DNA from: Planococcus shenhongbingii
GTDB taxonomy: Bacteria > Bacillota > Bacilli > Bacillales_A > Planococcaceae
DNA: 64,000 nt
Direction: 5' to 3'
NCBI RefSeq assembly: GCF_030413635.1
Contig: NZ_CP129235.1
Location: 2,976,001 to 3,040,000 of the forward strand
Of the stretch, positions 1-64,000 are shown piece after piece. Every line of letters begins with the position of its first letter. The first letter of the stretch is position 1. Under the pieces are notes generated by a model. The model did not search any database. It was not told the origin of the DNA and saw only the letters and a list, made by a program, of their open reading frames with translations. Both the position numbers and the translations under genes were made by a program.

Positions 1-916
1 GTGATTTCACAGCAGTTTCGCCGGTTCGGATGTCTCGAACCGCCAAGTCGAATTGCTCAGAGACTTCCTGCTGGTTATGGTCATGCAAATAGCCTTGTAA
101 TTCGATAGTAAAACCTTCATCCGTTGTTCCGAAAAGAACCTGTTCAATTGAATGCTTGTACTCGATTTCAGCAAGGACCGATTCAATCGGCTTTCTTCCG
201 CTCATAAAGTCTTCATATAAGGACCCTACAAATTTCGAGTCCCCGTACGTAATCATTTCCCCTTGATGGATCCATGCCGCTTTTGAACAAAACGACTCTA
301 CTGCATTATTGTCATGGCTGACAAAAATAATCGTTTTTCCTTGTTCTTTAAATTCATTCATTTTGTCCATGCATTTCTTTCGGAACACCGAATCGCCGAC
401 TGCCAGCGCTTCATCGACAATGAGAATATCCGGATCGACATTGACAGATATCGCAAAGCCAAGCTTCGATTTCATCCCCGACGAGTAATTTTTTACGGGC
501 TGGCCGATAAATTCCCCAAGCTCTGAAAACTCGATGATGTCATCGACTTTAGCCATCATTTCTTCTTTGGAATAGCCCAGCAACGTGCCTTTCATAAAGA
601 TATTATCGTATCCGCTCAGCTCGGAATCGATGCCTGAGCTGACATCCAGAAAAACGATGGAACCGTGGACATCCACCGCTCCACTCGTCGGTTCCGTGAT
701 GCCGGCAATCACTTTCAGCAAAGTCGATTTACCTGAGCCGTTCTTCCCCAATATCCCAATAGACTCTCCGCGAGGAAAATCCAGTGATATATCACGCAGC
801 GCATAGAAATCCTTATGGAACTTTTTCCGGGTAAGCACTTCCTTGATGGGTCCCCATGGATCTTTATATAGACTATATTTTTTCGTTAAATTTTTGACAC
901 TTACAGCTATGTCCAT
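1..916 (-). CDS. tagH: TagH-type teichoic acid/polysaccharide ABC transporter ATP-binding protein (partial)
   Basis: ATPase of the TagGH exporter that moves wall teichoic acid or a related surface polymer across the membrane. The frame starts with ATG at 916 and is still open at the window edge, so about 305 codons are visible. Walker A (GKNGSGKST, near residues 54-62), signature YSSGMKSK (near 141-148) and Walker B (ILIVDEALAVGD, near 161-172) can all be read. The sequence after about residue 240 fits the additional C-terminal domain of TagH/Wzt proteins, which continues beyond the window. The permease gene lies immediately upstream with a 26-base gap, so the two form one operon. Whether the substrate is teichoic acid or another polymer cannot be told from this part. 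Confidence 0.9.
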   Translation of the reverse strand, partial: MDIAVSVKNLTKKYSLYKDPWGPIKEVLTRKKFHKDFYALRDISLDFPRGESIGILGKNGSGKSTLLKVIAGITEPTSGAVDVHGSIVFLDVSSGIDSELSGYDNIFMKGTLLGYSKEEMMAKVDDIIEFSELGEFIGQPVKNYSSGMKSKLGFAISVNVDPDILIVDEALAVGDSVFRKKCMDKMNEFKEQGKTIIFVSHDNNAVESFCSKAAWIHQGEMITYGDSKFVGSLYEDFMSGRKPIESVLAEIEYKHSIEQVLFGTTDEGFTIELQGYLHDHNQQEVSEQFDLAVRDIRTGETAVKS

Positions 917-942
917 TTCAACCCGCCTTTCACAAGTGAAAG

Positions 943-1734
943 TTATAACGTATCAAGGAATATAGGTTTCATCCGTTTATGAAGATAATTCCCTAATAAA
1001 AAGAAGGCCAGGACCAAGACCCAAAAATACAGCGTGTAAACCGGCTGGTCCCAAAAACCGACGCCATAGAAAAAGGAATCACGGTAACCTTGGACAATAT
1101 AATGGAATGGATTGAGTTTAATGATTCTTTCCAGCACTCCTAAATTTTCCGCAGACCAGAAAATAGGTGTCATCCAGAAAAGGAATACCAAAATCGTGTC
1201 CAAAAAGCGGCCGAAATCTTTGCTTACAGCCACCAATGGAGCAGTCACCGAGCCAATGCCTAAAAGAAGCATAAGCGCCGCAAAATCGTAGTAGAGCAGC
1301 TGCAAATTATAAATCGACACTGTCTGCAATGTCAGAGCCATTCCGATAAAAATCACGGCTAGCAGAATCAAGTGGATATAATAAGAATATAAGATTTGGA
1401 CAGCCGGCAAAATGGCAATCGGAAAAGGCGTATTTTTGATGATTGACCTTTTGCTGCGAAATGATTTCTGTGTCAGCCGGAATCCATCATTCAGTAAAAA
1501 CCAGGCGACCATTCCGATGGCAAGCCAGGCAAAATAAGGTGCCCCGTTTACTGGTCCGCCAGCTCTTGCCCCGACGCTGAAAACGAACCAAAAGACGGCG
1601 ATGCGCATCAACGGATTAACAAGTCCCCAGACAAAGCCTAATAATGTACCCGCATACTCTCGTTTAATTTCCTGTAAGGAAAGGGAATGGATCATTTTTC
1701 GCCGATTCCACATTTCCTTGTATATATCGAACAT
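943..1734 (-). CDS. tagG: TagG-type ABC-2 permease, polysaccharide/teichoic acid export
   Basis: Membrane subunit partner of the TagH ATPase. The 263-residue product has the ABC-2 permease layout: a short cytoplasmic N-terminus with the family-typical EIKREYAGTLLGFVWGLVNPL stretch (near 23-42) followed by about six hydrophobic segments, and ends in a short basic tail. Length is normal for TagG/Wzm proteins. The ATG at 1734 is preceded by AAAGGAGAAAG. The gene sits 44 bases downstream of galE and 26 bases upstream of tagH, so galE-tagG-tagH probably share a transcript. Together they supply and export a surface glycopolymer. Confidence 0.9.
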   Translation of the reverse strand: MFDIYKEMWNRRKMIHSLSLQEIKREYAGTLLGFVWGLVNPLMRIAVFWFVFSVGARAGGPVNGAPYFAWLAIGMVAWFLLNDGFRLTQKSFRSKRSIIKNTPFPIAILPAVQILYSYYIHLILLAVIFIGMALTLQTVSIYNLQLLYYDFAALMLLLGIGSVTAPLVAVSKDFGRFLDTILVFLFWMTPIFWSAENLGVLERIIKLNPFHYIVQGYRDSFFYGVGFWDQPVYTLYFWVLVLAFFLLGNYLHKRMKPIFLDTL

Positions 1735-1778
1735 AGGCTTTCTCCTTTAATACACGATAGAATATGGCCGGCAATCCA

Positions 1779-2786
1779 TTAAAATCCATCTGGATTCTGC
1801 GATTGCCAGTTCCATGAATCTTTGCACATCTCTATTAAATCTTTTTCAGCTTGCCACCCCAACAGTGTTTTCGCTTTCTCCGGATTTGCATAACAGGTTC
1901 CGATATCACCTGGACGGCGGCCGACAATCTGGTACGGAACGGTTCTTGAAGTGGCTTCACCGAAGCTATTGACTAGATCCAGCACACTGTACCCCATGCC
2001 GGTTCCCAGATTGAAGGTTTCAATGCCTTCATTGGCTTCCAAGTATTGCAGGGCTTTTATATGCCCTTTCACTAAATCCACTACGTGGATGTAATCACGG
2101 ACGCCTGTTCCATCGTGTGTATTATAATCATTTCCAAATACTTGAAGCTGTTCTCTCTTGCCTACTGCAACTTGCGTGATATAAGGCATCAAATTATTCG
2201 GGATTCCTGTAGGATTTTCACCAATTCTGCCGCTTTCATGTGCGCCGATGGGATTGAAATAACGCAAAATCGCAATGCGCCATGAAGGATCGGATTTATA
2301 TATATCGCGGAGAATTTCTTCGATTATCAATTTGGTCCGGCCGTATGGATTTGTTACAGATAAAGGAAAAGACTCATCTATCGGCACCCGTTCCGGATTG
2401 CCATAGACGGTAGCTGATGAACTGAAGACAAATTTTTTGACTTGATGTTTTTTCATCACTTCACACAAAATCAATGTGCCAGTAATATTATTATGATAGT
2501 AGGCAAGTGGTATGTCTACAGATTCGCCAACAGCTTTAAGGCCGGCAAAATGCATGACAGCATCGATTTTATTGTCGGCAAAAATTGCATCCACTGCTCC
2601 TGCATCCAGCAGGTCTGCTTCATAAAAGGAAAAATCTTTTCCAGTCAGTTCTTTAACACGTTCAATTGACTCGATTCGGCTGTTTGACAAATTATCTAGA
2701 ACCACAATCTCATATCCATTTTCCAATAATTCTACAGAAGCATGGCTTCCGATATAGCCAGCTCCGCCCGTCACAAGAATTTTCAT
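1779..2786 (-). CDS. galE: UDP-glucose 4-epimerase
   Basis: Interconverts UDP-glucose and UDP-galactose, giving UDP-Gal for surface polymers. The 335-residue protein begins with the Rossmann NAD motif GGAGYIGS (residues 7-14) and carries the short-chain dehydrogenase Tyr-x-x-x-Lys pair in YGRTK (near 148-152), plus the family-typical RYFNPIGAH and RDYIHVVDL stretches. Length is usual for GalE. It is the first gene before tagGH, which suggests a role in polymer synthesis rather than galactose catabolism; no galK or galT is nearby. A UDP-GlcNAc epimerase activity cannot be excluded from sequence alone. Confidence 0.93.
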   Translation of the reverse strand: MKILVTGGAGYIGSHASVELLENGYEIVVLDNLSNSRIESIERVKELTGKDFSFYEADLLDAGAVDAIFADNKIDAVMHFAGLKAVGESVDIPLAYYHNNITGTLILCEVMKKHQVKKFVFSSSATVYGNPERVPIDESFPLSVTNPYGRTKLIIEEILRDIYKSDPSWRIAILRYFNPIGAHESGRIGENPTGIPNNLMPYITQVAVGKREQLQVFGNDYNTHDGTGVRDYIHVVDLVKGHIKALQYLEANEGIETFNLGTGMGYSVLDLVNSFGEATSRTVPYQIVGRRPGDIGTCYANPEKAKTLLGWQAEKDLIEMCKDSWNWQSQNPDGF

Positions 2787-2951
2787 AGGAATCCCTCATT
2801 TTCCGTTTTTTAAAAAATTTAAATTTTTTATAACATTCCATTTTCTTTCTCAATTATACGATAAGATATCCTATTTGACATACCTAGATTGCCATTCCAC
2901 TATTTAAATTATTAACATTCATGATATTAAGCTTATGTTTATATTTCAATA

Positions 2952-2994
2952 CAAAAAAACCGCTCTGCAAATCAAGTGATTTTGCAGAGCGGTT
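2952..2994 (-). terminator. Rho-independent terminator of the HtrA-like protease gene
   Basis: A perfect 14-bp stem (2958-2971 with 2981-2994) and 9-base loop is followed on the minus strand by six T residues. It lies about 190 bases after the stop of the minus-strand protease gene at 3183 and separates it from galE-tagG-tagH. Confidence 0.85.
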
Positions 2995-3116
2995 CGCTAT
3001 TTTATTCGAATGTTTAAATTGAATTAATAGTTTTCAAATGCATGGTTCCATATATAAATGAGCAATTAAAGAGATGTTTCACTCATTTCTAAAAAGCTTC
3101 TCCAGCGAAAGCTCTG

Positions 3117-3173
3117 CCCAAAGCGGCCGATGCGGTATAGCAAAGGACTATTCTTTAGTTCAATTTATATAGA
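3117..3173. repeat. dispersed intergenic repeat, copy 1
   Basis: This 57-base stretch aligns without gaps to 18316-18372, with about 49 identical positions; the best part is GCGGTATAG followed by a shared TTCTTTAGTTCAATTTATAT block. Weaker similarity continues to about 3096 on the left. It starts only nine bases after the protease stop codon. It could be the end of a decayed mobile element; no transposase is visible. Confidence 0.65.
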
Positions 3174-3182
3174 TTCTCCAAC

Positions 3183-4595
3183 TTATTCATTGTTGACAAT
3201 GTCCGAAATATAATAGAATCCATTTTCGTCCATCACAATTGTATAAGTTTTACTGCGTTCTTCCACTGACCATTCGCCTGCCGCATTTTTAAAGTCAAAC
3301 GCTTCTTCCGTATGAACAAGTGCATGGTCTTCAAAGATTTCGGTGCCGGTGATATCTAATTTAGTGAAATTGAATTCCATTCCTTTTCCTGTAATATCGT
3401 TAATGTATTCAAGAATGCCATTGTAAATTTCACTTTCATATACCAGCAAATTCTGGACATAGAAAAAGTCTTCTTCTGCTAATGCCGTTTCGTAATAATA
3501 ACGGAAATCGCCGACAAATTCGCTTAGGCTTGATTCCTCAAACTTTAATTCCAAATCAGGATCGAATTCATAGTTCTCATCTTCATAATCAGTGAAATCG
3601 TCATAGACATGGAACTTTGCAGTGACTTCTTCTGCAGACATCGGATTATTGACCCATTCTGTCAGCATGCCGTGCATCGAATACATGGGAATTGAAAAGC
3701 CGATTGAATCGCCTTCTTCCATGACCAACGAGTTGATGCCAATCACTTTTCCTGTGCCCGCATCAACAAGCGGACCGCCGCTTGAACCTGGTGCAATGGC
3801 CGCGTCAATTTGATATATATCTTCATAAATAAATTCTTGTTCAAAATCGCGGTCAATGCCGGTTAAATAACCGATTGAAGCAGTATTTTCAAAACCGGAC
3901 GGGCTTCCCAGTGCAATCACTTCTGTTCCAACATCTGTTGGGTTCATTTCACTTACAAGAGGATCGATGCCAGCAAACGCTTCGACTTTAATCAACGCGA
4001 TATCAGACTCATCAGAAATTCCGATTACCGTTCCTGGCTGATCCTGTCCGTTGATATTGCGTACCACAACATCAGTGTATCCTGCTACTACATGGGCGTT
4101 AGTCGCGACCATTCCAGCATTATGGAAAAGAAAACCGGATCCTTGCCCGCCTTCAGTCAAAATAGTATAGACTTTCTGCTGTGTTTCTTTGATGACTGCC
4201 GGTTTATCTTTCTTTTTCGGTTCCACTTTTTCCGGCTGTTCGGAAGGTGGAACGATATCTTCCACTTTTGTTACAGTTCCTTCAGTATTACCCTCCGGTT
4301 TCGCCGGTTCTTCTACCTTTACGGCTTCTTCTGTTTTAGGCTCTTCCTGCTTTTTGGGCTCTGGCTGTTTTTCTGCATCGGATAAATCTTCTGTTGGGGC
4401 AGATTGCTGAGGTGGTTCCTCCATCATTTGCGACACGCCAAATCCTGCGCCGCCTATTCCAAATAGCAAAATCAAAGTGTAAATCCAATTTTTTCCTTTT
4501 TGTTTTTTTCCTCTTTTATTCGTTAACGAATGCCCGCAAGATTTACAGAAGTTTGCATTCGATTCGTTCTCTTGTCCGCAATTCTTACATAACAT
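3183..4595 (-). CDS. membrane-anchored HtrA-like serine protease with zinc ribbon
   Basis: Trypsin-fold (S1C) protease anchored in the membrane. The 470-residue product begins with a zinc ribbon having four cysteines (CKNCGQ at 3-8, CKSCG at 17-21), then a basic linker, one membrane segment (about 37-55) and a long Glu/Lys/Pro-rich spacer to about 135. The protease domain follows with catalytic His168 (TNAHV), Asp198 (SDIALIK) and Ser272 (GSSGGP). The last 150 residues resemble a small NTF2-like or DUF4878-like domain rather than a PDZ domain, so it is not a typical HtrA. It is monocistronic, ended by the hairpin at 2958-2994. The zinc ribbon suggests sensing or partner binding on the cytoplasmic side, which is inference. 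Confidence 0.85.
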   Translation of the reverse strand: MLCKNCGQENESNANFCKSCGHSLTNKRGKKQKGKNWIYTLILLFGIGGAGFGVSQMMEEPPQQSAPTEDLSDAEKQPEPKKQEEPKTEEAVKVEEPAKPEGNTEGTVTKVEDIVPPSEQPEKVEPKKKDKPAVIKETQQKVYTILTEGGQGSGFLFHNAGMVATNAHVVAGYTDVVVRNINGQDQPGTVIGISDESDIALIKVEAFAGIDPLVSEMNPTDVGTEVIALGSPSGFENTASIGYLTGIDRDFEQEFIYEDIYQIDAAIAPGSSGGPLVDAGTGKVIGINSLVMEEGDSIGFSIPMYSMHGMLTEWVNNPMSAEEVTAKFHVYDDFTDYEDENYEFDPDLELKFEESSLSEFVGDFRYYYETALAEEDFFYVQNLLVYESEIYNGILEYINDITGKGMEFNFTKLDITGTEIFEDHALVHTEEAFDFKNAAGEWSVEERSKTYTIVMDENGFYYISDIVNNE

Positions 4596-4951
4596 GATAA
4601 ATTCCTCCTAACGAATAGTAGATATCCGCTTTAATTGCTTTTATTATAACCCATTGACGCCAAACAACTAACAAGAGTTTCAGTTTGTAATAAAGTCATT
4701 TATTTTGTAATAAATCTATTTTTTGAATTTATTTCATCCAAATATTGTATTTAGTATACCATATTTCATCCGTTAGCTTTATTTTCGAACAGTAAGTTAG
4801 AGATTAAATTTAACCTTAAAAAAGTTAATTAATGGATAAAATAATATATCATAGAAGAAACTGCAGAAAACCAGTGAATGCTCTGGTTCTCTGCAGTCTC
4901 TTTTCTTTTAGCATTTCGCCATCCAGTCACCCTTTATGCCAGAAAGCTTCA
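4596..4951. other. AT-rich intergenic region
   Basis: Promoter region of the protease gene on the left, and the end of the broken glpD gene on the right with a terminator hairpin at 4861-4896. No other gene-like frame was seen. Confidence 0.6.
4861..4896. terminator. terminator downstream of the glpD remnant
   Basis: CTGCAGAAAACCAG (4861-4874) pairs with 4883-4896 except for one mismatch. T-rich sequence follows on both strands, so it may work both ways; on the minus strand it would end the glpD transcript. Confidence 0.7.
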
Positions 4952-5348
4952 TTAATATGTTTGGGCACTGGTTTCAACAGGATGAGTCGCTTCATATAAT
5001 AAAACATCCAATTCTTCTGTGTAACACTGAATCTGTTTTTCTGTCCAGTCGAAAGTTTTTGCCATAAAAGCGATAGCGCTGTCTTTATTCGCATAAACCC
5101 AGTCGATGTTGAAGAACAAATCGCCTGTTCGGCGGGTAGCGAAGCCCGCTGTGAAGCAGTTTTATCGAACGGCTGCTAGTTCCTGCCGCGAAGTTCTGCA
5201 TTTCCATGACAGCTGCCCGCATGCCTCTTGCCGACGCATCTAAGGCGATGCCGGCTCCTGTAATGCCGCCGCCGATTACTAAAAGGTCAAGACGTGTGTT
5301 CTTCATTTAGTTAATCGTTTCTGAACGCTGTAAACTAGAAAATTTCAT
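4952..5348 (-). pseudogene. glpD: glycerol-3-phosphate dehydrogenase remnant
   Basis: Remnant of the aerobic, FAD-dependent glycerol-3-phosphate dehydrogenase. A good ribosome binding site (AAAAGGAG) precedes ATG at 5348, and the N-terminus MKFSSLQRSETIN matches the GlpD start, but codon 14 is TAA. After it the frame continues with [19 protein letters not shown], the FAD-binding fold, to HSGLRY. There the sequence jumps, out of frame, to the C-terminal part [13 protein letters not shown] and runs to the stop at 4952. By comparison with the usual 555-residue enzyme about 425 codons are missing. Three lesions (stop, deletion, frame change) make it a certain pseudogene. It still has its leader hairpin (5407-5462). 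Confidence 0.95.
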
Positions 5349-5402
5349 AGATGATTTGCTCCTTTTCGGTTTGATGTACTCAATGCAAAATCCATTAATT
5401 TC

Positions 5403-5462
5403 CAATAAAAAGAGACGAATCTGCAGCTGCAGAATTTCTTCTGCAAAATCGGCTTCGTCTCT
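5403..5462 (-). promoter_or_regulatory. glpD leader terminator, probable GlpP antitermination target
   Basis: On the minus strand, AGAGACGAA (complement of 5454-5462) pairs with the complement of 5411-5419, closing an inner hairpin TGCAGAA-TTTC-TTCTGCA (5428-5445), and TTTTT follows. It stands between a possible promoter and the glpD ribosome binding site. In B. subtilis GlpP binds such a leader hairpin in the presence of glycerol-3-phosphate and lets transcription pass; that function here is inferred from position and from the glpP gene upstream. Confidence 0.72.
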
Positions 5463-5500
5463 CGAGTTCTTAGACTGTATATTAACTTTTAATTTAAAAA

Positions 5501-5625
5501 GCGCAGGTGCCCATGTAGCCCCGACAAGCGCTGGAAGTCTGGCCGGGAATGGCGCTTTTTGCCATTGCTGGCCAGACTGAAGCGACCTCGAGGAGCTGGG
5601 CACCGGAGCTAGACAGTTTGAAAAG
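5501..5625. ncRNA. strongly structured intergenic element, possible RNA or REP-like repeat
   Basis: Outer arms GGTGCCCA (5506-5513) and TGGGCACC (5597-5604) pair perfectly. Inside them AGTCTGGCC (5536-5544) pairs with GGCCAGACT (5570-5578), and inside that AATGGC (5548-5553) with GCCATT (5561-5566). The remaining parts are G+C-rich, unlike the surrounding sequence. The fold is equally possible on both strands, so neither the strand nor an RNA nature is certain; an intergenic REP-like repeat is the main alternative. Confidence 0.6.
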
Positions 5626-5661
5626 CGTAGATGCTTCTGTAATTCAAAAAACTATCTTTAA

Positions 5662-7206
<1,545 letters not shown>

Positions 7207-7757
7207 TTACGATACGGTATTTTCTTCTAATTTTTCTGCTTTCCTGCCTTTTCTTAATTCTACACTTGACGCTCCGCATAACACCAGTGCAAGAGCCGAA
7301 CTTAATACCCAGAACGGCACTCCGTATGCGCCGCTGAACATCGCTTTATAAAAAACCGCTTCGTCGATTCCGCCGAACCGCCTTTGCCGGGTATCGGCAA
7401 TAACGCATGAGCGATTCTTGGCCCCAAATCACGTGCCGGGTTGATGGCATATCCCGTCGTTCCGCCAAGCGACATCCCTATAGCGACGATCTATGCACCG
7501 ACGATGAGTGGATTCAAGCCCTCCATGAAGTCATTCGCTCCGATAAATAAAAGCCCCATGACAAGCACCGCTGTTCCAATGATTTCAGAAACCAGGTTGG
7601 AGAAAGGTTTGCGGACTGCTGGACTTGTCGCGAACACGCTAAGTTTTACCACCCAGTCTTTTTTGCGTTCCCAATGGGGCAAGTAATTGAAAAAGACAAT
7701 GATAGCCCCGATTATGGTACTAATCAATTCTGCCAGAAATTCTGTCATTTCATACAT
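7207..7757 (-). pseudogene. glpF: glycerol uptake facilitator remnant
   Basis: Remnant of the aquaglyceroporin GlpF. The preserved part is easy to recognise: [47 protein letters not shown] with the second NPA motif. Lesions are: about 70-80 residues missing directly after MTEFLAELI, removing the first NPA motif; an in-frame TAG after NPLIVGA (near 7491-7493); and a deletion with frame change after LLPIPGKG, after which [16 protein letters not shown] and the tail up to TAA at 7207-7209 lie in another frame. The original start is probably ATG at 7748, since GAAGGG is well spaced for it. The leader hairpin upstream is intact. Confidence 0.93.
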
Positions 7758-7793
7758 CCCTTCAGTTGATTGTGCAAGAGCTGATTTTTGAAA

Positions 7794-7856
7794 AACACAA
7801 AAAACCCACGCTGAACGAGCGCACTTCCAGTTCAGAAGTACTCAATTCAGTGTGGA
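7794..7856 (-). promoter_or_regulatory. glpFK leader terminator, probable GlpP antitermination target
   Basis: Complementary arms at 7806-7815 and 7846-7855 form a 10-bp stem with one G-U pair; an inner short stem (7823-7827 with 7835-7839) is possible, and the minus strand continues with TTTTTTGTGTTTTT. It lies between glpP and glpF, exactly where B. subtilis has its GlpP-dependent glpFK leader. It may also simply terminate yfhO-glpP. Confidence 0.72.
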
Positions 7857-7930
7857 TCTCCAATTCTCCTACACAGTTCATAACTTGTTAATTACTTTTT
7901 AAAAGCGCTGTCAAACAGCTTTCCTTTTCT

Positions 7931-8485
7931 TTAACTTTCCCATAGCTCTGCTTGCGAAGTCGAAATGGCTACCGCTCCACCTTCGTAGGCCAGTTCAATA
8001 TCTTTTTCAGTCCGGATCAGCCCGCCTGCAATGAACGGGATTCCGATCCGTTCATGGACTTCTTCAATGACCGATGCAATGATTCCCGGCAGGATTTCAA
8101 TATAATCCGGTTCGACTTGGTTGATCAATTTAATATTATGTTCAAGCGTATGGCTGTCCAGCAAAAACAGACGCTGGATGGTCATCAGTTTATTTTTCTT
8201 TGCCGGTGCGATGACATTGCTCCGTGTCGACACAATGCCATCGGATTTGACTTCCCGCACCAAGTATTCAATACCGAAGGCATCAGTCTTCAACCCTTGG
8301 ATCAAATCGATATGCAGAACAACTTTCTTTTTCGCTTTTTTTGCTACTTGCACAGGAGCTTTCAGCTGCGACAGACGCACTTTCAGAAAGATGATGTATT
8401 CATGATCGCTGCTCAGCAGCCGTTCAAATTCTTTCATATTCCATAAAACCGGCAAAACGCCTTTTAAATCGGAAATAACTTGCAC
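7931..8485 (-). CDS. glpP: glycerol-3-phosphate responsive antiterminator
   Basis: RNA-binding antiterminator that lets RNA polymerase pass leader terminators of glp genes when glycerol-3-phosphate is bound. The product of about 184 residues matches GlpP over its length: VLPVLWNMKEFE near the start, HIDLIQGLKTDAFG, GIVSTRSNVI, QRLFLLDS, EILPGI, and the C-terminal phosphate-binding AGGLIRTEKD. Longer ATG frames exist, but GTG at 8485 fits best: it begins one base after the yfhO stop and AGAAGGA inside the yfhO end is its ribosome binding site. So yfhO and glpP are translationally coupled. Two candidate target hairpins lie at 7794-7856 and 5403-5462. Confidence 0.9.
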   Translation of the reverse strand: MQVISDLKGVLPVLWNMKEFERLLSSDHEYIIFLKVRLSQLKAPVQVAKKAKKKVVLHIDLIQGLKTDAFGIEYLVREVKSDGIVSTRSNVIAPAKKNKLMTIQRLFLLDSHTLEHNIKLINQVEPDYIEILPGIIASVIEEVHERIGIPFIAGGLIRTEKDIELAYEGGAVAISTSQAELWES

Positions 8486-8486
8486 G

Positions 8487-11099
8487 TTATTCCACTTTCC
8501 TTCTTCCATTAAGGTAAAGCAGTAAAGCGGCAATTGCTGAAACAGCGGTTACGAGCAGTCCCCAGTAAAATCCTGGAGTGATATAGGACAATTTAATTTG
8601 GTAATCGCCTGGTTCCAGCGGGACGCCGCTGAAAGCTCCTTGAACTTCCAGAAGCTCCGTTTCTTTTCCGTTCACTTCCAGTTTCCACTGCTCACTGAAA
8701 GGAATTGACAAAAACAAAATTCCTTGCTGGCCGGTGGAAATCTCCCCTGAAATCCGGTTGCTGCCAACATGCAGATTTCCCAAGCTGTGAGTTTCACGCT
8801 GCTCGGCTTGCTCCCGGAATTCTTCATAGGAATTCCAGTACACCAGCACATCGCTCAATTCATACTCTCCCGGTGACAGCACGATCTCAATTTGCTTTGT
8901 ACCTCCATCTAGCCGGTAAAGATAGCCTTCGTTGAGATAGCTGTAAATATAGCTTAATTCTCTTTTCAGCACTTCTTTGCCGTTGACGCTCAATGTCATC
9001 GCCCGGTCTTCTACTGGTATAGCGTCGAAGTAAACCATATATTCTCCTGGTTCCCTGTGCTGCTCAATCGGTAAAGTAACTTTTCCGCCTTGATTGACAA
9101 TTAATACGCCATTTTCCATTGAAGCATTTTCATAGATGAACTTTTCAGCATCCACATCAATTTCTTCAGGCAAATGTTCTTTCCAGCCATCATTGGTCCC
9201 CTGTGCATATTCATCCGGCACGACTAGGTTATTTAAGAATAGTGCATCACGCTGTGCCACATTCAGCTTTGCCCATTCTGATTCAGAAATCGTGTCGGTA
9301 TACCACATATCCAATCCCACAGCTGAGGGGTTCTCGTAAATATCGTAGTTTGCCGTCTCTTCTATTTTTTCATAGCCGAATGGAGCCCTTGCCCCTTTCG
9401 GCAATATCTGGTATTTCAGACCGAGCCCTGTTTCCAATGCCCAACGCCCGTCGAAAAGTGAGTATGTTGACACCACCACACCGTTTCTTAGCGGATTGAA
9501 CTGCCTGACATTATAATCTTTTTTCACAAATGTATGCAGGTTTTTCTTCAAAACGCTATTATAAGCATTCGTTCCATAGTAGCCGTAGAGCATTGCATGA
9601 TTCAAGCGATCCTCGTTCAAATAAAAAGTCCGGTAAAATTCATCTTGCTCCGGAACCAACTTCGAGAAAATTTCCTTTTCTTCGGGGTGATCCAGAGAAG
9701 GCTGGCTAAAATATTCATCGGTTAAATTGCTTGCTCCAAACCTTTTTACGATTCCCTTGTCTGTGTAGCCGATTACATTGACAACGCCATTCCCTGCCAC
9801 AGCTAGAACAATAAGGCCGGCAAGCCAAGATTTCCTTTTCCAGCGGCTCATCAGATAAAACAAGATCAATGACAGAATACCGAATCCTGCCACGGCGATG
9901 TCGAACAGATCGACTACGTTTCCCGTCCGTTCTGCTTTTGTGTAAAGTGCCCCAACGAATAGGCCAGCAGCAATAAAAACAAAAAACAATAATCGTTTTC
10001 TCGCTTTCATTGCTACCGTCAACCAATTTGGCAGCGCGAACGCCACCGCAAAATTCAAGATGTGGAACCAGCGGTACTGGATATGTGAAAACCCATTAAA
10101 AACACTGTACATATAAGGAATGAAATAAAAAACAAATAACAATAATGCCAAAATGGATTTTCGTTTTGTCGGGGTGTCCTTCGGAAGAAAAATCACTAGA
10201 ACGGCAATGAGCGTAAGGAAAGGAAATCCCAATCCCCCCATATGCCCCCAGACTTGTTCCGGCAAGCTGAAAAACCAATCCGTACCAAAAAACAGCGGAA
10301 TTTCCGGTTTGATTGCCAACCGGTCGGAGTAATAGACAGACAGGATGCCCGGCAAGAAGCCGACAAACGCCAGACCTAAGCCGATGGCGTAATGGAGAAG
10401 GAACGGTGCATAAGTTTTGACGATTGACTTTGACTTTACCGGCGTCAATACAATCGCGGCAACGCCGTAAAATATGCTGTTGATAAATCCGAGATAAAAA
10501 TTACTAAAGACTGATAAGAAAATCCCGAGTATAAAATATCGCGATTTGCCGGTTCGGTGATAATGCAATAAACCGAAAATTGTCAACGGCACATAGAGAA
10601 AGGCTTCGGTCATATAATCGATCAACGCGGCATGGGCAAAGAAAATAATCGAGCTGCCGTAAACCAATGCAGAAACAAGTGCTTTCCATATTTCGAACTT
10701 CTCATATCGAACGAGCAAATACATTCCGAGCATCGCCAAAAACGACTTCAAGACGGACAAATACATCTTAAAATCGACTGTTCCGAGAATGCTCCATTCA
10801 AAATCAAAAATCTTTTCCGCCAGCACTACTAGATAAAACAATGGGCTCGTCGTGTAATAATAAGCAAACTCCCCGAGCAGATCGCCCCCGAGTCCATAAG
10901 ACCAAGACCAGAAAAAATTACCGGCCGCAAACGACTCCACCAGATGCGGATAAAAAAAAGCAAACTGATTGATGGCATCCAGATTGACGGCTAAATTATA
11001 ATCTTCAACCAAGAACAGCCAATGAAAAGACACGGCAACAAGCAGCAATAAAAGAATAGAAAGCCAGTTTTTCACACGAGTTCCTTTTTGCTTTGTCAT
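8487..11099 (-). CDS. yfhO: YfhO family membrane protein, probable lipoteichoic acid glycosylation
   Basis: Large multi-pass membrane protein of about 870 residues. After a short basic N-terminus (TKQKGTRVKNW) the first 450 residues hold about a dozen hydrophobic segments; then a long extracellular domain follows and a last membrane segment (YWGLLVTAVSAIAALLLYL) before the basic end GRRKVE. This is the YfhO layout; B. subtilis YfhO, of similar length, is needed for glycosylation of lipoteichoic acid. A GTG four codons upstream is possible, but ATG at 11099 has better spacing to GGAG. Glycerol-3-phosphate is the building block of lipoteichoic acid, so the coupling with glpP may be meaningful; this is inference. 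Confidence 0.85.
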   Translation of the reverse strand: MTKQKGTRVKNWLSILLLLLVAVSFHWLFLVEDYNLAVNLDAINQFAFFYPHLVESFAAGNFFWSWSYGLGGDLLGEFAYYYTTSPLFYLVVLAEKIFDFEWSILGTVDFKMYLSVLKSFLAMLGMYLLVRYEKFEIWKALVSALVYGSSIIFFAHAALIDYMTEAFLYVPLTIFGLLHYHRTGKSRYFILGIFLSVFSNFYLGFINSIFYGVAAIVLTPVKSKSIVKTYAPFLLHYAIGLGLAFVGFLPGILSVYYSDRLAIKPEIPLFFGTDWFFSLPEQVWGHMGGLGFPFLTLIAVLVIFLPKDTPTKRKSILALLLFVFYFIPYMYSVFNGFSHIQYRWFHILNFAVAFALPNWLTVAMKARKRLLFFVFIAAGLFVGALYTKAERTGNVVDLFDIAVAGFGILSLILFYLMSRWKRKSWLAGLIVLAVAGNGVVNVIGYTDKGIVKRFGASNLTDEYFSQPSLDHPEEKEIFSKLVPEQDEFYRTFYLNEDRLNHAMLYGYYGTNAYNSVLKKNLHTFVKKDYNVRQFNPLRNGVVVSTYSLFDGRWALETGLGLKYQILPKGARAPFGYEKIEETANYDIYENPSAVGLDMWYTDTISESEWAKLNVAQRDALFLNNLVVPDEYAQGTNDGWKEHLPEEIDVDAEKFIYENASMENGVLIVNQGGKVTLPIEQHREPGEYMVYFDAIPVEDRAMTLSVNGKEVLKRELSYIYSYLNEGYLYRLDGGTKQIEIVLSPGEYELSDVLVYWNSYEEFREQAEQRETHSLGNLHVGSNRISGEISTGQQGILFLSIPFSEQWKLEVNGKETELLEVQGAFSGVPLEPGDYQIKLSYITPGFYWGLLVTAVSAIAALLLYLNGRRKVE

Positions 11100-11179
11100 C
11101 AATACCACCACTCCAGGGAGAAAGGCTGTAACACTGTGATAATTGTACAGCTGATATCTTCATCTACTCATTATTGGTA

Positions 11180-11223
11180 TACAAAAACCCGCGTATCAGG
11201 TCAGCAAACACTGGTACGTGGGT
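11180..11223 (-). terminator. terminator-like hairpin in the yfhO leader
   Basis: ACCCGCGTA (11187-11195) pairs with TACGTGGGT (11215-11223) with one G-U pair and can be extended by TCAG/CTGG; TTTTTG follows on the minus strand. It stands about 80 bases upstream of the yfhO start, with no minus-strand gene directly before it, so it may be an attenuator rather than an ordinary gene end. Confidence 0.55.
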
Positions 11224-11464
11224 TCTGTTCCCTTGAACATCATCCGGGCAATAGTTATCTTTACTATCCCCTGCCGGCGAAATATCAAAACCTTATTAAT
11301 TTAACCGAAACCTAATAGGGGTAAATCTATTGATGCTAGCCATCCATCCATTTCTTTATATCAGGTATGTTAGAATGAATAGGGTCATCCAATAGCTATG
11401 ATGGCTTTTTTATTTGGAATTCGAAAGAGTAAAACAAATAATGAAGACAAAAGGAGCGGTTTAC

Positions 11465-11875
11465 ATGGAAAAGCTAACATTGGAAACAGCGAAAAAACTG
11501 ATTGAGGCAGCTGAACAAGAAGCGGCAAACCTGGGAGTAGCGATGGTCATTTCTGTAGTGGATGACGGCGGCAACATGGTCGCGGTCCACCGTATGGATG
11601 ATGCTTGGCTAGCCAGCATTGACATCGCCCAAAACAAAGCCTGGACTTCTGTCGCATTGAAAATGTCGACCAGCCAACTGGAAGAAGCTACAGTTCCAAA
11701 AGCGGAACTTTATGGCTTGAACACAACCAATAGCGGACGCCTCGTTATTTTCGGCGGCGGCATTCCGTTGCTGAAAGACGGCAAAGTAGTTGGAGCTGTA
11801 GGCGCAAGCGGTAGCTCTGTAGAACATGATGTGAAAGTAGCGGAAGCAGCTGTAAAGGCTTTCGAAAACCTCTAA
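11465..11875 (+). CDS. GlcG/HbpS family heme-binding-like protein
   Basis: Small cytoplasmic protein (136 residues) of the GlcG/HbpS family. Typical stretches are MVISVVDDGGNMVAVHRMDDA, the IAQNKAWTSVAL helix, and GGIPLLKDGKVVGAVGASG near the end. Members bind heme or small ligands, or occur as accessory proteins in glycolate and glycerol metabolism, and their exact role is often unknown. ATG at 11465 follows AAAGGAG at proper distance; an earlier in-frame ATG at 11414 lacks such a site. It is a single gene with a terminator at 11934-11986. An extended -10 (TGTTAGAAT, about 11368-11376) lies upstream. Confidence 0.85.
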   Translation: MEKLTLETAKKLIEAAEQEAANLGVAMVISVVDDGGNMVAVHRMDDAWLASIDIAQNKAWTSVALKMSTSQLEEATVPKAELYGLNTTNSGRLVIFGGGIPLLKDGKVVGAVGASGSSVEHDVKVAEAAVKAFENL

Positions 11876-11933
11876 GTGCTTTTTCCTGTATACGCAAGAC
11901 CTTTGCAAATTCATTGATTTAGATTAAACAAAA

Positions 11934-11986
11934 AACAGCCGCTCCTGAAAATCTACGGATTCAGGGAGCGGCTGTTGGCTTTTGTT
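11934..11986. terminator. terminator after the GlcG-like gene
   Basis: AACAGCCGCTCCTGAA (11934-11949) pairs with 11960-11976. A T-rich run follows on the plus strand (TTTTGTTG) and a better one on the minus strand, so both directions are possible. Confidence 0.8.
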
Positions 11987-12033
11987 GTCATCAAGCCGCT
12001 TATTGGAGTAAGCGGCAATCTGAAGCTGGACGG

Positions 12034-12120
12034 ATGTTCGGCATCCTGATAAATTTAAACGATGGAACTCTAGCTAAAATTTCCGAGAAATATTTCGGAG
12101 ACAATATCCTTGCTGAGTAA
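12034..12120 (+). pseudogene. C-terminal remnant of an amino-acid ABC transporter substrate-binding protein
   Basis: The last 19 codons before TAA at 12118-12120 read DGTLAKISEKYFGDNILAE. This is the characteristic end of family 3 (cystine or polar amino acid) solute-binding proteins, which close with DGTL-KIS-KWFG. No ribosome binding site or upstream domain is present; the frame breaks up before about 12034. The remnant shows that a larger transporter gene was lost here. The nearby truncated ATP-grasp gene on the other strand supports a deletion in this interval. Confidence 0.7.
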
Positions 12121-12132
12121 TAGGACAATATA

Positions 12133-12173
12133 AAAAATCCCCGATGAATTAATTTAATTCATCGGGGATTTTT
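12133..12173. terminator. bidirectional terminator
   Basis: An 18-bp inverted repeat (12133-12150 with 12156-12173) with A-run before and T-run after works on both strands. It serves the substrate-binding remnant on the plus strand and the truncated ATP-grasp gene on the minus strand. Confidence 0.85.
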
Positions 12174-12220
12174 CTTGCTTTCTCTACTTTAATAGGAGAA
12201 TGAAAGCTTATATTCACTTT

Positions 12221-12703
12221 TTAGATTGTCGCATAGGCTCTTTGCTTTCCAGTATAGCTATTGAGAAGAACCGGAAACTCCAATACTTTTCCGTTCATTT
12301 CTTCCACTGTTCCGGCAAGAGTTGCTTCATCAATAACTGAAATATTAAAAGTTCTGCAGTAATCCATAAATTTATCTATAGTAGAAGAGCTTTCCAGCTG
12401 CTCTTTTGATGCATAGAAAGGAACACGCAATCTTTTGCACAGCGCCAAGGCGTTCCAGGTAGTTACGTCATCGAATACAGCGATAATGCCATCCAATTTC
12501 TCGGCTTCACCAATTTCCATTAACCTTAAAACATCTGCTGGGCTTATATCATGAGAACTGTCTGCGCATTTTTTGGCTGGAGCACCTATCGCATGATCAG
12601 ACACGATTGTGTAAAACCCCATGTTTTTTGCGGTCTCTACAATCTGCACCATCTGATTGCTTCCCCCAAGAATTAATACTTTTTTAATATCAGCCTTCTG
12701 CAT
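12221..12703 (-). pseudogene. truncated ATP-grasp ligase (pre-ATP-grasp domain only)
   Basis: A 160-codon frame starting at ATG 12703 behind GAGGAGG. Residues 9-110 form a Rossmann-like pre-ATP-grasp domain: KKVLILGGSNQMVQIVETAK, IVSDHAIGAPAKKCADSSHD, DGIIAVFDDVTTWNALALCK. The next part, STIDKFMDYCRTFNISVIDE, is the usual entry to the ATP-grasp domain, but the protein ends soon after LEFPVLLNS, where the ATP-binding lysine and the catalytic core would follow. It is therefore probably a broken carbamoyl-phosphate-synthase-like ligase of the kind found in surface polysaccharide or peptide clusters. A stable short protein cannot be ruled out. Confidence 0.75.
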
Positions 12704-13099
12704 ATAGACAACCTCCTCATTGATTCGGCAAACCATTTAACGTAAGTATTAATAGCGATTATTAACCTTATGGCAATAATCCTGTAATTTCATTTTTCCA
12801 TTAATCTTAAATACCTACATAGAGATGGATGGGGTTAATATCATTTGCATTTAATAATGAATTTAATACTAATTTACCAGTAATCAAAAGCCAAGTCAAT
12901 ACAATAATCTGAATTTTTAAATTTATATCCCTAATTTTATCTATTTATAAGGATTAAACTTCCTATTAAAATGAGAACTCTTTTTTATTAAACCTCTATT
13001 TATCAAATTTTTTATCTCTCATCCTTTTTAACTTACTTTTAACAATTCATCACTAGAATTTACCTAGTAATATTGAATCGGTACAAGGAGGAAAACCAC
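12704..13099. other. AT-rich divergent promoter region
   Basis: 396 bases, very AT-rich between 12830 and 13070, lying between the divergent ATP-grasp remnant and the FemAB-like gene. It presumably holds both promoters. No clear operator or further gene was recognised. Confidence 0.5.
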
Positions 13100-14098
13100 A
13101 TGACAGTCAAGTCTAAAGTAGAGGTGCCTGATGTTTTTTTTATGCCGGAATGGGGCAGAGCTTATGAAAGCCAAGATCAAGGAGAAAGTACAGTTTTTGA
13201 AGTTAAAAATGATATCGGCCATATCTTTTACTCTTTTGTATTAAGGCCGATTCCCATTCAGGCTGGAGGAACAATCTATTATGATGCCATTACGCCTTTT
13301 GGACAAAGCGGTCCAATCATCCTCAATTGCCAGCCCGGAAAAAGAATGGAACTTGCAGCACTGTTTGATCAGGAGTTTCAAGCATATTGTGAACAGAATA
13401 ATGTTGTAGCTGAGTATATCCGTTTTAATTCATGGCTGAAAAATATTGAGGATTTTAAAGACATTTACAGCATTGATAACCGCGGGATAACAATGTATAT
13501 CGACTTGACCGTCAACGATTATTTTTTGGATGAGTTTAAATCCTCCACCCGCCAGCAAGTCCGGAGAGCTTTAAAAAACAATGTTGAAATCGAATATGAT
13601 TTTACAGGAAATACCATTCATGAATTCCATCGCCTGTATCAAATTATGGCAAAAAGAAATGATATACCGGAGTATTATCAATTCTCAGAAGAATTACTAA
13701 GGAACTCTTTTGATCTCTTGGAAGGAAAGCAGTTCATTATATACGTCAAACATGAAGGCATTAATATCTCTGCAGCATTATTTGTTCATCACAAAGATTA
13801 TCTCCATTATCATTTGTCTGCAAATGACCCGGCATACTTTCACTTAGCGGGAAACAGTCTGATATTACATGAAGGCTGCCGCTGGGGAGTCGAGAATGGC
13901 AAGAAAGAGTTGCATCTCGGTGGGGCATCTACAGATGTCCTTTACCGTTTTAAACGAGGATTTACCAAAACAGAACCTCTGGATATCTTGACTGGAAAAA
14001 AAATTAGGATCCCAGAAGCCTACCGCATGCTGTCTGATATTAAGGCCAGTAGGGAAGGCATCGAAAATCCTTCCCATTTCCCGATGTACAGAGGATAA
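13100..14098 (+). CDS. FemAB/GNAT-like acyltransferase, paralogue 1
   Basis: Cytoplasmic protein of 332 residues with the FemAB-like double-GNAT arrangement (Acetyltransf_6 type). Visible family traits are the N-terminal half ending in EYIRFNSWL, then FKSSTRQQVRRALKNNVEIEYD, which resembles the basic start of the second domain, and the closing segment LHLGGASTDVLYRFKRGFTK before a C-terminal tail. Such proteins transfer amino acids or acyl groups onto peptidoglycan or surface glycans; the exact substrate is unknown. ATG at 13100 follows AAGGAGG; an in-frame ATG at 13073 has no such site. The gene at 14178-15197 is a convergent paralogue with the same layout. Confidence 0.75.
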   Translation: MTVKSKVEVPDVFFMPEWGRAYESQDQGESTVFEVKNDIGHIFYSFVLRPIPIQAGGTIYYDAITPFGQSGPIILNCQPGKRMELAALFDQEFQAYCEQNNVVAEYIRFNSWLKNIEDFKDIYSIDNRGITMYIDLTVNDYFLDEFKSSTRQQVRRALKNNVEIEYDFTGNTIHEFHRLYQIMAKRNDIPEYYQFSEELLRNSFDLLEGKQFIIYVKHEGINISAALFVHHKDYLHYHLSANDPAYFHLAGNSLILHEGCRWGVENGKKELHLGGASTDVLYRFKRGFTKTEPLDILTGKKIRIPEAYRMLSDIKASREGIENPSHFPMYRG

Positions 14099-14140
14099 CG
14101 GTTTTAGAAACGGTTAAGCATTTCACAGATATGTCCATTA

Positions 14141-14176
14141 AAAGAACCATCCGCTTCGAATGGCGGATGGCTCTTT
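14141..14176. terminator. bidirectional terminator between convergent FemAB-like genes
   Basis: AGAACCATCCGC (from 14143) pairs with the segment ending near 14174, leaving a short loop around TTCGAAT; A-run and T-run flank it, so it ends both converging genes. Confidence 0.85.
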
Positions 14177-14177
14177 T

Positions 14178-15197
14178 CTATCCCTGAACATTTTGAATTT
14201 CGCTGACTTGTTCTGCTTTCTTCGATCGGTATGCCGGGAAGAATTCAACTTCTTTTTCCACTCTTGCAGCGGCACATAACTCGTCGTAGATGCATTCGTT
14301 CCACACTTTGCGGCCGACATAAAAATCAAATTCGGTATTCTTGCCAAACTTTTTCTTAAACAAATAAAGTGTATCGTCCGGGCTATTTGTGGTGCCGCCG
14401 CCTGCATGGATCAGTTCAGCGCCATTTTCTTTACCCCATACGGCAATGCCGTACGTCATGACATATACCGGAGAAAGATGATGGAAATCCGCTAAAGTGC
14501 CCGATAAATGAGTGTGTATAATATTATTATAGAAGAAATGCAACTCCGCTCCGATTACCTTTTCCTCATAAAGCGCTTCGACCAGTATTATTTTCTCTCC
14601 AAAAAACTTAAGGCATTTGGCGAAATACGATTCATCAAAGTAATAATACATATCTGCCCCGATTCGCTTCATGTTATCTTGATAAATGTCTTTAAATAAA
14701 TCCAGATTTTCCGGATTCACCGTGATTCGGTAATCTACCCCAATACGCATGGCATGGCGGATATTTTTTCGCGTAGATTTTGAAAACTCCGCTTGCACCG
14801 GGTCATCATGATCTCCCAGATTCGTGCCAACAGTCTTGCGTGTGAAAGTGACCTCGTAGCAATCAGTGAAATCCTTGGCATTATTAAGAACCGGATGGAA
14901 CCGGACAAATTCAGAAATGATATTCTGCTCACTACAATATTGCTGGAACGCTTTTTTGAATTCCTGGACCAACTCCGCCTTATTGGCGTCTTCCCCTTCT
15001 ATGATGACAGGTCCTCCGTAGCCATAAGGGGTGACAATATCGTAATAGGTTTCGCTGCCAATTTGGATTGGAACTTCCCGTTTAATAAATAGATGCTTCA
15101 CAATGCCAAGCGGATGGTTGAAAGTGTAAACTTCGCATTTGCCATTCTCAATTTCCTCGTATAGTTTCCCGTAATTCTCTTCGAAAAATATATCCAT
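14178..15197 (-). CDS. FemAB/GNAT-like acyltransferase, paralogue 2
   Basis: Paralogue (339 residues) of the protein at 13100-14098. Shared positions include the YYDIVTPYGYGGPVI segment (YYDAITPFGQSGPII in the other), EFVRFHPVL, the FSKSTRKNIRHAMRIGVDY basic segment, and the end HAGGGTTNSPDDTLYLFKKKFG. The same functional limits apply: an aminoacyl- or acyltransferase acting on cell surface precursors is likely, the substrate unknown. The start at 15197 follows GAGGGG. Its neighbours are remnants and small membrane proteins, so there is no operon partner to reveal a role. Confidence 0.75.
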   Translation of the reverse strand: MDIFFEENYGKLYEEIENGKCEVYTFNHPLGIVKHLFIKREVPIQIGSETYYDIVTPYGYGGPVIIEGEDANKAELVQEFKKAFQQYCSEQNIISEFVRFHPVLNNAKDFTDCYEVTFTRKTVGTNLGDHDDPVQAEFSKSTRKNIRHAMRIGVDYRITVNPENLDLFKDIYQDNMKRIGADMYYYFDESYFAKCLKFFGEKIILVEALYEEKVIGAELHFFYNNIIHTHLSGTLADFHHLSPVYVMTYGIAVWGKENGAELIHAGGGTTNSPDDTLYLFKKKFGKNTEFDFYVGRKVWNECIYDELCAAARVEKEVEFFPAYRSKKAEQVSEIQNVQG

Positions 15198-15522
15198 GTA
15201 CCTGACCCCTCATTCCTGCAATAGGTATCATGCAGCCCGTTTCAGCAGTTTTTAACCTCATTAGGACTACAGATTCTTTTATTATTTCTAGTATTTAAAT
15301 TAGTCACCCAGTTATACCTATTACCTTACACCGATTTCTACAGACTTTCAATAAGATATTTTCTAAATTTTTGTAATTTTCCACATTTAAAATTCCGTTA
15401 TTTATTACAATAGCCTTATATATGAAAAACCACCGGCTTCAATTTTTACATTGAAGCAGATGGTCCTATCTTTTACATTTTTACTGCAGTTTATTTATCA
15501 GTCTGTGGAAGAAAAGCGCTTT
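15198..15522. other. intergenic region
   Basis: Promoter side of the FemAB-like gene, AT-rich, with one terminator at 15424-15464. Nothing else was recognised. Confidence 0.5.
15418..15464 (-). terminator. terminator of the stress-protein remnant
   Basis: The arms 15429-15443 and 15450-15464 form a long stem with two mismatches; GTTTTTCAT follows on the minus strand, 60 bases after the stop of the pseudogene at 15523. Confidence 0.7.
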
Positions 15523-15853
15523 TTAAAGCTTTTTTGCCCGTTCTCGGAGATCGCTTTCCACTTCACCTGCATGCTCTACTTCTTCTTGGATATCGATGGC
15601 GATGATTGCGACAGCTTCGTCTTTCATCCGTAAAGAAATAGCTGTAATAAGACTCGATTCTTCTTGTGCCTTGCCTGCGTCATACGTCCGCTTGCCTGTA
15701 TCGAATCCATCTCTTGCATTTTGATTTTTTATGACGGCCACTTGAGACAGCGTAAATTCTTCATTAGAACGTACTGGATTGCTTCAGCTCCGACAAAGCT
15801 TGGTAAACTTCACTTTCCATTTTAAAATAACTAATAATGACATTTTCCCTCAC
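15523..15853 (-). pseudogene. remnant of a DUF1269-like glycine-rich stress protein
   Basis: Starts with GTG at 15853. The first frame reads ENVIISYFKMESEVYQALSE and stops after LKQSSTF; one step of frame later EEFTLSQVAVIKNQNA and DGFDTGKRTYD follow. This is the start of a family of about 200-residue Bacillota proteins having a glycine-rich membrane segment in the middle. That segment is missing here; the frame jumps to a helical end, MKDEAVAIIAIDIQEEVEHA. Frame change plus internal deletion mark a decayed gene. The family assignment is from memory of typical members and is moderately sure. Confidence 0.65.
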
Positions 15854-15889
15854 ATTAATCACTTCATTCTTTTATTACAGGAATATCAT

Positions 15890-16345
15890 TTAATATGAAT
15901 CTTTTGCCGCTGCCTTGTCTACATTGGCGATGATTTTCAGAACACTGTATGCCAGGAGAATTCCTAATAAATCAACACCCATATCAAAAAACCTGCCGTC
16001 CCTTTCAAAAAACAGCTGCAAAATTTCTGTGAAAACAGCGAATGCCGCGGTTATAACAAAAGCCACCTCACTTTTTTTCAACCAGTTCAAAACAAGAACA
16101 TACAACAAAGCGAAAGACAGAAAGTGGCCAGTTTTTTGAGTCAGGTAAAAACTATCGCTAAAGCTGATATCATCCAGCCGGAGAAGCTCGGAAAAATTCG
16201 GCGTCAAATCAAAACGAAAATCCACTTCCTGATCGAACAGAAAAGCCCTTGCATCGCTGGTACAAGTGGCGATGACAATACTCAATACCCATAACAAAAC
16301 AATCACCAATCTGGTATTCAAAAGCCGCCCTTCCTCCTTTTGCAT
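15890..16345 (-). CDS. VanZ-like membrane protein
   Basis: Small integral membrane protein, 151 residues, VanZ-like. Four hydrophobic segments are visible: LVIVLLWVLSIVIAT near the start, then KTGHFLSFALLYVLVLNWL, AFVITAAFAVFTEILQLF and MGVDLLGILLAYSVLKII. The KTGHF..F and TEILQLFFERDGRFFDMGVDLLG pattern is the VanZ signature. VanZ itself gives low-level teicoplanin resistance; the chromosomal relatives have no settled role. It is not adjacent to other van genes. A second, shorter relative lies at 17504-17989. Confidence 0.8.
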   Translation of the reverse strand: MQKEEGRLLNTRLVIVLLWVLSIVIATCTSDARAFLFDQEVDFRFDLTPNFSELLRLDDISFSDSFYLTQKTGHFLSFALLYVLVLNWLKKSEVAFVITAAFAVFTEILQLFFERDGRFFDMGVDLLGILLAYSVLKIIANVDKAAAKDSY

Positions 16346-16395
16346 CTTTAATAGTATTACCCCTGGTTACTCAAAATTAACCCTTGCCATCCTTC

Positions 16396-17340
16396 TCACT
16401 TAGTCTCTTCATCAAATACCGCAAGCGGCAATACAGCGCTGACTACATATTGTTCGGCATCTATAATTTCGGAAATTTTCAAGTCGACGCAAAGTTTTGA
16501 AAGCAAATACGCATCTTTCGCCTCCATTCCATAACTCTCAGACAAGTGATTCACCATTGCCCGAACTGCATCTTGAGCGCATTTCATCAAACCCGGCACC
16601 ACCCCCGTAGTCTTGTAAAATCCTTTATGATTCACTTTCGGTGTCAATGCCCCTTTGGTCAAAAATTGCGGAGCCGATATTCTTTTCCCTTTAATGAGCC
16701 TGAATTTCAAGGTTGCCGTCATAGGGCATTCAAACGCTGACACACATACTTCGCCGTCCCCTTGCGCTGCATGCGCATCACCGCAGCTAAACAAGGCACC
16801 GCTCACTTGCACAGGCAAGTAAAGTTTTGTGCTGACAGTTAGCTGGCGGGGGTCAAGGTTGCCGCCAAATATCCCCGGCGGCATGATAGCCTGGCCATGC
16901 GCTTCTTTGGGGCTGACACCCATTGTCCCTAGAAAAGGTGTAATCGGGATTTTAATGCGCTCATTAAAATGAATAAACTCCCCGTTTGATAAATCAAACG
17001 TCTTTAAATAAGCATTGGGAAAATCCTCCGGCAACAACCCAAGCGCCGGAAGGATGGCAGTCCAGCCCCAACCTCCCGGCTTTGAATCGACAATCTCCAC
17101 TTCCAGTGCATCTCCCGGCTCCGCCCCTTCAACTTCTACAGGGCCGGCCAGCAGATACACCCGCCCCAAATCCAAGCCGGCAATATCTTCAGAAGTAGAA
17201 TTTTTGTTGAATTGATTGTCTGCCACTTCCTGTGTTTTAAACAGAACCGTATCTTCGCTTTGAATCGTCAACACCGGCTCCGGGTCTTTGGCCCAGGTAA
17301 AATGCACACGGTCTTCAGGAAACTCATGAGTTTTTGCCAT
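16396..17340 (-). CDS. acetamidase/formamidase family protein
   Basis: Hydrolase of 314 residues that probably splits formamide or acetamide to ammonia and the acid. FmdA/AmdA family traits are the GPVEVEGAEPGDALEVEI strand pair (near 66-83), GTMGVSP, MPPGIFGGNLDPRQL, and FSCGDAHAAQGDGEVC, which contains the metal-binding Asp and His residues. Length matches the short bacterial form. The start at 17340 follows AAGGAGGAATC. It stands alone between two VanZ-like genes. The natural substrate is not evident. Confidence 0.88.
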   Translation of the reverse strand: MAKTHEFPEDRVHFTWAKDPEPVLTIQSEDTVLFKTQEVADNQFNKNSTSEDIAGLDLGRVYLLAGPVEVEGAEPGDALEVEIVDSKPGGWGWTAILPALGLLPEDFPNAYLKTFDLSNGEFIHFNERIKIPITPFLGTMGVSPKEAHGQAIMPPGIFGGNLDPRQLTVSTKLYLPVQVSGALFSCGDAHAAQGDGEVCVSAFECPMTATLKFRLIKGKRISAPQFLTKGALTPKVNHKGFYKTTGVVPGLMKCAQDAVRAMVNHLSESYGMEAKDAYLLSKLCVDLKISEIIDAEQYVVSAVLPLAVFDEETK

Positions 17341-17470
17341 TGCTTTGATTCCTCCTTTTTAATTATCTGAATAATATCATAATTGCAAGGTGGTTAATAC
17401 TATACGCTGCCACTTTAATACTTTTGACCTCTCTTCTATGTTTTTCTGAACACAATACTTTACACAAATG

Positions 17471-17499
17471 AAAAAGCTTCTTCCTTTATGGAAGAAGCT
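17471..17499 (-). terminator. terminator of the second VanZ-like gene
   Basis: AGCTTCTTCC (17475-17484) pairs with 17490-17499 over a five-base loop; TTTTTCATTTG follows on the minus strand. Confidence 0.85.
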
Positions 17500-17503
17500 C
17501 AGT

Positions 17504-17989
17504 TCAGTTTTCTATTTCTTTTGCTTTAAACGCTTTTTCTATGTTTCGATTCAGTGCTTTTTCAGCAAACATATACAGGAAAACTCCGGCAGCTGCACCC
17601 GAACTATCGATCCATACATCGCGCAATTCTCCGCTTCTCCCCGGTACATAGAGCTGATGAAATTCATCTGACATGGCATATAGAACACATATTCCTATAG
17701 CAAAAACTGTTCGTCGATTGTGGCGAGTCCCGCTTGTTCTCAGTGCATTCACCGTTAATGCACCCAGTATCAAATAAATGATGAAATGGGCATTTTTTCG
17801 GACGATATGTTCAGCCGAATCCATATTTCCCTCTAAATCCGGAACCGCTTTTTCAACTGCCGACAAAATCGCCTCTGTGATGTCTGAACTCATTTCACTG
17901 GACTGCGAAGCCGGCTGATGGGACAAAGAGAAGATCAGGGCCATCCAAAGAGCCACCAAAGTCCATGAAAGCATTTTATGTAAAGACAT
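17504..17989 (-). CDS. VanZ-like membrane protein
   Basis: About 161 residues with the classic VanZ core: SWTLVALWMALIFSLSHQPAS at the start, HIVRKNAHFIIYLILGAL, TVFAIGICVLYAMSDEFHQL and the YVPGRSGELRDVWIDSSGA motif, then a last membrane segment. ATG at 17989 is chosen since AAGGAAA stands before it; a frame extension to 18058 exists without a ribosome binding site. The protein is of unknown role beyond membership of the VanZ family. The plus strand downstream carries nothing until the amidase gene. Confidence 0.82.
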   Translation of the reverse strand: MSLHKMLSWTLVALWMALIFSLSHQPASQSSEMSSDITEAILSAVEKAVPDLEGNMDSAEHIVRKNAHFIIYLILGALTVNALRTSGTRHNRRTVFAIGICVLYAMSDEFHQLYVPGRSGELRDVWIDSSGAAAGVFLYMFAEKALNRNIEKAFKAKEIEN

Positions 17990-18315
17990 GGCATCTATTT
18001 CCTTTTCTTTGTGTTGTTGTTTTGTTCCGCTTTTCCAAGCGGGAAATTTACTGATCATTTAAATCTGATTGAAGTTTTTCCCTGGCACCGATTATAGCAT
18101 TTTTCTTTTCAGCTGGGAATCGCTATAGAAATCTATTCATAATAACTCCGCTTGCCGCAAGTACCTACGCTGGTTGGCTGCATATCGAAGGAAGCAATCA
18201 TCGAAAAGTTCTCTGAATGACCCTCTCTCTTTTAGAAGCTTATTCAGCGCCGGCGGTTCAGGGGCAAGATGAAGCGATGAGAGGAGCTTGCTCAGGAGCA
18301 CAAGTCTTTGCCTTA

Positions 18316-18372
18316 CCCAAAACCGTCGAAGCGGTATAGTAAAGGATAATTCTTTAGTTCAATTTATATAAT
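18316..18372. repeat. dispersed intergenic repeat, copy 2
   Basis: Ungapped match to 3117-3173 with about 49 of 57 identical bases. Unlike copy 1 it is embedded in an open minus-strand frame. Both copies lie in the same orientation and just downstream of, or between, minus-strand genes. Confidence 0.65.
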
Positions 18373-18666
18373 TAACTTTGTACTTTAAATTCTCTCCCTT
18401 TACCACTATTGTTACTTTTATGGTTCTGCTTTAATGAGCAGGTTGTTTATTTAAACTGCTTCTGATTACCTGATAAGTCTTCATGCATTATATAGAACCG
18501 ACTGTTAGACTGTGAATCTCCTATTGTTTTTTTTGCAAGCGTTAATATTGTAGCATCATTTAAATCTCATAGCATTAAGCTAACTCATGGGAAAACTTTT
18601 TAATAGCGCCGCAGTATTCTGAATGATTCTTGCACTGTACTTTTGTTACTTGCTTCTGCAGTAACA

Positions 18667-18709
18667 AAGCGAAATGTCCTTAGAAATGATTCTAAGGACA
18701 TTTCGCTTT
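18667..18709. terminator. terminator of galU
   Basis: A 19-bp perfect inverted repeat (AGCGAAATGTCCTTAGAA and its complement, loop ATGA) sits about 60 bases after the galU stop. T-runs beyond the stem are short on both sides, but the stem is long. Confidence 0.7.
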
Positions 18710-18768
18710 CAGTTACTTACATTCTTATTTATCTCTCCATGCCATGTATAGTAATTCAATATTTTATT

Positions 18769-19671
18769 CTAAATTTCAAGATTTAGAGATAAAATCTTTT
18801 TTTCTAATAAAAGTTCAGCCATCATGGCCTCAACTTCTGGACCAAATTCTTGATTATTTAATGCAAATTCCATTGTTGTGCGAATAAATCCAATCATTTC
18901 ACCCACATCATAACGTTTGCCTTCAAACTCATAGGCAAAAACGTCTTGGATACCATTCAATTGTTGAATGGCATCAGTCAATTGAATTTCTCCACCTTTT
19001 CCAACATTATGTTGGCCGAGAAACGGAAAGATTTCTGGGGTTAGAATATAGCGTCCAAGAATCGCCAATGTAGAAGGGGCCGTTCCTTGCTTCGGTTTTT
19101 CTACAAAGTTTTTAACTTGATAGCTCCTTCCCTTTTTTGAATAGGGATCTATTATTCCATAACGCTGCGTGTCTTCTTCAGCTACTTGCTGGACACCGAT
19201 GATTGAAGCTTGAGATTCATCATATTGTTCAATAAGCTGCTTCAAGCATGGCTTTTCCGCTTGAACGATATCATCTCCCAACAATACCGCAAAAGGTTCA
19301 TTGCCAATAAACTTCCGCGCACACCATATAGCATGTCCGAGACCTTTCGCTTCTTTTTGGCGAATATAATGAATTTCCACTTTCGAAGATGCCCTTACTT
19401 CTTCAAGCAAATGGTATTTTTCTTTTCTCAACAAATTATCTTCCAGTTCGAAATTATTATCAAAGTGGTCTTCAATCGCCCTTTTCCCTTTGCCAGTTAC
19501 AATAAGTATGTCTTCTATTCCCGATTCAACCGCCTCTTCTACTATATATTGAATAGTCGGTTTATTTAAAATAGGAAGCATTTCTTTTGGCATCGCTTTT
19601 GTCGCCGGAAGAAACCGGGTACCTAAACCAGCGGCAGGAATGATTGCTTTTGTCACTTTTTTCTTCACCAA
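18769..19671 (-). CDS. galU: UTP--glucose-1-phosphate uridylyltransferase
   Basis: Makes UDP-glucose from UTP and glucose-1-phosphate, feeding teichoic acid glucosylation, glycolipid anchors and capsule synthesis. The 300-residue protein starts with [24 protein letters not shown], the nucleotide-binding loop (residues 8-31), and contains [15 protein letters not shown] and the YDVGEMIGF end motif. Length matches GtaB/GalU. A stop precedes a 60-base spacer to the terminator. It is monocistronic. GalE at 1779 and the nucleotide-sugar dehydrogenase at 46648 could use related sugars. Confidence 0.95.
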
Positions 19672-19982
19672 ATGACCTCCTTGGTTTTTATTACAGGATT
19701 ACTTTCACTTTACAGGAACCAAATTGCTTTCATAAAAGGCAGCCTTCATGGATTAATCAATGCACACTTAACTCAAATAATAAGTGCTAGTAAAAAAGTA
19801 TGTGTAGACTTTTCAATTAAATAGTTGTTTTGATGATAAGATAATTACTTTTATACTAATTTTTTATGCATATAATCATTTTATCATAATGACCATAACA
19901 AGTAACTGATTATTTAAAAAATTACAAAAATACATTTTGAGTTGATTGATCACTTGATTAAAGACAAAAAGACCTTTTATCT
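19672..19982. other. intergenic region upstream of galU
   Basis: About 310 AT-rich bases with the presumed galU promoter and the terminator at 19964-20016. Nothing else seen. Confidence 0.5.
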
Positions 19983-20016
19983 TCATTTTTTTTTTGAAGA
20001 TAGCAGGTCTTTTTTG
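19964..20016. terminator. terminator overlapping the end of a small membrane protein gene
   Basis: AGACCTTTTATCTTC (from 19970) faces GAAGATAGCAGGTCT (to 20010) with an all-T loop; a T-run stands after the stem and an A-run before it. It overlaps the last codons of the small minus-strand gene. Confidence 0.75.
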
Positions 20017-20279
20017 TTAGAAATCACTTTCGTCTGGTTAAATTTTTGAACGTCACTGGTTTTATGACCATTTTCTTCCTTTTCCTTCCCCCTAGCCAGT
20101 ATTTCCTCTCTATGCTGTATACTAATAACTTCTCTACGCGAACTAGCTTTAGCTAAAGAAAAAGTCATAGCTACAATGAATGTAATGCCGCTTATAATTA
20201 ATCCCCACATTTTTAACGCCTCGTTATATAGTTTATTATTTTTTAGATTTGTAAATGCATTACCGAAAATCATGCACAC
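19983..20279 (-). CDS. hypothetical small membrane protein
   Basis: Unrecognised protein of at most 98 residues. It contains one clear membrane segment, MWGLIISGITFIVAMTFSLA, then a charged tail rich in Lys and Glu. The start is uncertain: GTG at 20279, ATG at 20273 or the internal ATG at 20213 (76 residues, just at the membrane segment) are possible and none has a strong ribosome binding site. The terminator inside its end supports a real transcript. No function is proposed. Confidence 0.45.
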   Translation of the reverse strand: MCMIFGNAFTNLKNNKLYNEALKMWGLIISGITFIVAMTFSLAKASSRREVISIQHREEILARGKEKEENGHKTSDVQKFNQTKVISNKKDLLSSKKK

Positions 20280-20419
20280 TTTCTATGTTAATTATAACAT
20301 GATACTTTACTGGACCTCTAATTAGAGTCATGCAGATTTTTAAGTTATTAAGACAAATTTTAAGACGCTATTTAATAATCTTCTCTTCTAAATTCCTTAT
20401 GAAGAAAACTGCCAATTTA

Positions 20420-21946
20420 CTAAACCATCGGCACCGTATGAGACACCATCCAACTATCCAGGCTTCTACTATAATACGCGGTAATCTTATACCCCATCCC
20501 TGCCGGTGCCTGTACGCCGACTCTTCCCGCTTTGTTATTCACTTTTGCAAAATCGCAAAGCACCTGCACCGGTTGTCCGCCGCTGTTCTCGACGTAGATT
20601 TCCAGTTCTTCTTTAAAGTGGTGTTTTGGCGGTTCAGGCAGATTGATAACGGCGTTCCCCAGCAGGCTGGCCGACTGATTGATGGTGATTTTTGAAGTTT
20701 CCAAAGAATTCGATGCAAAGTTTCGCGTTGATTCATTGACGAAATTATACATCCGGCCGTTATGAAGGACGCTGGTTGTTTCATAATCGAATACTTGGCC
20801 GCGCAAAGAGGCAATAGAAGCGACCCCGCCTGCTGTTCCGTCAACTGGTTTAGCGAGCAGCGGTTCGATAATGCTGAGTCCCGAAGGATAATCGAGGATG
20901 ACATTGGCATAGCCGTTCGCTTCAAAATAAGCATGGTTGATTGTATTCGAATAAGACGGCGTTGTGTTGATCATGCCCGAACCAATATGGATACCTGCGA
21001 TTCCGTTTGCATCAAAATTTCCGCCTTGCACATTATGGCCATAAAGACCACGCACAACGAGCCCAGCCCCTGCGTTGCCGACAAAATGGCAATCGTGGAT
21101 GCCGTATACATTGTTGTCGCTGCCCCTGTCTGTTTGCAGTCCCGAGCCGATATGTATTTTGTACTCGGTTCCTGAGCGGAGTGGACTCCTTAATGCTGGC
21201 GATACCGTTATCCCTTTCGCGCTGACAGCATTGATATGATAAACCGAACCTTCGCCACTGCCGATTTTCAGGTAAGCGCCGACATGGACATTGCCTGCTT
21301 CCGGTTCGAATTTTGAAAAAGTCACACGATCTCCCGAACCACTGCCATCACTTCCGGTAACCACCGTTCCATTTTGTTCGAATTTACACGACTGGTCAAA
21401 GACACAGAGATTGTTATTGCCTTCTTCTGTAATCTGCAGTCCATGGACTTTCGCCCACGTAAAAGAAACATTCGAAAAGGTTTTATTGAGGATACCGGTC
21501 GCCAGCATGCAGACTTTCGCATATTGGGCAGACCCATTTAAAGGGTCGGTGCCTCTGAACGTCAATCCTTTTATATGCCCATCCCCGCCCCGCATCCGCA
21601 CCAGATAATCCATCGGAGCAGAAGGTGCAATCACCGTCGTCTTATCGCTGTAGCCGACCCACGATACCGCTTTTTCCTCTTTGATCACCGGCACTTCAAG
21701 CGGTTTGCTGATGCGGTACAAGCCCGGCGGAAAAAATAGCGTGCCCCCTCCTTTGGCATTATAAGCAAAGGCAATCGCCTGCTGGAGTGCTCGCCAGTCA
21801 TCTGCTTCATCGTCTCCTTTGGCTCCAAATGCTTTGACGTTGAAAGTTTTGTCGGGTCGTTCACTGAAGGTCACTTCATCTGCCATTTTCTTCAATCTAT
21901 TTGCTGTTGCGAGAGTCTGTTTTTCTTTCATAAATCCAAATGCCAT
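20420..21946 (-). CDS. pectate-lyase-like beta-helix protein, paralogue 1
   Basis: 508-residue protein with the pectate lyase 3 superfamily start: FNVKAFGAKGDDEADDWRAL (near 36-55) followed by PPGLYRISKPLEVP, the entry coils of a right-handed beta-helix. Asn/Gly-rich coils continue (GLQTDRGSDNNVYGI, GMINTTPSYSNTINHAYFEANG) and a beta-sandwich-like end closes it. No signal peptide or sortase motif is visible, which is unusual for a polysaccharide lyase and reminds of phage tail-spike or spore/appendage helices. The protein at 28598-30127 is a close paralogue over the whole length. Substrate unknown. Confidence 0.75.
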   Translation of the reverse strand: MAFGFMKEKQTLATANRLKKMADEVTFSERPDKTFNVKAFGAKGDDEADDWRALQQAIAFAYNAKGGGTLFFPPGLYRISKPLEVPVIKEEKAVSWVGYSDKTTVIAPSAPMDYLVRMRGGDGHIKGLTFRGTDPLNGSAQYAKVCMLATGILNKTFSNVSFTWAKVHGLQITEEGNNNLCVFDQSCKFEQNGTVVTGSDGSGSGDRVTFSKFEPEAGNVHVGAYLKIGSGEGSVYHINAVSAKGITVSPALRSPLRSGTEYKIHIGSGLQTDRGSDNNVYGIHDCHFVGNAGAGLVVRGLYGHNVQGGNFDANGIAGIHIGSGMINTTPSYSNTINHAYFEANGYANVILDYPSGLSIIEPLLAKPVDGTAGGVASIASLRGQVFDYETTSVLHNGRMYNFVNESTRNFASNSLETSKITINQSASLLGNAVINLPEPPKHHFKEELEIYVENSGGQPVQVLCDFAKVNNKAGRVGVQAPAGMGYKITAYYSRSLDSWMVSHTVPMV

Positions 21947-22293
21947 CTATGTTCCCTCTCTTTCATAAACCTATTCATCTTGCTTAACGATAACAATAAA
22001 AGGTTAAATAAATGTTAAGCGCTTTAAATCTACTTTAAAATATTACTCTTTCTTTTATTCTCTAGTGATGAATAAAAGACCTCTTACAGCAAAGCAGCTG
22101 CTGTCATACAGTTCCACAATCCCCTTCGAAAAAGCATGAAATTTTCCTCTCTAAGTATTTAATATTGGATAAGCAGCAATCCATAAATGAAAAGCAATAG
22201 TTGACAACTTTTTATTACTATAGAATAATTACAGAGTTTCGTATTGTTTTTAAAATTATAATTTTTAGTACGAATAGAGAGTAGGTAAAAGCT
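21947..22293. other. divergent intergenic region
   Basis: 347 bases between the divergent beta-helix gene and the acyltransferase pseudogene, with a plus-strand promoter at 22202-22230. No other gene-like frame. Confidence 0.5.
22202..22230 (+). promoter_or_regulatory. sigma-A-like promoter of the acyltransferase gene
   Basis: TTGACA (22202-22207), 17 bases, then AATAAT. It stands about 65 bases upstream of the start codon at 22294. Confidence 0.55.
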
Positions 22294-23322
22294 TTGAGAC
22301 GCTTTTTGTTTTTTGACTGGTTGCGGGTTTTAGCAACTATTGCTGTAGTGACTATACATATTTCTGCAATTTTTATTACGGCTAATTATTATGACGGCAA
22401 ATCTTCTTGGTTAACCGCCAATTTCTTTGAGTCTTTTACCAGATGGTGTGTCCCCATATTTGTCATGATTAGCGGAGCCTTAATTTTGAGCGACAAGCGT
22501 GAGTATACTTACAAATCTTTCTTAAAAAAACGGATCAGCAAAATTTTCATCCCTTTGCTCGGCTGAAGCATATTGTATTTCGGTTTCTATTTTATTCAGG
22601 GGCGGGTAGAACTTAATCCGATTCTATTTATTCAAAGGTTTTTAAATAACGGCATTTCCGTCCATTTCTGGTTTATCTACATGCTTCTAGGACTTACTTT
22701 AGTTAGCCCATTGATTAAACTGATGCTGAAAAATGCTACGCAAAAGGATTTAACTTATTTTCTTGTCCTTTGGTTTTATGCATCCGTTATATCACGTGTT
22801 TTAGAGCATCTAGTCGATATTACGTTTAATATGGAACTGTTTTTTGTAACTGACTATGTCGGCTATTATATATTAGGCTATTATTTATTCACTTATGAAC
22901 TTCCTTTGGTATTGCGCAGATTTTTATATGCCGGTTTGGCTATCGGTTTACTTTTTACTTTCTTCCTTACTTTTATTTCAACAGCCGAAGCGAATGGATC
23001 TTTCCAATCTTTTTGGTATGGCTACCATTCGCCAAACGTAGTATTAGCAAGCATCGGGTTGTTCGTGCTATTCAAGCACAGCCATTATATAAATTCAAAG
23101 CAGCTTCCTTCATTACCGCATTTCATAAACACAACCAGTTTCGGCATCTATCTAGTGCATATGATGGTGCTTAAATTTATTGCAGATTATTTCCCTGGAT
23201 TATGGCTTGATACTCATTCAGCCATTGCCATACCTTACCGAGTATTTATTACCGTTTTAATAAGCGCTTTGATTGTCCTAGCGATGAAGAAAGTACCTGT
23301 GTTAAAGAGCTTAGTCCCATAA
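22294..23322 (+). pseudogene. acyltransferase family 3 protein interrupted by TGA
   Basis: Membrane O-acyltransferase (OafA/WecH-like) that would acylate a surface polysaccharide. A TTG start follows GTAGG. The first 90 codons (FFDWLRVLATIAVVTIHISA, with the typical R and H) end with TGA at 22564-22566; the same frame continues without gap for 251 codons with SILYFGFYFIQGR and eight or more membrane segments to the stop at 23320-23322. In this family the position after IPLL is normally aromatic or Trp, so TGA probably replaced TGG. Total length of 342 codons is normal. One nonsense mutation, or a sequence error, is the only visible defect. Confidence 0.85.
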
Positions 23323-23350
23323 GACTGAAATCACATTTTACCGCCATTAC

Positions 23351-23400
23351 AAAAAAGACTGCGTACTGCTTCCTAATAAGAAACAGTACGCAGTTTTTTT
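23351..23400. terminator. bidirectional terminator
   Basis: ACTGCGTACTG (23358-23368) pairs with 23384-23394; an A-run before and seven T after serve the acyltransferase on plus and the hypothetical gene on minus. Confidence 0.88.
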
Positions 23401-23437
23401 AAGTTAACGAAATACATCTTCGTTTTGAATAAACTCT

Positions 23438-23800
23438 TTAAAAAGGCAAATCCTTTGTCGGATTTCTGTGCCGCTCCTGTTCCTGCCGCTCCAAAAAGGC
23501 ACTGAAGCCTTCCCAGCCGTCTCTATTATGCGTGGCGAACAGCTCAGCCGTAAATTTGCCGAACGAGTCCGGCCGCGCAGGATGGTCCCATACCACGTTA
23601 AAATTCCTGCTGTAAGTGACCCGGTTGAAGTTGCCGAATATGTGCGTCAATGTGCTGACTAGCACACGGACTTCCATGACCGCTGGCATTCCTTTAAACT
23701 GATTTTCACTGTAAAGAAAACCTCTCTTATCAAGCAGCCGAATCCGGAAGGCATCTTCGTATTCCTCCAGCACCAAGATTAAATCTTGTTTTCCAACCAT
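23438..23800 (-). CDS. hypothetical protein
   Basis: 120-residue soluble protein, not recognised. It begins KQDLILVLEEYEDAFRIRLLD and has a middle segment GNFNRVTYSRNFNVVWDHPA, then an acidic-basic tail. No membrane segment, signal peptide or cysteine is seen. It lies between convergent and tandem neighbours with a terminator on its 3' side; the upstream side towards the SLH gene terminator is about 120 bases. A small regulatory or DNA-linked role cannot be inferred. Confidence 0.6.
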   Translation of the reverse strand: MVGKQDLILVLEEYEDAFRIRLLDKRGFLYSENQFKGMPAVMEVRVLVSTLTHIFGNFNRVTYSRNFNVVWDHPARPDSFGKFTAELFATHNRDGWEGFSAFLERQEQERHRNPTKDLPF

Positions 23801-23910
23801 CCTGCCACCCGCTTTCCATTGCTTTTGATACTTTTTCGCCAGAGCATCTTGAAATCCTGCAAAGGAACAATGAGAAACCTCAATTAGGGGAGCTCTTCAT
23901 TTCCATTTTT

Positions 23911-23954
23911 GTAAAAACACGATAAAAAAGCATCCATTGCAGAGCATGGATGCT
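23911..23954 (-). terminator. terminator of the SLH protein gene
   Basis: AGCATCCAT (23929-23937) pairs with 23946-23954; on the minus strand TTTTTTATCG and more T follow. Confidence 0.85.
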
Positions 23955-23970
23955 CGTACCTATTCAATTC

Positions 23971-25032
23971 TTATTTAACACTTGTCAGTTCAAAAACAAC
24001 GCGCCCTCTTTCATCGATGGATTTTATGGTCGCGAATCCTGGCGCCATATAGTACTTAAATCCAGTCTTTGTGGTCACTTCTGTAGCGTTGGTAAATGTT
24101 TTGTAGCGTGTTTTGACAGTTTTGTTTACACCGGTAATGGTGTTGATGAGCGTTTCATCGCCTAAGCCTGTATTAAATTTCTGGCCGACTTTAACCGGAT
24201 AGGCTAGCGCCTGATCATATTCCGAATAAGGATAAGCGAAAGCAAACAGTTTATAATTCTCAAACTCCATATATTCGTATACGTCATTGCCGACTTTTAC
24301 TGTCCACATAAAACCAAAGGTCAATCCATCCCGCTTTGGTACATTGACAAAGCGATGGACTTCTGTCGAGCCATCAGGACGGGCGTAGGTGTAAGTCTTT
24401 GTTTTATCTTTCTGGTAAGAGTTTTTGATCACTGCATCATTTTTGAATTTCGGTTCCAATCCCCTTGCGATGAAAGCAGCAAATTCCCCGCGGGTCACCT
24501 TTGCTTTAGGACGGAAAGTATTATCTGGATAACCAATCGTTATGTTAGCTGCAAGCACTTTCGCAATTGCCTCAGACAACGCCGTATCTGATCGCACATC
24601 TTTAAACTCATTATTAAAAGTGAATGCAAGGTCGAAGACGCGCGCAATTATAAGAGCGGCATCTCCCCTGTTAATAGTCTGATTTGGCCGGTATGTGCCA
24701 TCTTTATAGCCTTTCAAATAACCAGCTTTGTCGACTGCTGCTATATATCCACTGGCATAATGGCTTTTCTTCACGTCTTTAAACTTTGTGTCTCTCTTTT
24801 TTCCATCCAATCCTTTTAAGCGCCCAATCATTACTGCTACTTCAGCTCTTGTTATCGCAGCGTTCGGACGAACTTTACCGTCACTTTCTTCGTTTATAAC
24901 CCCTTTTTTCATTAAATATTGAATCTCTTCGTAATACCGGTGGTTTTTGGGCAGATCTGGTGCAGCCTGTACAGACGATACTAACAAGAACAGAGCCAAG
25001 ACAATCGCAATAGGAGTCATGAGTTTTTTCAC
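23971..25032 (-). CDS. secreted SLH-domain surface protein
   Basis: 353-residue secreted protein. A signal peptide (KKLMTPIAIVLALFLLVSSVQA, residues 2-23) is followed by three SLH domains, about 29-71, 85-133 and 142-190, with the repeating GY.DGT.RPN..I.R.E motif; SLH domains hold proteins to pyruvylated secondary cell-wall polymers. The rest (about 195-353) is a beta-rich domain with YTYARPDGSTEVHRFVN and a C-terminal GFKYYMAPGFATIKSID. That domain is not recognised. The gene is monocistronic with its own terminator. Another, shorter SLH protein lies at 63430. Confidence 0.88.
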   Translation of the reverse strand: MKKLMTPIAIVLALFLLVSSVQAAPDLPKNHRYYEEIQYLMKKGVINEESDGKVRPNAAITRAEVAVMIGRLKGLDGKKRDTKFKDVKKSHYASGYIAAVDKAGYLKGYKDGTYRPNQTINRGDAALIIARVFDLAFTFNNEFKDVRSDTALSEAIAKVLAANITIGYPDNTFRPKAKVTRGEFAAFIARGLEPKFKNDAVIKNSYQKDKTKTYTYARPDGSTEVHRFVNVPKRDGLTFGFMWTVKVGNDVYEYMEFENYKLFAFAYPYSEYDQALAYPVKVGQKFNTGLGDETLINTITGVNKTVKTRYKTFTNATEVTTKTGFKYYMAPGFATIKSIDERGRVVFELTSVK

Positions 25033-25173
25033 GTTGTCACCCCTTTAGTTTTAAAAACTTTCTTGGTTATAGTTTACCTCAAAAATGCCAGTAAAACTAT
25101 ATAAATATTTCATTATTCAGAATTCTTATAAATAAGAATCTCCTTTAAATATTATTCAGTTGGTGTATAAATA

Positions 25174-25207
25174 CAAAAAAAGCCACGCAAACGCATGGCT
25201 TTTTTAT
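25174..25207. terminator. terminator-like hairpin in a divergent region
   Basis: AAAAAAGCCA faces TGGCTTTTTT around a ten-base centre; works on both strands. Since genes diverge here it does not end a recognised gene and may close a small transcript or an old gene. Confidence 0.6.
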
Positions 25208-25362
25208 TTATAAAAATTCAATTTTTCAAACTATTAGCTTAGATAGTTAGTGACTAAAGACTTAACAGATAACAAATAGACCTATTAAGCAGAAAATAAA
25301 TTAAACCAAAAGACACTTAAGTGAAAATAAATAACGCTTGAAATTAGGCACAAAAACATAAC

Positions 25363-25379
25363 TGTTACATAAATGTAAC
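25363..25379 (+). promoter_or_regulatory. candidate WalR (YycF) box
   Basis: TGTTAC, five bases, TGTAAC fits the WalR consensus TGTWAH-N5-TGTWAH exactly. It lies 50 bases upstream of the -35 element of the NlpC/P60 gene, a typical kind of WalR target. The sequence is also part of a near-perfect palindrome (25361-25382), so another dimeric regulator is an alternative. Confidence 0.65.
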
Positions 25380-25428
25380 AGTACTGCAAAGAGAATGACA
25401 TTGTTATATTAGCAAAACTTCCATATAG

Positions 25429-25458
25429 TTGACAAAGAGATAGAGAAAATTATTAAAT
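25429..25458 (+). promoter_or_regulatory. sigma-A-like promoter of the P60 endopeptidase gene
   Basis: TTGACA (25429-25434) followed at 16-18 bases by TATTAAAT. The start codon is about 35 bases further, with AGGGGAATAATA as ribosome binding site. Confidence 0.55.
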
Positions 25459-25491
25459 ACTGGAAATTAATACAGAGATAGGGGAATAATA

Positions 25492-27060
25492 ATGAGAAAA
25501 AAAGTGTTAACTTTAATTTCAGCTAGTGCTTTATTATTATCTAGCTTACCTAATAATACCCATTCGGAAAACACTTTAAACATTAAAGGATTAAATTCTT
25601 CGATTAATGAATCTGCCTATTCTTTACCACCGTTTCAAAACCACTTCGCCATTGATTCAGGTGAATCTTCACCAGAAGTAGAACAAGTTGCTTCAAGTTC
25701 TGCAACAGCTAAATCGGGATCTTACAAGTTTAAATACAATACCAATCTCCGATTAAATGCAGGAACAAAAAGCAAAGTCCTGACTGTCGCTAAAAAAGGA
25801 GCTTCTGCAACTGCAACTCATCAGAAAAAAGTTGGCAGCCAGGTTTGGTACAAAGTAAAAGTAAACGGTAAACACGGCTGGGTCTTAAGCACATTACTTT
25901 CCCCAAAAACTTCTACTGCTAAAGCTTCTACTGCTTCAAAAGCAGCCACCTCCGTATCCAGCGCGTATAAAGTAAAATACAATTCAAACGTCCGGGCGAA
26001 CGCCGGAACCAACCATAAAGTCGTAACGCTAGCTAAAAAAGGCTCCACGGTCAAAGCGACTTCTTCGAAAAAAGTTGGCAGCACTACTTGGTTTAAAATA
26101 ACAGCTAACGGAAAAATCGGTTGGATTTCCGGAGCATTACTGACCAAAACTACTGTTGCAGCTAAAGCTTCTGTTAAGTCGAAAGCGCCCGTTAAAGCTT
26201 CCTCTAAAGCAACCGCTGTTTCAGGTTCATACAAAGTAAATTATAATTCAAACGTCCGCGCAAATGCAGGCACCGGCTACAAGATTGTAACGTCAGCTAA
26301 GAAAGGTTCAACAGTCAAAGCGACTTCTTCCAAGAAAGTCGGCAGCACCACTTGGTTTAAAATAAAGGCGAATGGCAAAACCGGCTGGATTTCCGGAGCG
26401 CTGCTTACGAAAACAACAGCCGCTGCTAAAGCTCCTGTAAAAGCTTCATCTAAAGTCACTGCAGTTTCAGGGTCATATAAAGTAAACTACAACTCGAATG
26501 TCCGGGCAAACGCAGGCACTGGCTACAAAATCGTGACATCGGCCAAAAAGGGTTCAATTGTCAAAGCAACTTCTTCTAAAAAAGTCGGAAACCTTACTTG
26601 GTTCAAAACTACAGCTAACGGAAAAACCGGCTGGATTTCCGGAGCATTGCTTACGAAAACAACAGCAGCAAAAGCTGCTACAGTCAGCAAAGCTTCATTC
26701 AGTGTTTCTCCTTCGGCCATCATTTCCACTGCCTTATCTCTTAAAGGGATTCCTTACCGCTTTGGCGGAACCACCACGGCTGGATTTGACTGCTCCGGAT
26801 TTATCCAATATGTCTACAAGCAACACGGCATTTCCGTTTCCCGTACGACTTTGACGCAATTTGCAGAAACGACAAAGGTTAGTTCTCCAAAACCTGGAGA
26901 CTTGGTATTTTTTGCGAACACTTACCGTGCCGGAATTTCTCATGTGGGCATTTACATCGGAAACAATCAATTCGTGCACTCCGGCGGCTCAAAAGCTGAA
27001 GTCAAAAGCTTGAATGATGTTTATTGGGGTCCAAAATTCTATAGCTTCAAACGTTTTTAA
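25492..27060 (+). CDS. secreted NlpC/P60 peptidoglycan endopeptidase with four SH3b domains
   Basis: Cell-wall hydrolase of 522 residues. A signal peptide (residues 1-25) is followed by four SH3b domains, about 76-137, 157-218, 246-307 and 327-388, linked by Ala/Lys/Ser/Thr-rich spacers, and a C-terminal NlpC/P60 domain (about 405-522). Catalytic residues are Cys434 (FDCSGF), His484 (SHVGIYIG) and probably His496 (FVHSGG). Enzymes of this kind cut between D-Glu and the diamino acid of the stem peptide. SH3b 3 and 4 are almost identical also in DNA, a recent duplication. A candidate WalR box upstream agrees with autolysin control. Domain count may vary between strains by recombination. Confidence 0.93.
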   Translation: MRKKVLTLISASALLLSSLPNNTHSENTLNIKGLNSSINESAYSLPPFQNHFAIDSGESSPEVEQVASSSATAKSGSYKFKYNTNLRLNAGTKSKVLTVAKKGASATATHQKKVGSQVWYKVKVNGKHGWVLSTLLSPKTSTAKASTASKAATSVSSAYKVKYNSNVRANAGTNHKVVTLAKKGSTVKATSSKKVGSTTWFKITANGKIGWISGALLTKTTVAAKASVKSKAPVKASSKATAVSGSYKVNYNSNVRANAGTGYKIVTSAKKGSTVKATSSKKVGSTTWFKIKANGKTGWISGALLTKTTAAAKAPVKASSKVTAVSGSYKVNYNSNVRANAGTGYKIVTSAKKGSIVKATSSKKVGNLTWFKTTANGKTGWISGALLTKTTAAKAATVSKASFSVSPSAIISTALSLKGIPYRFGGTTTAGFDCSGFIQYVYKQHGISVSRTTLTQFAETTKVSSPKPGDLVFFANTYRAGISHVGIYIGNNQFVHSGGSKAEVKSLNDVYWGPKFYSFKRF

Positions 27061-27087
27061 TAGAATTTACTATAATAGATCTTACCA

Positions 27088-27127
27088 AAAACCGGAACGA
27101 GCCGCTTTCAGGCATCGTTCCGGTTTT
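27088..27127. terminator. bidirectional terminator
   Basis: AAAACCGGAACGA (27088-27100) pairs perfectly with 27115-27127. It serves the P60 gene on plus and perhaps the VanY-type gene on minus. Confidence 0.88.
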
Positions 27128-27236
27128 CACTTTTTACTACTGCTATAAAGCGGTTTCAAGTACTGATTTTGCCCACTTGAATCGGATAAACCAAACGGGT
27201 GCTGTATTCGAATGCGGCTTTTGCTTTTCTTCTACA

Positions 27237-28310
27237 TTATTTCTCAGTTATGTTCAAATACTCTTCCAGCGTCTTGCCGCTGTGTTTCACTTTCTCCGCC
27301 TGTTCCGACCCTAAATAACGGAAATGCCATGGCTCGAACTGGTAGCCGGTGATGTGTTCTTTGCCTTCCAGGTAGCGCAGGATGAAACCGTATTTATGGG
27401 CATTGGCTGCCAGCCACTGGCCTTCTTGCGTATCAGCGAACGACTTGTTTAATCCGGTATTGGACGTGCCTCCAAAATCGAATGCCAGTCCAGCCTGATG
27501 TTCTGAATGCCCTGCTTTTGCGCTGATCGTGTCTGCTTTAGCAGAACCGTGTTGATTTACATAATTATCGTACAATCCGGCCTGGTAAGAGAACGATCGG
27601 AATGCACTGACTGTCCGGATCTCTATCCCCTGCTTTTTCGCATTAGCTGTCATGTCAGCAACGGCTTGCTCTGCTTCCGGAATAACACCCGGATTGTAAT
27701 CGGACGGCAAAGCGTTTTCTTTATTGATGACTAGGATGCCGTCGATATAAGTTCCCGGCGTGTCCGTTGAAGGAGCTGGATAATTTCCCATGTCTTTTAC
27801 CGGGTCATCTGTAAGAAAATCAGCGTTGACATAACCTGTATGTATGCCATAGGAAACTTCAAACCATTTTCCGGTTTTTGATAGGTAGGTTACTGTTTCG
27901 CCTTTTGGAATTTCGGTGATGATGCCGGACTCCGTTCGAGCGCCTTCACGCAAATTCAAATTCTCTAGTGCCGCATACGTCTTAAGAACGGGTTCAAGTT
28001 CTTCAGCTTTTTTTAAAAATGCTGAATTTACAAATCCTGTTTCTGTACCATACCGGACTTCGTACCAAGAACCGCTTTTAGAAAGTAATTGTACCTGCTC
28101 GCCTTTTGGAATGATGGTCACCACATCATGTTCCGCTGAAGCACCTGTGCGCAGATTCAAGTTTTCTGCTGTTTGATAGGCAAGGGATGCTGCTTCCGCA
28201 TGAGTTATCCCATTCATAGGAAACCCTTCTCCAATTGGCGCAACTGCTAATGTTAATGCCGCTGCTGCACTGGCCAGTCCGGCTGTTCTCAACCAAGTTT
28301 GTTTTTTCAT
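27237..28310 (-). CDS. D-alanyl-D-alanine carboxypeptidase, M15B (VanY-like), with two SH3b domains
   Basis: Secreted 357-residue zinc peptidase that removes the terminal D-Ala of peptidoglycan stems. Signal peptide with AHA/AEA-like cleavage near residue 40, then SH3b domains at about 44-100 and 111-166, then the M15B domain. Metal and catalytic motifs: SAFRSFSYQAGLY (235-247), His271 and Asp278 in SEHQAGLAFD, and EPWHFRYLG with His329. Short linkers with NYPAPSTDTPG join the parts. Length is typical of SH3-carrying bacillar VanY proteins. It converges on the P60 gene, making a small cell-wall hydrolase pair. No vancomycin operon surrounds it. Confidence 0.93.
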   Translation of the reverse strand: MKKQTWLRTAGLASAAAALTLAVAPIGEGFPMNGITHAEAASLAYQTAENLNLRTGASAEHDVVTIIPKGEQVQLLSKSGSWYEVRYGTETGFVNSAFLKKAEELEPVLKTYAALENLNLREGARTESGIITEIPKGETVTYLSKTGKWFEVSYGIHTGYVNADFLTDDPVKDMGNYPAPSTDTPGTYIDGILVINKENALPSDYNPGVIPEAEQAVADMTANAKKQGIEIRTVSAFRSFSYQAGLYDNYVNQHGSAKADTISAKAGHSEHQAGLAFDFGGTSNTGLNKSFADTQEGQWLAANAHKYGFILRYLEGKEHITGYQFEPWHFRYLGSEQAEKVKHSGKTLEEYLNITEK

Positions 28311-28520
28311 TGCTGAATCACTCCGTTTCTATCCTCTGGAACTTGTTGCCAAGGGCTGCTATACAAAGGATTTTGTTTTCTTTTTACTCAAGCCAATAAA
28401 TTATTAATAAAACATACTTTCTATATTACCTCTTTTCTTGATAAAAAACGTAAAAAACAAGCTATCTGTTTTTTAATACCATTTCCCAGCAAATTTTTCT
28501 TTTCAATCTATCTATCTCAA

Positions 28521-28569
28521 TAATAAAACAACCTGCTTTTCTTCCCTTATTGGGAAAAGCAGATTGTTT
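28521..28569 (-). terminator. terminator of beta-helix paralogue 2
   Basis: CTGCTTTTC (about 28533-28541) pairs with 28554-28562 and the flanks extend it; TTTTATTATTG follows on the minus strand, 30 bases after the stop at 28598. Confidence 0.78.
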
Positions 28570-28597
28570 CTCTATCAAGCATCTTGTGTTTTTCCAA

Positions 28598-30127
28598 CTA
28601 GTTGACAGGCATCGTATGCGACACCATCCACGAAGAATTTCTTCTATTATAATACACCGTAATCACAAACCCGATTCCAGCCGGAACCAATACTCCCCGA
28701 TTTCCGGGCTGTTTGTTGACCCGGGCATGTTCACACACCAAATGCACCGGCTGGCCGCCGCTGTCTTCAACAAATATCTCGAGCTTTTCTCCGAATTGAT
28801 GCATCGGTGCAGGCGGCAGCTCGATGATTGCCGGACTCTTAGCGCCAGCTGGCCGGTCAACCGCCACTTGAGAAATTCCATCCATTGAATAAGGCGCGTG
28901 GCAGTCCGTTTCTGCCACATACTGATATTGCCGCCCATTATATGAGATGCTTGTCGTATCATAGTCGAAATAATATCGCCGCAAAGAAGTAATCGATGCG
29001 ATATCCCCTGCTGTCCCATCCACCGGTTCGGCGAGCAGCGGTTCCGTAATGGTAAGGCCGGACGGATAATCCAAAATGACGTTGGCATAGCCATTCGACT
29101 CAAAATAAGCATGATTGATCGTATTGGAATAAGCAGGCGTCGTATTGATCATGCCAGAGCCAATATGGATTCCAGCGATGCCGTTTGAATCGAAATTGCC
29201 TCCTTGGATGTGATGGCCGTATAATCCGCGCACCATGAGCCCAGCCCCGGCGTTGCCGACAAAATGGCAATCGTAAATGCCGTAGACATTATTGTCGCTG
29301 CCGCGGTCGGTCTGAAGCCCGCAGCCGATATGGATGGCGTATTCCATGCCCGGCTCAAACGGATACTTCAAATCAGGAGATATGGTAATGCTGTCTGATG
29401 CCACAGCATCAATATGATAGACCGAACCTTCTCCGCTGCCAATTTTCAAATATGCGCCAACATGGACGTCGTTCGCTTCGGGATTAAAATGGCGGAACTT
29501 CACTTTGTCAGCTTTGCCGCTTCCATCCGTCCCTTTGATAACTGTGCCATTCTGTGAAAAGACGCACAGCCGGTCGAATACGCACAAGTTATTATTGCCA
29601 TCTCCTGTAATTTGAAGCCCGTGGACCGCTCCCCATACAAAAGCTGCGTTCGAAAACGCCTTGTCCCGGATATCTGTCGCCAGCATGCAGACTTTCGCAT
29701 ACTGGGCGTAACCGTTCATCGGATCGGTTCCGCGGAACTTGATGCCTTGAATGGCTCCGCCGCCTCCGCGCATCCGCACCAGATAATCCATTGGTGCTGA
29801 AGGCGCAATCACCGTCGACTGGAGACTATGGCCGATCAAGGAAACCGTATTTTCCGAATCCACTTCCGGCACTTCGATCGGCTGGCTGATCCGGTACAAG
29901 CCCGACGGAAAAAACAGCGCCCCGCCGCCAGGATGCTGGTAAATAAAATCAATCGCTTCCTGGAGAGGCTGCCAATCATCTGAGATACCGTCCCCTTCGG
30001 CACCAAACGATTTGACATTATAGGTGCCATCAAGCGAACTTTCCACACTGTTATTGAGTATTTCTGCTTTGCCACTATGATTGGCAAAAAGCTTGCCTTG
30101 TTTCGGTCGGAACGCCATGAGATCCAC
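28598..30127 (-). CDS. pectate-lyase-like beta-helix protein, paralogue 2
   Basis: Close paralogue (509 residues) of the protein at 20420-21946. Long identical stretches such as APSAPMDYLVRMRGG, GLQTDRGSDNNVYGI, GMINTTP-YSNTINHAYFE and YANVILDYPSGL show recent duplication; the N-terminal 30 residues and the C-terminal beta part differ most. The lyase 3 start YNVKSFGAEGDGISDDWQPL is present. As in the paralogue there is no signal peptide. The G+C content looks higher than in flanking intergenic DNA. A role in polysaccharide cleavage or in a surface or phage-like appendage is possible; the substrate is unknown. Confidence 0.75.
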   Translation of the reverse strand: MDLMAFRPKQGKLFANHSGKAEILNNSVESSLDGTYNVKSFGAEGDGISDDWQPLQEAIDFIYQHPGGGALFFPSGLYRISQPIEVPEVDSENTVSLIGHSLQSTVIAPSAPMDYLVRMRGGGGAIQGIKFRGTDPMNGYAQYAKVCMLATDIRDKAFSNAAFVWGAVHGLQITGDGNNNLCVFDRLCVFSQNGTVIKGTDGSGKADKVKFRHFNPEANDVHVGAYLKIGSGEGSVYHIDAVASDSITISPDLKYPFEPGMEYAIHIGCGLQTDRGSDNNVYGIYDCHFVGNAGAGLMVRGLYGHHIQGGNFDSNGIAGIHIGSGMINTTPAYSNTINHAYFESNGYANVILDYPSGLTITEPLLAEPVDGTAGDIASITSLRRYYFDYDTTSISYNGRQYQYVAETDCHAPYSMDGISQVAVDRPAGAKSPAIIELPPAPMHQFGEKLEIFVEDSGGQPVHLVCEHARVNKQPGNRGVLVPAGIGFVITVYYNRRNSSWMVSHTMPVN

Positions 30128-30277
30128 TCCTTAAGACTTATTAAACATAAGATTAAAGATTTTTCAAAGGACTTGCAAGGCGGAATTTTTACAATCTTCT
30201 TACACTTTCGCAATCCTTTCTTCATAATGCGCAATTACACTTAAGGAAGAACTGAAAACGAATGGGAGGATATACAT

Positions 30278-32017
30278 ATGAAAACGATGAAAAAATTGAT
30301 TCCTGCAGCGGCTGTCGGCGTATTGTCGCTGGGATTATTCCAGTCACCAATCGCCACTGCTGCCATCGAGACACCAAAAGGACTGGAGTATTACAAAAAA
30401 GGCAATACGGGCCTGACAGTAAAAAAGCTTGGCCGCTACACAAGCGGGGCCCAAATTGATGAAGGTGGGACGGAGATTGTTGCATATGACGCAAAGACTT
30501 TCCGTGCTTTTTCTGTAAATGGTGCTGAACGTGCAATCGATATCATCGATTTGTCCGGCTTGAAAAAAGATTCAACTGCCGATATTCCTTTATTGAAACG
30601 GGTGCCATTGAGTGACTTTGGCGTTGAAGCTTCCGATCTGACCAGCGTCGCCATTCATCCTGGCGGCGACTATATTGCCGTTTCGGTTCCAGCTGCCGAC
30701 AAAACCGATGACGGGCACATTGTTTTCATGTCCATAGACGGAGAGCCGCTCAGCAACGTCCGAGTCGGTGCTTTGCCGGATATGCTGGCGTTTACCCCGG
30801 ATGGCAGTCAACTGCTGGTTGCCAATGAAGGCGAGCCGAGCGATGATTACACCGTCAATCCGGAAGGTTCCGTCAGCATCATTGATGTTACATCGTCCAT
30901 TGAAGATATTAATGAAAGACATGTAACGACAGCGCGGTTTACCGAGAACATCATTGAAGACGGCGTCCGGAAAGTGCATCCCGAAAGCACCTATGCTGAA
31001 GATCTAGAACCGGAGTACATTACAGTGGACAAAGACGGCAAATACGCTTATGTCGCGCTGCAGGAAAACAACGCCATTGCCAAGCTGGATCTTGAAACGA
31101 AAGAATTTGTTTCCGTCCAGAGCCTCGGCCATAAAGATTTTTCCGTCCAAAACAATAAACTTGATGCATCGAATAAAGACGATGCCATTGATATCCGCAA
31201 CTGGCCGGTGCTGTCAATGTTCCAGCCGGACGGCATTACAACATTTGAATCCGGCGGAAACACTTATATCCTCTCTGCCAACGAAGGCGATGTCCAGGAC
31301 TGGAAAGGTTTTTCTGAAGAAACCCGTGTTGCTGATGTGGCAGGAGACTATCAGCTGAATGCCGACTTGTATAAAGGCTATAACCAAAACCAGCTCGACC
31401 GTCTTGTGAGAAACGGCTTGTTCGAGGAAAATCAATTAGGCCGATTGACGACTTCGATTTCCCAGCCAAAAAATGACCAAGGCAAGTACGAGGCGATCTA
31501 TGGTTTTGGCGGCCGTTCGTTCTCCGTCTGGCATGCGGAGTCGATGGAACTCGCATATGACAGCGGCGATGACTTTGAACAAATCACTGCTAAAGTTTAT
31601 CCGGATTATTTCAACAGCACAAATGACGAAGATAAATTGGACAACCGCAGCGACGATAAAGGCCCTGAACCTGAAAGCGTCATAACCGGCGAAGTCGACG
31701 GCACTCCTTATGCCTTTATTGGGCTTGAGCGCCAAGGCGGTATCATGGTCTATGATTTAACGAAGCCGACGAAGCCAAAATTCAGCACGTATTTCTCAAG
31801 CCGCGTATTTAACGGCGGAGATGTAACAACAGAAAACGGCGATGTGGCACCGGAAGGCTTGACGTTCATCCCGGCAACGGAAAGTCCGACCGGCCAGGAA
31901 CTGCTTCTTGCAGCGCATGAAGTTTCCGGAACGATAGCTGCCTATTCTTTGGGAGATGCTTCTAAACGCGACAAGCTGCCTGAACATGCGAAAGCAAAAG
32001 GAAAGGCTTTTGAGTAA
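30278..32017 (+). CDS. secreted choice-of-anchor I family beta-propeller protein
   Basis: 579-residue exported protein. A signal peptide (KLIPAAAVGVLSLGLFQSPIATA, ending near residue 28) leads to a beta-propeller-like body with typical features of the choice-of-anchor I family: LPDMLAFTPDGSQLLVANEGEP, EYITVDKDGKYAYVALQENN, TYILSANEGDVQDW, FGGRSFSVWH and the ending PEGLTFIPA..SPTG. Members are extracellular, often near phosphatases, and of unknown biochemical activity. ATG at 30278 follows GGGAGG. The C-terminus has no sortase or membrane anchor here, so it is probably released. Monocistronic; own terminator follows. Confidence 0.85.
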   Translation: MKTMKKLIPAAAVGVLSLGLFQSPIATAAIETPKGLEYYKKGNTGLTVKKLGRYTSGAQIDEGGTEIVAYDAKTFRAFSVNGAERAIDIIDLSGLKKDSTADIPLLKRVPLSDFGVEASDLTSVAIHPGGDYIAVSVPAADKTDDGHIVFMSIDGEPLSNVRVGALPDMLAFTPDGSQLLVANEGEPSDDYTVNPEGSVSIIDVTSSIEDINERHVTTARFTENIIEDGVRKVHPESTYAEDLEPEYITVDKDGKYAYVALQENNAIAKLDLETKEFVSVQSLGHKDFSVQNNKLDASNKDDAIDIRNWPVLSMFQPDGITTFESGGNTYILSANEGDVQDWKGFSEETRVADVAGDYQLNADLYKGYNQNQLDRLVRNGLFEENQLGRLTTSISQPKNDQGKYEAIYGFGGRSFSVWHAESMELAYDSGDDFEQITAKVYPDYFNSTNDEDKLDNRSDDKGPEPESVITGEVDGTPYAFIGLERQGGIMVYDLTKPTKPKFSTYFSSRVFNGGDVTTENGDVAPEGLTFIPATESPTGQELLLAAHEVSGTIAAYSLGDASKRDKLPEHAKAKGKAFE

Positions 32018-32019
32018 AT

Positions 32020-32063
32020 AAAATATCCCTGCTTGCGGCCAGTCCGCAGGCGGGGTATTTTTT
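32020..32063 (+). terminator. terminator of the propeller protein gene
   Basis: ATATCCCTGCTTGCGG (from 32023) pairs with CCGCAGGCGGGGTAT (to 32058) with small mismatches, then TTTTTT. Confidence 0.82.
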
Positions 32064-32087
32064 ACATTTCACCTTGGCGGATACTTT

Positions 32088-32440
32088 TATCGATGTTTTC
32101 CGCAAGTTCTAACGACGTTTTTTCGGTTTCTATCAGTTTTTCCAAGATTGCTATCGATGTTTTTCAGCTTTCTATCCGTGTTCTTTCAAAAGGCGGTTCC
32201 TAAACTAAAGTTCAAAAGACCGAATGGAAAAGCCCTTCGCCAAGGCGAAGGGCTTCCAAGACCCAAAGCGCTTTTTGCAGAGGCAAAAAGCAACTGACTC
32301 AAATCCTCTATTGCCGTTTCGAACATCTTCTAACGACGTTTTCCAGATTCTTATCGGTGTTTCTCCGATTCCTATCGACGTTTTTCGAATCCCTATCGGT
32401 GTTTTCAAACTTCCTATCGACGTTCCTAAATCCACTAACA
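32088..32440. repeat. 21-bp phased repeat array A with central hairpin module
   Basis: Two arms of units with consensus TATCGRYGTTTYTC plus about seven variable bases. Left arm: units at 32088, 32110, 32131, 32152 and 32173. Right arm: units at 32309, 32331, 32352, 32373, 32394, 32415 and a degenerate one at 32436. Steps are 21 bases, twice 22. GACG and GGTG versions alternate in the right arm. Between the arms stands a module with a perfect 12-bp hairpin (32230-32241 with 32244-32255) and a second one (GCTTTTTGC 32270-32278 with GCAAAAAGC 32283-32291). It fills the space between two convergent genes. Function unknown. Confidence 0.85.
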
Positions 32441-32504
32441 TTTTGTATTCCTTTATCAAAAAACGCCGACGGGCAATCCCCGGCCGGCGAATTTTATATA
32501 CCGG

Positions 32505-34238
32505 TCATAACTGAAGATCTTCCCGGCTCGCAATTACCATTCTCACGGTACTTGCCGCAAGCGGATCGTAATTCCGCAGCTCACCGAAATCAAGGCCTGT
32601 CAATTGTTCTATTTCCGCAACAGCCACTTGATACGTCTGGAACCCGCCATAAACAAATTCCAGATCACCGATTAAATTCTCCTGCGACTGTAAATAGGCG
32701 GTGACCGACAACGAATTGTCTTCTTTCTTCATTACCGCTACTTTCCAGAACTCCTCCGGAATTTGGCAGCCCCGGTACACGACATCGCTGTCACGAAATA
32801 CCGGTCCGGTAAAGACCGTCACTTTCAAGCCGTGCTCACCTGCATTTTCAAGCAGGTAATCTTCCAGGCTAAGCCAGATTTTCTGATTGAAGTTTTTGTG
32901 CTGCGGAGAACAGTTAGTAAAGTGGAACGTATGTTCATTCGCCTGTACAGCGTCGATGCCCCAATTCGGGTCTTGCCTTCTTGTCAAATGCCCTCGGTCA
33001 ATATCGTTGTTTTTATAGACTTCCGGCCCAGTCTGATATTCTTCTGGAATCCGGGGATCGAAATACCATTTGTCATTTTCCCTCTTTACTTCAACAAGTT
33101 GGCTGCCGTCAATATTCACCGCACTATAATAAGCAAGCTTTCTTGATTTGCTCATGACGATGGAAAAATGCGTATAATCAAGGACCTTTTTGCCATCAGC
33201 CGTTTCAGCAATATCACTTTGGTGTTCATCACTCAATATCGGCAGCGGGATTTCAAAACCTTGTCCCAAAAACGCCGGATTATAACCGGCAACACCGCTG
33301 TACCACTGCGCTTCAAGAGCTCCTATTTCCATTGGCGCAGCAATGGCACCCGGATCGAGTAATAATTGGTCCAATAGCTGACGGCCGTTTGCATCTACTG
33401 CACTTGCCTGATGCTGAGTGAGATGCCGGACAATGGAACTGATGCGTATGCCTTCGTTGGCAATCCATTTTGAATCGTCTTCAGGATGCGGGATGCCGGC
33501 ATGGTGAAGCGCGACCACTACCCACTGATCATTGAAAACAGGCGAACCGGATGAACCCGGCTCCGTGTCACTGACATAATGCACATAGTCAGAAGAAATG
33601 AACTTGACTTCGTTTTCCCGAATGGTAACTGCTTTCGGTCCGCCTTTCGGATGCTGGATGATGCTGACATATTCCCCTTCCAGAATTTTTCCCGGCTGTG
33701 GAAGCAGCGGCAAATAGCCGAAATCGGAAAGCTTAACACCTTCTGCATCTATATCGTGAACTGCCACTAACGTAAAATCGAGTTCTTCATCCGTGATGAA
33801 CAGTTTGTCCGGATCCAGCCGGAACGAAACGATTTCCTTCGGCAGAAAATTGACATCGTCTTCGTAATTAAATTCCGCAACAGCATACTGGGCGGCTTCA
33901 TATGTATGCAGCACATGATGATTCGTCAGCAGGAGTGAAGGCGCGACAAGAAATCCTGTGCCGTAGCTTTCAATCTGTCCGCTCCGGTTCCGGCTTGACA
34001 GGCGGCAAACCGCTTTACTGACATTCAATCCAACTTGCAAATGCGCAATCGGGAACAAATCGCTATGGTTGATGATCCGTTCCATTGCCAAGTTATCATG
34101 TATATTGATGATACTGCTGCGCGACATCATCCGGGAGGCCGCACCTCCATTTGCTTCCGTGTTTTTCTTCGCTTTATCAAATTCCAGGTACCGCTTTAAA
34201 GCTTGCTGTTCAATCTGAGCCATTCTGCTTGTCTGCAT
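32505..34238 (-). CDS. trypsin-like protease fused to DNA/RNA non-specific endonuclease
   Basis: Fusion protein of 577 residues (ATG at 34238 behind AAAGGAG; a TTG ten codons earlier is less likely). Residues about 60-280 are a V8/trypsin-like protease with catalytic His108 (LLTNHHVL), Asp154 (ELDFTLV) and Ser230 (EPGSSGSPVF). Residues about 350-570 are a NUC-type endonuclease with the DIDRGHL motif (His417) and the metal-binding Asn in HKNFNQKIW. No signal peptide or membrane segment is seen, so it is probably cytoplasmic. Linked protease and nuclease activities recall effectors of bacterial conflict systems, but no sensor gene is adjacent. The gene is single and faces repeat array A. Confidence 0.88.
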   Translation of the reverse strand: MQTSRMAQIEQQALKRYLEFDKAKKNTEANGGAASRMMSRSSIINIHDNLAMERIINHSDLFPIAHLQVGLNVSKAVCRLSSRNRSGQIESYGTGFLVAPSLLLTNHHVLHTYEAAQYAVAEFNYEDDVNFLPKEIVSFRLDPDKLFITDEELDFTLVAVHDIDAEGVKLSDFGYLPLLPQPGKILEGEYVSIIQHPKGGPKAVTIRENEVKFISSDYVHYVSDTEPGSSGSPVFNDQWVVVALHHAGIPHPEDDSKWIANEGIRISSIVRHLTQHQASAVDANGRQLLDQLLLDPGAIAAPMEIGALEAQWYSGVAGYNPAFLGQGFEIPLPILSDEHQSDIAETADGKKVLDYTHFSIVMSKSRKLAYYSAVNIDGSQLVEVKRENDKWYFDPRIPEEYQTGPEVYKNNDIDRGHLTRRQDPNWGIDAVQANEHTFHFTNCSPQHKNFNQKIWLSLEDYLLENAGEHGLKVTVFTGPVFRDSDVVYRGCQIPEEFWKVAVMKKEDNSLSVTAYLQSQENLIGDLEFVYGGFQTYQVAVAEIEQLTGLDFGELRNYDPLAASTVRMVIASREDLQL

Positions 34239-34378
34239 ATTATCATCCGCTCCTTTTGAATAAACCAAGTCAATCCACTATAGTCGTTTAAATTTGCCTT
34301 TAAAAGTTGAAATATTCTATTTATTACCTAAAAATAAGTTTATCATAGGTAAATAAAAATCCCTAGATACTAAAGATG

Positions 34379-34418
34379 CAAAATAAAATGCCACTCTCGG
34401 CAATACAATGAGAGTGGC
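34379..34418 (-). terminator. terminator of the PatB-like gene
   Basis: GCCACTCTC (34390-34398) pairs with GAGAGTGGC (34410-34418); on the minus strand ATTTTATTTTG follows, directly after the stop at 34433. Confidence 0.8.
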
Positions 34419-34432
34419 GACTTCTTGATTTT

Positions 34433-35635
34433 TTATTGTGATTTAACCGATAAATCTTCAAATTCTTTCGCAATCCGCTCCAAAGCTTCTTTAATCACCG
34501 GCCGCGGCGACGGAAGGCAGATGCGCTGATACAGCAACCCTTCCTCTCCGAACATGCCGCCGTCTTCAAGCAATACATTAGCTTTATTGTAAATGCGGTC
34601 ATGAATTTCTTCGGCATTGATGTTGTAGCCGCTGAAATCGAGCCATAAGATGTACGTCCCTTCCGGAATGTAGACTTTCACTTGCGGCATATTTTCTGCC
34701 AGGAACTCTTTGACATATAGCATCGTACCGTCGATATATTCTTTCAGCTGCTCGAGCCAATCCTCGCCTTCATTGTAAACGGCGATCAATGCAGAAACGG
34801 TGAAAGGCGAAGGGAGCTGCATGCCCATTTCGGTAGCGAAAGTTGCACGCAAGTCTTCGTTTTGAATAATGACATTCGTACAATGCAGACCGGCGACGTT
34901 AAATGTTTTGTTGATGGCAGTCAATGTAATGAGGTTGTCTGTATTTCCCACCGCTTTTGCCATTGGGATAAAGACCTGATCTTTCCGGATCAAATCTCCA
35001 TGAATTTCATCTGCTACAATCAAGACGTTATGGCGCTGGCAGATTTCCGCCATTTTCCGCAATTCTTCTTTTGTAAAAACGCGTCCGGTCGGATTATGCG
35101 GATGGCATAAGATGAACATTGTCGTCTTTTCATCTTTCGCTTTTTCTTCAAGATCCTCAAAATCGATGGTGTAATATTGGTTTTCATCTGCAACCAGCGC
35201 ATTATTGACCACCACTCGCTCATTGCCTTCAATCGCGCCAGTAAACGGCGGATAAACGGGCCGCTGAATGATGATGCCGTCACCAGGTTTTGTGAAAGCC
35301 TTCACCGCCACATTCAGTGCATGGACCGTTCCCGGGCTGAAGACAATCTGCTCTTTTGTGACTTTCCAGTCATGGCGCTTCAAGAACCATGTGCTGATGG
35401 CCTCGTAATATTCTTCCGGGAACACCGTATAGCCGAAAATCCGGTGATCGACGGTTTTATGTAAGGCATCGATTAATGGCTGCGGCACAGGCAAATCCAT
35501 ATCGGCTGTAAATAGCGGGATCGTGTCTTCATCATAGCGCTCCGTCAAGCCAAATTCTTTTATCAGGTCTGCTCCATCCCATTTCAAGGAATAAGTTCCC
35601 CGGCGGTTGATGATTTCATCGAAATTGTATTTCAT
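34433..35635 (-). CDS. patB: PatB/MalY-type PLP-dependent C-S lyase or aminotransferase
   Basis: Fold-type I PLP enzyme of 400 residues, MalY/PatB branch; these are cystathionine beta-lyases that split C-S bonds and may also act as regulators. The start NFDEIINRRGTYSLKWD is typical of the branch. PLP contacts: Asn181 in CHPHNPTGR, Asp209 in VADEIHGD, and Lys243 in AINKTFNVAGL, which forms the Schiff base; Arg in the ICLPSPR end binds the carboxylate. Usual length. The ATG at 35635 follows AGAAAGGAAG. It is monocistronic; no methionine or cysteine gene is adjacent, so the substrate is inferred from family only. Confidence 0.88.
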   Translation of the reverse strand: MKYNFDEIINRRGTYSLKWDGADLIKEFGLTERYDEDTIPLFTADMDLPVPQPLIDALHKTVDHRIFGYTVFPEEYYEAISTWFLKRHDWKVTKEQIVFSPGTVHALNVAVKAFTKPGDGIIIQRPVYPPFTGAIEGNERVVVNNALVADENQYYTIDFEDLEEKAKDEKTTMFILCHPHNPTGRVFTKEELRKMAEICQRHNVLIVADEIHGDLIRKDQVFIPMAKAVGNTDNLITLTAINKTFNVAGLHCTNVIIQNEDLRATFATEMGMQLPSPFTVSALIAVYNEGEDWLEQLKEYIDGTMLYVKEFLAENMPQVKVYIPEGTYILWLDFSGYNINAEEIHDRIYNKANVLLEDGGMFGEEGLLYQRICLPSPRPVIKEALERIAKEFEDLSVKSQ

Positions 35636-36188
35636 GTTCCAACTTCCTTTCTCACGATTAATCAGTTCTGTTTATGTAAGCATACAGTCTTTTTATACCC
35701 TTTTTCCAATGCATTAAGCAAGCTGGTCAGGTACTTCTACTATAAATGATTCCACCTGAATGCTCAGATACCTTTATAACCAAACTGAAAAAACTAGTTT
35801 TCGAAGCTGCTCTTTTCTTTTGGTTATTGCTAAAACTCTGCAAAACACAAAAACGCTTCAAGACCTAAGTCTTGGAGCGGATAAATAATTCTGAATTTAA
35901 TCGTAAAACCTTGTATTTCTGTGACTTGATAAAAGCGTGAAAGCTAATGTGAGTACCAAAGTTATTGGTTTTGTGAAGTTGTTGGAGAACAGAGCGTTTC
36001 ACCACACTTTCTTCAACAGAATTTCCGACTTTTCCTCTGGAGTAATGGGCGTTTGGTTCAGGAAGTTAGGTTTAAGTTTTGCAATCAGCTAGCGAAACGT
36101 CAGAGGAAATAAAGGCATTCTTGGATCACGCGCTTTTTTGTCACTCAGCCTCCTGGCAAATACTCTTTCATCCATTGATTTCTTGGAA
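35636..36188. other. intergenic region after the capsule locus
   Basis: About 550 bases. It contains the terminator at 35848-35879. On the minus strand between about 36180 and 35890 short open stretches broken by stops (DERVFARRLSDKKARDP, TPEEKSEILLKK, KPITLVLTLAFTLL) look like decayed coding sequence of one or more genes, but no family was recognised. Confidence 0.5.
35848..35879 (-). terminator. terminator of the exopolysaccharide operon
   Basis: CGCTTCAAGAC (35854-35864) pairs with GTCTTGGAGCG (35869-35879) over the loop CTAA; TTTTTGTGTTTTG follows on the minus strand. It is the first good terminator after cpsD. Confidence 0.8.
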
Positions 36189-36890
36189 TCAATTTTCCTC
36201 ACTTTCGTAATAATTCCCGTAATAACTGGTTGATGGAAGTTTGAAATTATTAAGTACAGCTCCGATTAGTCGACTGTTGGATGCCATAATTAATTCTTTT
36301 GCTTTTATCGCATCTTCCTTCACCGTTTCTCCGGAATTGATTACTAGAATGGCCCCTTCACACCGATTCGCCAAAACTTGTCCATCAGCTACTGCCAAAA
36401 TAGGGGGCGTATCAATAATCAGGACATCATATGATTCTTCAAGCTTCTTCAGTAAGGCTTCCAACGATTTAGATCCTAGTAATTCTACAGGATTAGGAGG
36501 TAGTGGACCTGATGTAATTAAATCCAAGTTTTCAATTTCAGTTGTGCTTATCACATTTTCAAGCGTATTTTGGCGCACAAGAACACTCGATAAGCCAACT
36601 GTATTTTTTATTGAAAATATGTAATGCATGGTTGGTTTCCGCAAATCTCCATCAATTAGCAGGACTTTCTTTCCTTCCTGTGCATAAACGATGGCTAGAT
36701 TGGCTGCTGTTGTAGATTTCCCTTCTGAATGTGCAGCAGAGGTTACAACGATTGAACGGATGTCTCGATCTGGTGAGGAAAAGTTGATATTAGTCCGCAA
36801 TGTCCGATACTGTTCTGATACAAGTGATTTTGGATTAATAGAGGTGATCAACTTTTTCATAGGCACCCTTTTATTTTTAGTCTTCACCAT
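36189..36890 (-). CDS. CpsD/CapB-type tyrosine-protein kinase
   Basis: Bacterial tyrosine kinase that, with its membrane partner YveK, controls polymer length and export. 233 residues: Walker A SAAHSEGKST (51-60), Walker A' VLLIDGD (76-82), Walker B VLIIDTPP (156-163), and a C-terminal tyrosine cluster SYYGNYYE (222-229) that is autophosphorylated in this family. ATG at 36890 follows GGGAGG. It starts five bases after the yveK stop. No cognate CpsB/YwqE phosphatase gene is visible in the window; the decayed stretch downstream might be what is left of something. Last gene of the operon. Confidence 0.93.
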   Translation of the reverse strand: MVKTKNKRVPMKKLITSINPKSLVSEQYRTLRTNINFSSPDRDIRSIVVTSAAHSEGKSTTAANLAIVYAQEGKKVLLIDGDLRKPTMHYIFSIKNTVGLSSVLVRQNTLENVISTTEIENLDLITSGPLPPNPVELLGSKSLEALLKKLEESYDVLIIDTPPILAVADGQVLANRCEGAILVINSGETVKEDAIKAKELIMASNSRLIGAVLNNFKLPSTSYYGNYYESEEN

Positions 36891-36895
36891 AATAG

Positions 36896-37624
36896 TCAGG
36901 CCTCCCTTCGATTTAAAGTTATGGGCACTGTTGATGGATTTTTTTCCTTTTCAACTATTGTGGAGATTGTACCGATAACAGGGATATTAAGATAATCTTT
37001 AATATCCTGCTCGCTTTTAAGGGTATTGTCTAAATAGTTGAGTAAGAAAGCAATTCCCACTCCAAGCATCAATCCTATAACACCTGCTATTGCCATGTTT
37101 AAAAGAGGCGTAGGCTGAATGGGTTTTTGGCCAGGTTTGGCGATTGCCGCCGTTAAAATGGAAACATTGTTAATCTCCATTAGTTCTTGTATTTCTGTTT
37201 GAAAGACTTTCGCCGTACTATTGGCAATCAATACTGCTTTCGCAAGACTTTCATCCTTGACCCTTATCTCAAAAACCTGAGATTCTTCACTGCTTTCGAC
37301 AATGATTTTCTCATTGAGTTCGTCTACGGACATATTCAATCCATTTTGCTCGATTACTTTTCCAAGGATAGCAGGACTTTTGATAATAACGCTATAAGTG
37401 TTTATCAATTGCAGATCAGTCTGAATCGTTTGATTATCTATTCTGATAACATCTGTCTGTTCTTGGTTCACTAGAAGCTGTGTAGAAGTTTCGTATTGAG
37501 GAGTAAGGATATAATAGGATAGAATTGCCGCCAAAATGATAGCCAAAACCGTCAAGGAGACAATCAAAATACTCCTCTCTTTCAGTATCTTCGCTAAATC
37601 CTCTAAAGTGATTTTCTCTTCCAT
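36896..37624 (-). CDS. YveK/Wzz-type chain length determinant and kinase activator
   Basis: Membrane protein of 242 residues with two membrane segments (about 17-37 and 172-193) around an extracytoplasmic domain, the Wzz/YveK layout. The KPGQKPIQPTPLLNMAIAGVIG run is the Pro-rich motif before the second segment, and the C-terminal cytoplasmic tail after DYLNIPVIGTIS activates the CpsD kinase in this family. GGGGGAAAAG precedes ATG 37624. It is placed between the initiating transferase and cpsD, as usual in Gram-positive capsule loci, although kinase genes are more often at the start of the operon. Confidence 0.92.
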   Translation of the reverse strand: MEEKITLEDLAKILKERSILIVSLTVLAIILAAILSYYILTPQYETSTQLLVNQEQTDVIRIDNQTIQTDLQLINTYSVIIKSPAILGKVIEQNGLNMSVDELNEKIIVESSEESQVFEIRVKDESLAKAVLIANSTAKVFQTEIQELMEINNVSILTAAIAKPGQKPIQPTPLLNMAIAGVIGLMLGVGIAFLLNYLDNTLKSEQDIKDYLNIPVIGTISTIVEKEKNPSTVPITLNRREA

Positions 37625-37715
37625 TTACTTTTCCCCCTATTAGTAGTAGCAAATTCTTCGAAACTAGATTTTTAGTGGAATCCTCAATAACAATCAACTA
37701 TGGATTTATTCCATT

Positions 37716-38411
37716 TCAGTAAGCATCTCGAGATCCAAATAAAACGAAAAACGTTTTAAAGATCAGTTTAATGTCAATCCATGTGGTTCGCTCACTAATA
37801 TACTTTAAGTCCATTTCAACCCATTCCTCAAAGCGAATGTTGCTTCGGCCATTGACTTGCCAATAACATGTCAGTCCTGGAATGACAATGAGCCTCTGTT
37901 TCTCAAACCTGGTATATTGCTCAACTTCATCGGGTAGAGGAGGTCTGGGCCCAACTAGACTCATTTCTCCTTTAAGCACATTAAACAATTGAGGCAATTC
38001 ATCAATGCTGGTTTTTCGGATAAATTTACCTATAACTGTTACTCTTGGATCCAATCTAATTTTAAAAACGGGCCCTGTAGCTTCATTCCGTTTCAGCAGT
38101 TCACTCTTCATTTCTTCAGCGTTGCAAATCATAGAGCGAAATTTATACATTAAAAATTCTTTTCCATTCTTCCCAACACGTTTCTGTCTAAAAAAAGCTG
38201 AGTCACGAGGATCTTCTATTTTTATTAGAATAAAAACCAATAAGAATAGAGGAAACAGTATAACTAATCCCGCACTCGCACCTATCACATCGATTATCCG
38301 TTTTGTAGCCAAATATGATTGGGTGTCCTTTATTTCTACAATATATAACCTGTCTTCTTTTATTTCGCTGATCAGGTTTTCCCTTTCTTGCTCTAGATTG
38401 GAAATAGACAT
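37716..38411 (-). CDS. initiating sugar-1-phosphate transferase (bacterial sugar transferase)
   Basis: Transfers the first sugar-1-phosphate to undecaprenyl phosphate and so starts the repeat unit. 231 residues: one N-terminal membrane hairpin (IIDVIGASAGLVILFPLFLLV, about 39-59), then the catalytic part with FFRQKRVGKNGKEF, KFRSM, RKTSIDELPQLFNVLKGEMSLVGPRPPLP and PGLTCYWQVNGRS. This is the short, monotopic WbaP/EpsL-like form without the extra membrane helices. A GGAAGGG site precedes ATG 38411. The sugar it uses cannot be told. Confidence 0.93.
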   Translation of the reverse strand: MSISNLEQERENLISEIKEDRLYIVEIKDTQSYLATKRIIDVIGASAGLVILFPLFLLVFILIKIEDPRDSAFFRQKRVGKNGKEFLMYKFRSMICNAEEMKSELLKRNEATGPVFKIRLDPRVTVIGKFIRKTSIDELPQLFNVLKGEMSLVGPRPPLPDEVEQYTRFEKQRLIVIPGLTCYWQVNGRSNIRFEEWVEMDLKYISERTTWIDIKLIFKTFFVLFGSRDAY

Positions 38412-38526
38412 ACATATCCCTTCCTTCAGCTTTACTCAAAGCATAATTCCCGATTATTGCCTCCACAATTTCAGTATTATCCACTTGCATATTTCGCAGA
38501 GCCTTTATAAGCACGAAATCTTAATT

Positions 38527-39480
38527 TTAGATATGAGAAACAATCATCTCTAAGTCACCTTCTAAAAAATAATTTACTACGGTTGCTGGTAAGATGAAAT
38601 TATCCCCTTTTCGAATGTTAACGAGAGCCCCTTCAGTTCCGACTTTCCCTTCCCCATTAATTACACTAGCCAATAAAAAGTCGACTTCAATTGGTGTGTT
38701 GATCCTTCCATTAAGTTGCCAGTGGTAGACGGCAAAGTTTTTATCTTCAATTAAACGAGTCGAAACCATTCCCCTCCAATGAACTTTCATCGCTTCCCGG
38801 ACAAGCTCCTGATGCGGGCAGTTTATGACGGCGAATGCATCTTCAAGATGCAGCTCCCGCTTTCCCCCCTTACCATCACAGCGATCATAGTCATAAACAC
38901 GAAATGTGATATCAGAACTTTGTTGAGTCTCTAATATGACAATCCCTTCCCCGATGGCATGAAGTGTTCCACTTGGAACGTATATGAAGTCACCTTTTTT
39001 CACTTTCATCACATGGAATAAATCCATCCATTTCTGATTATTCACCAATTCCTCAAACTCGCTCCGAGATTGAGCTTTGTGGCCAATAATCACCTCAGCA
39101 CCTTCATCGCATTCGAGAACGTACCAGCATTCCGACTTTCCAGTCGGCGCCCCCTTCAATTGGCTCGCGTACTCATCATCAGGATGCACTTGAACTGATA
39201 ATCGGTCATTAGCATCAAGAATCTTAATAAGTAATGGAAATTCTTTTTTTGAATCTGCATTTCCGAATAAATATGGATATGCTTTCCAGACATCAGCCAA
39301 GTTCATTCCCTCTAGGCTCCCATTCATTACAATGGATTGACCATTTTCGTGACCAGAAATGACCCAAGCTTCTCCGGTAGAAGAGGTCGGTATGTTATAA
39401 CGAAACAACTCCTTAAGTTTATCGCCTCCCCAAACTCGTTCCTGGAAAAAAGGCTTCAAAAATATTGGCTCCTTATACAT
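38527..39480 (-). CDS. manA: mannose-6-phosphate isomerase, class I
   Basis: Converts fructose-6-phosphate to mannose-6-phosphate for GDP-mannose. About 317 residues from ATG 39480, which follows GAGGAGG; a frame extension to 39504 has no ribosome binding site. Zinc and active-site motifs are SVQVHPDDEYA and the KSECWYVLEC segment, and the C-terminal GKVGTEGALVNIRKGDNFILPA forms the second cupin. Length equals B. subtilis ManA. Together with the guanylyltransferase upstream it would supply the GDP-mannose used by Gmd. A phosphomannomutase gene is not present in the operon. Confidence 0.94.
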   Translation of the reverse strand: MYKEPIFLKPFFQERVWGGDKLKELFRYNIPTSSTGEAWVISGHENGQSIVMNGSLEGMNLADVWKAYPYLFGNADSKKEFPLLIKILDANDRLSVQVHPDDEYASQLKGAPTGKSECWYVLECDEGAEVIIGHKAQSRSEFEELVNNQKWMDLFHVMKVKKGDFIYVPSGTLHAIGEGIVILETQQSSDITFRVYDYDRCDGKGGKRELHLEDAFAVINCPHQELVREAMKVHWRGMVSTRLIEDKNFAVYHWQLNGRINTPIEVDFLLASVINGEGKVGTEGALVNIRKGDNFILPATVVNYFLEGDLEMIVSHI

Positions 39481-39541
39481 GAGCTTCCTCCTCTTTCGCA
39501 GCAAAAGAATTCCAGTGGCTGTTGAAAAACTGAAAACAGAA

Positions 39542-40927
39542 TTAACCTTGATTACTAAACTGTCTCACTTTGCATATCTGTTCAATTTCATTCCATTCGT
39601 GGGAACGACGGAAGATATCTTCTTCGATTAACTCGCTGCCAGATTGCACTTCGATAATTTCCATATTTGTCGTCGCTCGCAATGTGTGTTTCGCTCCCAG
39701 TGGTATATGGAGTACTTCTCCTGTCCTTACATGACGCAATTGGTCATCCAAGACGAATACTCCTTCTCCTTTTACAATGGTCCATACTTCACTGCGTTTA
39801 TAATGCACCTGATAACTTAAGTTCTTGCCGGCATTGATACCAAGCCTTTTGATAAGTACCTCGTTCCCCTCCGGATATTTCGTATACTCAAGAACCCGGT
39901 ACCATCCCCACTGCCGCTCTTCATACATTGGGCGACCCTCTAAACGGTCGACATATTCTTTCACTTTTGTGCTGGATTCCTTATGCGTAACTAATATTCC
40001 ATCAGGGCTTGCAGCAACAACCACATCATCCAAACCAAGCAAAGTAATAGGTATGTTTAGCTCATTCACGATATGGGAGTTTTCCACACCCTTGCCAATA
40101 ATGCCTTTTCCAGTAATGGTGCTAGCCATTTCTTCAGTAAGCGTATTCCAAGTTCCAAGGTCTTTCCAATAGCCATCGTAGGGAATAGCAACGATTCTGG
40201 ATGTTTTTTCCACCACTTCATAGTCAAAGCTTTTTTTCGGCAAAAGATGATAAATTTTGAGCAGCTCGTCATACTCTATAGGCATATTTCTTTTTTTAAG
40301 CTCCTCAATCATAAAACTTAATTTGAAAGCAAAAACACCACAATTCCAGAGTGCATTTTTCTTAATCAGTTCTACTGCCTGTTCTTCCGTCGGCTTTTCC
40401 TTGAAATAATCAACAATAAGAGAACTTGTTCCTGTAGCAGACTGTGGAATGATGTAGCCATACTTTGCGGAAGGATAAGTCGGCGCTACACCGATCAATG
40501 CAAGATCTGCATTCGACTCCCTTAGGGCATCTTCTAAATTTTTTACTCGATTGAAAAAATGGTTTTCTACGTAAGGATCCACCGGTAAAATTCCAACGAC
40601 TTCATCTAAACTACAATTCTGCACTGAATATAAATAAGCCGCTGCTAAGGCGATAGCCGGAAATGTATCTCTTCTTTCAGGTTCAGTAACAATTTGCACT
40701 TCTGAATTTAATTGCATCTTAATCATATCGACTTGAGAGTAACTTGTTGCAATGATGGATTCTTCCGCTAGATCTGATTCCTCCAATTGTTTCCAGACCC
40801 GCTGGACCATTGAAACCTTTTTTCCTTCATAGTCATTTAGCACTTTTAGAAATTGCTTAGATCGCGCATCGTTGGAAAGCGGCCAAAGTCGCTTTCCAGA
40901 ACCCCCGGATAACAATACCAGTTTCAT
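39542..40927 (-). CDS. manC: mannose-1-phosphate guanylyltransferase (with cupin domain)
   Basis: Makes GDP-mannose from GTP and mannose-1-phosphate. 461 residues in two parts: nucleotidyltransferase (1 to about 335) with LLSGGSGKRLWPLS (5-18) and the FKEKP and WNCGVFAF stretches; and a cupin-like C-terminal part with NLSYQVHYKRSEVWTIVKG and LGAKHTLRA, as in type II mannose isomerases. If that cupin part is active, it would overlap with ManA; its preserved His and Glu residues make this possible. GAAGGAGGG precedes ATG 40927. The 206-base gap to the polymerase gene upstream may hold an internal promoter. Confidence 0.92.
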   Translation of the reverse strand: MKLVLLSGGSGKRLWPLSNDARSKQFLKVLNDYEGKKVSMVQRVWKQLEESDLAEESIIATSYSQVDMIKMQLNSEVQIVTEPERRDTFPAIALAAAYLYSVQNCSLDEVVGILPVDPYVENHFFNRVKNLEDALRESNADLALIGVAPTYPSAKYGYIIPQSATGTSSLIVDYFKEKPTEEQAVELIKKNALWNCGVFAFKLSFMIEELKKRNMPIEYDELLKIYHLLPKKSFDYEVVEKTSRIVAIPYDGYWKDLGTWNTLTEEMASTITGKGIIGKGVENSHIVNELNIPITLLGLDDVVVAASPDGILVTHKESSTKVKEYVDRLEGRPMYEERQWGWYRVLEYTKYPEGNEVLIKRLGINAGKNLSYQVHYKRSEVWTIVKGEGVFVLDDQLRHVRTGEVLHIPLGAKHTLRATTNMEIIEVQSGSELIEEDIFRRSHEWNEIEQICKVRQFSNQG

Positions 40928-41133
40928 TACGCAAGCCCTCCTTCTAACTTTTACCTCATTCTTTTAAAACTATAATTAATATTTACTACAAATTTTCTTT
41001 CTCCTTATTCTTTTTGCCAATTTTACCTCTATTTACCTACAAATTCAATATAATTATTAAATTTATTTGAAATTTCAGATTTTTTTGCTTTGAATCTTGC
41101 ATTGAATTTATCACTATTATGCTTCCTCAAGCG

Positions 41134-42423
41134 TCAAAACAGCATTTCTCTTTCCTTGTGAATATCCTCATAATTTTTTGCATGCTCAACGGGTTTCTTC
41201 AAAGACAATTCTGCTTTATCTTTGCTATGCAATTGAAGAATAATGAAAAGCGAAAAGAAAAACATCTGCATAAAATGCGAATACTCCATTGGCTGTAAGG
41301 TTAGACCAAACAGGAAAAGATAGAGAAAAGTCACTCTTACAGCACTTTTTCCGATTCTATTGACACGTCGAGTACAGAACCGGTAGATATATGCTAAGAA
41401 GAAAGCATATACAAGGACACCTAAAATGCCATTAACCATGAGGATGCGCAATAAATCATTATGGGCATCAAAAAATGGTACTCCTCTCCCAAAAACCCAC
41501 TGCATAAAGCCGTTCTCCGCAGCCATCTGATTAATAATGCTTGACCAAATATCTTCTCTTCCCCGAAGCTTGAATTCGCCATCAGAAAATAAGTTGAAGT
41601 AACTGGAATAAATGGTTAAGTAATCGCTGATCCTATCACCCATAAAGTTGATGATTGCCATTAACGCTGCAATACACAATATTCCAGTCAGCGGCAAGAA
41701 AATAATAAACCGTTTAAATTTTTTTGCCACATCGAACAGCAAAACAATGAGCAAAGCAATCAATAAAGAAGTTCGATGGCCGCTAATGAAAATTGTCAAA
41801 AAGAATAACGTGATCATTCCGTATTTTAAAAAGATGTTCATTCGCTCAGCTTGATCCAGAATATAGATGATTAAAATACCGAAAATCAAAAGCCGTGTTA
41901 ATGAATTCGGCTGAAAATACCCTCCAGATGGTCTTCCGAACTCTTCTCCATTTACATAATCGAAATAGCTGTACTCGTAGAGATTGAAAAATTGCAGCCA
42001 TGCGATACCAATTGGAATCAACAGCAATATGAAGTAAAGTTTGATCATTCTACTGACATTGACCCGGTTTTTCTGTGGATAGATCAACAGGAAAGCAGCT
42101 GAAAAACCAATGATAAACCGCGCAACAGAAGCGACTCCGAATTCATCATTTGTAGACAAGGCTATTGCATATACCACAAGCAAAATAATGATGAAAGCAG
42201 CAAAATAATGCACCTTTCCTTTTTCTATCAATCTGATAAGCACCAGCAGAACCGCACCCCCAGCAAAAAGCAATCCACTGATACCCCCAGGATTGACGGG
42301 TCCTTCTTCTACATAAGCGCCCCCTAATAAGTCGATGACTGTTCTCGTTACAATTAAAAATAGGAGCACCCGTATCAGAATCCCTTTTATTCCATCCTCC
42401 TCTATAAAAGATAGCTTTCTCAT
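41134..42423 (-). CDS. O-antigen ligase/Wzy-type polymerase membrane protein
   Basis: Multi-pass membrane protein of 429 residues with about ten to twelve hydrophobic segments and the Wzy_C core; the largest outside loop lies near FFDAHNDLLRILMVNGILGV, a typical catalytic region with His and Asp. FISGHRTSLLIALLIVLL carries the other conserved basic residues. In capsule loci such proteins join repeat units on the outer membrane face. GGGGGTG precedes ATG 42423. Polymerase is more likely than ligase, since Gram-positive cells have no lipid A core. Confidence 0.88.
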   Translation of the reverse strand: MRKLSFIEEDGIKGILIRVLLFLIVTRTVIDLLGGAYVEEGPVNPGGISGLLFAGGAVLLVLIRLIEKGKVHYFAAFIIILLVVYAIALSTNDEFGVASVARFIIGFSAAFLLIYPQKNRVNVSRMIKLYFILLLIPIGIAWLQFFNLYEYSYFDYVNGEEFGRPSGGYFQPNSLTRLLIFGILIIYILDQAERMNIFLKYGMITLFFLTIFISGHRTSLLIALLIVLLFDVAKKFKRFIIFLPLTGILCIAALMAIINFMGDRISDYLTIYSSYFNLFSDGEFKLRGREDIWSSIINQMAAENGFMQWVFGRGVPFFDAHNDLLRILMVNGILGVLVYAFFLAYIYRFCTRRVNRIGKSAVRVTFLYLFLFGLTLQPMEYSHFMQMFFFSLFIILQLHSKDKAELSLKKPVEHAKNYEDIHKEREMLF

Positions 42424-42518
42424 ACTGGCTCACCCCCTTTCATATAAGGATCATTTCCTTTATATCTTTCTATATGTAGCACCAACTATAGCCAGCACAA
42501 AACTGCCAGTAAAATACC

Positions 42519-43298
42519 TCATGCAGAGTCAGTGAAAAAGGTATTTCTCTTGTCTTTTTTAAAAGTTTTAATATATCCAATGAGAAAAGCAGGATTGTTG
42601 TAGGCATAGCGCTTGAATAGCCTCTTCGGTTCCGCAATGAGCCTGAAAAGCCATTCTAAACCGATTTTCTGAAAAAAGAGTGGTGGCCTCTTAATATCAC
42701 CTACTATGAAATCGAACGCTGCCCCTACACCGATCATTACTCCATTAATTGACTCCCTATTCCTATACATCCAAGTTTCCTGTTTCGGGCAACCAAGGCT
42801 GACAAACACAAAATCTGCTTTTTTCGAATTAATATACTGTCTAATTTCTTCTTCTTCCTGCTCTGCTAAGTCCCTAAAAGGAGGAGACAGGCTGCCGGAA
42901 ATCTGAATTCCAGGAAAGTCCATTGTCAGTTTCTTTTCCAGCCTGGCCAAGTTCTTTTCTGTACCGCCGAAGAGAAAAATGCGATATCCTTTCTTAGCTG
43001 CCTCATCGCATAGTGCTAGCATCAAATTAGGGCCATCCACCCGGTCCTGCTTTCTGAAGCCCAGTCTACGCAATGCAAAAACCAAAGGCATCCCATCCGG
43101 AACACAAAGGTCCGAATGAGCCAATACTGTTTTAAATGCTGCATTATGATACCCTGTCACTAAAGAATGCGTATTACAAACACAGACATACTTTTGCGCT
43201 TTCAATTGCCCCCATTGACTGATAAGAGCTAAAGTTTCATTAAAAGTGCGTGCCGAAATTTTAGCATCCAGCACGTACCCTGACTTTTTCTCTCCCAT
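42519..43298 (-). CDS. WecG/TagA/CpsF family glycosyltransferase
   Basis: 259-residue GT26 family transferase that adds ManNAc(A) or another sugar to a lipid-linked acceptor. The family motifs are clear: CVCNTHSLV, LCVPDGMPLVFALR, DRVDGPNLM, IFLFGGTEKN, FVFVSLGCPKQE, GVGAAFDFIVG and EWLFRLIAEPKRLFKRY. The C-terminal basic tail fits membrane attachment as in TagA. A GGGGGGATAAGGA stretch precedes ATG 43298. Since the operon also has a nucleotide-sugar dehydrogenase of the HexNAc type, an N-acetylhexosaminuronic acid could be the donor; inference. Confidence 0.92.
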   Translation of the reverse strand: MGEKKSGYVLDAKISARTFNETLALISQWGQLKAQKYVCVCNTHSLVTGYHNAAFKTVLAHSDLCVPDGMPLVFALRRLGFRKQDRVDGPNLMLALCDEAAKKGYRIFLFGGTEKNLARLEKKLTMDFPGIQISGSLSPPFRDLAEQEEEEIRQYINSKKADFVFVSLGCPKQETWMYRNRESINGVMIGVGAAFDFIVGDIKRPPLFFQKIGLEWLFRLIAEPKRLFKRYAYNNPAFLIGYIKTFKKDKRNTFFTDSA

Positions 43299-43336
43299 TT
43301 CCTTATCCCCCCTGCTTGCCGTAAATGCATCTACCC

Positions 43337-44527
43337 TTATTTGCCTTGCAATGATTTCAATGCCTTCGTGCTGATAAACTTATATAAAATTGAAAATGTA
43401 TAGCTATTAAACAATAGTTTCGTCGCTTTTCGAATATCTAATCCTGGATAATAATATTCATATTGGCTGTGGATGAAACTCTTGCTCTTGCCCATACTTT
43501 TGACTGGCTGTGAAGTATCATAAAGGAAAATTTGATCCCCTGGAATATCATGGTAGACATTTTCCTCAATCGGCTTTAGCGCCATACCGTATTGCCTTAG
43601 AATTTTGTAGGGATAATTGTTCACCGATAACAAAAATCCGTCTATCATTAGATTTTTCTTTGTTCCATATAAATCAATCGTACAGCGGTCCGGGTAATTG
43701 CTGAAATGCGCACTCAGATTGTAATTCTCGCAAAATGCATCATAGACCGCCATTGTGTCTTCTATTTCACAAAACTTATAATGATCTTTCACACGATCGA
43801 GTGGCACTTGTGCAGATGAGTTTGCCTTCCAAAAGTGCTGGCCAATATCACCAAAATTAGTCGTCAGTGAATCATACGGATACACAAAAAACTTATTCTC
43901 CTCTATCAGATATTTAGTGAAATACTTTTTCCATGATGATTTTGGCCAGCCTGCAATGTTTTCTGGCACCTTATCCCAGCCATCGTCTTTCGTGTCTTTT
44001 TCATACCACTCTCTGAAGTCAAGCCAGTGCCTTACAGTCCAGAGCTGACCTGACGAAGCCGCAATCTGTAAAAAGAAGACATCATGCTCTTCCTTAATCG
44101 GTGAAAATGGTAATTTCGCTGTTTCATTGAATTTATGAGAGTAAAGTGAGATACCCGAAACCTTTTTATTGTCCTTATAGAATTCCAGTGCACTCAATGC
44201 ATACAAATAAAAATTCTTTGCTACAAAGACATCATCTTCAAGAACAATGATATTATCGTATTGTTCGGTCAGATCACCGCATTGTAAGATATGTTTTCTT
44301 AATCCCAGATTCTGCTCGTGGATTATTACCTTCTTTTCTCCGAACTTCCAATCGAATGAATCAGCAATTTCTTTTACTTTATCCGGTCCCCCATGGTCAA
44401 TGCTGATAATAAGCCTCACGCTGTAATCCAAATAACTGGCCCTACTTAAAGAAGCCAGTAAGCGGCTTAAAGATTCCGGACGATTGTATGCTACTGCTAC
44501 CAGTGTAATCGCCATTTTCCCTGTCAT
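43337..44527 (-). CDS. GT-A fold glycosyltransferase
   Basis: Cytoplasmic or membrane-associated transferase of 396 residues. The start ITLVAVAYNRPESLSRLLASL is the usual GT2/GNT-I-like nucleotide-binding strand, followed by IISIDHGG and the metal-binding IIVLEDDVFV (DXD-like, near 92-101). The C-terminal half has no known motif. Family members transfer GlcNAc or other sugars; the sugar is unknown here. It begins 15 bases after the gmd stop, so tight co-translation with gmd is likely and GDP-linked sugars may be its donors. Confidence 0.85.
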   Translation of the reverse strand: MTGKMAITLVAVAYNRPESLSRLLASLSRASYLDYSVRLIISIDHGGPDKVKEIADSFDWKFGEKKVIIHEQNLGLRKHILQCGDLTEQYDNIIVLEDDVFVAKNFYLYALSALEFYKDNKKVSGISLYSHKFNETAKLPFSPIKEEHDVFFLQIAASSGQLWTVRHWLDFREWYEKDTKDDGWDKVPENIAGWPKSSWKKYFTKYLIEENKFFVYPYDSLTTNFGDIGQHFWKANSSAQVPLDRVKDHYKFCEIEDTMAVYDAFCENYNLSAHFSNYPDRCTIDLYGTKKNLMIDGFLLSVNNYPYKILRQYGMALKPIEENVYHDIPGDQIFLYDTSQPVKSMGKSKSFIHSQYEYYYPGLDIRKATKLLFNSYTFSILYKFISTKALKSLQGK

Positions 44528-44542
44528 TTTAGTCCCCCCTCA

Positions 44543-45595
44543 TTAATCGAACATTTTCCTCTCGGTGCCTTCTTGCTCTACTTTTTTCATATCTGCTTCT
44601 ACCATGATTCTCACCAATTCTTGAAATGAAGTTCTTGTTGGGTTCCATCCCAGTAAAGTCTTCGCCTTTGTCGGATCCCCCAATAACTGATCGACTTCTG
44701 CTGGGCGAAAGAACTTCGAATCGACTTCAACGACTACATCACCATTTTTCTTGTTTAATCCTTTCTCCTCCACTCCATGCCCTTTCCACTCCAACTCAAT
44801 GCCCGCTTGGCGAAATGCGAATTCCACAAATTCACGTACTGAATGCATCTCCCCCGTAGCGATAACAAAATCTTCAGGCTTATCATGCTGGAGAATAAGC
44901 CACATGCATTCTACATAATCTTTCGCATACCCCCAATCGCGACGGGCGTCCAAGTTCCCTAGACTCAGCTTTTCCTGTTTTCCTTGTGAAATCCTTGCTG
45001 CCGCAAGAGTGATTTTTCGTGTCACAAACGTTTCTCCGCGCCGCTCTGATTCATGATTAAAAAGTATGCCATTAACCGCAAACATATTATATGATTCCCT
45101 GTAATTCTTTGTTATCCAATATCCGTAGATTTTTGCTACACCGTATGGTGAGCGTGGATAAAAAGGAGTTGTTTCTTTTTGTGGAATCTCCTGAACCTTG
45201 CCAAAAAGTTCCGAGGTAGAGGCTTGATAAATTCGAGTCTTCTGAGCCAATCCAAGCATCCGTACTGCTTCAAGAATTTTCAATGTCCCTGCCGCATCAA
45301 CTTCCTGTGTGTATTCTGGCATTTCAAAAGAAACTTGAACATGTGACTGAGCTGCCAAATTATAAATCTCATCCGGCTGCAGACTGTTGATTATGCGGAT
45401 AATATTTGATGTATCAGTTACATCCCCATAATGCAAATAAAAGTTTTTCCTGCTAATTACTTCTTCTAGCCTCTCTTGGTTGTATGTAGAGCTTCTTCGA
45501 ATAATGCCGTGTACTTCGTAATCCTTTTCCAGTAGGAACTCCGCTAAAAAAGAACCATCTTGACCTGTTATTCCCGTTATCAATGCTTTTTTCAT
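44543..45595 (-). CDS. gmd: GDP-mannose 4,6-dehydratase
   Basis: Converts GDP-mannose to GDP-4-keto-6-deoxymannose with bound NADP. 350 residues: [20 protein letters not shown] (8-27) is the NADP-binding loop, then [19 protein letters not shown], and the catalytic YGVAK near 155-159 followed by [20 protein letters not shown], the hallmark of Gmd. Length is usual. Its ATG overlaps the fcl stop in ATGA, and GGAGGGG within the fcl end is the ribosome binding site, so the two consecutive pathway enzymes are translationally coupled. Confidence 0.96.
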
Positions 45596-46557
45596 ATACC
45601 CCTCCGCTTGTTCGCCATTAATGTAGCATCTGCTTCATTTTCTAAAAACCAGTTATATGCTAAAGCTAACCCTTCTGACAAGGAAGTAGGTGCCTTCCAT
45701 CCCATGCTTCTCAGCCGGGAGACATCGACCAGCTTCCTCGGTGTGCCATCCGGCTTTTTGGTGTCGAAAACAATCTTTCCATTATAGCCGACAGTTTCTT
45801 TCACTTTCTCAGCCAACATGCTTATCGGCATGTCTTTCCCTGTCCCGATATTAATAAGCTCACTGCTTTTATAATTATTCATAAGAAAAAGCAGAGCATC
45901 CGCCAAATCTTCCGAATACAGAAATTCACGCCGTGGTTCCCCTGTTCCCCACACCACCACAGCTTCATCTCCTTTTACTTTTGCTTCGTGGAATTTTCTT
46001 ATCAAAGCCGGCAAGACATGCGAACTATGCAAGTCGTAATTATCATATGGACCATACAGATTAGTAGGCATAACCGAAATAAAATCGGTACCGTATTGTT
46101 TGTTATAGGCTTCGCACATTTTGATGCCAGCGATTTTAGCTATGGCATATGGTTCATTGGTTGGCTCAAGTAATCCCGTTAAAAGGGACTCTTCTCTCAT
46201 CGGCTGTGGAGCATACTTCGGATATACACATGTGCTGCCAAGAAAAAGCAGCTTCTTTACACCAAATTGATGTGATGCATCAATGACATTCGTCTGTATC
46301 ATCAAGTTATCCCGAATAAAATCTGCCGGAAATTCATTATTGGCTATAATTCCTCCCACCCGCGCAGCTGCCAGGAAAACATAATCCGGCTTTTCTTTTT
46401 GAAAGAATTCATCTACTTCTTCCCGTCGTGTCAAATCAAGCTCTTGACTTGTTCTGTACACCAGATTCCAGTATCCTTTCTCTTCTAGTTTCCGCTTGAT
46501 CGCCGAACCTACAAGCCCCCTGTGACCTGCTATATAAATTTTCGAGTCCAATTCCAT
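45592..46557 (-). CDS. fcl: GDP-L-fucose synthase
   Basis: Epimerises and reduces GDP-4-keto-6-deoxymannose to GDP-L-fucose with NADPH. 321 residues: [19 protein letters not shown] (8-26), [25 protein letters not shown], catalytic YAIAK near 136-140, and [10 protein letters not shown]. It has the usual length and overlaps gmd by four bases. With ManA, ManC and Gmd it closes the path from fructose-6-phosphate to GDP-L-fucose except for phosphomannomutase, which must come from elsewhere. So the polymer probably contains L-fucose or a derivative. Confidence 0.95.
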
Positions 46558-46647
46558 ATCATCTTCACCCTTTCATATCCCAAAAAGGAAATAACATTTT
46601 ACCATCGTTTGAGATTATCGATTGCACCTGTTCCTGCTAACATCTCT

Positions 46648-47967
46648 CTAAAGTGACCAGTAATGTATACCATGCTTTTCTACATCTGTTTGATTCAATA
46701 TACTCTTCACATCAATCAACACCTTTTCATCATCGCAATGCTGTCCAAACAACTTATTGTAATCTTCAGAAGCCATCTCTTTAAATTCTTCATGTGCCAC
46801 AGCAAGGACGATACAGTCGACTTCCTCAAGCACTTCGATGTCAATCAAATCGATATTATATTCTTCTTTTGCCAGAATTTTATCCGCTTGCGGGTCAACC
46901 AAATAGGGCTTTATTTTGTACTCTTCAAGTTTTTCAACAATGTCGAATACCTTCGAGTTCCGGATATCCGGGCAGTTTTCTTTGAACGTAACACCCAATA
47001 TAGCAACTTTCGCCTGTTTGACTTGTTTATTAGCAAGAATCAATTTCTTAATAATTGCTTCTCCGATAAAAGCGCCCATCGAGTCATTAATTTTTCGGCC
47101 GGATAGGATAATCTGAGAATGGTATCCCAGTTTTTGAGCCTCATAGATGAAATAATATGGATCCACTCCTATGCAATGGCCCCCAACCAACCCAGGATAA
47201 AATCCAAGTGAGTTCCATTTCGTGTTCATCGCTTCCACGACTTCGGACGTTTTAATGTCCATCTTGTCAAAAACTATTGCAAGCTCATTCATAAAGGCAA
47301 TGTTGATATCACGCTGGCTGTTTTCTACCACTTTCGCCGCTTCAGCTACCTTAATGGAGGAAGCCTGATGAATTCCTGCCTTCACTACTATCTCGTAAAG
47401 TTCTGTAATCATCACGAGACTTTCATCATCGATTCCTGAGACGATTTTTACTATGTTCTCCAGTTTGTTAACTTGATCCCCCGGATTGATCCGTTCAGGT
47501 GAATAGCCCACTTTGAAATCAACTTTAGACACAAGACCGGATTCCTGCTCCAATATCGGTATACAAACATCCTCTGTGACTCCCGGATAGACAGTCGATT
47601 CATACACGACAATTGAGCCTTTCACTAAATTCCGTCCAATTATTTTGCTCGCCTCTTCAACAGGCTTAAGATTCGGACTCTTATCACTATTGATAGGTGT
47701 AGGCACTGCAACAATATGAATTTTCGCTTGGCGCAGGTCCTTCTCATCAGCCGTAAATAAAATCTGGGCCTGTTTAATCTTTTCATTTCCGACTTCTTTA
47801 GTTGGATCGATGCCAGACTTGTACATATCGACTTTGTCATTATCTAAGTCAAAGCCAATTACTGACACATGCTCAGAAAATGACACAGCCAGCGGCAAAC
47901 CTACATATCCAAGCCCAATAATTGATATCTTCTCTTTCTGGTTTTTGATATCTGAAATCAAACTCAT
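46648..47967 (-). CDS. nucleotide sugar dehydrogenase (UDP-HexNAc dehydrogenase type)
   Basis: NAD-dependent enzyme that oxidises C6 of a UDP-sugar to the uronic acid. 439 residues from ATG 47967 behind a GGGGGAG stretch. Motifs: ISIIGLGYVGLPLAVSF near residues 14-30, VAVPTP, YESTVYPGVTE, and the active-site cysteine in GGHCIGVDPYY. The pattern is closer to the WbpO/TviB/WecC group (UDP-N-acetylhexosamine) than to UDP-glucose dehydrogenase of the TuaD type. First gene of the operon, 90 bases ahead of fcl. It gives the polymer an acidic sugar; exact substrate uncertain. Confidence 0.9.
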   Translation of the reverse strand: MSLISDIKNQKEKISIIGLGYVGLPLAVSFSEHVSVIGFDLDNDKVDMYKSGIDPTKEVGNEKIKQAQILFTADEKDLRQAKIHIVAVPTPINSDKSPNLKPVEEASKIIGRNLVKGSIVVYESTVYPGVTEDVCIPILEQESGLVSKVDFKVGYSPERINPGDQVNKLENIVKIVSGIDDESLVMITELYEIVVKAGIHQASSIKVAEAAKVVENSQRDINIAFMNELAIVFDKMDIKTSEVVEAMNTKWNSLGFYPGLVGGHCIGVDPYYFIYEAQKLGYHSQIILSGRKINDSMGAFIGEAIIKKLILANKQVKQAKVAILGVTFKENCPDIRNSKVFDIVEKLEEYKIKPYLVDPQADKILAKEEYNIDLIDIEVLEEVDCIVLAVAHEEFKEMASEDYNKLFGQHCDDEKVLIDVKSILNQTDVEKHGIHYWSL

Positions 47968-48342
47968 GTCCTTTTCTCCCCCATCGGTTATTAAATTCAA
48001 AAAAAGTTATTAACACGTTATTTTAATTTAACAACATAAACGACGAAATATCTATACTTATTATTGAATATTCAGATTTTTTTATACAATTTCATATTAT
48101 ATGAGTATTTTGTAATGTCTTTTATCTATTAGTTGGTTTTATTTATAATTCCATTTAGTTTCTGTATTTTTAAAAAAGGGGAAATCATAAAACCTGCTTC
48201 TAGTTAAAAGTTTTTATCCGTTCCTTCAAGGCACATCAATATAATTCTTGGTTTGCAAGAGAGTCAATTTAAGAAGGTTAATAATTATGATTGAGGGGTA
48301 TTTAATAATTCAATTCAATTTACTAAAAAGGGGAAATGCAAA
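47968..48342. other. divergent promoter region of capsule operon and aldo/keto reductase
   Basis: 375 AT-rich bases. A minus-strand promoter candidate lies at 48238-48267, which would give the capsule transcript a leader of about 260 bases. No other gene was seen; the leader is long enough for a regulatory RNA, but no known fold was recognised. Confidence 0.5.
48238..48267 (-). promoter_or_regulatory. candidate promoter of the exopolysaccharide operon
   Basis: On the minus strand TTGACT (complement of 48262-48267), 18 bases, TATATT (complement of 48238-48243). It is the best sigma-A-like pair upstream of the first operon gene; spacing is one base above optimum. Confidence 0.45.
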
Positions 48343-49167
48343 TTGAAATTTGCAACTTTAAACAATGGATTAAAAATGCCACAACTTGGCTTCGGAGTTT
48401 GGCAAGTGCCGGACGATCAGGCAACCACAGCTGTATCAAAAGCAATCGAAATAGGCTACCGTTCCATCGACACGGCAATGATTTACAAGAATGAAAAGGG
48501 TGTCGGAAAAGCAATCAAAGATTCCGGTATTTCACCTGAAGAGTTCTTCATCACGACGAAGGTCTGGAACAGCGATCACGGCTATGACAACGCATTACGC
48601 GCTTATGAAGAAAGCCTAGAGCGTTTAGGCCTTGATTTTGTCGATCTTTATCTGATTCATTGGCCGACACCAAACTACGATCAATATGTCGATACATATA
48701 AAGCCCTTGAAAAGCTTTATAAAGATGGACGTGTTAAAGCGATTGGTGTTTGCAATTTTGAAGTTGAGCATTTGAAGCGCCTACTGGCAGAATGTGAAGT
48801 GACGCCTGTCTTAAATCAGATTGAATGCCATCCATACTTGGCTCAAAACGACTTGAAGGAATTCTGTGCGAAACATGATATTTTTATTGAAGCTTGGAGC
48901 CCACTAGACCAAGGTGGCGAAGTGCTTCAGGACAAAACTATTCAGCAAATCGCACAAGCTCATGGCAAATCACCGGCACAAGCGGTCCTTCGCTGGCACT
49001 TGCAAAACAATACCATTGTCATTCCGAAATCTGTAACACCATCCCGGATCAAAGAAAATTTTCAAGTATTCGATTTCGAATTATCAGTTGATGAAATTGA
49101 ACAAATCAATGGACTGAATATAAACCGCCGCAAAGGCTCCCATCCGAATGAAATGCATATGGGTTAA
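48343..49167 (+). CDS. aldo/keto reductase
   Basis: Cytoplasmic NADPH-dependent reductase, 274 residues, close to the B. subtilis YvgN/YtbE type that reduces methylglyoxal and other aldehydes. The tetrad is visible: Asp and Tyr in SIDTAMIYKNE, Lys in ITTKVW, His in YLIHWP; IPKSVTPSRIKEN binds the NADPH phosphate. The start is TTG at 48343, since AAAAGGGG has correct spacing and no in-frame ATG is near. The ORF is divergent from the capsule operon and separates it from the flippase gene pair, possibly an insertion into a formerly continuous locus. Confidence 0.92.
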   Translation: MKFATLNNGLKMPQLGFGVWQVPDDQATTAVSKAIEIGYRSIDTAMIYKNEKGVGKAIKDSGISPEEFFITTKVWNSDHGYDNALRAYEESLERLGLDFVDLYLIHWPTPNYDQYVDTYKALEKLYKDGRVKAIGVCNFEVEHLKRLLAECEVTPVLNQIECHPYLAQNDLKEFCAKHDIFIEAWSPLDQGGEVLQDKTIQQIAQAHGKSPAQAVLRWHLQNNTIVIPKSVTPSRIKENFQVFDFELSVDEIEQINGLNINRRKGSHPNEMHMG

Positions 49168-49592
49168 TATTTTTACGTTGTTTAAGTTATAGAACCATCC
49201 GCCTGATTGACACACTTAAGAACGTTGAACATCAGATTTAAGCAACCCAAAAAAATAAGCTCAGTATTTCATCACGCTTATTATTAATTTGCTTTAGTGA
49301 TGTATTTCATCTTAAGTAACCGATATATCTTTCGGGTTCTTGCAACAAGTATTCAAAGTATCTCTGGATTTAGAGGAAATCATGTCACGCTTCAAAATCC
49401 CATCAAAAGTTACGGTAGCAAGAGAAAGCAGCTTCACATCAAGGATTTGAATTTCGCTTATATCCCGCCTCAGTTTATGTTTGCTTCCGCTTAATTTTTC
49501 CCATAAAAAATAGCCCCTCTACTGTAAGTTTAATAATTAACAGTAGAGGGGTTTATTTACTAGGGCAATTGAAGAATGTTTAAAACACTTTA
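49168..49592. other. convergent intergenic region
   Basis: 425 bases with a weak AT-rich hairpin after the reductase (near 49252-49290) and the strong terminator at 49504-49558. A 65-codon plus-strand frame (49297-49494) has no ribosome binding site and is not considered a gene. Confidence 0.5.
49504..49558. terminator. bidirectional terminator
   Basis: CCCCTCTACTGT (49514-49525) pairs perfectly with 49540-49551. T-rich sequence follows on both strands; it ends the asparagine-synthase-like gene on minus. Confidence 0.85.
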
Positions 49593-51419
49593 TTATTTCA
49601 GACTCATAATAGAGGTCAGTTTCATATCTTCTTTTACTAAGTCTTCTTCAACTAATTCCGAAATTTTCTGATTACTATATAAAGTTTGCAGCAAATTTAT
49701 TTTTTGAGTTACCGTAAGTTCATTGCTTTTAAAAACTTTATTTAAATCTTTCATAATGAATACATCATCCATTACGATGCTGCCATTGCTATATTTTTCA
49801 ATATATTTTTTAACTTCCTCGCTCTCAAAAAGCAAGTCCCATTCACCCCATGGCCCTTGGTATTCTTTAACTAGCCCAATCTTTGTAGAAATCTGTTGAT
49901 ATCCCCACACCCAAAATTGAATGAAACTATTGATATACCACGGGAAATATGGCAATCGTCCATCTGAATGAAATAGCCATTTTGTTTTCTTAAAATAAGG
50001 TTTTGCCGTTTTATGAAAAAGCCGGCGATTAAGCATCCACTTTTGGGATGCCATCGCGCTTATCTTCACTACATGGTTAGCCATAAAAGGTTCGTAACTT
50101 CTGAAAAGACGACGATTTACATGTAAATTAGGAATCGCGTAATTCATCGAACTCGGCCAGAGTTCAAACCATTCTTCGGCTGTTTTTTCCCGAAAACTGC
50201 GTACGAAATTTAAGTGTTCGGTACGTCGCTTAGCAACTTCTTGTAGAATTTGTTTTGAAAAGACAGAACTTATGATTTGATCTCCCCTCGAATGGTTCCG
50301 CCTTTTCATTTGGGGCATGAAAGGTAATCGTCCAATCACTTTCGGCTTTACTATACAATCTCCTTTTAACAATGAATCGGAATAAAAGCCTCCAAATACT
50401 GCCCGAAACTTCAATAAATTGCTTTTCTTATAAAATTTTAATGTATGAGCATGAATATATTCAGCTCCATCGCCAATCATATCTGCTGCTGCCGGTAAAA
50501 TCTCCAAGTAATGTGTTTTTTCACGTGTAAATAAATTGAACTGTACTCCGTAAGCGTCTGCAGTCTTTTTTGCTCTAATTCCTTCACGGTTCATAGAATT
50601 TAAATAGATGAACGCTTCTCGTTTGCTCTGATTTGGCAAAAGACCAGACAATAATCGAGAATCTTCCCCTCCACTAATGAATTGTGCAATATTAGGCATA
50701 CCTTTCGTCACTTTTGCGACATAAACTTCCAACGCTTCTCTTAAATCTTCCGCTGCTTTATCGATTGACAGTTTATTTGAACATTCCGCCGGAATCCAAT
50801 AAGATTCTGACTTCAAAAGTGTAGTTGCAGGTTTCTTGAAATGTATGGAAGCTGGAGCGATTTGAAACAAATGTTGATAGACTGTGTAAGGGTACGTCAC
50901 AACTCCCGATAGGATGAAATCAACTTTAGCTACCACATCAACGTTTAAATGTTGATTTGCAGCTCTCGCAAGTGCATCAGAATGAGTAGATAACATTAGT
51001 GTACTGGTATTTTGATAAACGAATACAGGTATGAAGGACATTATATCTGTAATGCAAAAAATCTCAGAAGTCTTTTTATTAATGATCAGTATATTAAAAG
51101 GTCCGCTTAAATCTTCATCCCAACACATTTCCCCTTTTTTCCATCGATTAAAAATAGCTTTGGTTCCTTCAGTACTGGGATCTTCGTTCAAGAATAAATT
51201 ATCTCGAAAATATAGAACCGGACCGCCGATTACGACACAAAGATAATCAGAGTCCTCATATTCGTTAAATCCGTTATATAAGTTTCTGCTGACCGCTAAG
51301 GATCCCCAATTTCCATGATATTCTTTGACTTCTGGAAAGTCCTCGTGATAAATCAAATGGATTTCCTTTTTTAAAACTCCCGCTTCCGTCATTTGATTCG
51401 AATAAATAAAATCACTCAT
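49593..51419 (-). CDS. asparagine-synthase-like protein of a polysaccharide locus
   Basis: 608-residue protein with a degenerate N-terminal Ntn-like domain and a synthetase domain. The N-terminus reads MSDF, so the catalytic Cys2 of glutamine-dependent asparagine synthetase is absent; it cannot use glutamine in the known way. The ATP pyrophosphatase loop is kept as FISGGEDSRLL (near 263-273). Proteins of this kind occur in polysaccharide clusters and lasso-peptide systems and may form an amide on a uronic acid. It is 33 bases downstream of the flippase gene, which suggests amidation of the exported glycan; inference. Confidence 0.78.
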   Translation of the reverse strand: MSDFIYSNQMTEAGVLKKEIHLIYHEDFPEVKEYHGNWGSLAVSRNLYNGFNEYEDSDYLCVVIGGPVLYFRDNLFLNEDPSTEGTKAIFNRWKKGEMCWDEDLSGPFNILIINKKTSEIFCITDIMSFIPVFVYQNTSTLMLSTHSDALARAANQHLNVDVVAKVDFILSGVVTYPYTVYQHLFQIAPASIHFKKPATTLLKSESYWIPAECSNKLSIDKAAEDLREALEVYVAKVTKGMPNIAQFISGGEDSRLLSGLLPNQSKREAFIYLNSMNREGIRAKKTADAYGVQFNLFTREKTHYLEILPAAADMIGDGAEYIHAHTLKFYKKSNLLKFRAVFGGFYSDSLLKGDCIVKPKVIGRLPFMPQMKRRNHSRGDQIISSVFSKQILQEVAKRRTEHLNFVRSFREKTAEEWFELWPSSMNYAIPNLHVNRRLFRSYEPFMANHVVKISAMASQKWMLNRRLFHKTAKPYFKKTKWLFHSDGRLPYFPWYINSFIQFWVWGYQQISTKIGLVKEYQGPWGEWDLLFESEEVKKYIEKYSNGSIVMDDVFIMKDLNKVFKSNELTVTQKINLLQTLYSNQKISELVEEDLVKEDMKLTSIMSLK

Positions 51420-51452
51420 TTTATCCCTCGTTTCCCTTAAGAAGTAGTTGCT

Positions 51453-52742
51453 TTAAATCTTTTGATCGTGTTTTTTGCTAATATGTAAAGTAATTGCAAT
51501 GAACACTACATTTAGAATTGCACCTGTAATGGAAAACAGGGCAATAGCAATCAAATCGCTCTTATATACATAAAACCCGATGACCAATGCTGCAATTCGA
51601 CTCACCAGCGTAACGATGGTGCTGCATAATTGAAATGCTTGGGCAGATAAAGCTGGCAAGGCTGTCACACTTGCTTTATTTAAAAATTTAAAAAAGGACC
51701 AAAGTGCAATCCACCTTGCATATTCACCAGCCATCCCCCACTCATCACCAAAAACAAAACGGAAGAGTGCTGGCCCGTAGAAAATTACAATGATATAAGG
51801 CAGGATACCGACAACACCTAAATAATAAGTCGCTTTCTTAATTAGATTCGTCATCTTTTCTCCATTATTTGCTGCTTCGGATATTCTGGGATAAAAAACA
51901 TCTCCGACAGACTTGCCGATCAGTTGCGAAGGAATCGATAGTACAGTGTAGCCAATTGAATAAAAACCAGCCGAAGCAGGGCCAAAAAAACTGGCTAGCA
52001 ATATGATTGGCAAGCCTTGAGATACGGCGTCTATAAAAACCTCTGGTGCTCTGTATAACGGAAAATCTTTATGTGTAAATGCCAGCTTTTTAATTAATTC
52101 AATTCTTTTCTTTTTAAGTTTGAAATCGAAATTCTCTCTTTTATTAGAAAGAGCAATCATCATTGCCGCCTTTAAACCAATTCCAAATGTCGATAAGAAA
52201 ATAAGTACAGCAGCATTCGGATAAAAAACTCCAATGAAAACCATGCTTCCCTGTAATAGCAAGGCTTGTAGCACTGCAACTTTTGCAGTCACTTTAAATT
52301 GTTTTGTCCGGATTAGCCAGCTTTCTGCTATTTGCAAAACTCCTGAAAACAATGCAACGAACGGAAGAAGAAATAGAAATGGGGAGATGTCTTCAAGATT
52401 GAACAAGTTGATAATCTGATTGTAAAACAATAACAGCATAATGCTTAGAAACCCTGCACTGAACATGGAAATCAAAAAAGAAAGCTGAATCAGTCCTTGA
52501 GTATCCTCTTCCTTCTTCGGTAGTACAATGGCAATTGGATAAGTCAATGCTGATACAGGTCCAACAATAATCACTATAGCCATGAAAGCCCCCATTAATC
52601 CGTAGGCTTCAGGGCCGTACAACCTTGTAATAATAGGGGATAAGGCCATATACACAATTTGAGCCATGGCAGTACCTGTTGCTACAACTATGACATTGCG
52701 CACAAACGGCTTATTGGTTAATTTTTCAACTTGGCTTCTCAT
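51453..52742 (-). CDS. Wzx-type flippase (polysaccharide biosynthesis protein)
   Basis: Multi-pass membrane protein of 429 residues with about twelve hydrophobic segments, MOP/MATE superfamily. Typical features are the start NVIVVATGTAMAQIVYMALSPIITRLYGPEAYG and FFGPASAGFYSIGYTVLSIP in the middle. It flips lipid-linked repeat units for the Wzy polymerase. Together with the operon 36189-47967 it completes a Wzx/Wzy pathway, since that operon has no flippase of its own. First gene of a two-gene transcript. Confidence 0.88.
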   Translation of the reverse strand: MRSQVEKLTNKPFVRNVIVVATGTAMAQIVYMALSPIITRLYGPEAYGLMGAFMAIVIIVGPVSALTYPIAIVLPKKEEDTQGLIQLSFLISMFSAGFLSIMLLLFYNQIINLFNLEDISPFLFLLPFVALFSGVLQIAESWLIRTKQFKVTAKVAVLQALLLQGSMVFIGVFYPNAAVLIFLSTFGIGLKAAMMIALSNKRENFDFKLKKKRIELIKKLAFTHKDFPLYRAPEVFIDAVSQGLPIILLASFFGPASAGFYSIGYTVLSIPSQLIGKSVGDVFYPRISEAANNGEKMTNLIKKATYYLGVVGILPYIIVIFYGPALFRFVFGDEWGMAGEYARWIALWSFFKFLNKASVTALPALSAQAFQLCSTIVTLVSRIAALVIGFYVYKSDLIAIALFSITGAILNVVFIAITLHISKKHDQKI

Positions 52743-53525
52743 CTTACGTTTTATACCGCCTTCCTTTTTCAGAGGGAGAGTCCTTTTTTATTATTTTTGA
52801 AATTGATAAGTGCAATATTAACTGGAAATATATTTCATCTAATATCCCTAAATAGCCAAATGCTTTTTAAAAAATATCTTTTACTTTCAATATTTTTTCC
52901 TTATAAGACTGATGGAGAAAAAGAACCGAAAAATCGATTGATTTTGATATCTAATTATGACAATTATGTAAACAGCTTTGTTTTTACAAAAATTACAATT
53001 TCCTCCTTAAATAAAAATAATTTCTTTTTCGCTAACAAAATATATTATTAAATAATAAAATGACATTCGAAGTACCTTTTTATTTCTATCATTCTATCAT
53101 CAAATCTTTCTATTAAAAAGAAATATATTTAAATTTTCTAAATAATCAGTAAAATATAAAAAGATTTAGATTTTACTATAGTCCTCCCATAGATTATATA
53201 AAAAGGTATAACATCTGCTTTTTGAATACCGATCTATTTATTTGTTACTTCTCAAAATTACAATTTTATTCATCTTGATCCAAAAAGAGGAAATAATAAG
53301 GTTTTAATTTCTTCATAACGTCAGGCGTCCTTTTTTCTATTTAAAAAATTAATCCCCCCTTGTGAAATCCTCAAATTTCAAAAGGGGTTAAATGATTACT
53401 TAGTTGAAAGTTTAGTTTTTTTTACTTTAAAGCGCTATTTCTATTCAATAATACAACTGAGAACAAAACTAAAAGTCAAAATTTCCTTTATATTGAAATA
53501 TCTGGGTTTAATAAAAAAGCCTGTA
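52743..53525. other. long AT-rich intergenic region
   Basis: 783 bases, very AT-rich. It contains the promoter side of the flippase operon and a terminator-like hairpin at 53355-53387. Short frames here, including one of 106 codons from 52731, follow low-complexity Phe/Ile/Lys/Asn codons and lack ribosome binding sites. Confidence 0.55.
53355..53387 (-). terminator. possible terminator of the CapA-like gene
   Basis: CCCCTT and AAGGGG close an inner pairing of TGAAAT with ATTTCA; on the minus strand TTAATTTTTT follows. It is about 140 bases after the stop at 53526, rather far. Confidence 0.5.
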
Positions 53526-54689
53526 TTATAACTCCACATTGTCCTGTTTTTTTCTAAAGTTTTGTTTCAATATGGTTTGTATGACTTCATTATGTGCATC
53601 GCAACGGAGCATATTCATGGCTAGCATGCGTTCCCTATCAGAATATAGGAAATCAATTAAACGATTTTTCAATAGCCGGTTAATCTTATTAAAAATTCGG
53701 CCCTTTCCAAATAACATGGAATAATATAAGGAGACATGACTGTGGGAAAAATCTTCCCACAATGCATTTACCTGTTCTGAATGCTGCAATGCCTTAGACA
53801 TTTCATTCATCCTCCTCAGTCTCTCGCCAGCTTTGTTTTCGTTCGCCAGCCCTACTCCATCTGCATTGGCATTCAATAAGATAAATCTTATTTGAGGCTT
53901 AACTGCTCCAATAATTGTGATTTCCACCAGTAATCCTTCATTCCATTGTTGATCACCGTCCTCCCAACCGAAGACAGCATTCCCTTGTCCGTAAAGTATT
54001 GTACTTCCATTTACTTCTTCGTACGTACCAATACAATGGCTATGTTGACATATTACTAAATCTGCACCAAATTCAGCCATATTCCTACATTTCTTCTGCA
54101 ATAGTGGTGATGGATAAGGGTAATGCTCACTTCCCCCGTGGTATAGGACAATTAAAAAATCGCAGTTTTTCTTGGCACTATCTATATCTTTAATGGAATC
54201 AAAATAATCAAAACGATTAGCTCCTGCTTGGTTCGATGTGGCCAGATTAAATTCAGCTTCTGCAAAACTTAAGATTCCGATCATTTTATCTTTTACTGGA
54301 ATGAAAAGCGGTTCTTTTGCGGCTTTCGAATCTCGTCCACTTCCAACTGTCCGAATTCCTAACTTTTCACAAGTTTCCAGAGTATCAATGACCCCTTGTG
54401 TTCCATAATCGAGAATGTGGTTATTTGCCATGGAAAATACATCTATCCCACCTTTTTGAAGTGTTTCTAAATCTCTTGGTAATGCCTTTAAATTCGGTCC
54501 TGTCTTCATTATTGGTTCATTGCTTTCCGTAGCTGGCGCTTCCAAATTAGCAATAGTAAGGTCAGCTTCTTTTAATCTGTTCACAGCTCCACCAAGAACC
54601 TGTTCAGGATCTTGACTATCAAAAAATTTTCGGTAATCTTTTGTTGGACAAATATCTCCTAAAATCGCTATTTTTATTGCTTCTTCCAT
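53526..54689 (-). CDS. CapA family metallophosphatase-like capsule protein
   Basis: 387-residue protein of the CapA/PgsA family (calcineurin-like fold). Metal-binding motifs are GDICPTKDY at the start, NLEAPAT, MANNHILDYG, LYHGGSEHY and CQHSHCIG. ATG at 54689 follows AAAGGAG; an extension to 54770 lacks this. No signal peptide or membrane anchor is seen, unlike PgsA of poly-gamma-glutamate synthesis, and the pgsB/C genes are missing. The C-terminal 90 residues are helical and unknown. It may process or modify the nearby polysaccharide, or be an intracellular phosphoesterase. Confidence 0.85.
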   Translation of the reverse strand: MEEAIKIAILGDICPTKDYRKFFDSQDPEQVLGGAVNRLKEADLTIANLEAPATESNEPIMKTGPNLKALPRDLETLQKGGIDVFSMANNHILDYGTQGVIDTLETCEKLGIRTVGSGRDSKAAKEPLFIPVKDKMIGILSFAEAEFNLATSNQAGANRFDYFDSIKDIDSAKKNCDFLIVLYHGGSEHYPYPSPLLQKKCRNMAEFGADLVICQHSHCIGTYEEVNGSTILYGQGNAVFGWEDGDQQWNEGLLVEITIIGAVKPQIRFILLNANADGVGLANENKAGERLRRMNEMSKALQHSEQVNALWEDFSHSHVSLYYSMLFGKGRIFNKINRLLKNRLIDFLYSDRERMLAMNMLRCDAHNEVIQTILKQNFRKKQDNVEL

Positions 54690-55208
54690 ATTCGGATGCT
54701 CCTTTTTTTTAATGACTTTAAATACGATTACTAAATATTGTATTTCTTTCCTTCTTCCCATTCCTCGCAATTTCTATATTCATTTAAGTATCGGTTCGTT
54801 CATTTTTCAAACTTCTGCAAAATCTCTGGTACTGAATAATGAAAATAAAAGAAAGAGCTAAACTCTTTCTTTTGAATCTATTTTAGCAATAAAAATAGAA
54901 AGAGACTATTACTTATTAAAAATTTTGAATATTCAATTATAATTTTCCGAGTATATTATTCATTTATGGCTTAAAATTTCGGCCATAGGGTCCTGCAAAG
55001 CTTCTTACCATGGCAAAAATTAAAAAGTTAGCCTGAAATTTTCATTTTCCTGAACTCGTCGTCAGCAGAAATTTCTCTTATGAATATCGCCATCTAATTT
55101 CCTGACACAATTGTTTTTCTTCAATTAATGTAAAAAAATTAAAATACTATTCCAATATAAAACGTTAAATGAGATAATGTACCTAAATACAATTACCTAT
55201 ATATAATT
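54690..55208. other. divergent intergenic region with orphan hairpin
   Basis: 519 AT-rich bases between divergent CapA-like and NERD genes. A terminator-like hairpin lies at 54847-54873. The segment 54960-55110 is less AT-rich and could be decayed coding sequence, but nothing was recognised. Confidence 0.5.
54835..54873. terminator. orphan terminator-like hairpin
   Basis: AAAAGAAAGAG (54847-54857) pairs perfectly with CTCTTTCTTTT (54863-54873), loop CTAAA. On the minus strand ATTTTCATT follows, placing it in the leader of the CapA-like gene. Confidence 0.55.
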
Positions 55209-55943
55209 ATGCCATTTTCCTTTTTATTTCTTATGATTCTAGTAGCTGCTGTCTTAAAATCACCGCTTGTAAAAGGTTTTTTCGGAGAACTTGGAGTCCG
55301 TTTCGCTTTGAGGAAACTCGATAATGAAGATTACAAAATCCTCCACAATATCATGTTAAGTGATGGCAGCAAAACCACTCAAATCGATCATGTCGTTATT
55401 GGCCGGAATGGCATCTTTGTCATTGAGACGAAAAATTATCAAGGCTGGATTTTCGGTTCCGAAAAAAGCGCTAAGTGGACCCAAACCATCTATAAATCCA
55501 AAAAGCAGTTCCACAATCCCATCCGCCAAAATTTTGGCCATATCAAAATGCTTGAACAGCATTTCCCGGGATATCAACATCCGATGGTTTCCATTATTAG
55601 CTTTTCAAGCAATAGTACGTTAAAAAAAGTGGACATTCAGTCTTCACACATACATGTCCTTCATACAACCGGCATCGTAAGTGCGATTCAATCCTATAAG
55701 GAATCTCTGCTCACCAGACAGGCGATCGCCGCTTTTGCTACGCACATTGAAAACGCCAATATCAAAGACCCGAAAGCGAAAAAGCAGCATGTCCAGACCA
55801 TCAAAGAAACGCAGCAAAAGAAAAAAGGCCAACTCTCCGCAAACATCTGTCCCAACTGCGGTGACCCACTCGTTACAAGAACCGGAAAACATGGCCCATT
55901 CAAAGGCTGCTCGTCTTTTCCAAAATGCCGGTTTACTGCATAA
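55209..55943 (+). CDS. NERD-domain protein with C-terminal zinc ribbon
   Basis: 244-residue membrane-associated protein. An N-terminal hydrophobic stretch (FSFLFLMILVAAVL, 3-16) is followed by a NERD domain, a nuclease-related PD-(D/E)xK-like fold: GELGVRFAL, TTQIDHVVIGRNGIFVIETKNY with Asp and Glu-x-Lys in place. The end CPNCGDPLVTRTGKHGPFKGCSSFPKC is a topoisomerase I-like zinc ribbon. The combination suggests a DNA-processing enzyme at the membrane, but the family has no settled role. ATG at 55209 lacks a good ribosome binding site. Terminator at 56026-56067. Confidence 0.87.
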   Translation: MPFSFLFLMILVAAVLKSPLVKGFFGELGVRFALRKLDNEDYKILHNIMLSDGSKTTQIDHVVIGRNGIFVIETKNYQGWIFGSEKSAKWTQTIYKSKKQFHNPIRQNFGHIKMLEQHFPGYQHPMVSIISFSSNSTLKKVDIQSSHIHVLHTTGIVSAIQSYKESLLTRQAIAAFATHIENANIKDPKAKKQHVQTIKETQQKKKGQLSANICPNCGDPLVTRTGKHGPFKGCSSFPKCRFTA

Positions 55944-56025
55944 AACATTTTTTAAGGAGCAGCTAAAATCCATTCCTTCTTTGAATAAAAACAGCAATTT
56001 AATTTCCAATCAAATTGTCCATACG

Positions 56026-56067
56026 AAAACCACGCTTGTTATCCAATGGAAAACAAGCGTGGTTTTT
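56026..56067. terminator. bidirectional terminator
   Basis: AAAACCACGCTTGTT (56026-56040) pairs perfectly with 56052-56066; it serves the NERD gene on plus and the CBS gene on minus. Confidence 0.88.
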
Positions 56068-56096
56068 AAATGCAATTATTTTATTTTCTAAACTTC

Positions 56097-56519
56097 TTAG
56101 CTTGGCTCAGCTGGTTTAGAAATATCTTCAATGGCTGAACCGGCATGCATATCAGATGGATCTTTCACTGCAACATCGCCAAGGGAGACAATCCCTACCA
56201 GTCTGTCGCCTTCCACAATTGGCAGACGTCGAATTTGATGTTCAGCCATCAGATCAGCCGCTTCTTCCAAATCCATATCCGGCGTTCCGGTGACCAAGTC
56301 GGAAGAAAGAATTTGTCTTACGGGTGTATCCAAAGAAAACTGGGCAGCGATGCCTCGGGTGACAATGTCACGGTCGGTGATAATCCCTGCTAATTTTCCG
56401 TTGTCCACAATCGGAATGGAGCCGACATCCAAATTCAGCATCCAAGTCGCAATTTCCTGAAGTGATGTATCAAGTGTGCATGTTTGTACATCTGTTGTCA
56501 TAATTTCTGTTACTTTCAT
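56097..56519 (-). CDS. tandem CBS-domain protein
   Basis: 140-residue stand-alone CBS pair (about 1-60 and 70-125), close to YhcV/YkuL-type proteins. Repeated motifs are the start EIMTTDVQTC, IPIVDNGKLAGIITDRDI and RRLPIVEGDRLVGIVSLGDV; the two Asp residues of the TDRD and LGDV ends contact adenosine nucleotides in the family. It probably senses AMP, ATP or a related ligand, but there is no effector domain. TAGGAGG precedes ATG 56519. Monocistronic. Confidence 0.9.
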   Translation of the reverse strand: MKVTEIMTTDVQTCTLDTSLQEIATWMLNLDVGSIPIVDNGKLAGIITDRDIVTRGIAAQFSLDTPVRQILSSDLVTGTPDMDLEEAADLMAEHQIRRLPIVEGDRLVGIVSLGDVAVKDPSDMHAGSAIEDISKPAEPS

Positions 56520-56857
56520 GAGAAATGCCTCCTATTAGTTTTGTTGACTCTTCGTTAGCCCAATTCATGAAGTCCAGCTCTTATGCCCCCAAACATCCTC
56601 TACATACCCAATTGACTTTTAAAATGCTTTTAACCAATCAACTAACAGCCTATTTATGCAGATTATTGAATCGAAGGTTTTATTGGTTTGTTTCATCCGC
56701 CACCTCCTCAGATTTTTTCACCTATATAGTTCCCGCTTCTTTTTTAAATAAACTGCTTCCTTAGTCATGAAACTAGAGCACTAACTGGCTTTAGCACAAA
56801 AACAGCCGCTCCAGGAATCCATTGATTCTTGCGGGAACGGCTGTAAGTCAACATCCT
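56520..56857. other. intergenic region
   Basis: 338 bases between the CBS gene promoter and the amidase terminator at 56795-56844. No gene with start signals seen. Confidence 0.5.
56795..56844 (-). terminator. terminator of the amidase gene
   Basis: ACAGCCGCTCC (56802-56812) pairs with the segment 56833-56844 with one mismatch; on the minus strand TTTTTGTGC follows, 14 bases after the stop at 56858. Confidence 0.8.
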
Positions 56858-58309
56858 TTATTCAAACTTCGGAGCAACGCGGTTTTGGGTCGCCTGCTCA
56901 TACGCGTAGGCCAGTTCAATCAGCCGCGGTTCACTGAACGCAAGGCCGCTGAATGTCACGCCAACCGGCAGCCCTTCACTGGTGTAGCCAGCCGGCACAG
57001 TGATTGACGGATAGCCGGCTTTTGCCGGCATAGCTGCTCCACGGTTGTTCTGGAACAGCAGAGCGTCAAGGTTATGCTCGACCATCACCACATCAATGCC
57101 TTCAGCGGCAGAAGTTCTAAGATCGGTGGCACGATGCTCCAAATAAGTCGGATCAATCGGATCTTCGCTCAGTGCCAGCGACCTCTCCAGTTCAACCTGC
57201 CCGAATTTCATCCGGACAGCAGACTCTTGTTTATTGAATTCGATGACGTCAGCAAGCGACTTCACCGGCACCGCATCCGGGGTTTTGCTCAAATAATCGT
57301 TGATGCCCCGTTTGAATTCATACCACAGCACACCCGATTGAAATTCCTGAACAGGAATCGTTACTTTCTCAACGATTGCTCCTTGCGCTTTCATATCTGC
57401 AATCGCAGCTTCCATGATGGCCCGTTCTTCCGGCTCCTTGTCATTCAGGAAGCTGATGTCCACACCGATTCTTGCACCTTGCAATCCATCCTTTTTCAGA
57501 TGGGCCGTATAATCCGGCAAGCCCACGCCAACACTGCGTAAAGTCGCCGGGTCCCTTTCGTCGACTCCTGTCAAGATGCCCAGTGTAATGGCCGCATCCG
57601 CCACTGTACGCGCCATTGGTCCCGCTGTATCCTGGCTTTCTGCAATCGGGATAATGCCTGTGCGGCTGACCAACCCGACTGTCGGCTTGATGCCGACAAT
57701 TGAATTGGCGCTCGCTGGACTTAAAATTGAACCTGAAGTTTCCGTGCCGATGCCGACAACTGCAAAATTTGACGCGATGCTCGCCCCGGTTCCTGAACTC
57801 GAACCGCCGACACTTCCGGCTTCAAACACATCCACTCCGTAAGGGTTGAGCACTTGGCCGCCGAGTCCGCTGTAGCCGCTCGGCACATTTTCCGTCATGA
57901 AATACGCCCATTCGCTCATATTGACCTTGCCGAGGATAATTGCTCCCGCTTGTCTCAGCTGTGCAGCCACAAAAGCGTCTTCAACCGTGAAATTGTCCTT
58001 GAGGGCAATCGCTCCTGCTGTCGTCGGCATGTTGTCTGTCGTATCAATATTGTCTTTCAGCAGCACCGGAATCCCATATAACGGGCCTTGCCCTTCCTGG
58101 CCGCGCATGCTATCCAGCTCTGCTGCTATTTTCAAAGCGTCAGGATTGATGGACAGCACTGAATTGATTTTCGGTCCGTTTTTGTCGTACTTTTCGATTC
58201 TGTCCAAATAAACCTGGACCAGCTCCACTGAAGTCAGCAGCTGTTCTTCAAAAGCCTGCTGGATTTGGCTGATTGTTGCTTCTTCTATTTCGAATGCTAT
58301 TTTTTCCAT
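56858..58309 (-). CDS. amidase signature family protein
   Basis: Hydrolase of 483 residues with the Ser-cisSer-Lys triad. Lys85 in VLLKDNID, the serine run 170-172 in GGSSSGTGASIAS and nucleophile Ser194 in GTETSGSILSPAS are visible, followed by KPTVGLVSRTGIIP. It is not GatA: the gene stands alone and has no gatB or gatC neighbours, and the N-terminus differs. Likely substrates are aliphatic or aryl amides. No signal peptide. The product may serve nitrogen scavenging, as the formamidase at 16396; inference. Confidence 0.9.
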   Translation of the reverse strand: MEKIAFEIEEATISQIQQAFEEQLLTSVELVQVYLDRIEKYDKNGPKINSVLSINPDALKIAAELDSMRGQEGQGPLYGIPVLLKDNIDTTDNMPTTAGAIALKDNFTVEDAFVAAQLRQAGAIILGKVNMSEWAYFMTENVPSGYSGLGGQVLNPYGVDVFEAGSVGGSSSGTGASIASNFAVVGIGTETSGSILSPASANSIVGIKPTVGLVSRTGIIPIAESQDTAGPMARTVADAAITLGILTGVDERDPATLRSVGVGLPDYTAHLKKDGLQGARIGVDISFLNDKEPEERAIMEAAIADMKAQGAIVEKVTIPVQEFQSGVLWYEFKRGINDYLSKTPDAVPVKSLADVIEFNKQESAVRMKFGQVELERSLALSEDPIDPTYLEHRATDLRTSAAEGIDVVMVEHNLDALLFQNNRGAAMPAKAGYPSITVPAGYTSEGLPVGVTFSGLAFSEPRLIELAYAYEQATQNRVAPKFE

Positions 58310-58557
58310 GGTCGTTTGCCCCTGTTCTCTTTAGAAATCTTTGCAGCACTTTCCGGTTTATTAAGTAAAGGAAATCAGCTTCCGCCTTCTTTTCTATTAT
58401 ATTAATTAATTCCGAAAATAAAACAAAAATTCTAACCAGAAGAAATATTTTAATATTTCTGGAGAAATTTTAGACGTTTCTTCCTATCATTTTGTTTTAA
58501 AAAGCTTTACAAGGGGAAAATTTATAGTAATACCGTTCATTGAAATGGGGAATCAAC

Positions 58558-59616
58558 ATGGACAATACCCAATTATTCGATGGCATCGAGTTTTTAAAGA
58601 CACTTTCTTTGATAGATTTTCTTATGTTTTTCATTTACCTCTCCTTAATTTTCGCCTTAAGGACCTTCCTGGTGTTCCTTCTGCAAAAGTCTTTTACATC
58701 CAAACGCTTTAAAGAGCGGATATTTCCGTTCGTTGAAGATCTATTGAACTGGCTCGCTATCTACGGAGCAATCTTTTTTTTCCTGTTTTATTTTTCAGAA
58801 GAACAATGGCTATTTTATCCGTTTTATGAAACGGATGGCATACAAGTGTCGGTGTTCCTAATAGTGGTCGTCGCTATAGCTGTCAGCTTTGCCGGCCGCC
58901 TGGTAAGAGCATTGAACCGGTATGTGATGCCTTTTTTCTACGTGCAATTTGATGTAGATGCCACCACGGGCTATACCATCAACCGGCTCCTCTATTACAT
59001 TGTCATGTTCATTGCATTGGCTCTTGGGTTTACGACAGTCGGCCTCGACCTGTCAGCGCTCGGCGTCATCTTCAGCGTGCTTGGAATCGGGATCGGTTTT
59101 GGTATACGGAACATCGCCGCAAACTTTGTTTCAGGGATCATCATTCTTTTTGAACGGCCGATGAAAGTAGGCGAACTGGTGGAAATTGATAAGAATATCG
59201 GCCAGATTACAAAAATCACGCTCCGCTCCACTGTCATTGAAACTTTAAAAAACGGCACGCTCATTGTACCCAATCAGTACTTTATCGAACAGATCGTCAA
59301 AAACCGTTCCAGCGCAAAGCTTTTTGCCCGTGTAGTCGTCAGCGTGGCCTATGGCAATGACACTGAAAAAGTCGAGCACCTGCTCTTGGAAGCGGCAGTA
59401 GCAGAGATGCAGTTTGTGCCTGGCATTCCCAATGAGCCGCCGGACGTCCGCTTTATCAACTTTCGGGACTCTTCGCTCGACTTCGTCGTCGAAGTCCGTG
59501 TCGTTGATGTCGAGATGAAAGAACAGCTGGAAAGCCGCATCCGCCACGCAATCGCTGATATTTTCATCAAAAACGATATCAAGCTCGCTGAATATCCAGT
59601 TACGAAAGAAATATAA
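58558..59616 (+). CDS. MscS-type mechanosensitive ion channel protein
   Basis: 352-residue channel protein from ATG 58558 (GGGG at good distance; TTG at 58540 is less likely). Four N-terminal membrane segments (about 18-42, 60-77, 92-112, 143-162) precede the pore helix SVLGIGIGFGIRNIAANFVSGIII, the MscS TM3 pattern, followed by the beta domain FERPMKVGELVEI and SNTEKVEHLLLEA-like C-terminal alpha/beta domain. Releases solutes during osmotic downshift. It is longer than E. coli MscS by extra N-terminal helices. Monocistronic. Confidence 0.92.
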   Translation: MDNTQLFDGIEFLKTLSLIDFLMFFIYLSLIFALRTFLVFLLQKSFTSKRFKERIFPFVEDLLNWLAIYGAIFFFLFYFSEEQWLFYPFYETDGIQVSVFLIVVVAIAVSFAGRLVRALNRYVMPFFYVQFDVDATTGYTINRLLYYIVMFIALALGFTTVGLDLSALGVIFSVLGIGIGFGIRNIAANFVSGIIILFERPMKVGELVEIDKNIGQITKITLRSTVIETLKNGTLIVPNQYFIEQIVKNRSSAKLFARVVVSVAYGNDTEKVEHLLLEAAVAEMQFVPGIPNEPPDVRFINFRDSSLDFVVEVRVVDVEMKEQLESRIRHAIADIFIKNDIKLAEYPVTKEI

Positions 59617-59676
59617 AAAAGACCCCGGCCAAGACCGCCATCAAACAAAGCGGACTAGAGCCGGGTTCTCGTTTTT
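59616..59676. terminator. bidirectional terminator between MscS and ABC genes
   Basis: AGACCCCGGC (from 59620) pairs with GCCGGGTTCT (to about 59669), and CCGC with GCGG inside; A-run and T-run flank it. Confidence 0.8.
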
Positions 59677-60460
59677 AAATTTTCACTTTCGAAAGCAGTG
59701 GCCGGCCTTGATTCCAATTCACTTCAACCGGAATTTCGAAAAACTCGGAAAGCTGTTCGCTCGTTATCATTTCTTCCGTATTGCCGGAAGCAAACACTTC
59801 CCCGTCTTTCAATAACAAGGTTTTATTGAATTCCGGCAGGATTTCCTCAATATGGTGAGTCACATAAATGATGGTCGGAGCATCCGGCTTTTGCGCGATC
59901 CGTTCAATGGCCTCGAGCAGCTCTTCCCGGGCAATAAAATCCAGCCCATTCGTCGGTTCATCCAGCACCAAAAGCGATGGCTCTCCCATCAGCGCACGGC
60001 CAATCAAGACCCGCTGCCGCTCACCATGTGACAAGGTTTCATAACTCCGGTTCGCATAGTCAAGGCAGCCCAGTTCCTTCAGGATTTCTACTCCTTTTTG
60101 GTCAATCTCTTCTGTCGTCTCTTCATATAATCCGATAGAAGCATAAGCTCCGCTCAGCACCACTTCATAGGCGTTGTCATATGGGCTTATTTTCTGCTGA
60201 AGCGACGAAGAAACAAAACCGATCTGCTTGCGCAGTTTCTCGGAAAGATAGGTTTTCCCAAACTCCAGGCCGAGGACGCTCACTTTGCCAGTTGTCGGAA
60301 AAAAGTAAGCATTGATCATATCAAGCAGCGAAGTCTTGCCGGCACCGTTCAAGCCGTAAAGTACCCAGTGCTCTCCGCGTTCCACTTGCCAGTTGACATT
60401 ATTCAGCACCGTTTTCCCTTCTCGCCTTCTTGTCACGTTTTCAAGTTCCAGAACCTTCAT
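59675..60460 (-). CDS. ABC transporter ATP-binding protein, YlmA-like
   Basis: 261-residue ABC ATPase. Walker A GLNGAGKTS (near 35-43), Q-loop FVSSSLQQK, signature LSHGERQRV (near 143-151), Walker B LLVLDEPTNGLD and the switch His in IIYVTHH. Closest in style to B. subtilis YlmA and to ModF-like stand-alone ATPases; no permease gene is adjacent, so it may work with a distant membrane partner or act in another way. The start at 60460 faces repeat array B. Function unassigned. Confidence 0.88.
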   Translation of the reverse strand: MKVLELENVTRRREGKTVLNNVNWQVERGEHWVLYGLNGAGKTSLLDMINAYFFPTTGKVSVLGLEFGKTYLSEKLRKQIGFVSSSLQQKISPYDNAYEVVLSGAYASIGLYEETTEEIDQKGVEILKELGCLDYANRSYETLSHGERQRVLIGRALMGEPSLLVLDEPTNGLDFIAREELLEAIERIAQKPDAPTIIYVTHHIEEILPEFNKTLLLKDGEVFASGNTEEMITSEQLSEFFEIPVEVNWNQGRPLLSKVKI

Positions 60461-60891
60461 CCTTATGCCCCTTTCCTAAACCAAAATACTTTTGTCTCTT
60501 CAAAACCAATTAGCCTGAATTTTTATCGACGTTTTTTTGTTTGCAATCGGTGTTTCTCGATTTCCTATCGGTGTTTCTAAGTTTTCTATCGACGTTTCTC
60601 CGATTTCTATCGGTGTTTCTGTAATAAGCAGTCCATGGAGATCAACAGATACTATTGGAAAGCCCTCCGCCAGGGCGAAGGCCCCTTTAAACCAGAGCGC
60701 TTTTTGCTTAAGCAAAAAAACCTTTATCGACGTTTCGGACAGGTTCTATCGCTGTTCTTTAGGTTTTTATCGGTGTTTCTCCAATTCTTATCGACGTTTC
60801 TCAGCTTTCTATCGGTGTTTTCAAACTTTCTATCGACGTTCACCAAACACCGATATAAAACCATGCCAAGCAAAAACAACGCAAATCCCTC
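60461..60891. other. intergenic region filled by repeat array B
   Basis: 431 bases between two minus-strand genes; apart from about 60 bases upstream of the ABC gene it is made up almost wholly of the 21-bp array and its central module. Open frames in it are translations of the repeat. Confidence 0.75.
60524..60855. repeat. 21-bp phased repeat array B with central hairpin module
   Basis: Same family as the array at 32088-32440. Left arm units begin at 60524, 60545, 60566, 60587 and 60608 (exact 21-base steps). Right arm units begin at 60725, 60747, 60768, 60789, 60810 and 60831 (22, then 21-base steps). The core alternates TATCGACGTTT and TATCGGTGTTT. At the right end AAACACCGATA (60845-60855) is one inverted unit. 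The central module holds an imperfect hairpin (about 60661-60683) and TTTTTGCTTAAGCAAAAA, a perfect palindrome (about 60701-60718). Function unknown. Confidence 0.85.
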
Positions 60892-62691
60892 TTACCCGAC
60901 AACCACTTCCGTCAACTCCAAAAACTCCTCCACATCTTTCACACAAACCGCAATCGCATCTTCCCAGAATCCAGTCTGTTCCAAATCAACTCCCAAATGC
61001 TTTTGTGCCAGCTGTTCGACTGTCATGCGGCCGGTATCCCTCAACAGCGCATTATAGGATTCTTCGAAACCGCCTTCAGTTTCCAGCGCTTTGGCATAAA
61101 TCCCTTGACTGAACAAATAGCCGAATGTATACGGGAAGTTGTAGAACGGCACGCCCGTAATGTGGAAATGCAAAGTCGAAGCCCAGAAAGTCGGATTATA
61201 GCTGGCAAGTTCGCCACCGTAGGCTTCCTGCTGCGCCTCCAATGCAAGTTGATTTAAGCGTTCCACCGAAACTGCCCCTTTTTTCCGTTCTTCATAAAAG
61301 CGCGTTTCGAACAGGAAACGGGAATGGATATTCATGAAAAACGCAATGCTTCTCTTGATCTTGTCTTCCAGCAACGCAATTTTTTCTTCATTAGAAGAAG
61401 CATTTTTCACTGCAGCATCGGACACGACCATTTCTGCGAAAGTGGAAGCAGTTTCGGCGACGTTCATGGCGTAGCGCTGATTCAATGCTTCCGTATCATT
61501 CATGACATGCTGATGATAGGCATGCCCGAGTTCATGAGCAAGCGTCGAAATATTCGTGGCGGACCCGGAAAACGTCATAAAAATGCGGGTCTGTTCACTG
61601 TCTGGAAAACTTGTGCAAAATCCGCCGGGACGCTTTCCTGGGCGGTCTTCCGCTTCAATCCAGCGTTTTTCAAATGCGCCTCTGGAAAACTCGGCCATTT
61701 GGGGGCTGAACCGCTCGAACTGCTCCAGAATAAAAGCCGCAGCTTCATCAAAGCTGACTTTTTGCATGGATTTGGTCAGCGGTGCATTCAAATCATGCCA
61801 TTCCAGCTTTTCAACGCCAAGTAGCTGCGCTTTCCGCCGCAAATAAGAAACAAAAGGTGCTTTATGCTCGGTGATTGTTCCCCACATGGCATTCAAGGTT
61901 TTTTCGCTCATGCGGTTCAGTTCCAGCGGCTCTTTCAATACATTGTCCCATCTCCGGTGCTTGTAAGTCTGCAGCCGGAATCCAGCCAAGTTGTTCAAAG
62001 TTTCGCTGAAGAGCTCCGCTTCTTCCTGCCAGGCGCTGCTTATTTTTTCGAATACTTCTTGGCGGGCTTCTCGGTTGGGTGTGCTCATGCGGTTCGCCGC
62101 CTGGCCCATCGACAATTTTTTAATCTTGCCGTTTTCCATATGTTCGATGCTCATTTTCCCGACAAGGCTGTTGTACAGCTGATTCCAAGCCGCATAACCG
62201 TTGACCGATAAATCATTGATCAGGACTTCCTGCTCGAGCGGAAGCTTTTCCTTGGCTTGCACTCGCCGTTCATTCAGCGCAAACGTCACTGGTTCCAAAC
62301 TCGGCTGTTCAAGTAAACCTTGCCACACTGCGTCTTCTATTTGGAGAAACTTCTGGTCCAACTTTGCCAATACCGAAGCAAAAGCAGCCCCCAGTTCACT
62401 CCGTTTTCCGGAAAGTATTTTTGCTTCATGGTCATTGATATCCTGTGCAGTCAGGCAACTTGTGAAAGCTCCGATTTCCCGCAGTTGTTTCGTTGTGCTG
62501 TCCAATAGCTCAAGAAGCAAAGACAGCTCTCCTGTTTGTTCCGATCCGCTTGGCGGGCTGAGACTATCCACCAGCTCGGCCAATTCCTTCAAATTGGCTT
62601 CGAATTTCGCTATGTATATCTTCAATTCCTGAGACGTGCTGCCTCCTTTGAAAATTGAGTCCAAGTTCCATGTTGTCTCATACTGTTTCAT
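60892..62691 (-). CDS. M3 family oligoendopeptidase (PepF-like)
   Basis: Cytoplasmic zinc metallopeptidase of 599 residues that cuts oligopeptides. HELGH (386-390) gives two zinc ligands, and the Glu of the helix about 24 residues further (NVAETASTFAEM) the third. GGFCTSFPDSEQTRIFMTF, just before, shapes the active site. The length and the start KQYETTWNLDSIFKGGS are typical of the clade-3 M3 oligoendopeptidases of Bacillales. Monocistronic; array B lies between its end and the ABC gene. Confidence 0.94.
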   Translation of the reverse strand: MKQYETTWNLDSIFKGGSTSQELKIYIAKFEANLKELAELVDSLSPPSGSEQTGELSLLLELLDSTTKQLREIGAFTSCLTAQDINDHEAKILSGKRSELGAAFASVLAKLDQKFLQIEDAVWQGLLEQPSLEPVTFALNERRVQAKEKLPLEQEVLINDLSVNGYAAWNQLYNSLVGKMSIEHMENGKIKKLSMGQAANRMSTPNREARQEVFEKISSAWQEEAELFSETLNNLAGFRLQTYKHRRWDNVLKEPLELNRMSEKTLNAMWGTITEHKAPFVSYLRRKAQLLGVEKLEWHDLNAPLTKSMQKVSFDEAAAFILEQFERFSPQMAEFSRGAFEKRWIEAEDRPGKRPGGFCTSFPDSEQTRIFMTFSGSATNISTLAHELGHAYHQHVMNDTEALNQRYAMNVAETASTFAEMVVSDAAVKNASSNEEKIALLEDKIKRSIAFFMNIHSRFLFETRFYEERKKGAVSVERLNQLALEAQQEAYGGELASYNPTFWASTLHFHITGVPFYNFPYTFGYLFSQGIYAKALETEGGFEESYNALLRDTGRMTVEQLAQKHLGVDLEQTGFWEDAIAVCVKDVEEFLELTEVVVG

Positions 62692-62857
62692 TTATTAATC
62701 TCCCCTTTGTTTATAGGTGCTGATTCAATCTTAGTTTAAAAATTCTTACTATTCAAGTTGATGAACATACAAAAAATTCACCCCTTAGAGCTACAGCCCT
62801 TAGAGATGAAGATTTATTTATTATGGACTCTCAGTCAACAAGTTAATTTTCAATCCG

Positions 62858-63268
62858 CTACAACTCATAAAATTCCGGGATAATCCCGTCAATGGTCTGC
62901 TTCATAAGCGAAATCATCTCCAACACCGCACCCGGATCAATCTCTTTTTCACTGTAAGGCAGCGAATAAACAGCCGTGACACGGCCTTCTTTTTCTGTCA
63001 ACTTAACGTAGCGGCAATAGATGTTCAGCTTGTTCAATAATTGATGAAGACCTGCTCTTTTTAAAAGGCTCGAAACGTTAATGAAATCAATAGCTCTTAT
63101 GTCGATAACGTGTTCGTCCTCAAAGATCATCACTTCGAATATGACTGGAGAACCAATTGCCAAAGTACCCACAATCGTAAAAAAGACTTCTCCAGTTTCT
63201 TCCGTTTCCTCTTTCACTTGAATTCCTGATTCTTTGAGATGGTTTCGAAAAATCATTGCATTGGACAT
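62858..63268 (-). CDS. YbjN-like hypothetical protein
   Basis: 136-residue soluble protein that has the look of the YbjN/secretion-chaperone-like fold: alternating strands (FFTIVGTLAIGSPVIFEVMIF, YVKLTEKEGRVTAVYSLPY) and flanking helices, ending in MISLMKQTIDGIIPEFYEL. YbjN proteins are of unknown or regulatory role. ATG at 63268 is preceded by AGGAGGTACTGG. It stands alone between the peptidase and the short SLH protein, the latter separated by a large palindrome. Confidence 0.6.
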   Translation of the reverse strand: MSNAMIFRNHLKESGIQVKEETEETGEVFFTIVGTLAIGSPVIFEVMIFEDEHVIDIRAIDFINVSSLLKRAGLHQLLNKLNIYCRYVKLTEKEGRVTAVYSLPYSEKEIDPGAVLEMISLMKQTIDGIIPEFYEL

Positions 63269-63332
63269 GCCAGTACCTCCTTGCTACAAATCAACCATAC
63301 GACTTAGCCATTCCATCATAAATGAATAGCCT

Positions 63333-63390
63333 GAAAAACAGCAACCGCTCTCAACGAAATCCTAGGATTTCGTTGAGAGCGGTTGTTTCA
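63333..63390. terminator. perfect 44-base palindrome, bidirectional terminator
   Basis: Bases 63342-63385 form a perfect 22-bp inverted repeat with no spacer, centre CCTAGG. T-rich sequence follows on both strands. It ends the short SLH gene on minus; as a DNA feature it is unusually long. Confidence 0.8.
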
Positions 63391-63429
63391 TTGAATAGCA
63401 TCAATGTAGCCTTATCCACAGCTTAAAAA

Positions 63430-63855
63430 TTATTCCCTAACAGCAGTAACTTCAGCGAATTGGTTGTCTTCATTTTTCTGCAGCTCTAAAGCCATAATCA
63501 GGATTTGCGCAAGTTCTTCATGAGTAAGAGTTTCCTCAGGTTTGAATGTCCCATCCGGATAACCATCGAATAATCCTGCTTTGGAGGCTGCTGCAATATA
63601 ATCTTTCGCCCAATGGGTTGCTCGGACGTCGTTATAAACGGTTTCCGTCGCCGGAATCGGCAACTTTAATGCCATGGCGAACATTTTAGACGCTTCAGCC
63701 CGTGTAATATTCGTTTCCAACTGGGAATCATCTGGCGTCACCGCATAAGAAGTTGGCGATTCAACAGCTACTTCTGCCGTTGCCATTAGTTGCCAACTTA
63801 TCACAATCAATGGAATTAAGAGAAAGGCGAGGATCTTTCTTAGATGCTGCTCCAT
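63430..63855 (-). CDS. short SLH-domain protein
   Basis: 141 residues from ATG 63855, which follows AAGGAG (a 19-codon extension lacks this). A signal peptide or anchor (ILAFLLIPLIVISWQLMATAE) is followed by one and a half SLH domains: ITRAEASKMFAMAL, then DVRATHWAKDYIAAASKAGLFDGYPDGTFKPEETLTHEELAQILIM. Normally three SLH units are needed for wall binding, so it may be a truncated surface protein or a partner protein. Compare the full three-domain protein at 23971. The plus side of the window after it was not resolved. Confidence 0.75.
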   Translation of the reverse strand: MEQHLRKILAFLLIPLIVISWQLMATAEVAVESPTSYAVTPDDSQLETNITRAEASKMFAMALKLPIPATETVYNDVRATHWAKDYIAAASKAGLFDGYPDGTFKPEETLTHEELAQILIMALELQKNEDNQFAEVTAVRE

Positions 63856-64000
63856 TATGAGCCACTCCTTGAGTTTCGGCACAGTCGCTGCCGGTAATAG
63901 CTTGCCTCCCAAAAATCCCAGACAGCTCTAAACCCAACAAAAGAAAAAACCAGTTGTTCTTTTCAACATAGGCATTCTCCTTTTTGAAATTACATCTACT

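Follow-up and report, generated by a model that had tools for sequence, protein, structure and literature searches.

Dispersed intergenic arrays of direct repeats at a 21-bp step in Planococcus shenhongbingii and its relatives, possible platforms for cooperative protein binding

We favor, at a probability of roughly 0.45, the reading that the repeat array at 60524-60855 of the window (the whole stretch of 64,000 nucleotides of Planococcus shenhongbingii DNA that was analysed), here called array B, belongs to an interspersed family of phased multi-site platforms for putative cooperative protein binding, which hints at a DNA-binding system not yet described. This reading builds on direct observations, namely the format of the arrays, the contrast between core and linker, their dispersal, their polarity relative to replication in other clades and the occurrence of an unrelated core in one genome (G016).

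Results

Array B is intergenic and lies between an ABC transporter ATP-binding protein gene (PF00005; 59675..60460) and an M3 peptidase gene of the oligopeptidase F type (pepF; PF01432, PF08439; 60892..62691), both on the minus strand. Its left array (60524..60628, plus strand) consists of five units TATCG(AC/GT)GTTT with their linkers at steps of 21, 21, 21 and 21, the second unit beginning with AATCG, and it is followed on the same strand by a module with two hairpins, H1 (60661..60684), in which 7 of 10 pairs are kept, and H2 (60699..60720; GCTTTTTGC / GCAAAAAAA). The right array (60725..60841, plus strand) has six units at steps of 22, 21, 21, 21 and 21, the last closed by GTTC, and a single exact unit in inverted orientation, TATCGGTGTTT, stands at 60845..60855 on the minus strand. 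Array A, which as a whole spans 32088-32425, follows the same plan on the plus strand: a left array of five units (32088..32183; steps 22, 21, 21, 21), H1 (32231..32254; 10 of 10 pairs), H2 (32270..32291; 9 pairs) and a right array of six units (32309..32425; steps 22, 21, 21, 21, 21). A terminal linker is common to A and B.

The layout of five units, module and six units that the first-pass annotation had proposed for both loci is thus confirmed, as are the inverted unit that closes B and the imperfect central hairpin of B. Its unit length of 21 bases holds throughout the left array of B, but the right array opens with a step of 22. The alternation of GACG and GGTG versions that it described is real but not strict, the order being GACG, GGTG, GGTG, GACG, GGTG on the left and GACG, GCTG, GGTG, GACG, GGTG, GACG on the right. 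In the window as a whole, TATCGRYGTTT with at most one mismatch occurs 22 times against 4.5 expected, a number reached in none of 100 shuffles, and no Rfam match was found at the gathering score. Protein-coding heptads were set aside by reasoning, since steps of 22 bp break the reading frame. Elsewhere in the window, a 246-bp tandem duplication (26182-26666) is located within a gene for an SH3/NlpC-P60 protein (25492-27060).

The motif takes up about 12 of every 21 bases, which amount to two helix turns, and leaves a linker of about 9 bp. Arrays of the P. glaciei-type clade, to which the window belongs, were parsed by requiring at least 6 of 9 core letters and steps of 20-22 only, which gave 41 arrays, orthologous loci included, one of them (L055) probably matching within a gene by chance, another (L322:2966) running off the end of its locus. 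Six units were found in 24, five in 9, four in 5 and three in 3, so that six is the maximum, and degenerate units were frequent. The first step was 22 bp in 34 of these arrays and 21 bp in 7, the later steps were 21 bp in 133 of 136 cases (20 in two, 22 in one), and GTTC or ATTC ended the last unit in 27 of 41. This 22-21-21-21-21 format, together with the polarity in other clades and the exchangeable core described below, emerged from genome comparison and goes beyond the first reading of the sequence. Longer arrays occur in genus g38, for example one of about 20 units in G210 with a 42-bp super-period. Curvature predicted by a simple wedge model was above that of same-period column permutations in 6 of 9 arrays (at most 20 of 500 permutations); for the remaining three it was matched by 52, 83 and 95 of 500.

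Copies were found elsewhere in the own genome and in relatives, which substantiates the dispersed family that had been proposed and rules out a local accident. The counts of motif pairs that follow rest on the matches listed, and part of the loci was then examined. The own genome (G000, 3.98 Mb) has 23 pair matches at up to two mismatches among the matches listed, those with 0 or 1 mismatch lying at 869.8k, 3008k (A), 3036k (B) and 3161k, and a further array of five units was parsed at 1563k. In the family sample the pair was present in 46 of 250 genomes (three or more in 29, one or two in 17), the TATC pattern being patchily distributed. Among the relatives that bear arrays are Planococcus chinensis (G029) and P. 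glaciei (G006). A reversed control gave a single match in 13 genomes and more in none; genomes with a single pair may therefore owe it to chance. Of the 398 genomes in the class sample 16 matched, and beyond the family only Halalkalibacter nanhaiisediminis (G522) exceeded one match. Genomes differ in core dialect: TATCGAAGTT, TATC(A/G)GCGATT, TATCGTCGATT, TATCACCGATT and TATCGACGTTT were all encountered. A shared neighbour gene was not found, no Pfam family having more than 3 members among 116 of 166 neighbour proteins (best 25 of 186 families), and the commonest family in that set was GNAT with 3. At one locus of G005 (L216:4100-5650) two half-arrays of different core type enclose a gene that by eye resembles a cytidine deaminase; the similar locus in G007 (L069) and G026 (L071) contains no gene at this place.

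The contrast between core and linker is sharpest in g38. Positions 1-5 and 8 served for unit selection and hence are not evidence; among the others, core positions 6, 7 and 9-11 carry 1.3-1.9 bits in G202 and G210, linker positions 12-16 and -4 to -2 carry 0.03-0.61 bits, and positions -1 and 0 carry 0.7-1.0. The cores of g38 are near-invariant and its linkers near-random. The P. glaciei-type clade varies at positions 6 and 7 of the core (0.68 and 0.37 bits), and its linkers are rich in T at their ends. For 19 of the 24 G202 loci examined, the orthologous gap was located in the sequence covered from G210, its sister species. Loose core matches were present in 18 of these gaps and absent from one; at least three matches are found in 13 of 19, while one or two could be chance. 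At these loci the flanks are 85-97% identical and the arrays mostly retained, with changed unit number and linkers. Across 31 matched units of the sister species identity was 0.92 in the core and 0.79 in the linker, the pairs having been selected at a linker identity of at least 0.7. At locus A of G006 (L068:14095-14435) the left and right arrays have linkers in the same order, which points to conversion or duplication on the spot.

The central module was aligned from 13 copies, 12 of them distinct, and the proposed check for covariation in the hairpins found some. Over both hairpins the covariation score was 0.170 against 0.095, reached in none of 500 shuffles, and shifting the partner by 1-3 columns lowered pairing from 84% to 37-53%. 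However, 31 of 500 shuffles attained as many pairs changed on both sides, 499 of 500 had more pair types, and 5 of the 21 pairs were invariant. In hairpin 2 two-sided change affects 3 of 9 pairs and 96% of cells are paired; hairpin 1, at its best arm pairing, has C-G/A-T and C-G/T-A exchanges, with mismatches in some copies. These changes may trace to two subfamilies. Because only 7 of 10 pairs are left and plus-strand folding is no better than in shuffles (z 0.17, compared with -5.64 for the module of A), hairpin 1 of B looks decayed. The pattern of hairpin 1 was found in 5 of 46 genus genomes (G000, G006, G029, G260 and G016) and in none of the controls. At locus B of G006, G029 and G260 the module and the right array are retained and the left array is absent; these three genomes have a hairpin after pepF, and none was seen there in G000. 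The two hairpins of composite copies may also terminate transcription of the neighbouring gene.

In G016 the layout is kept with a core unrelated to the TATC type. At one site (L323; G016:C18, ~57.3-57.9k) there are three copies of the module, comprising the two hairpins and, upstream, the AAGTTCAAA-like stretch; hairpin 1 is altered in the third copy. The copies are separated by two arrays whose 21-bp units have the core TTAACATGATCTA, each array showing six units by eye, the sixth degenerate. A core-blind scan of 1.2 Mb, picked irrespective of arrays and including 400 kb of G000 and 200 kb of G019, found five noncoding arrays at a lag of 21, compared with a total of six over 18 other lags. 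Four of the five came from G257 and one from G028, and one of the arrays at other lags was in the outgroup G282. The cores of the five arrays at lag 21 are TGGAAAGTATTT, GAGCGTATTT, TTCATGTAGAA, TACCGACG and TACCTGCAC, of which TACCGACG and TACCTGCAC may be kin to the TATC type. Neither the G000 portion (400 kb) nor the G019 portion (200 kb) yielded an array at lag 21 under the stricter test; a looser threshold gave GTTGGGCATAA, GAACGCAAATAA and one low-complexity stretch in G000. Two adjacent arrays in G029 (L064:1335-1680) with cores GAGTGATCATAGAA and TTGCCGCAAGTAAAC lie beside an H2-like hairpin. In G257 (L379:11941-13252) two arrays with the TTCATGTAGAA core flank one open frame of 332 aa.

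Orientation was determined relative to an origin placed by dnaA, with which the GC skew of each locus concurs in G202 and G210. In g38, 45 of 47 arrays are oriented against replication, TATC... reading towards the origin, a count inflated by loci common to G202 and G210; G202 taken alone has 24 of 25, and its arrays are distributed all round the chromosome. Gene orientation does not explain this polarity, because all 23 of the g38 arrays in convergent or divergent gaps are also directed against replication. The same polarity was found in the GGCG/GTCG group (14 of 16), in g27 (4 of 4) and in G522 (2 of 2). In the P. glaciei-type clade orientation is split 11:11; loci with module hairpins were against replication in 10 of 12 cases and loci without them were with replication in 9 of 10, a sorting that takes in several orthologous loci. 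Arrays with other cores, when the T-richer strand is taken as orientation, were against replication in 8 of 11 cases, which is a lead only, as the rule was chosen afterwards and some skews are near zero.

Own mobility, which the first-pass annotation had raised, was not borne out, as most of the loci examined are common to sister species and the phage and plasmid records searched gave no relevant match. One empty orthologous site was found, at locus B in G032, where pepF is 84% identical and the gap measures 156 bases, as against 343-437, with neither module nor array; no target-site duplication was resolvable there. In G001, G257 and G010 a different gene was seen by eye where the ABC gene would stand on the far side of pepF, and these genomes are uninformative on an empty site. 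Searches by blastn, which is weak for 12-bp cores, gave no match of array B in phage records and, for a similar array of iterons on a plasmid replicon, no relevant match in plasmid records. Pattern scans of viral contigs returned 40 contigs with one pair each; four were inspected, and three of them had just two clear units. In the fourth, L270 (IMGVR_UViG_2617271113_000004), units resembling TATCAC.GATT follow one another at 21 bp around 6026-6151, three or four of them by eye.

Discussion

If array B and its relatives are binding platforms, each array would be a row of direct-repeat sites on one helix face, 21 bp or two turns apart, and a protein able to bend or wrap some 120 bp of DNA could bind them cooperatively from head to tail. 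The two-turn step, the conserved core with a free linker, the limited number of sites and the predicted curvature fit such cooperative one-face binding and wrapping. The core would be the recognition sequence and would change between lineages together with its protein partner, and the elements probably spread by rare copying and ectopic conversion.

A serious rival, though somewhat unlikely, is a selfish or neutral satellite of the STAR kind, which spreads by template switching at the fork or by single-strand copying, has cores homogenised by conversion and serves no function for the host. The patchy distribution with its species dialects, the repeated linker order at locus A of G006, the terminal linker shared by A and B and the polarity to replication, which is expected of copying at the fork, all agree with a satellite, and STAR, the closest described kind, is likewise of no known function (PMC3532100). 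Slippage also accounts well for the longer g38 arrays with their 42-bp super-period. However, conversion or slippage would homogenise linkers too, and those of g38 are near-random; the 22-21-21-21-21 format and the ceiling of six units in the window's clade are likewise unexpected under free slippage.

We consider it improbable that the arrays are transcription insulators of the Rho type or another type, transcribed head-on or past a gene end with the T-rich strand stopping stray transcription; Rho is not known to require a strict 21-bp phase or G-containing conserved cores. Such a role agrees with the intergenic position, with several arrays coming after gene ends (by eye) and with a pyrimidine content of 58-64% on the T-rich strand; a C/G ratio of 0.89-1.33 on that strand is, however, not strongly C-rich. 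Some transposons insert with polarity, and the dispersal and the orthologous gap without the element in G032 would suit a transposable-element remnant (a MITE or Tn7-like end sites) whose units were transposase sites. Its chances also appear slim, since both arrays of a composite run in the same direction rather than inverted, and the empty site is present without a resolvable duplication, most examined loci being common to G202 and G210. A polar fork barrier of the Ter/RTP kind, in which a tight array could halt forks and which would agree with the polarity to replication, is very improbable and RTP/Ter termination can be discarded, as none of the 13 genomes, out of 250 in the family, in which RTP (PF02334) exceeds 130 bits has the array pair, no RTP match was found in G000, and the arrays of G202 lie all round the chromosome. 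The 13 genomes with strong RTP matches (G061, G068, G103 and ten others) belong to genera g27 and g34. A different protein may conceivably act as a barrier.

The platform reading could be widened to a general class in Planococcaceae, of phased arrays with constant geometry, an exchangeable core, several core families per genome and an orientation set by replication. We regard this extension as somewhat doubtful, in part because four of the five arrays from the core-blind scan came from one genome; the class perhaps extends to other Bacillales. If it holds, the arrays would be the DNA side of an undescribed wrapping system in which specificity switches fast and architecture is retained.

No account of the array family appeared among the listed matches in the open-licence PMC literature. 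A CRISPR array has near-identical repeats, spacers of about the size of the repeat and cas genes, and is ruled out here by the core of ~12 bp with a linker of ~9 bp and by the four genes flanking A and B, which are not cas genes. In LytTR-type operators the repeat length is 9 bp, which gives 21 bp from unit to unit. The likeness to LytTR is one of geometry alone: the direct repeats usually have a spacing of 12 bp, with 11 and 13 as variants, and repeat sequences diverge between systems, but the operators described there form a set beside a promoter (PMC6193735), whereas the arrays form rows at many intergenic loci. BldC binds direct repeats head-to-tail (PMC5859096), and both LytTR and BldC would serve as models for array binding by analogy. 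RemA, which has a LytTR-related domain and is a proposed wrapper of repetitive DNA, and LrpC are similar in having at least six periodic protected sites in an upstream region and in forming a ring or octamer possibly able to wrap DNA; RemA sites are AT-rich and weakly conserved, with 7 bp protected plus 3 bp (PMC8481266), in contrast to the conserved core at 21 bp here. The TAACTGA repeats of Beggiatoaceae also form many intergenic sets in which one motif is directly repeated two to six times, but the unit is a heptamer placed mostly just upstream of start codons, and a 21-bp phase goes unmentioned in the abstract (PMC4679880).

STAR elements of Staphylococcus are the closest described kind, and the arrays fit a STAR-like definition in being direct repeats with a conserved core, mainly intergenic and at many loci. 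As described in PMC3532100, STAR elements are interspersed intergenic direct repeats with a conserved core, locus-specific spacers and species-dependent abundance, as the arrays are; their 14-bp core is T(G/A/T)TGTTG(G/T)GGCCC(C/A) at a spacing of at least 40 bp, and their function and mechanism of dispersal are not known. The unit sequence and the 21-bp step rule out STAR elements proper, and the arrays differ further in reaching six units at most in the window's clade, in being replication-polar in other clades and in having an exchangeable core. For interspersed intergenic repeats such as STAR, neither function nor dispersal mechanism is known in that account (PMC3532100), and the arrays combine a rigid geometry, replication polarity in several clades and, in G016, a natural core-swap experiment. 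With a completely different core beside a conserved module in G016, a putative binding partner and its co-evolution with the core become directly testable.
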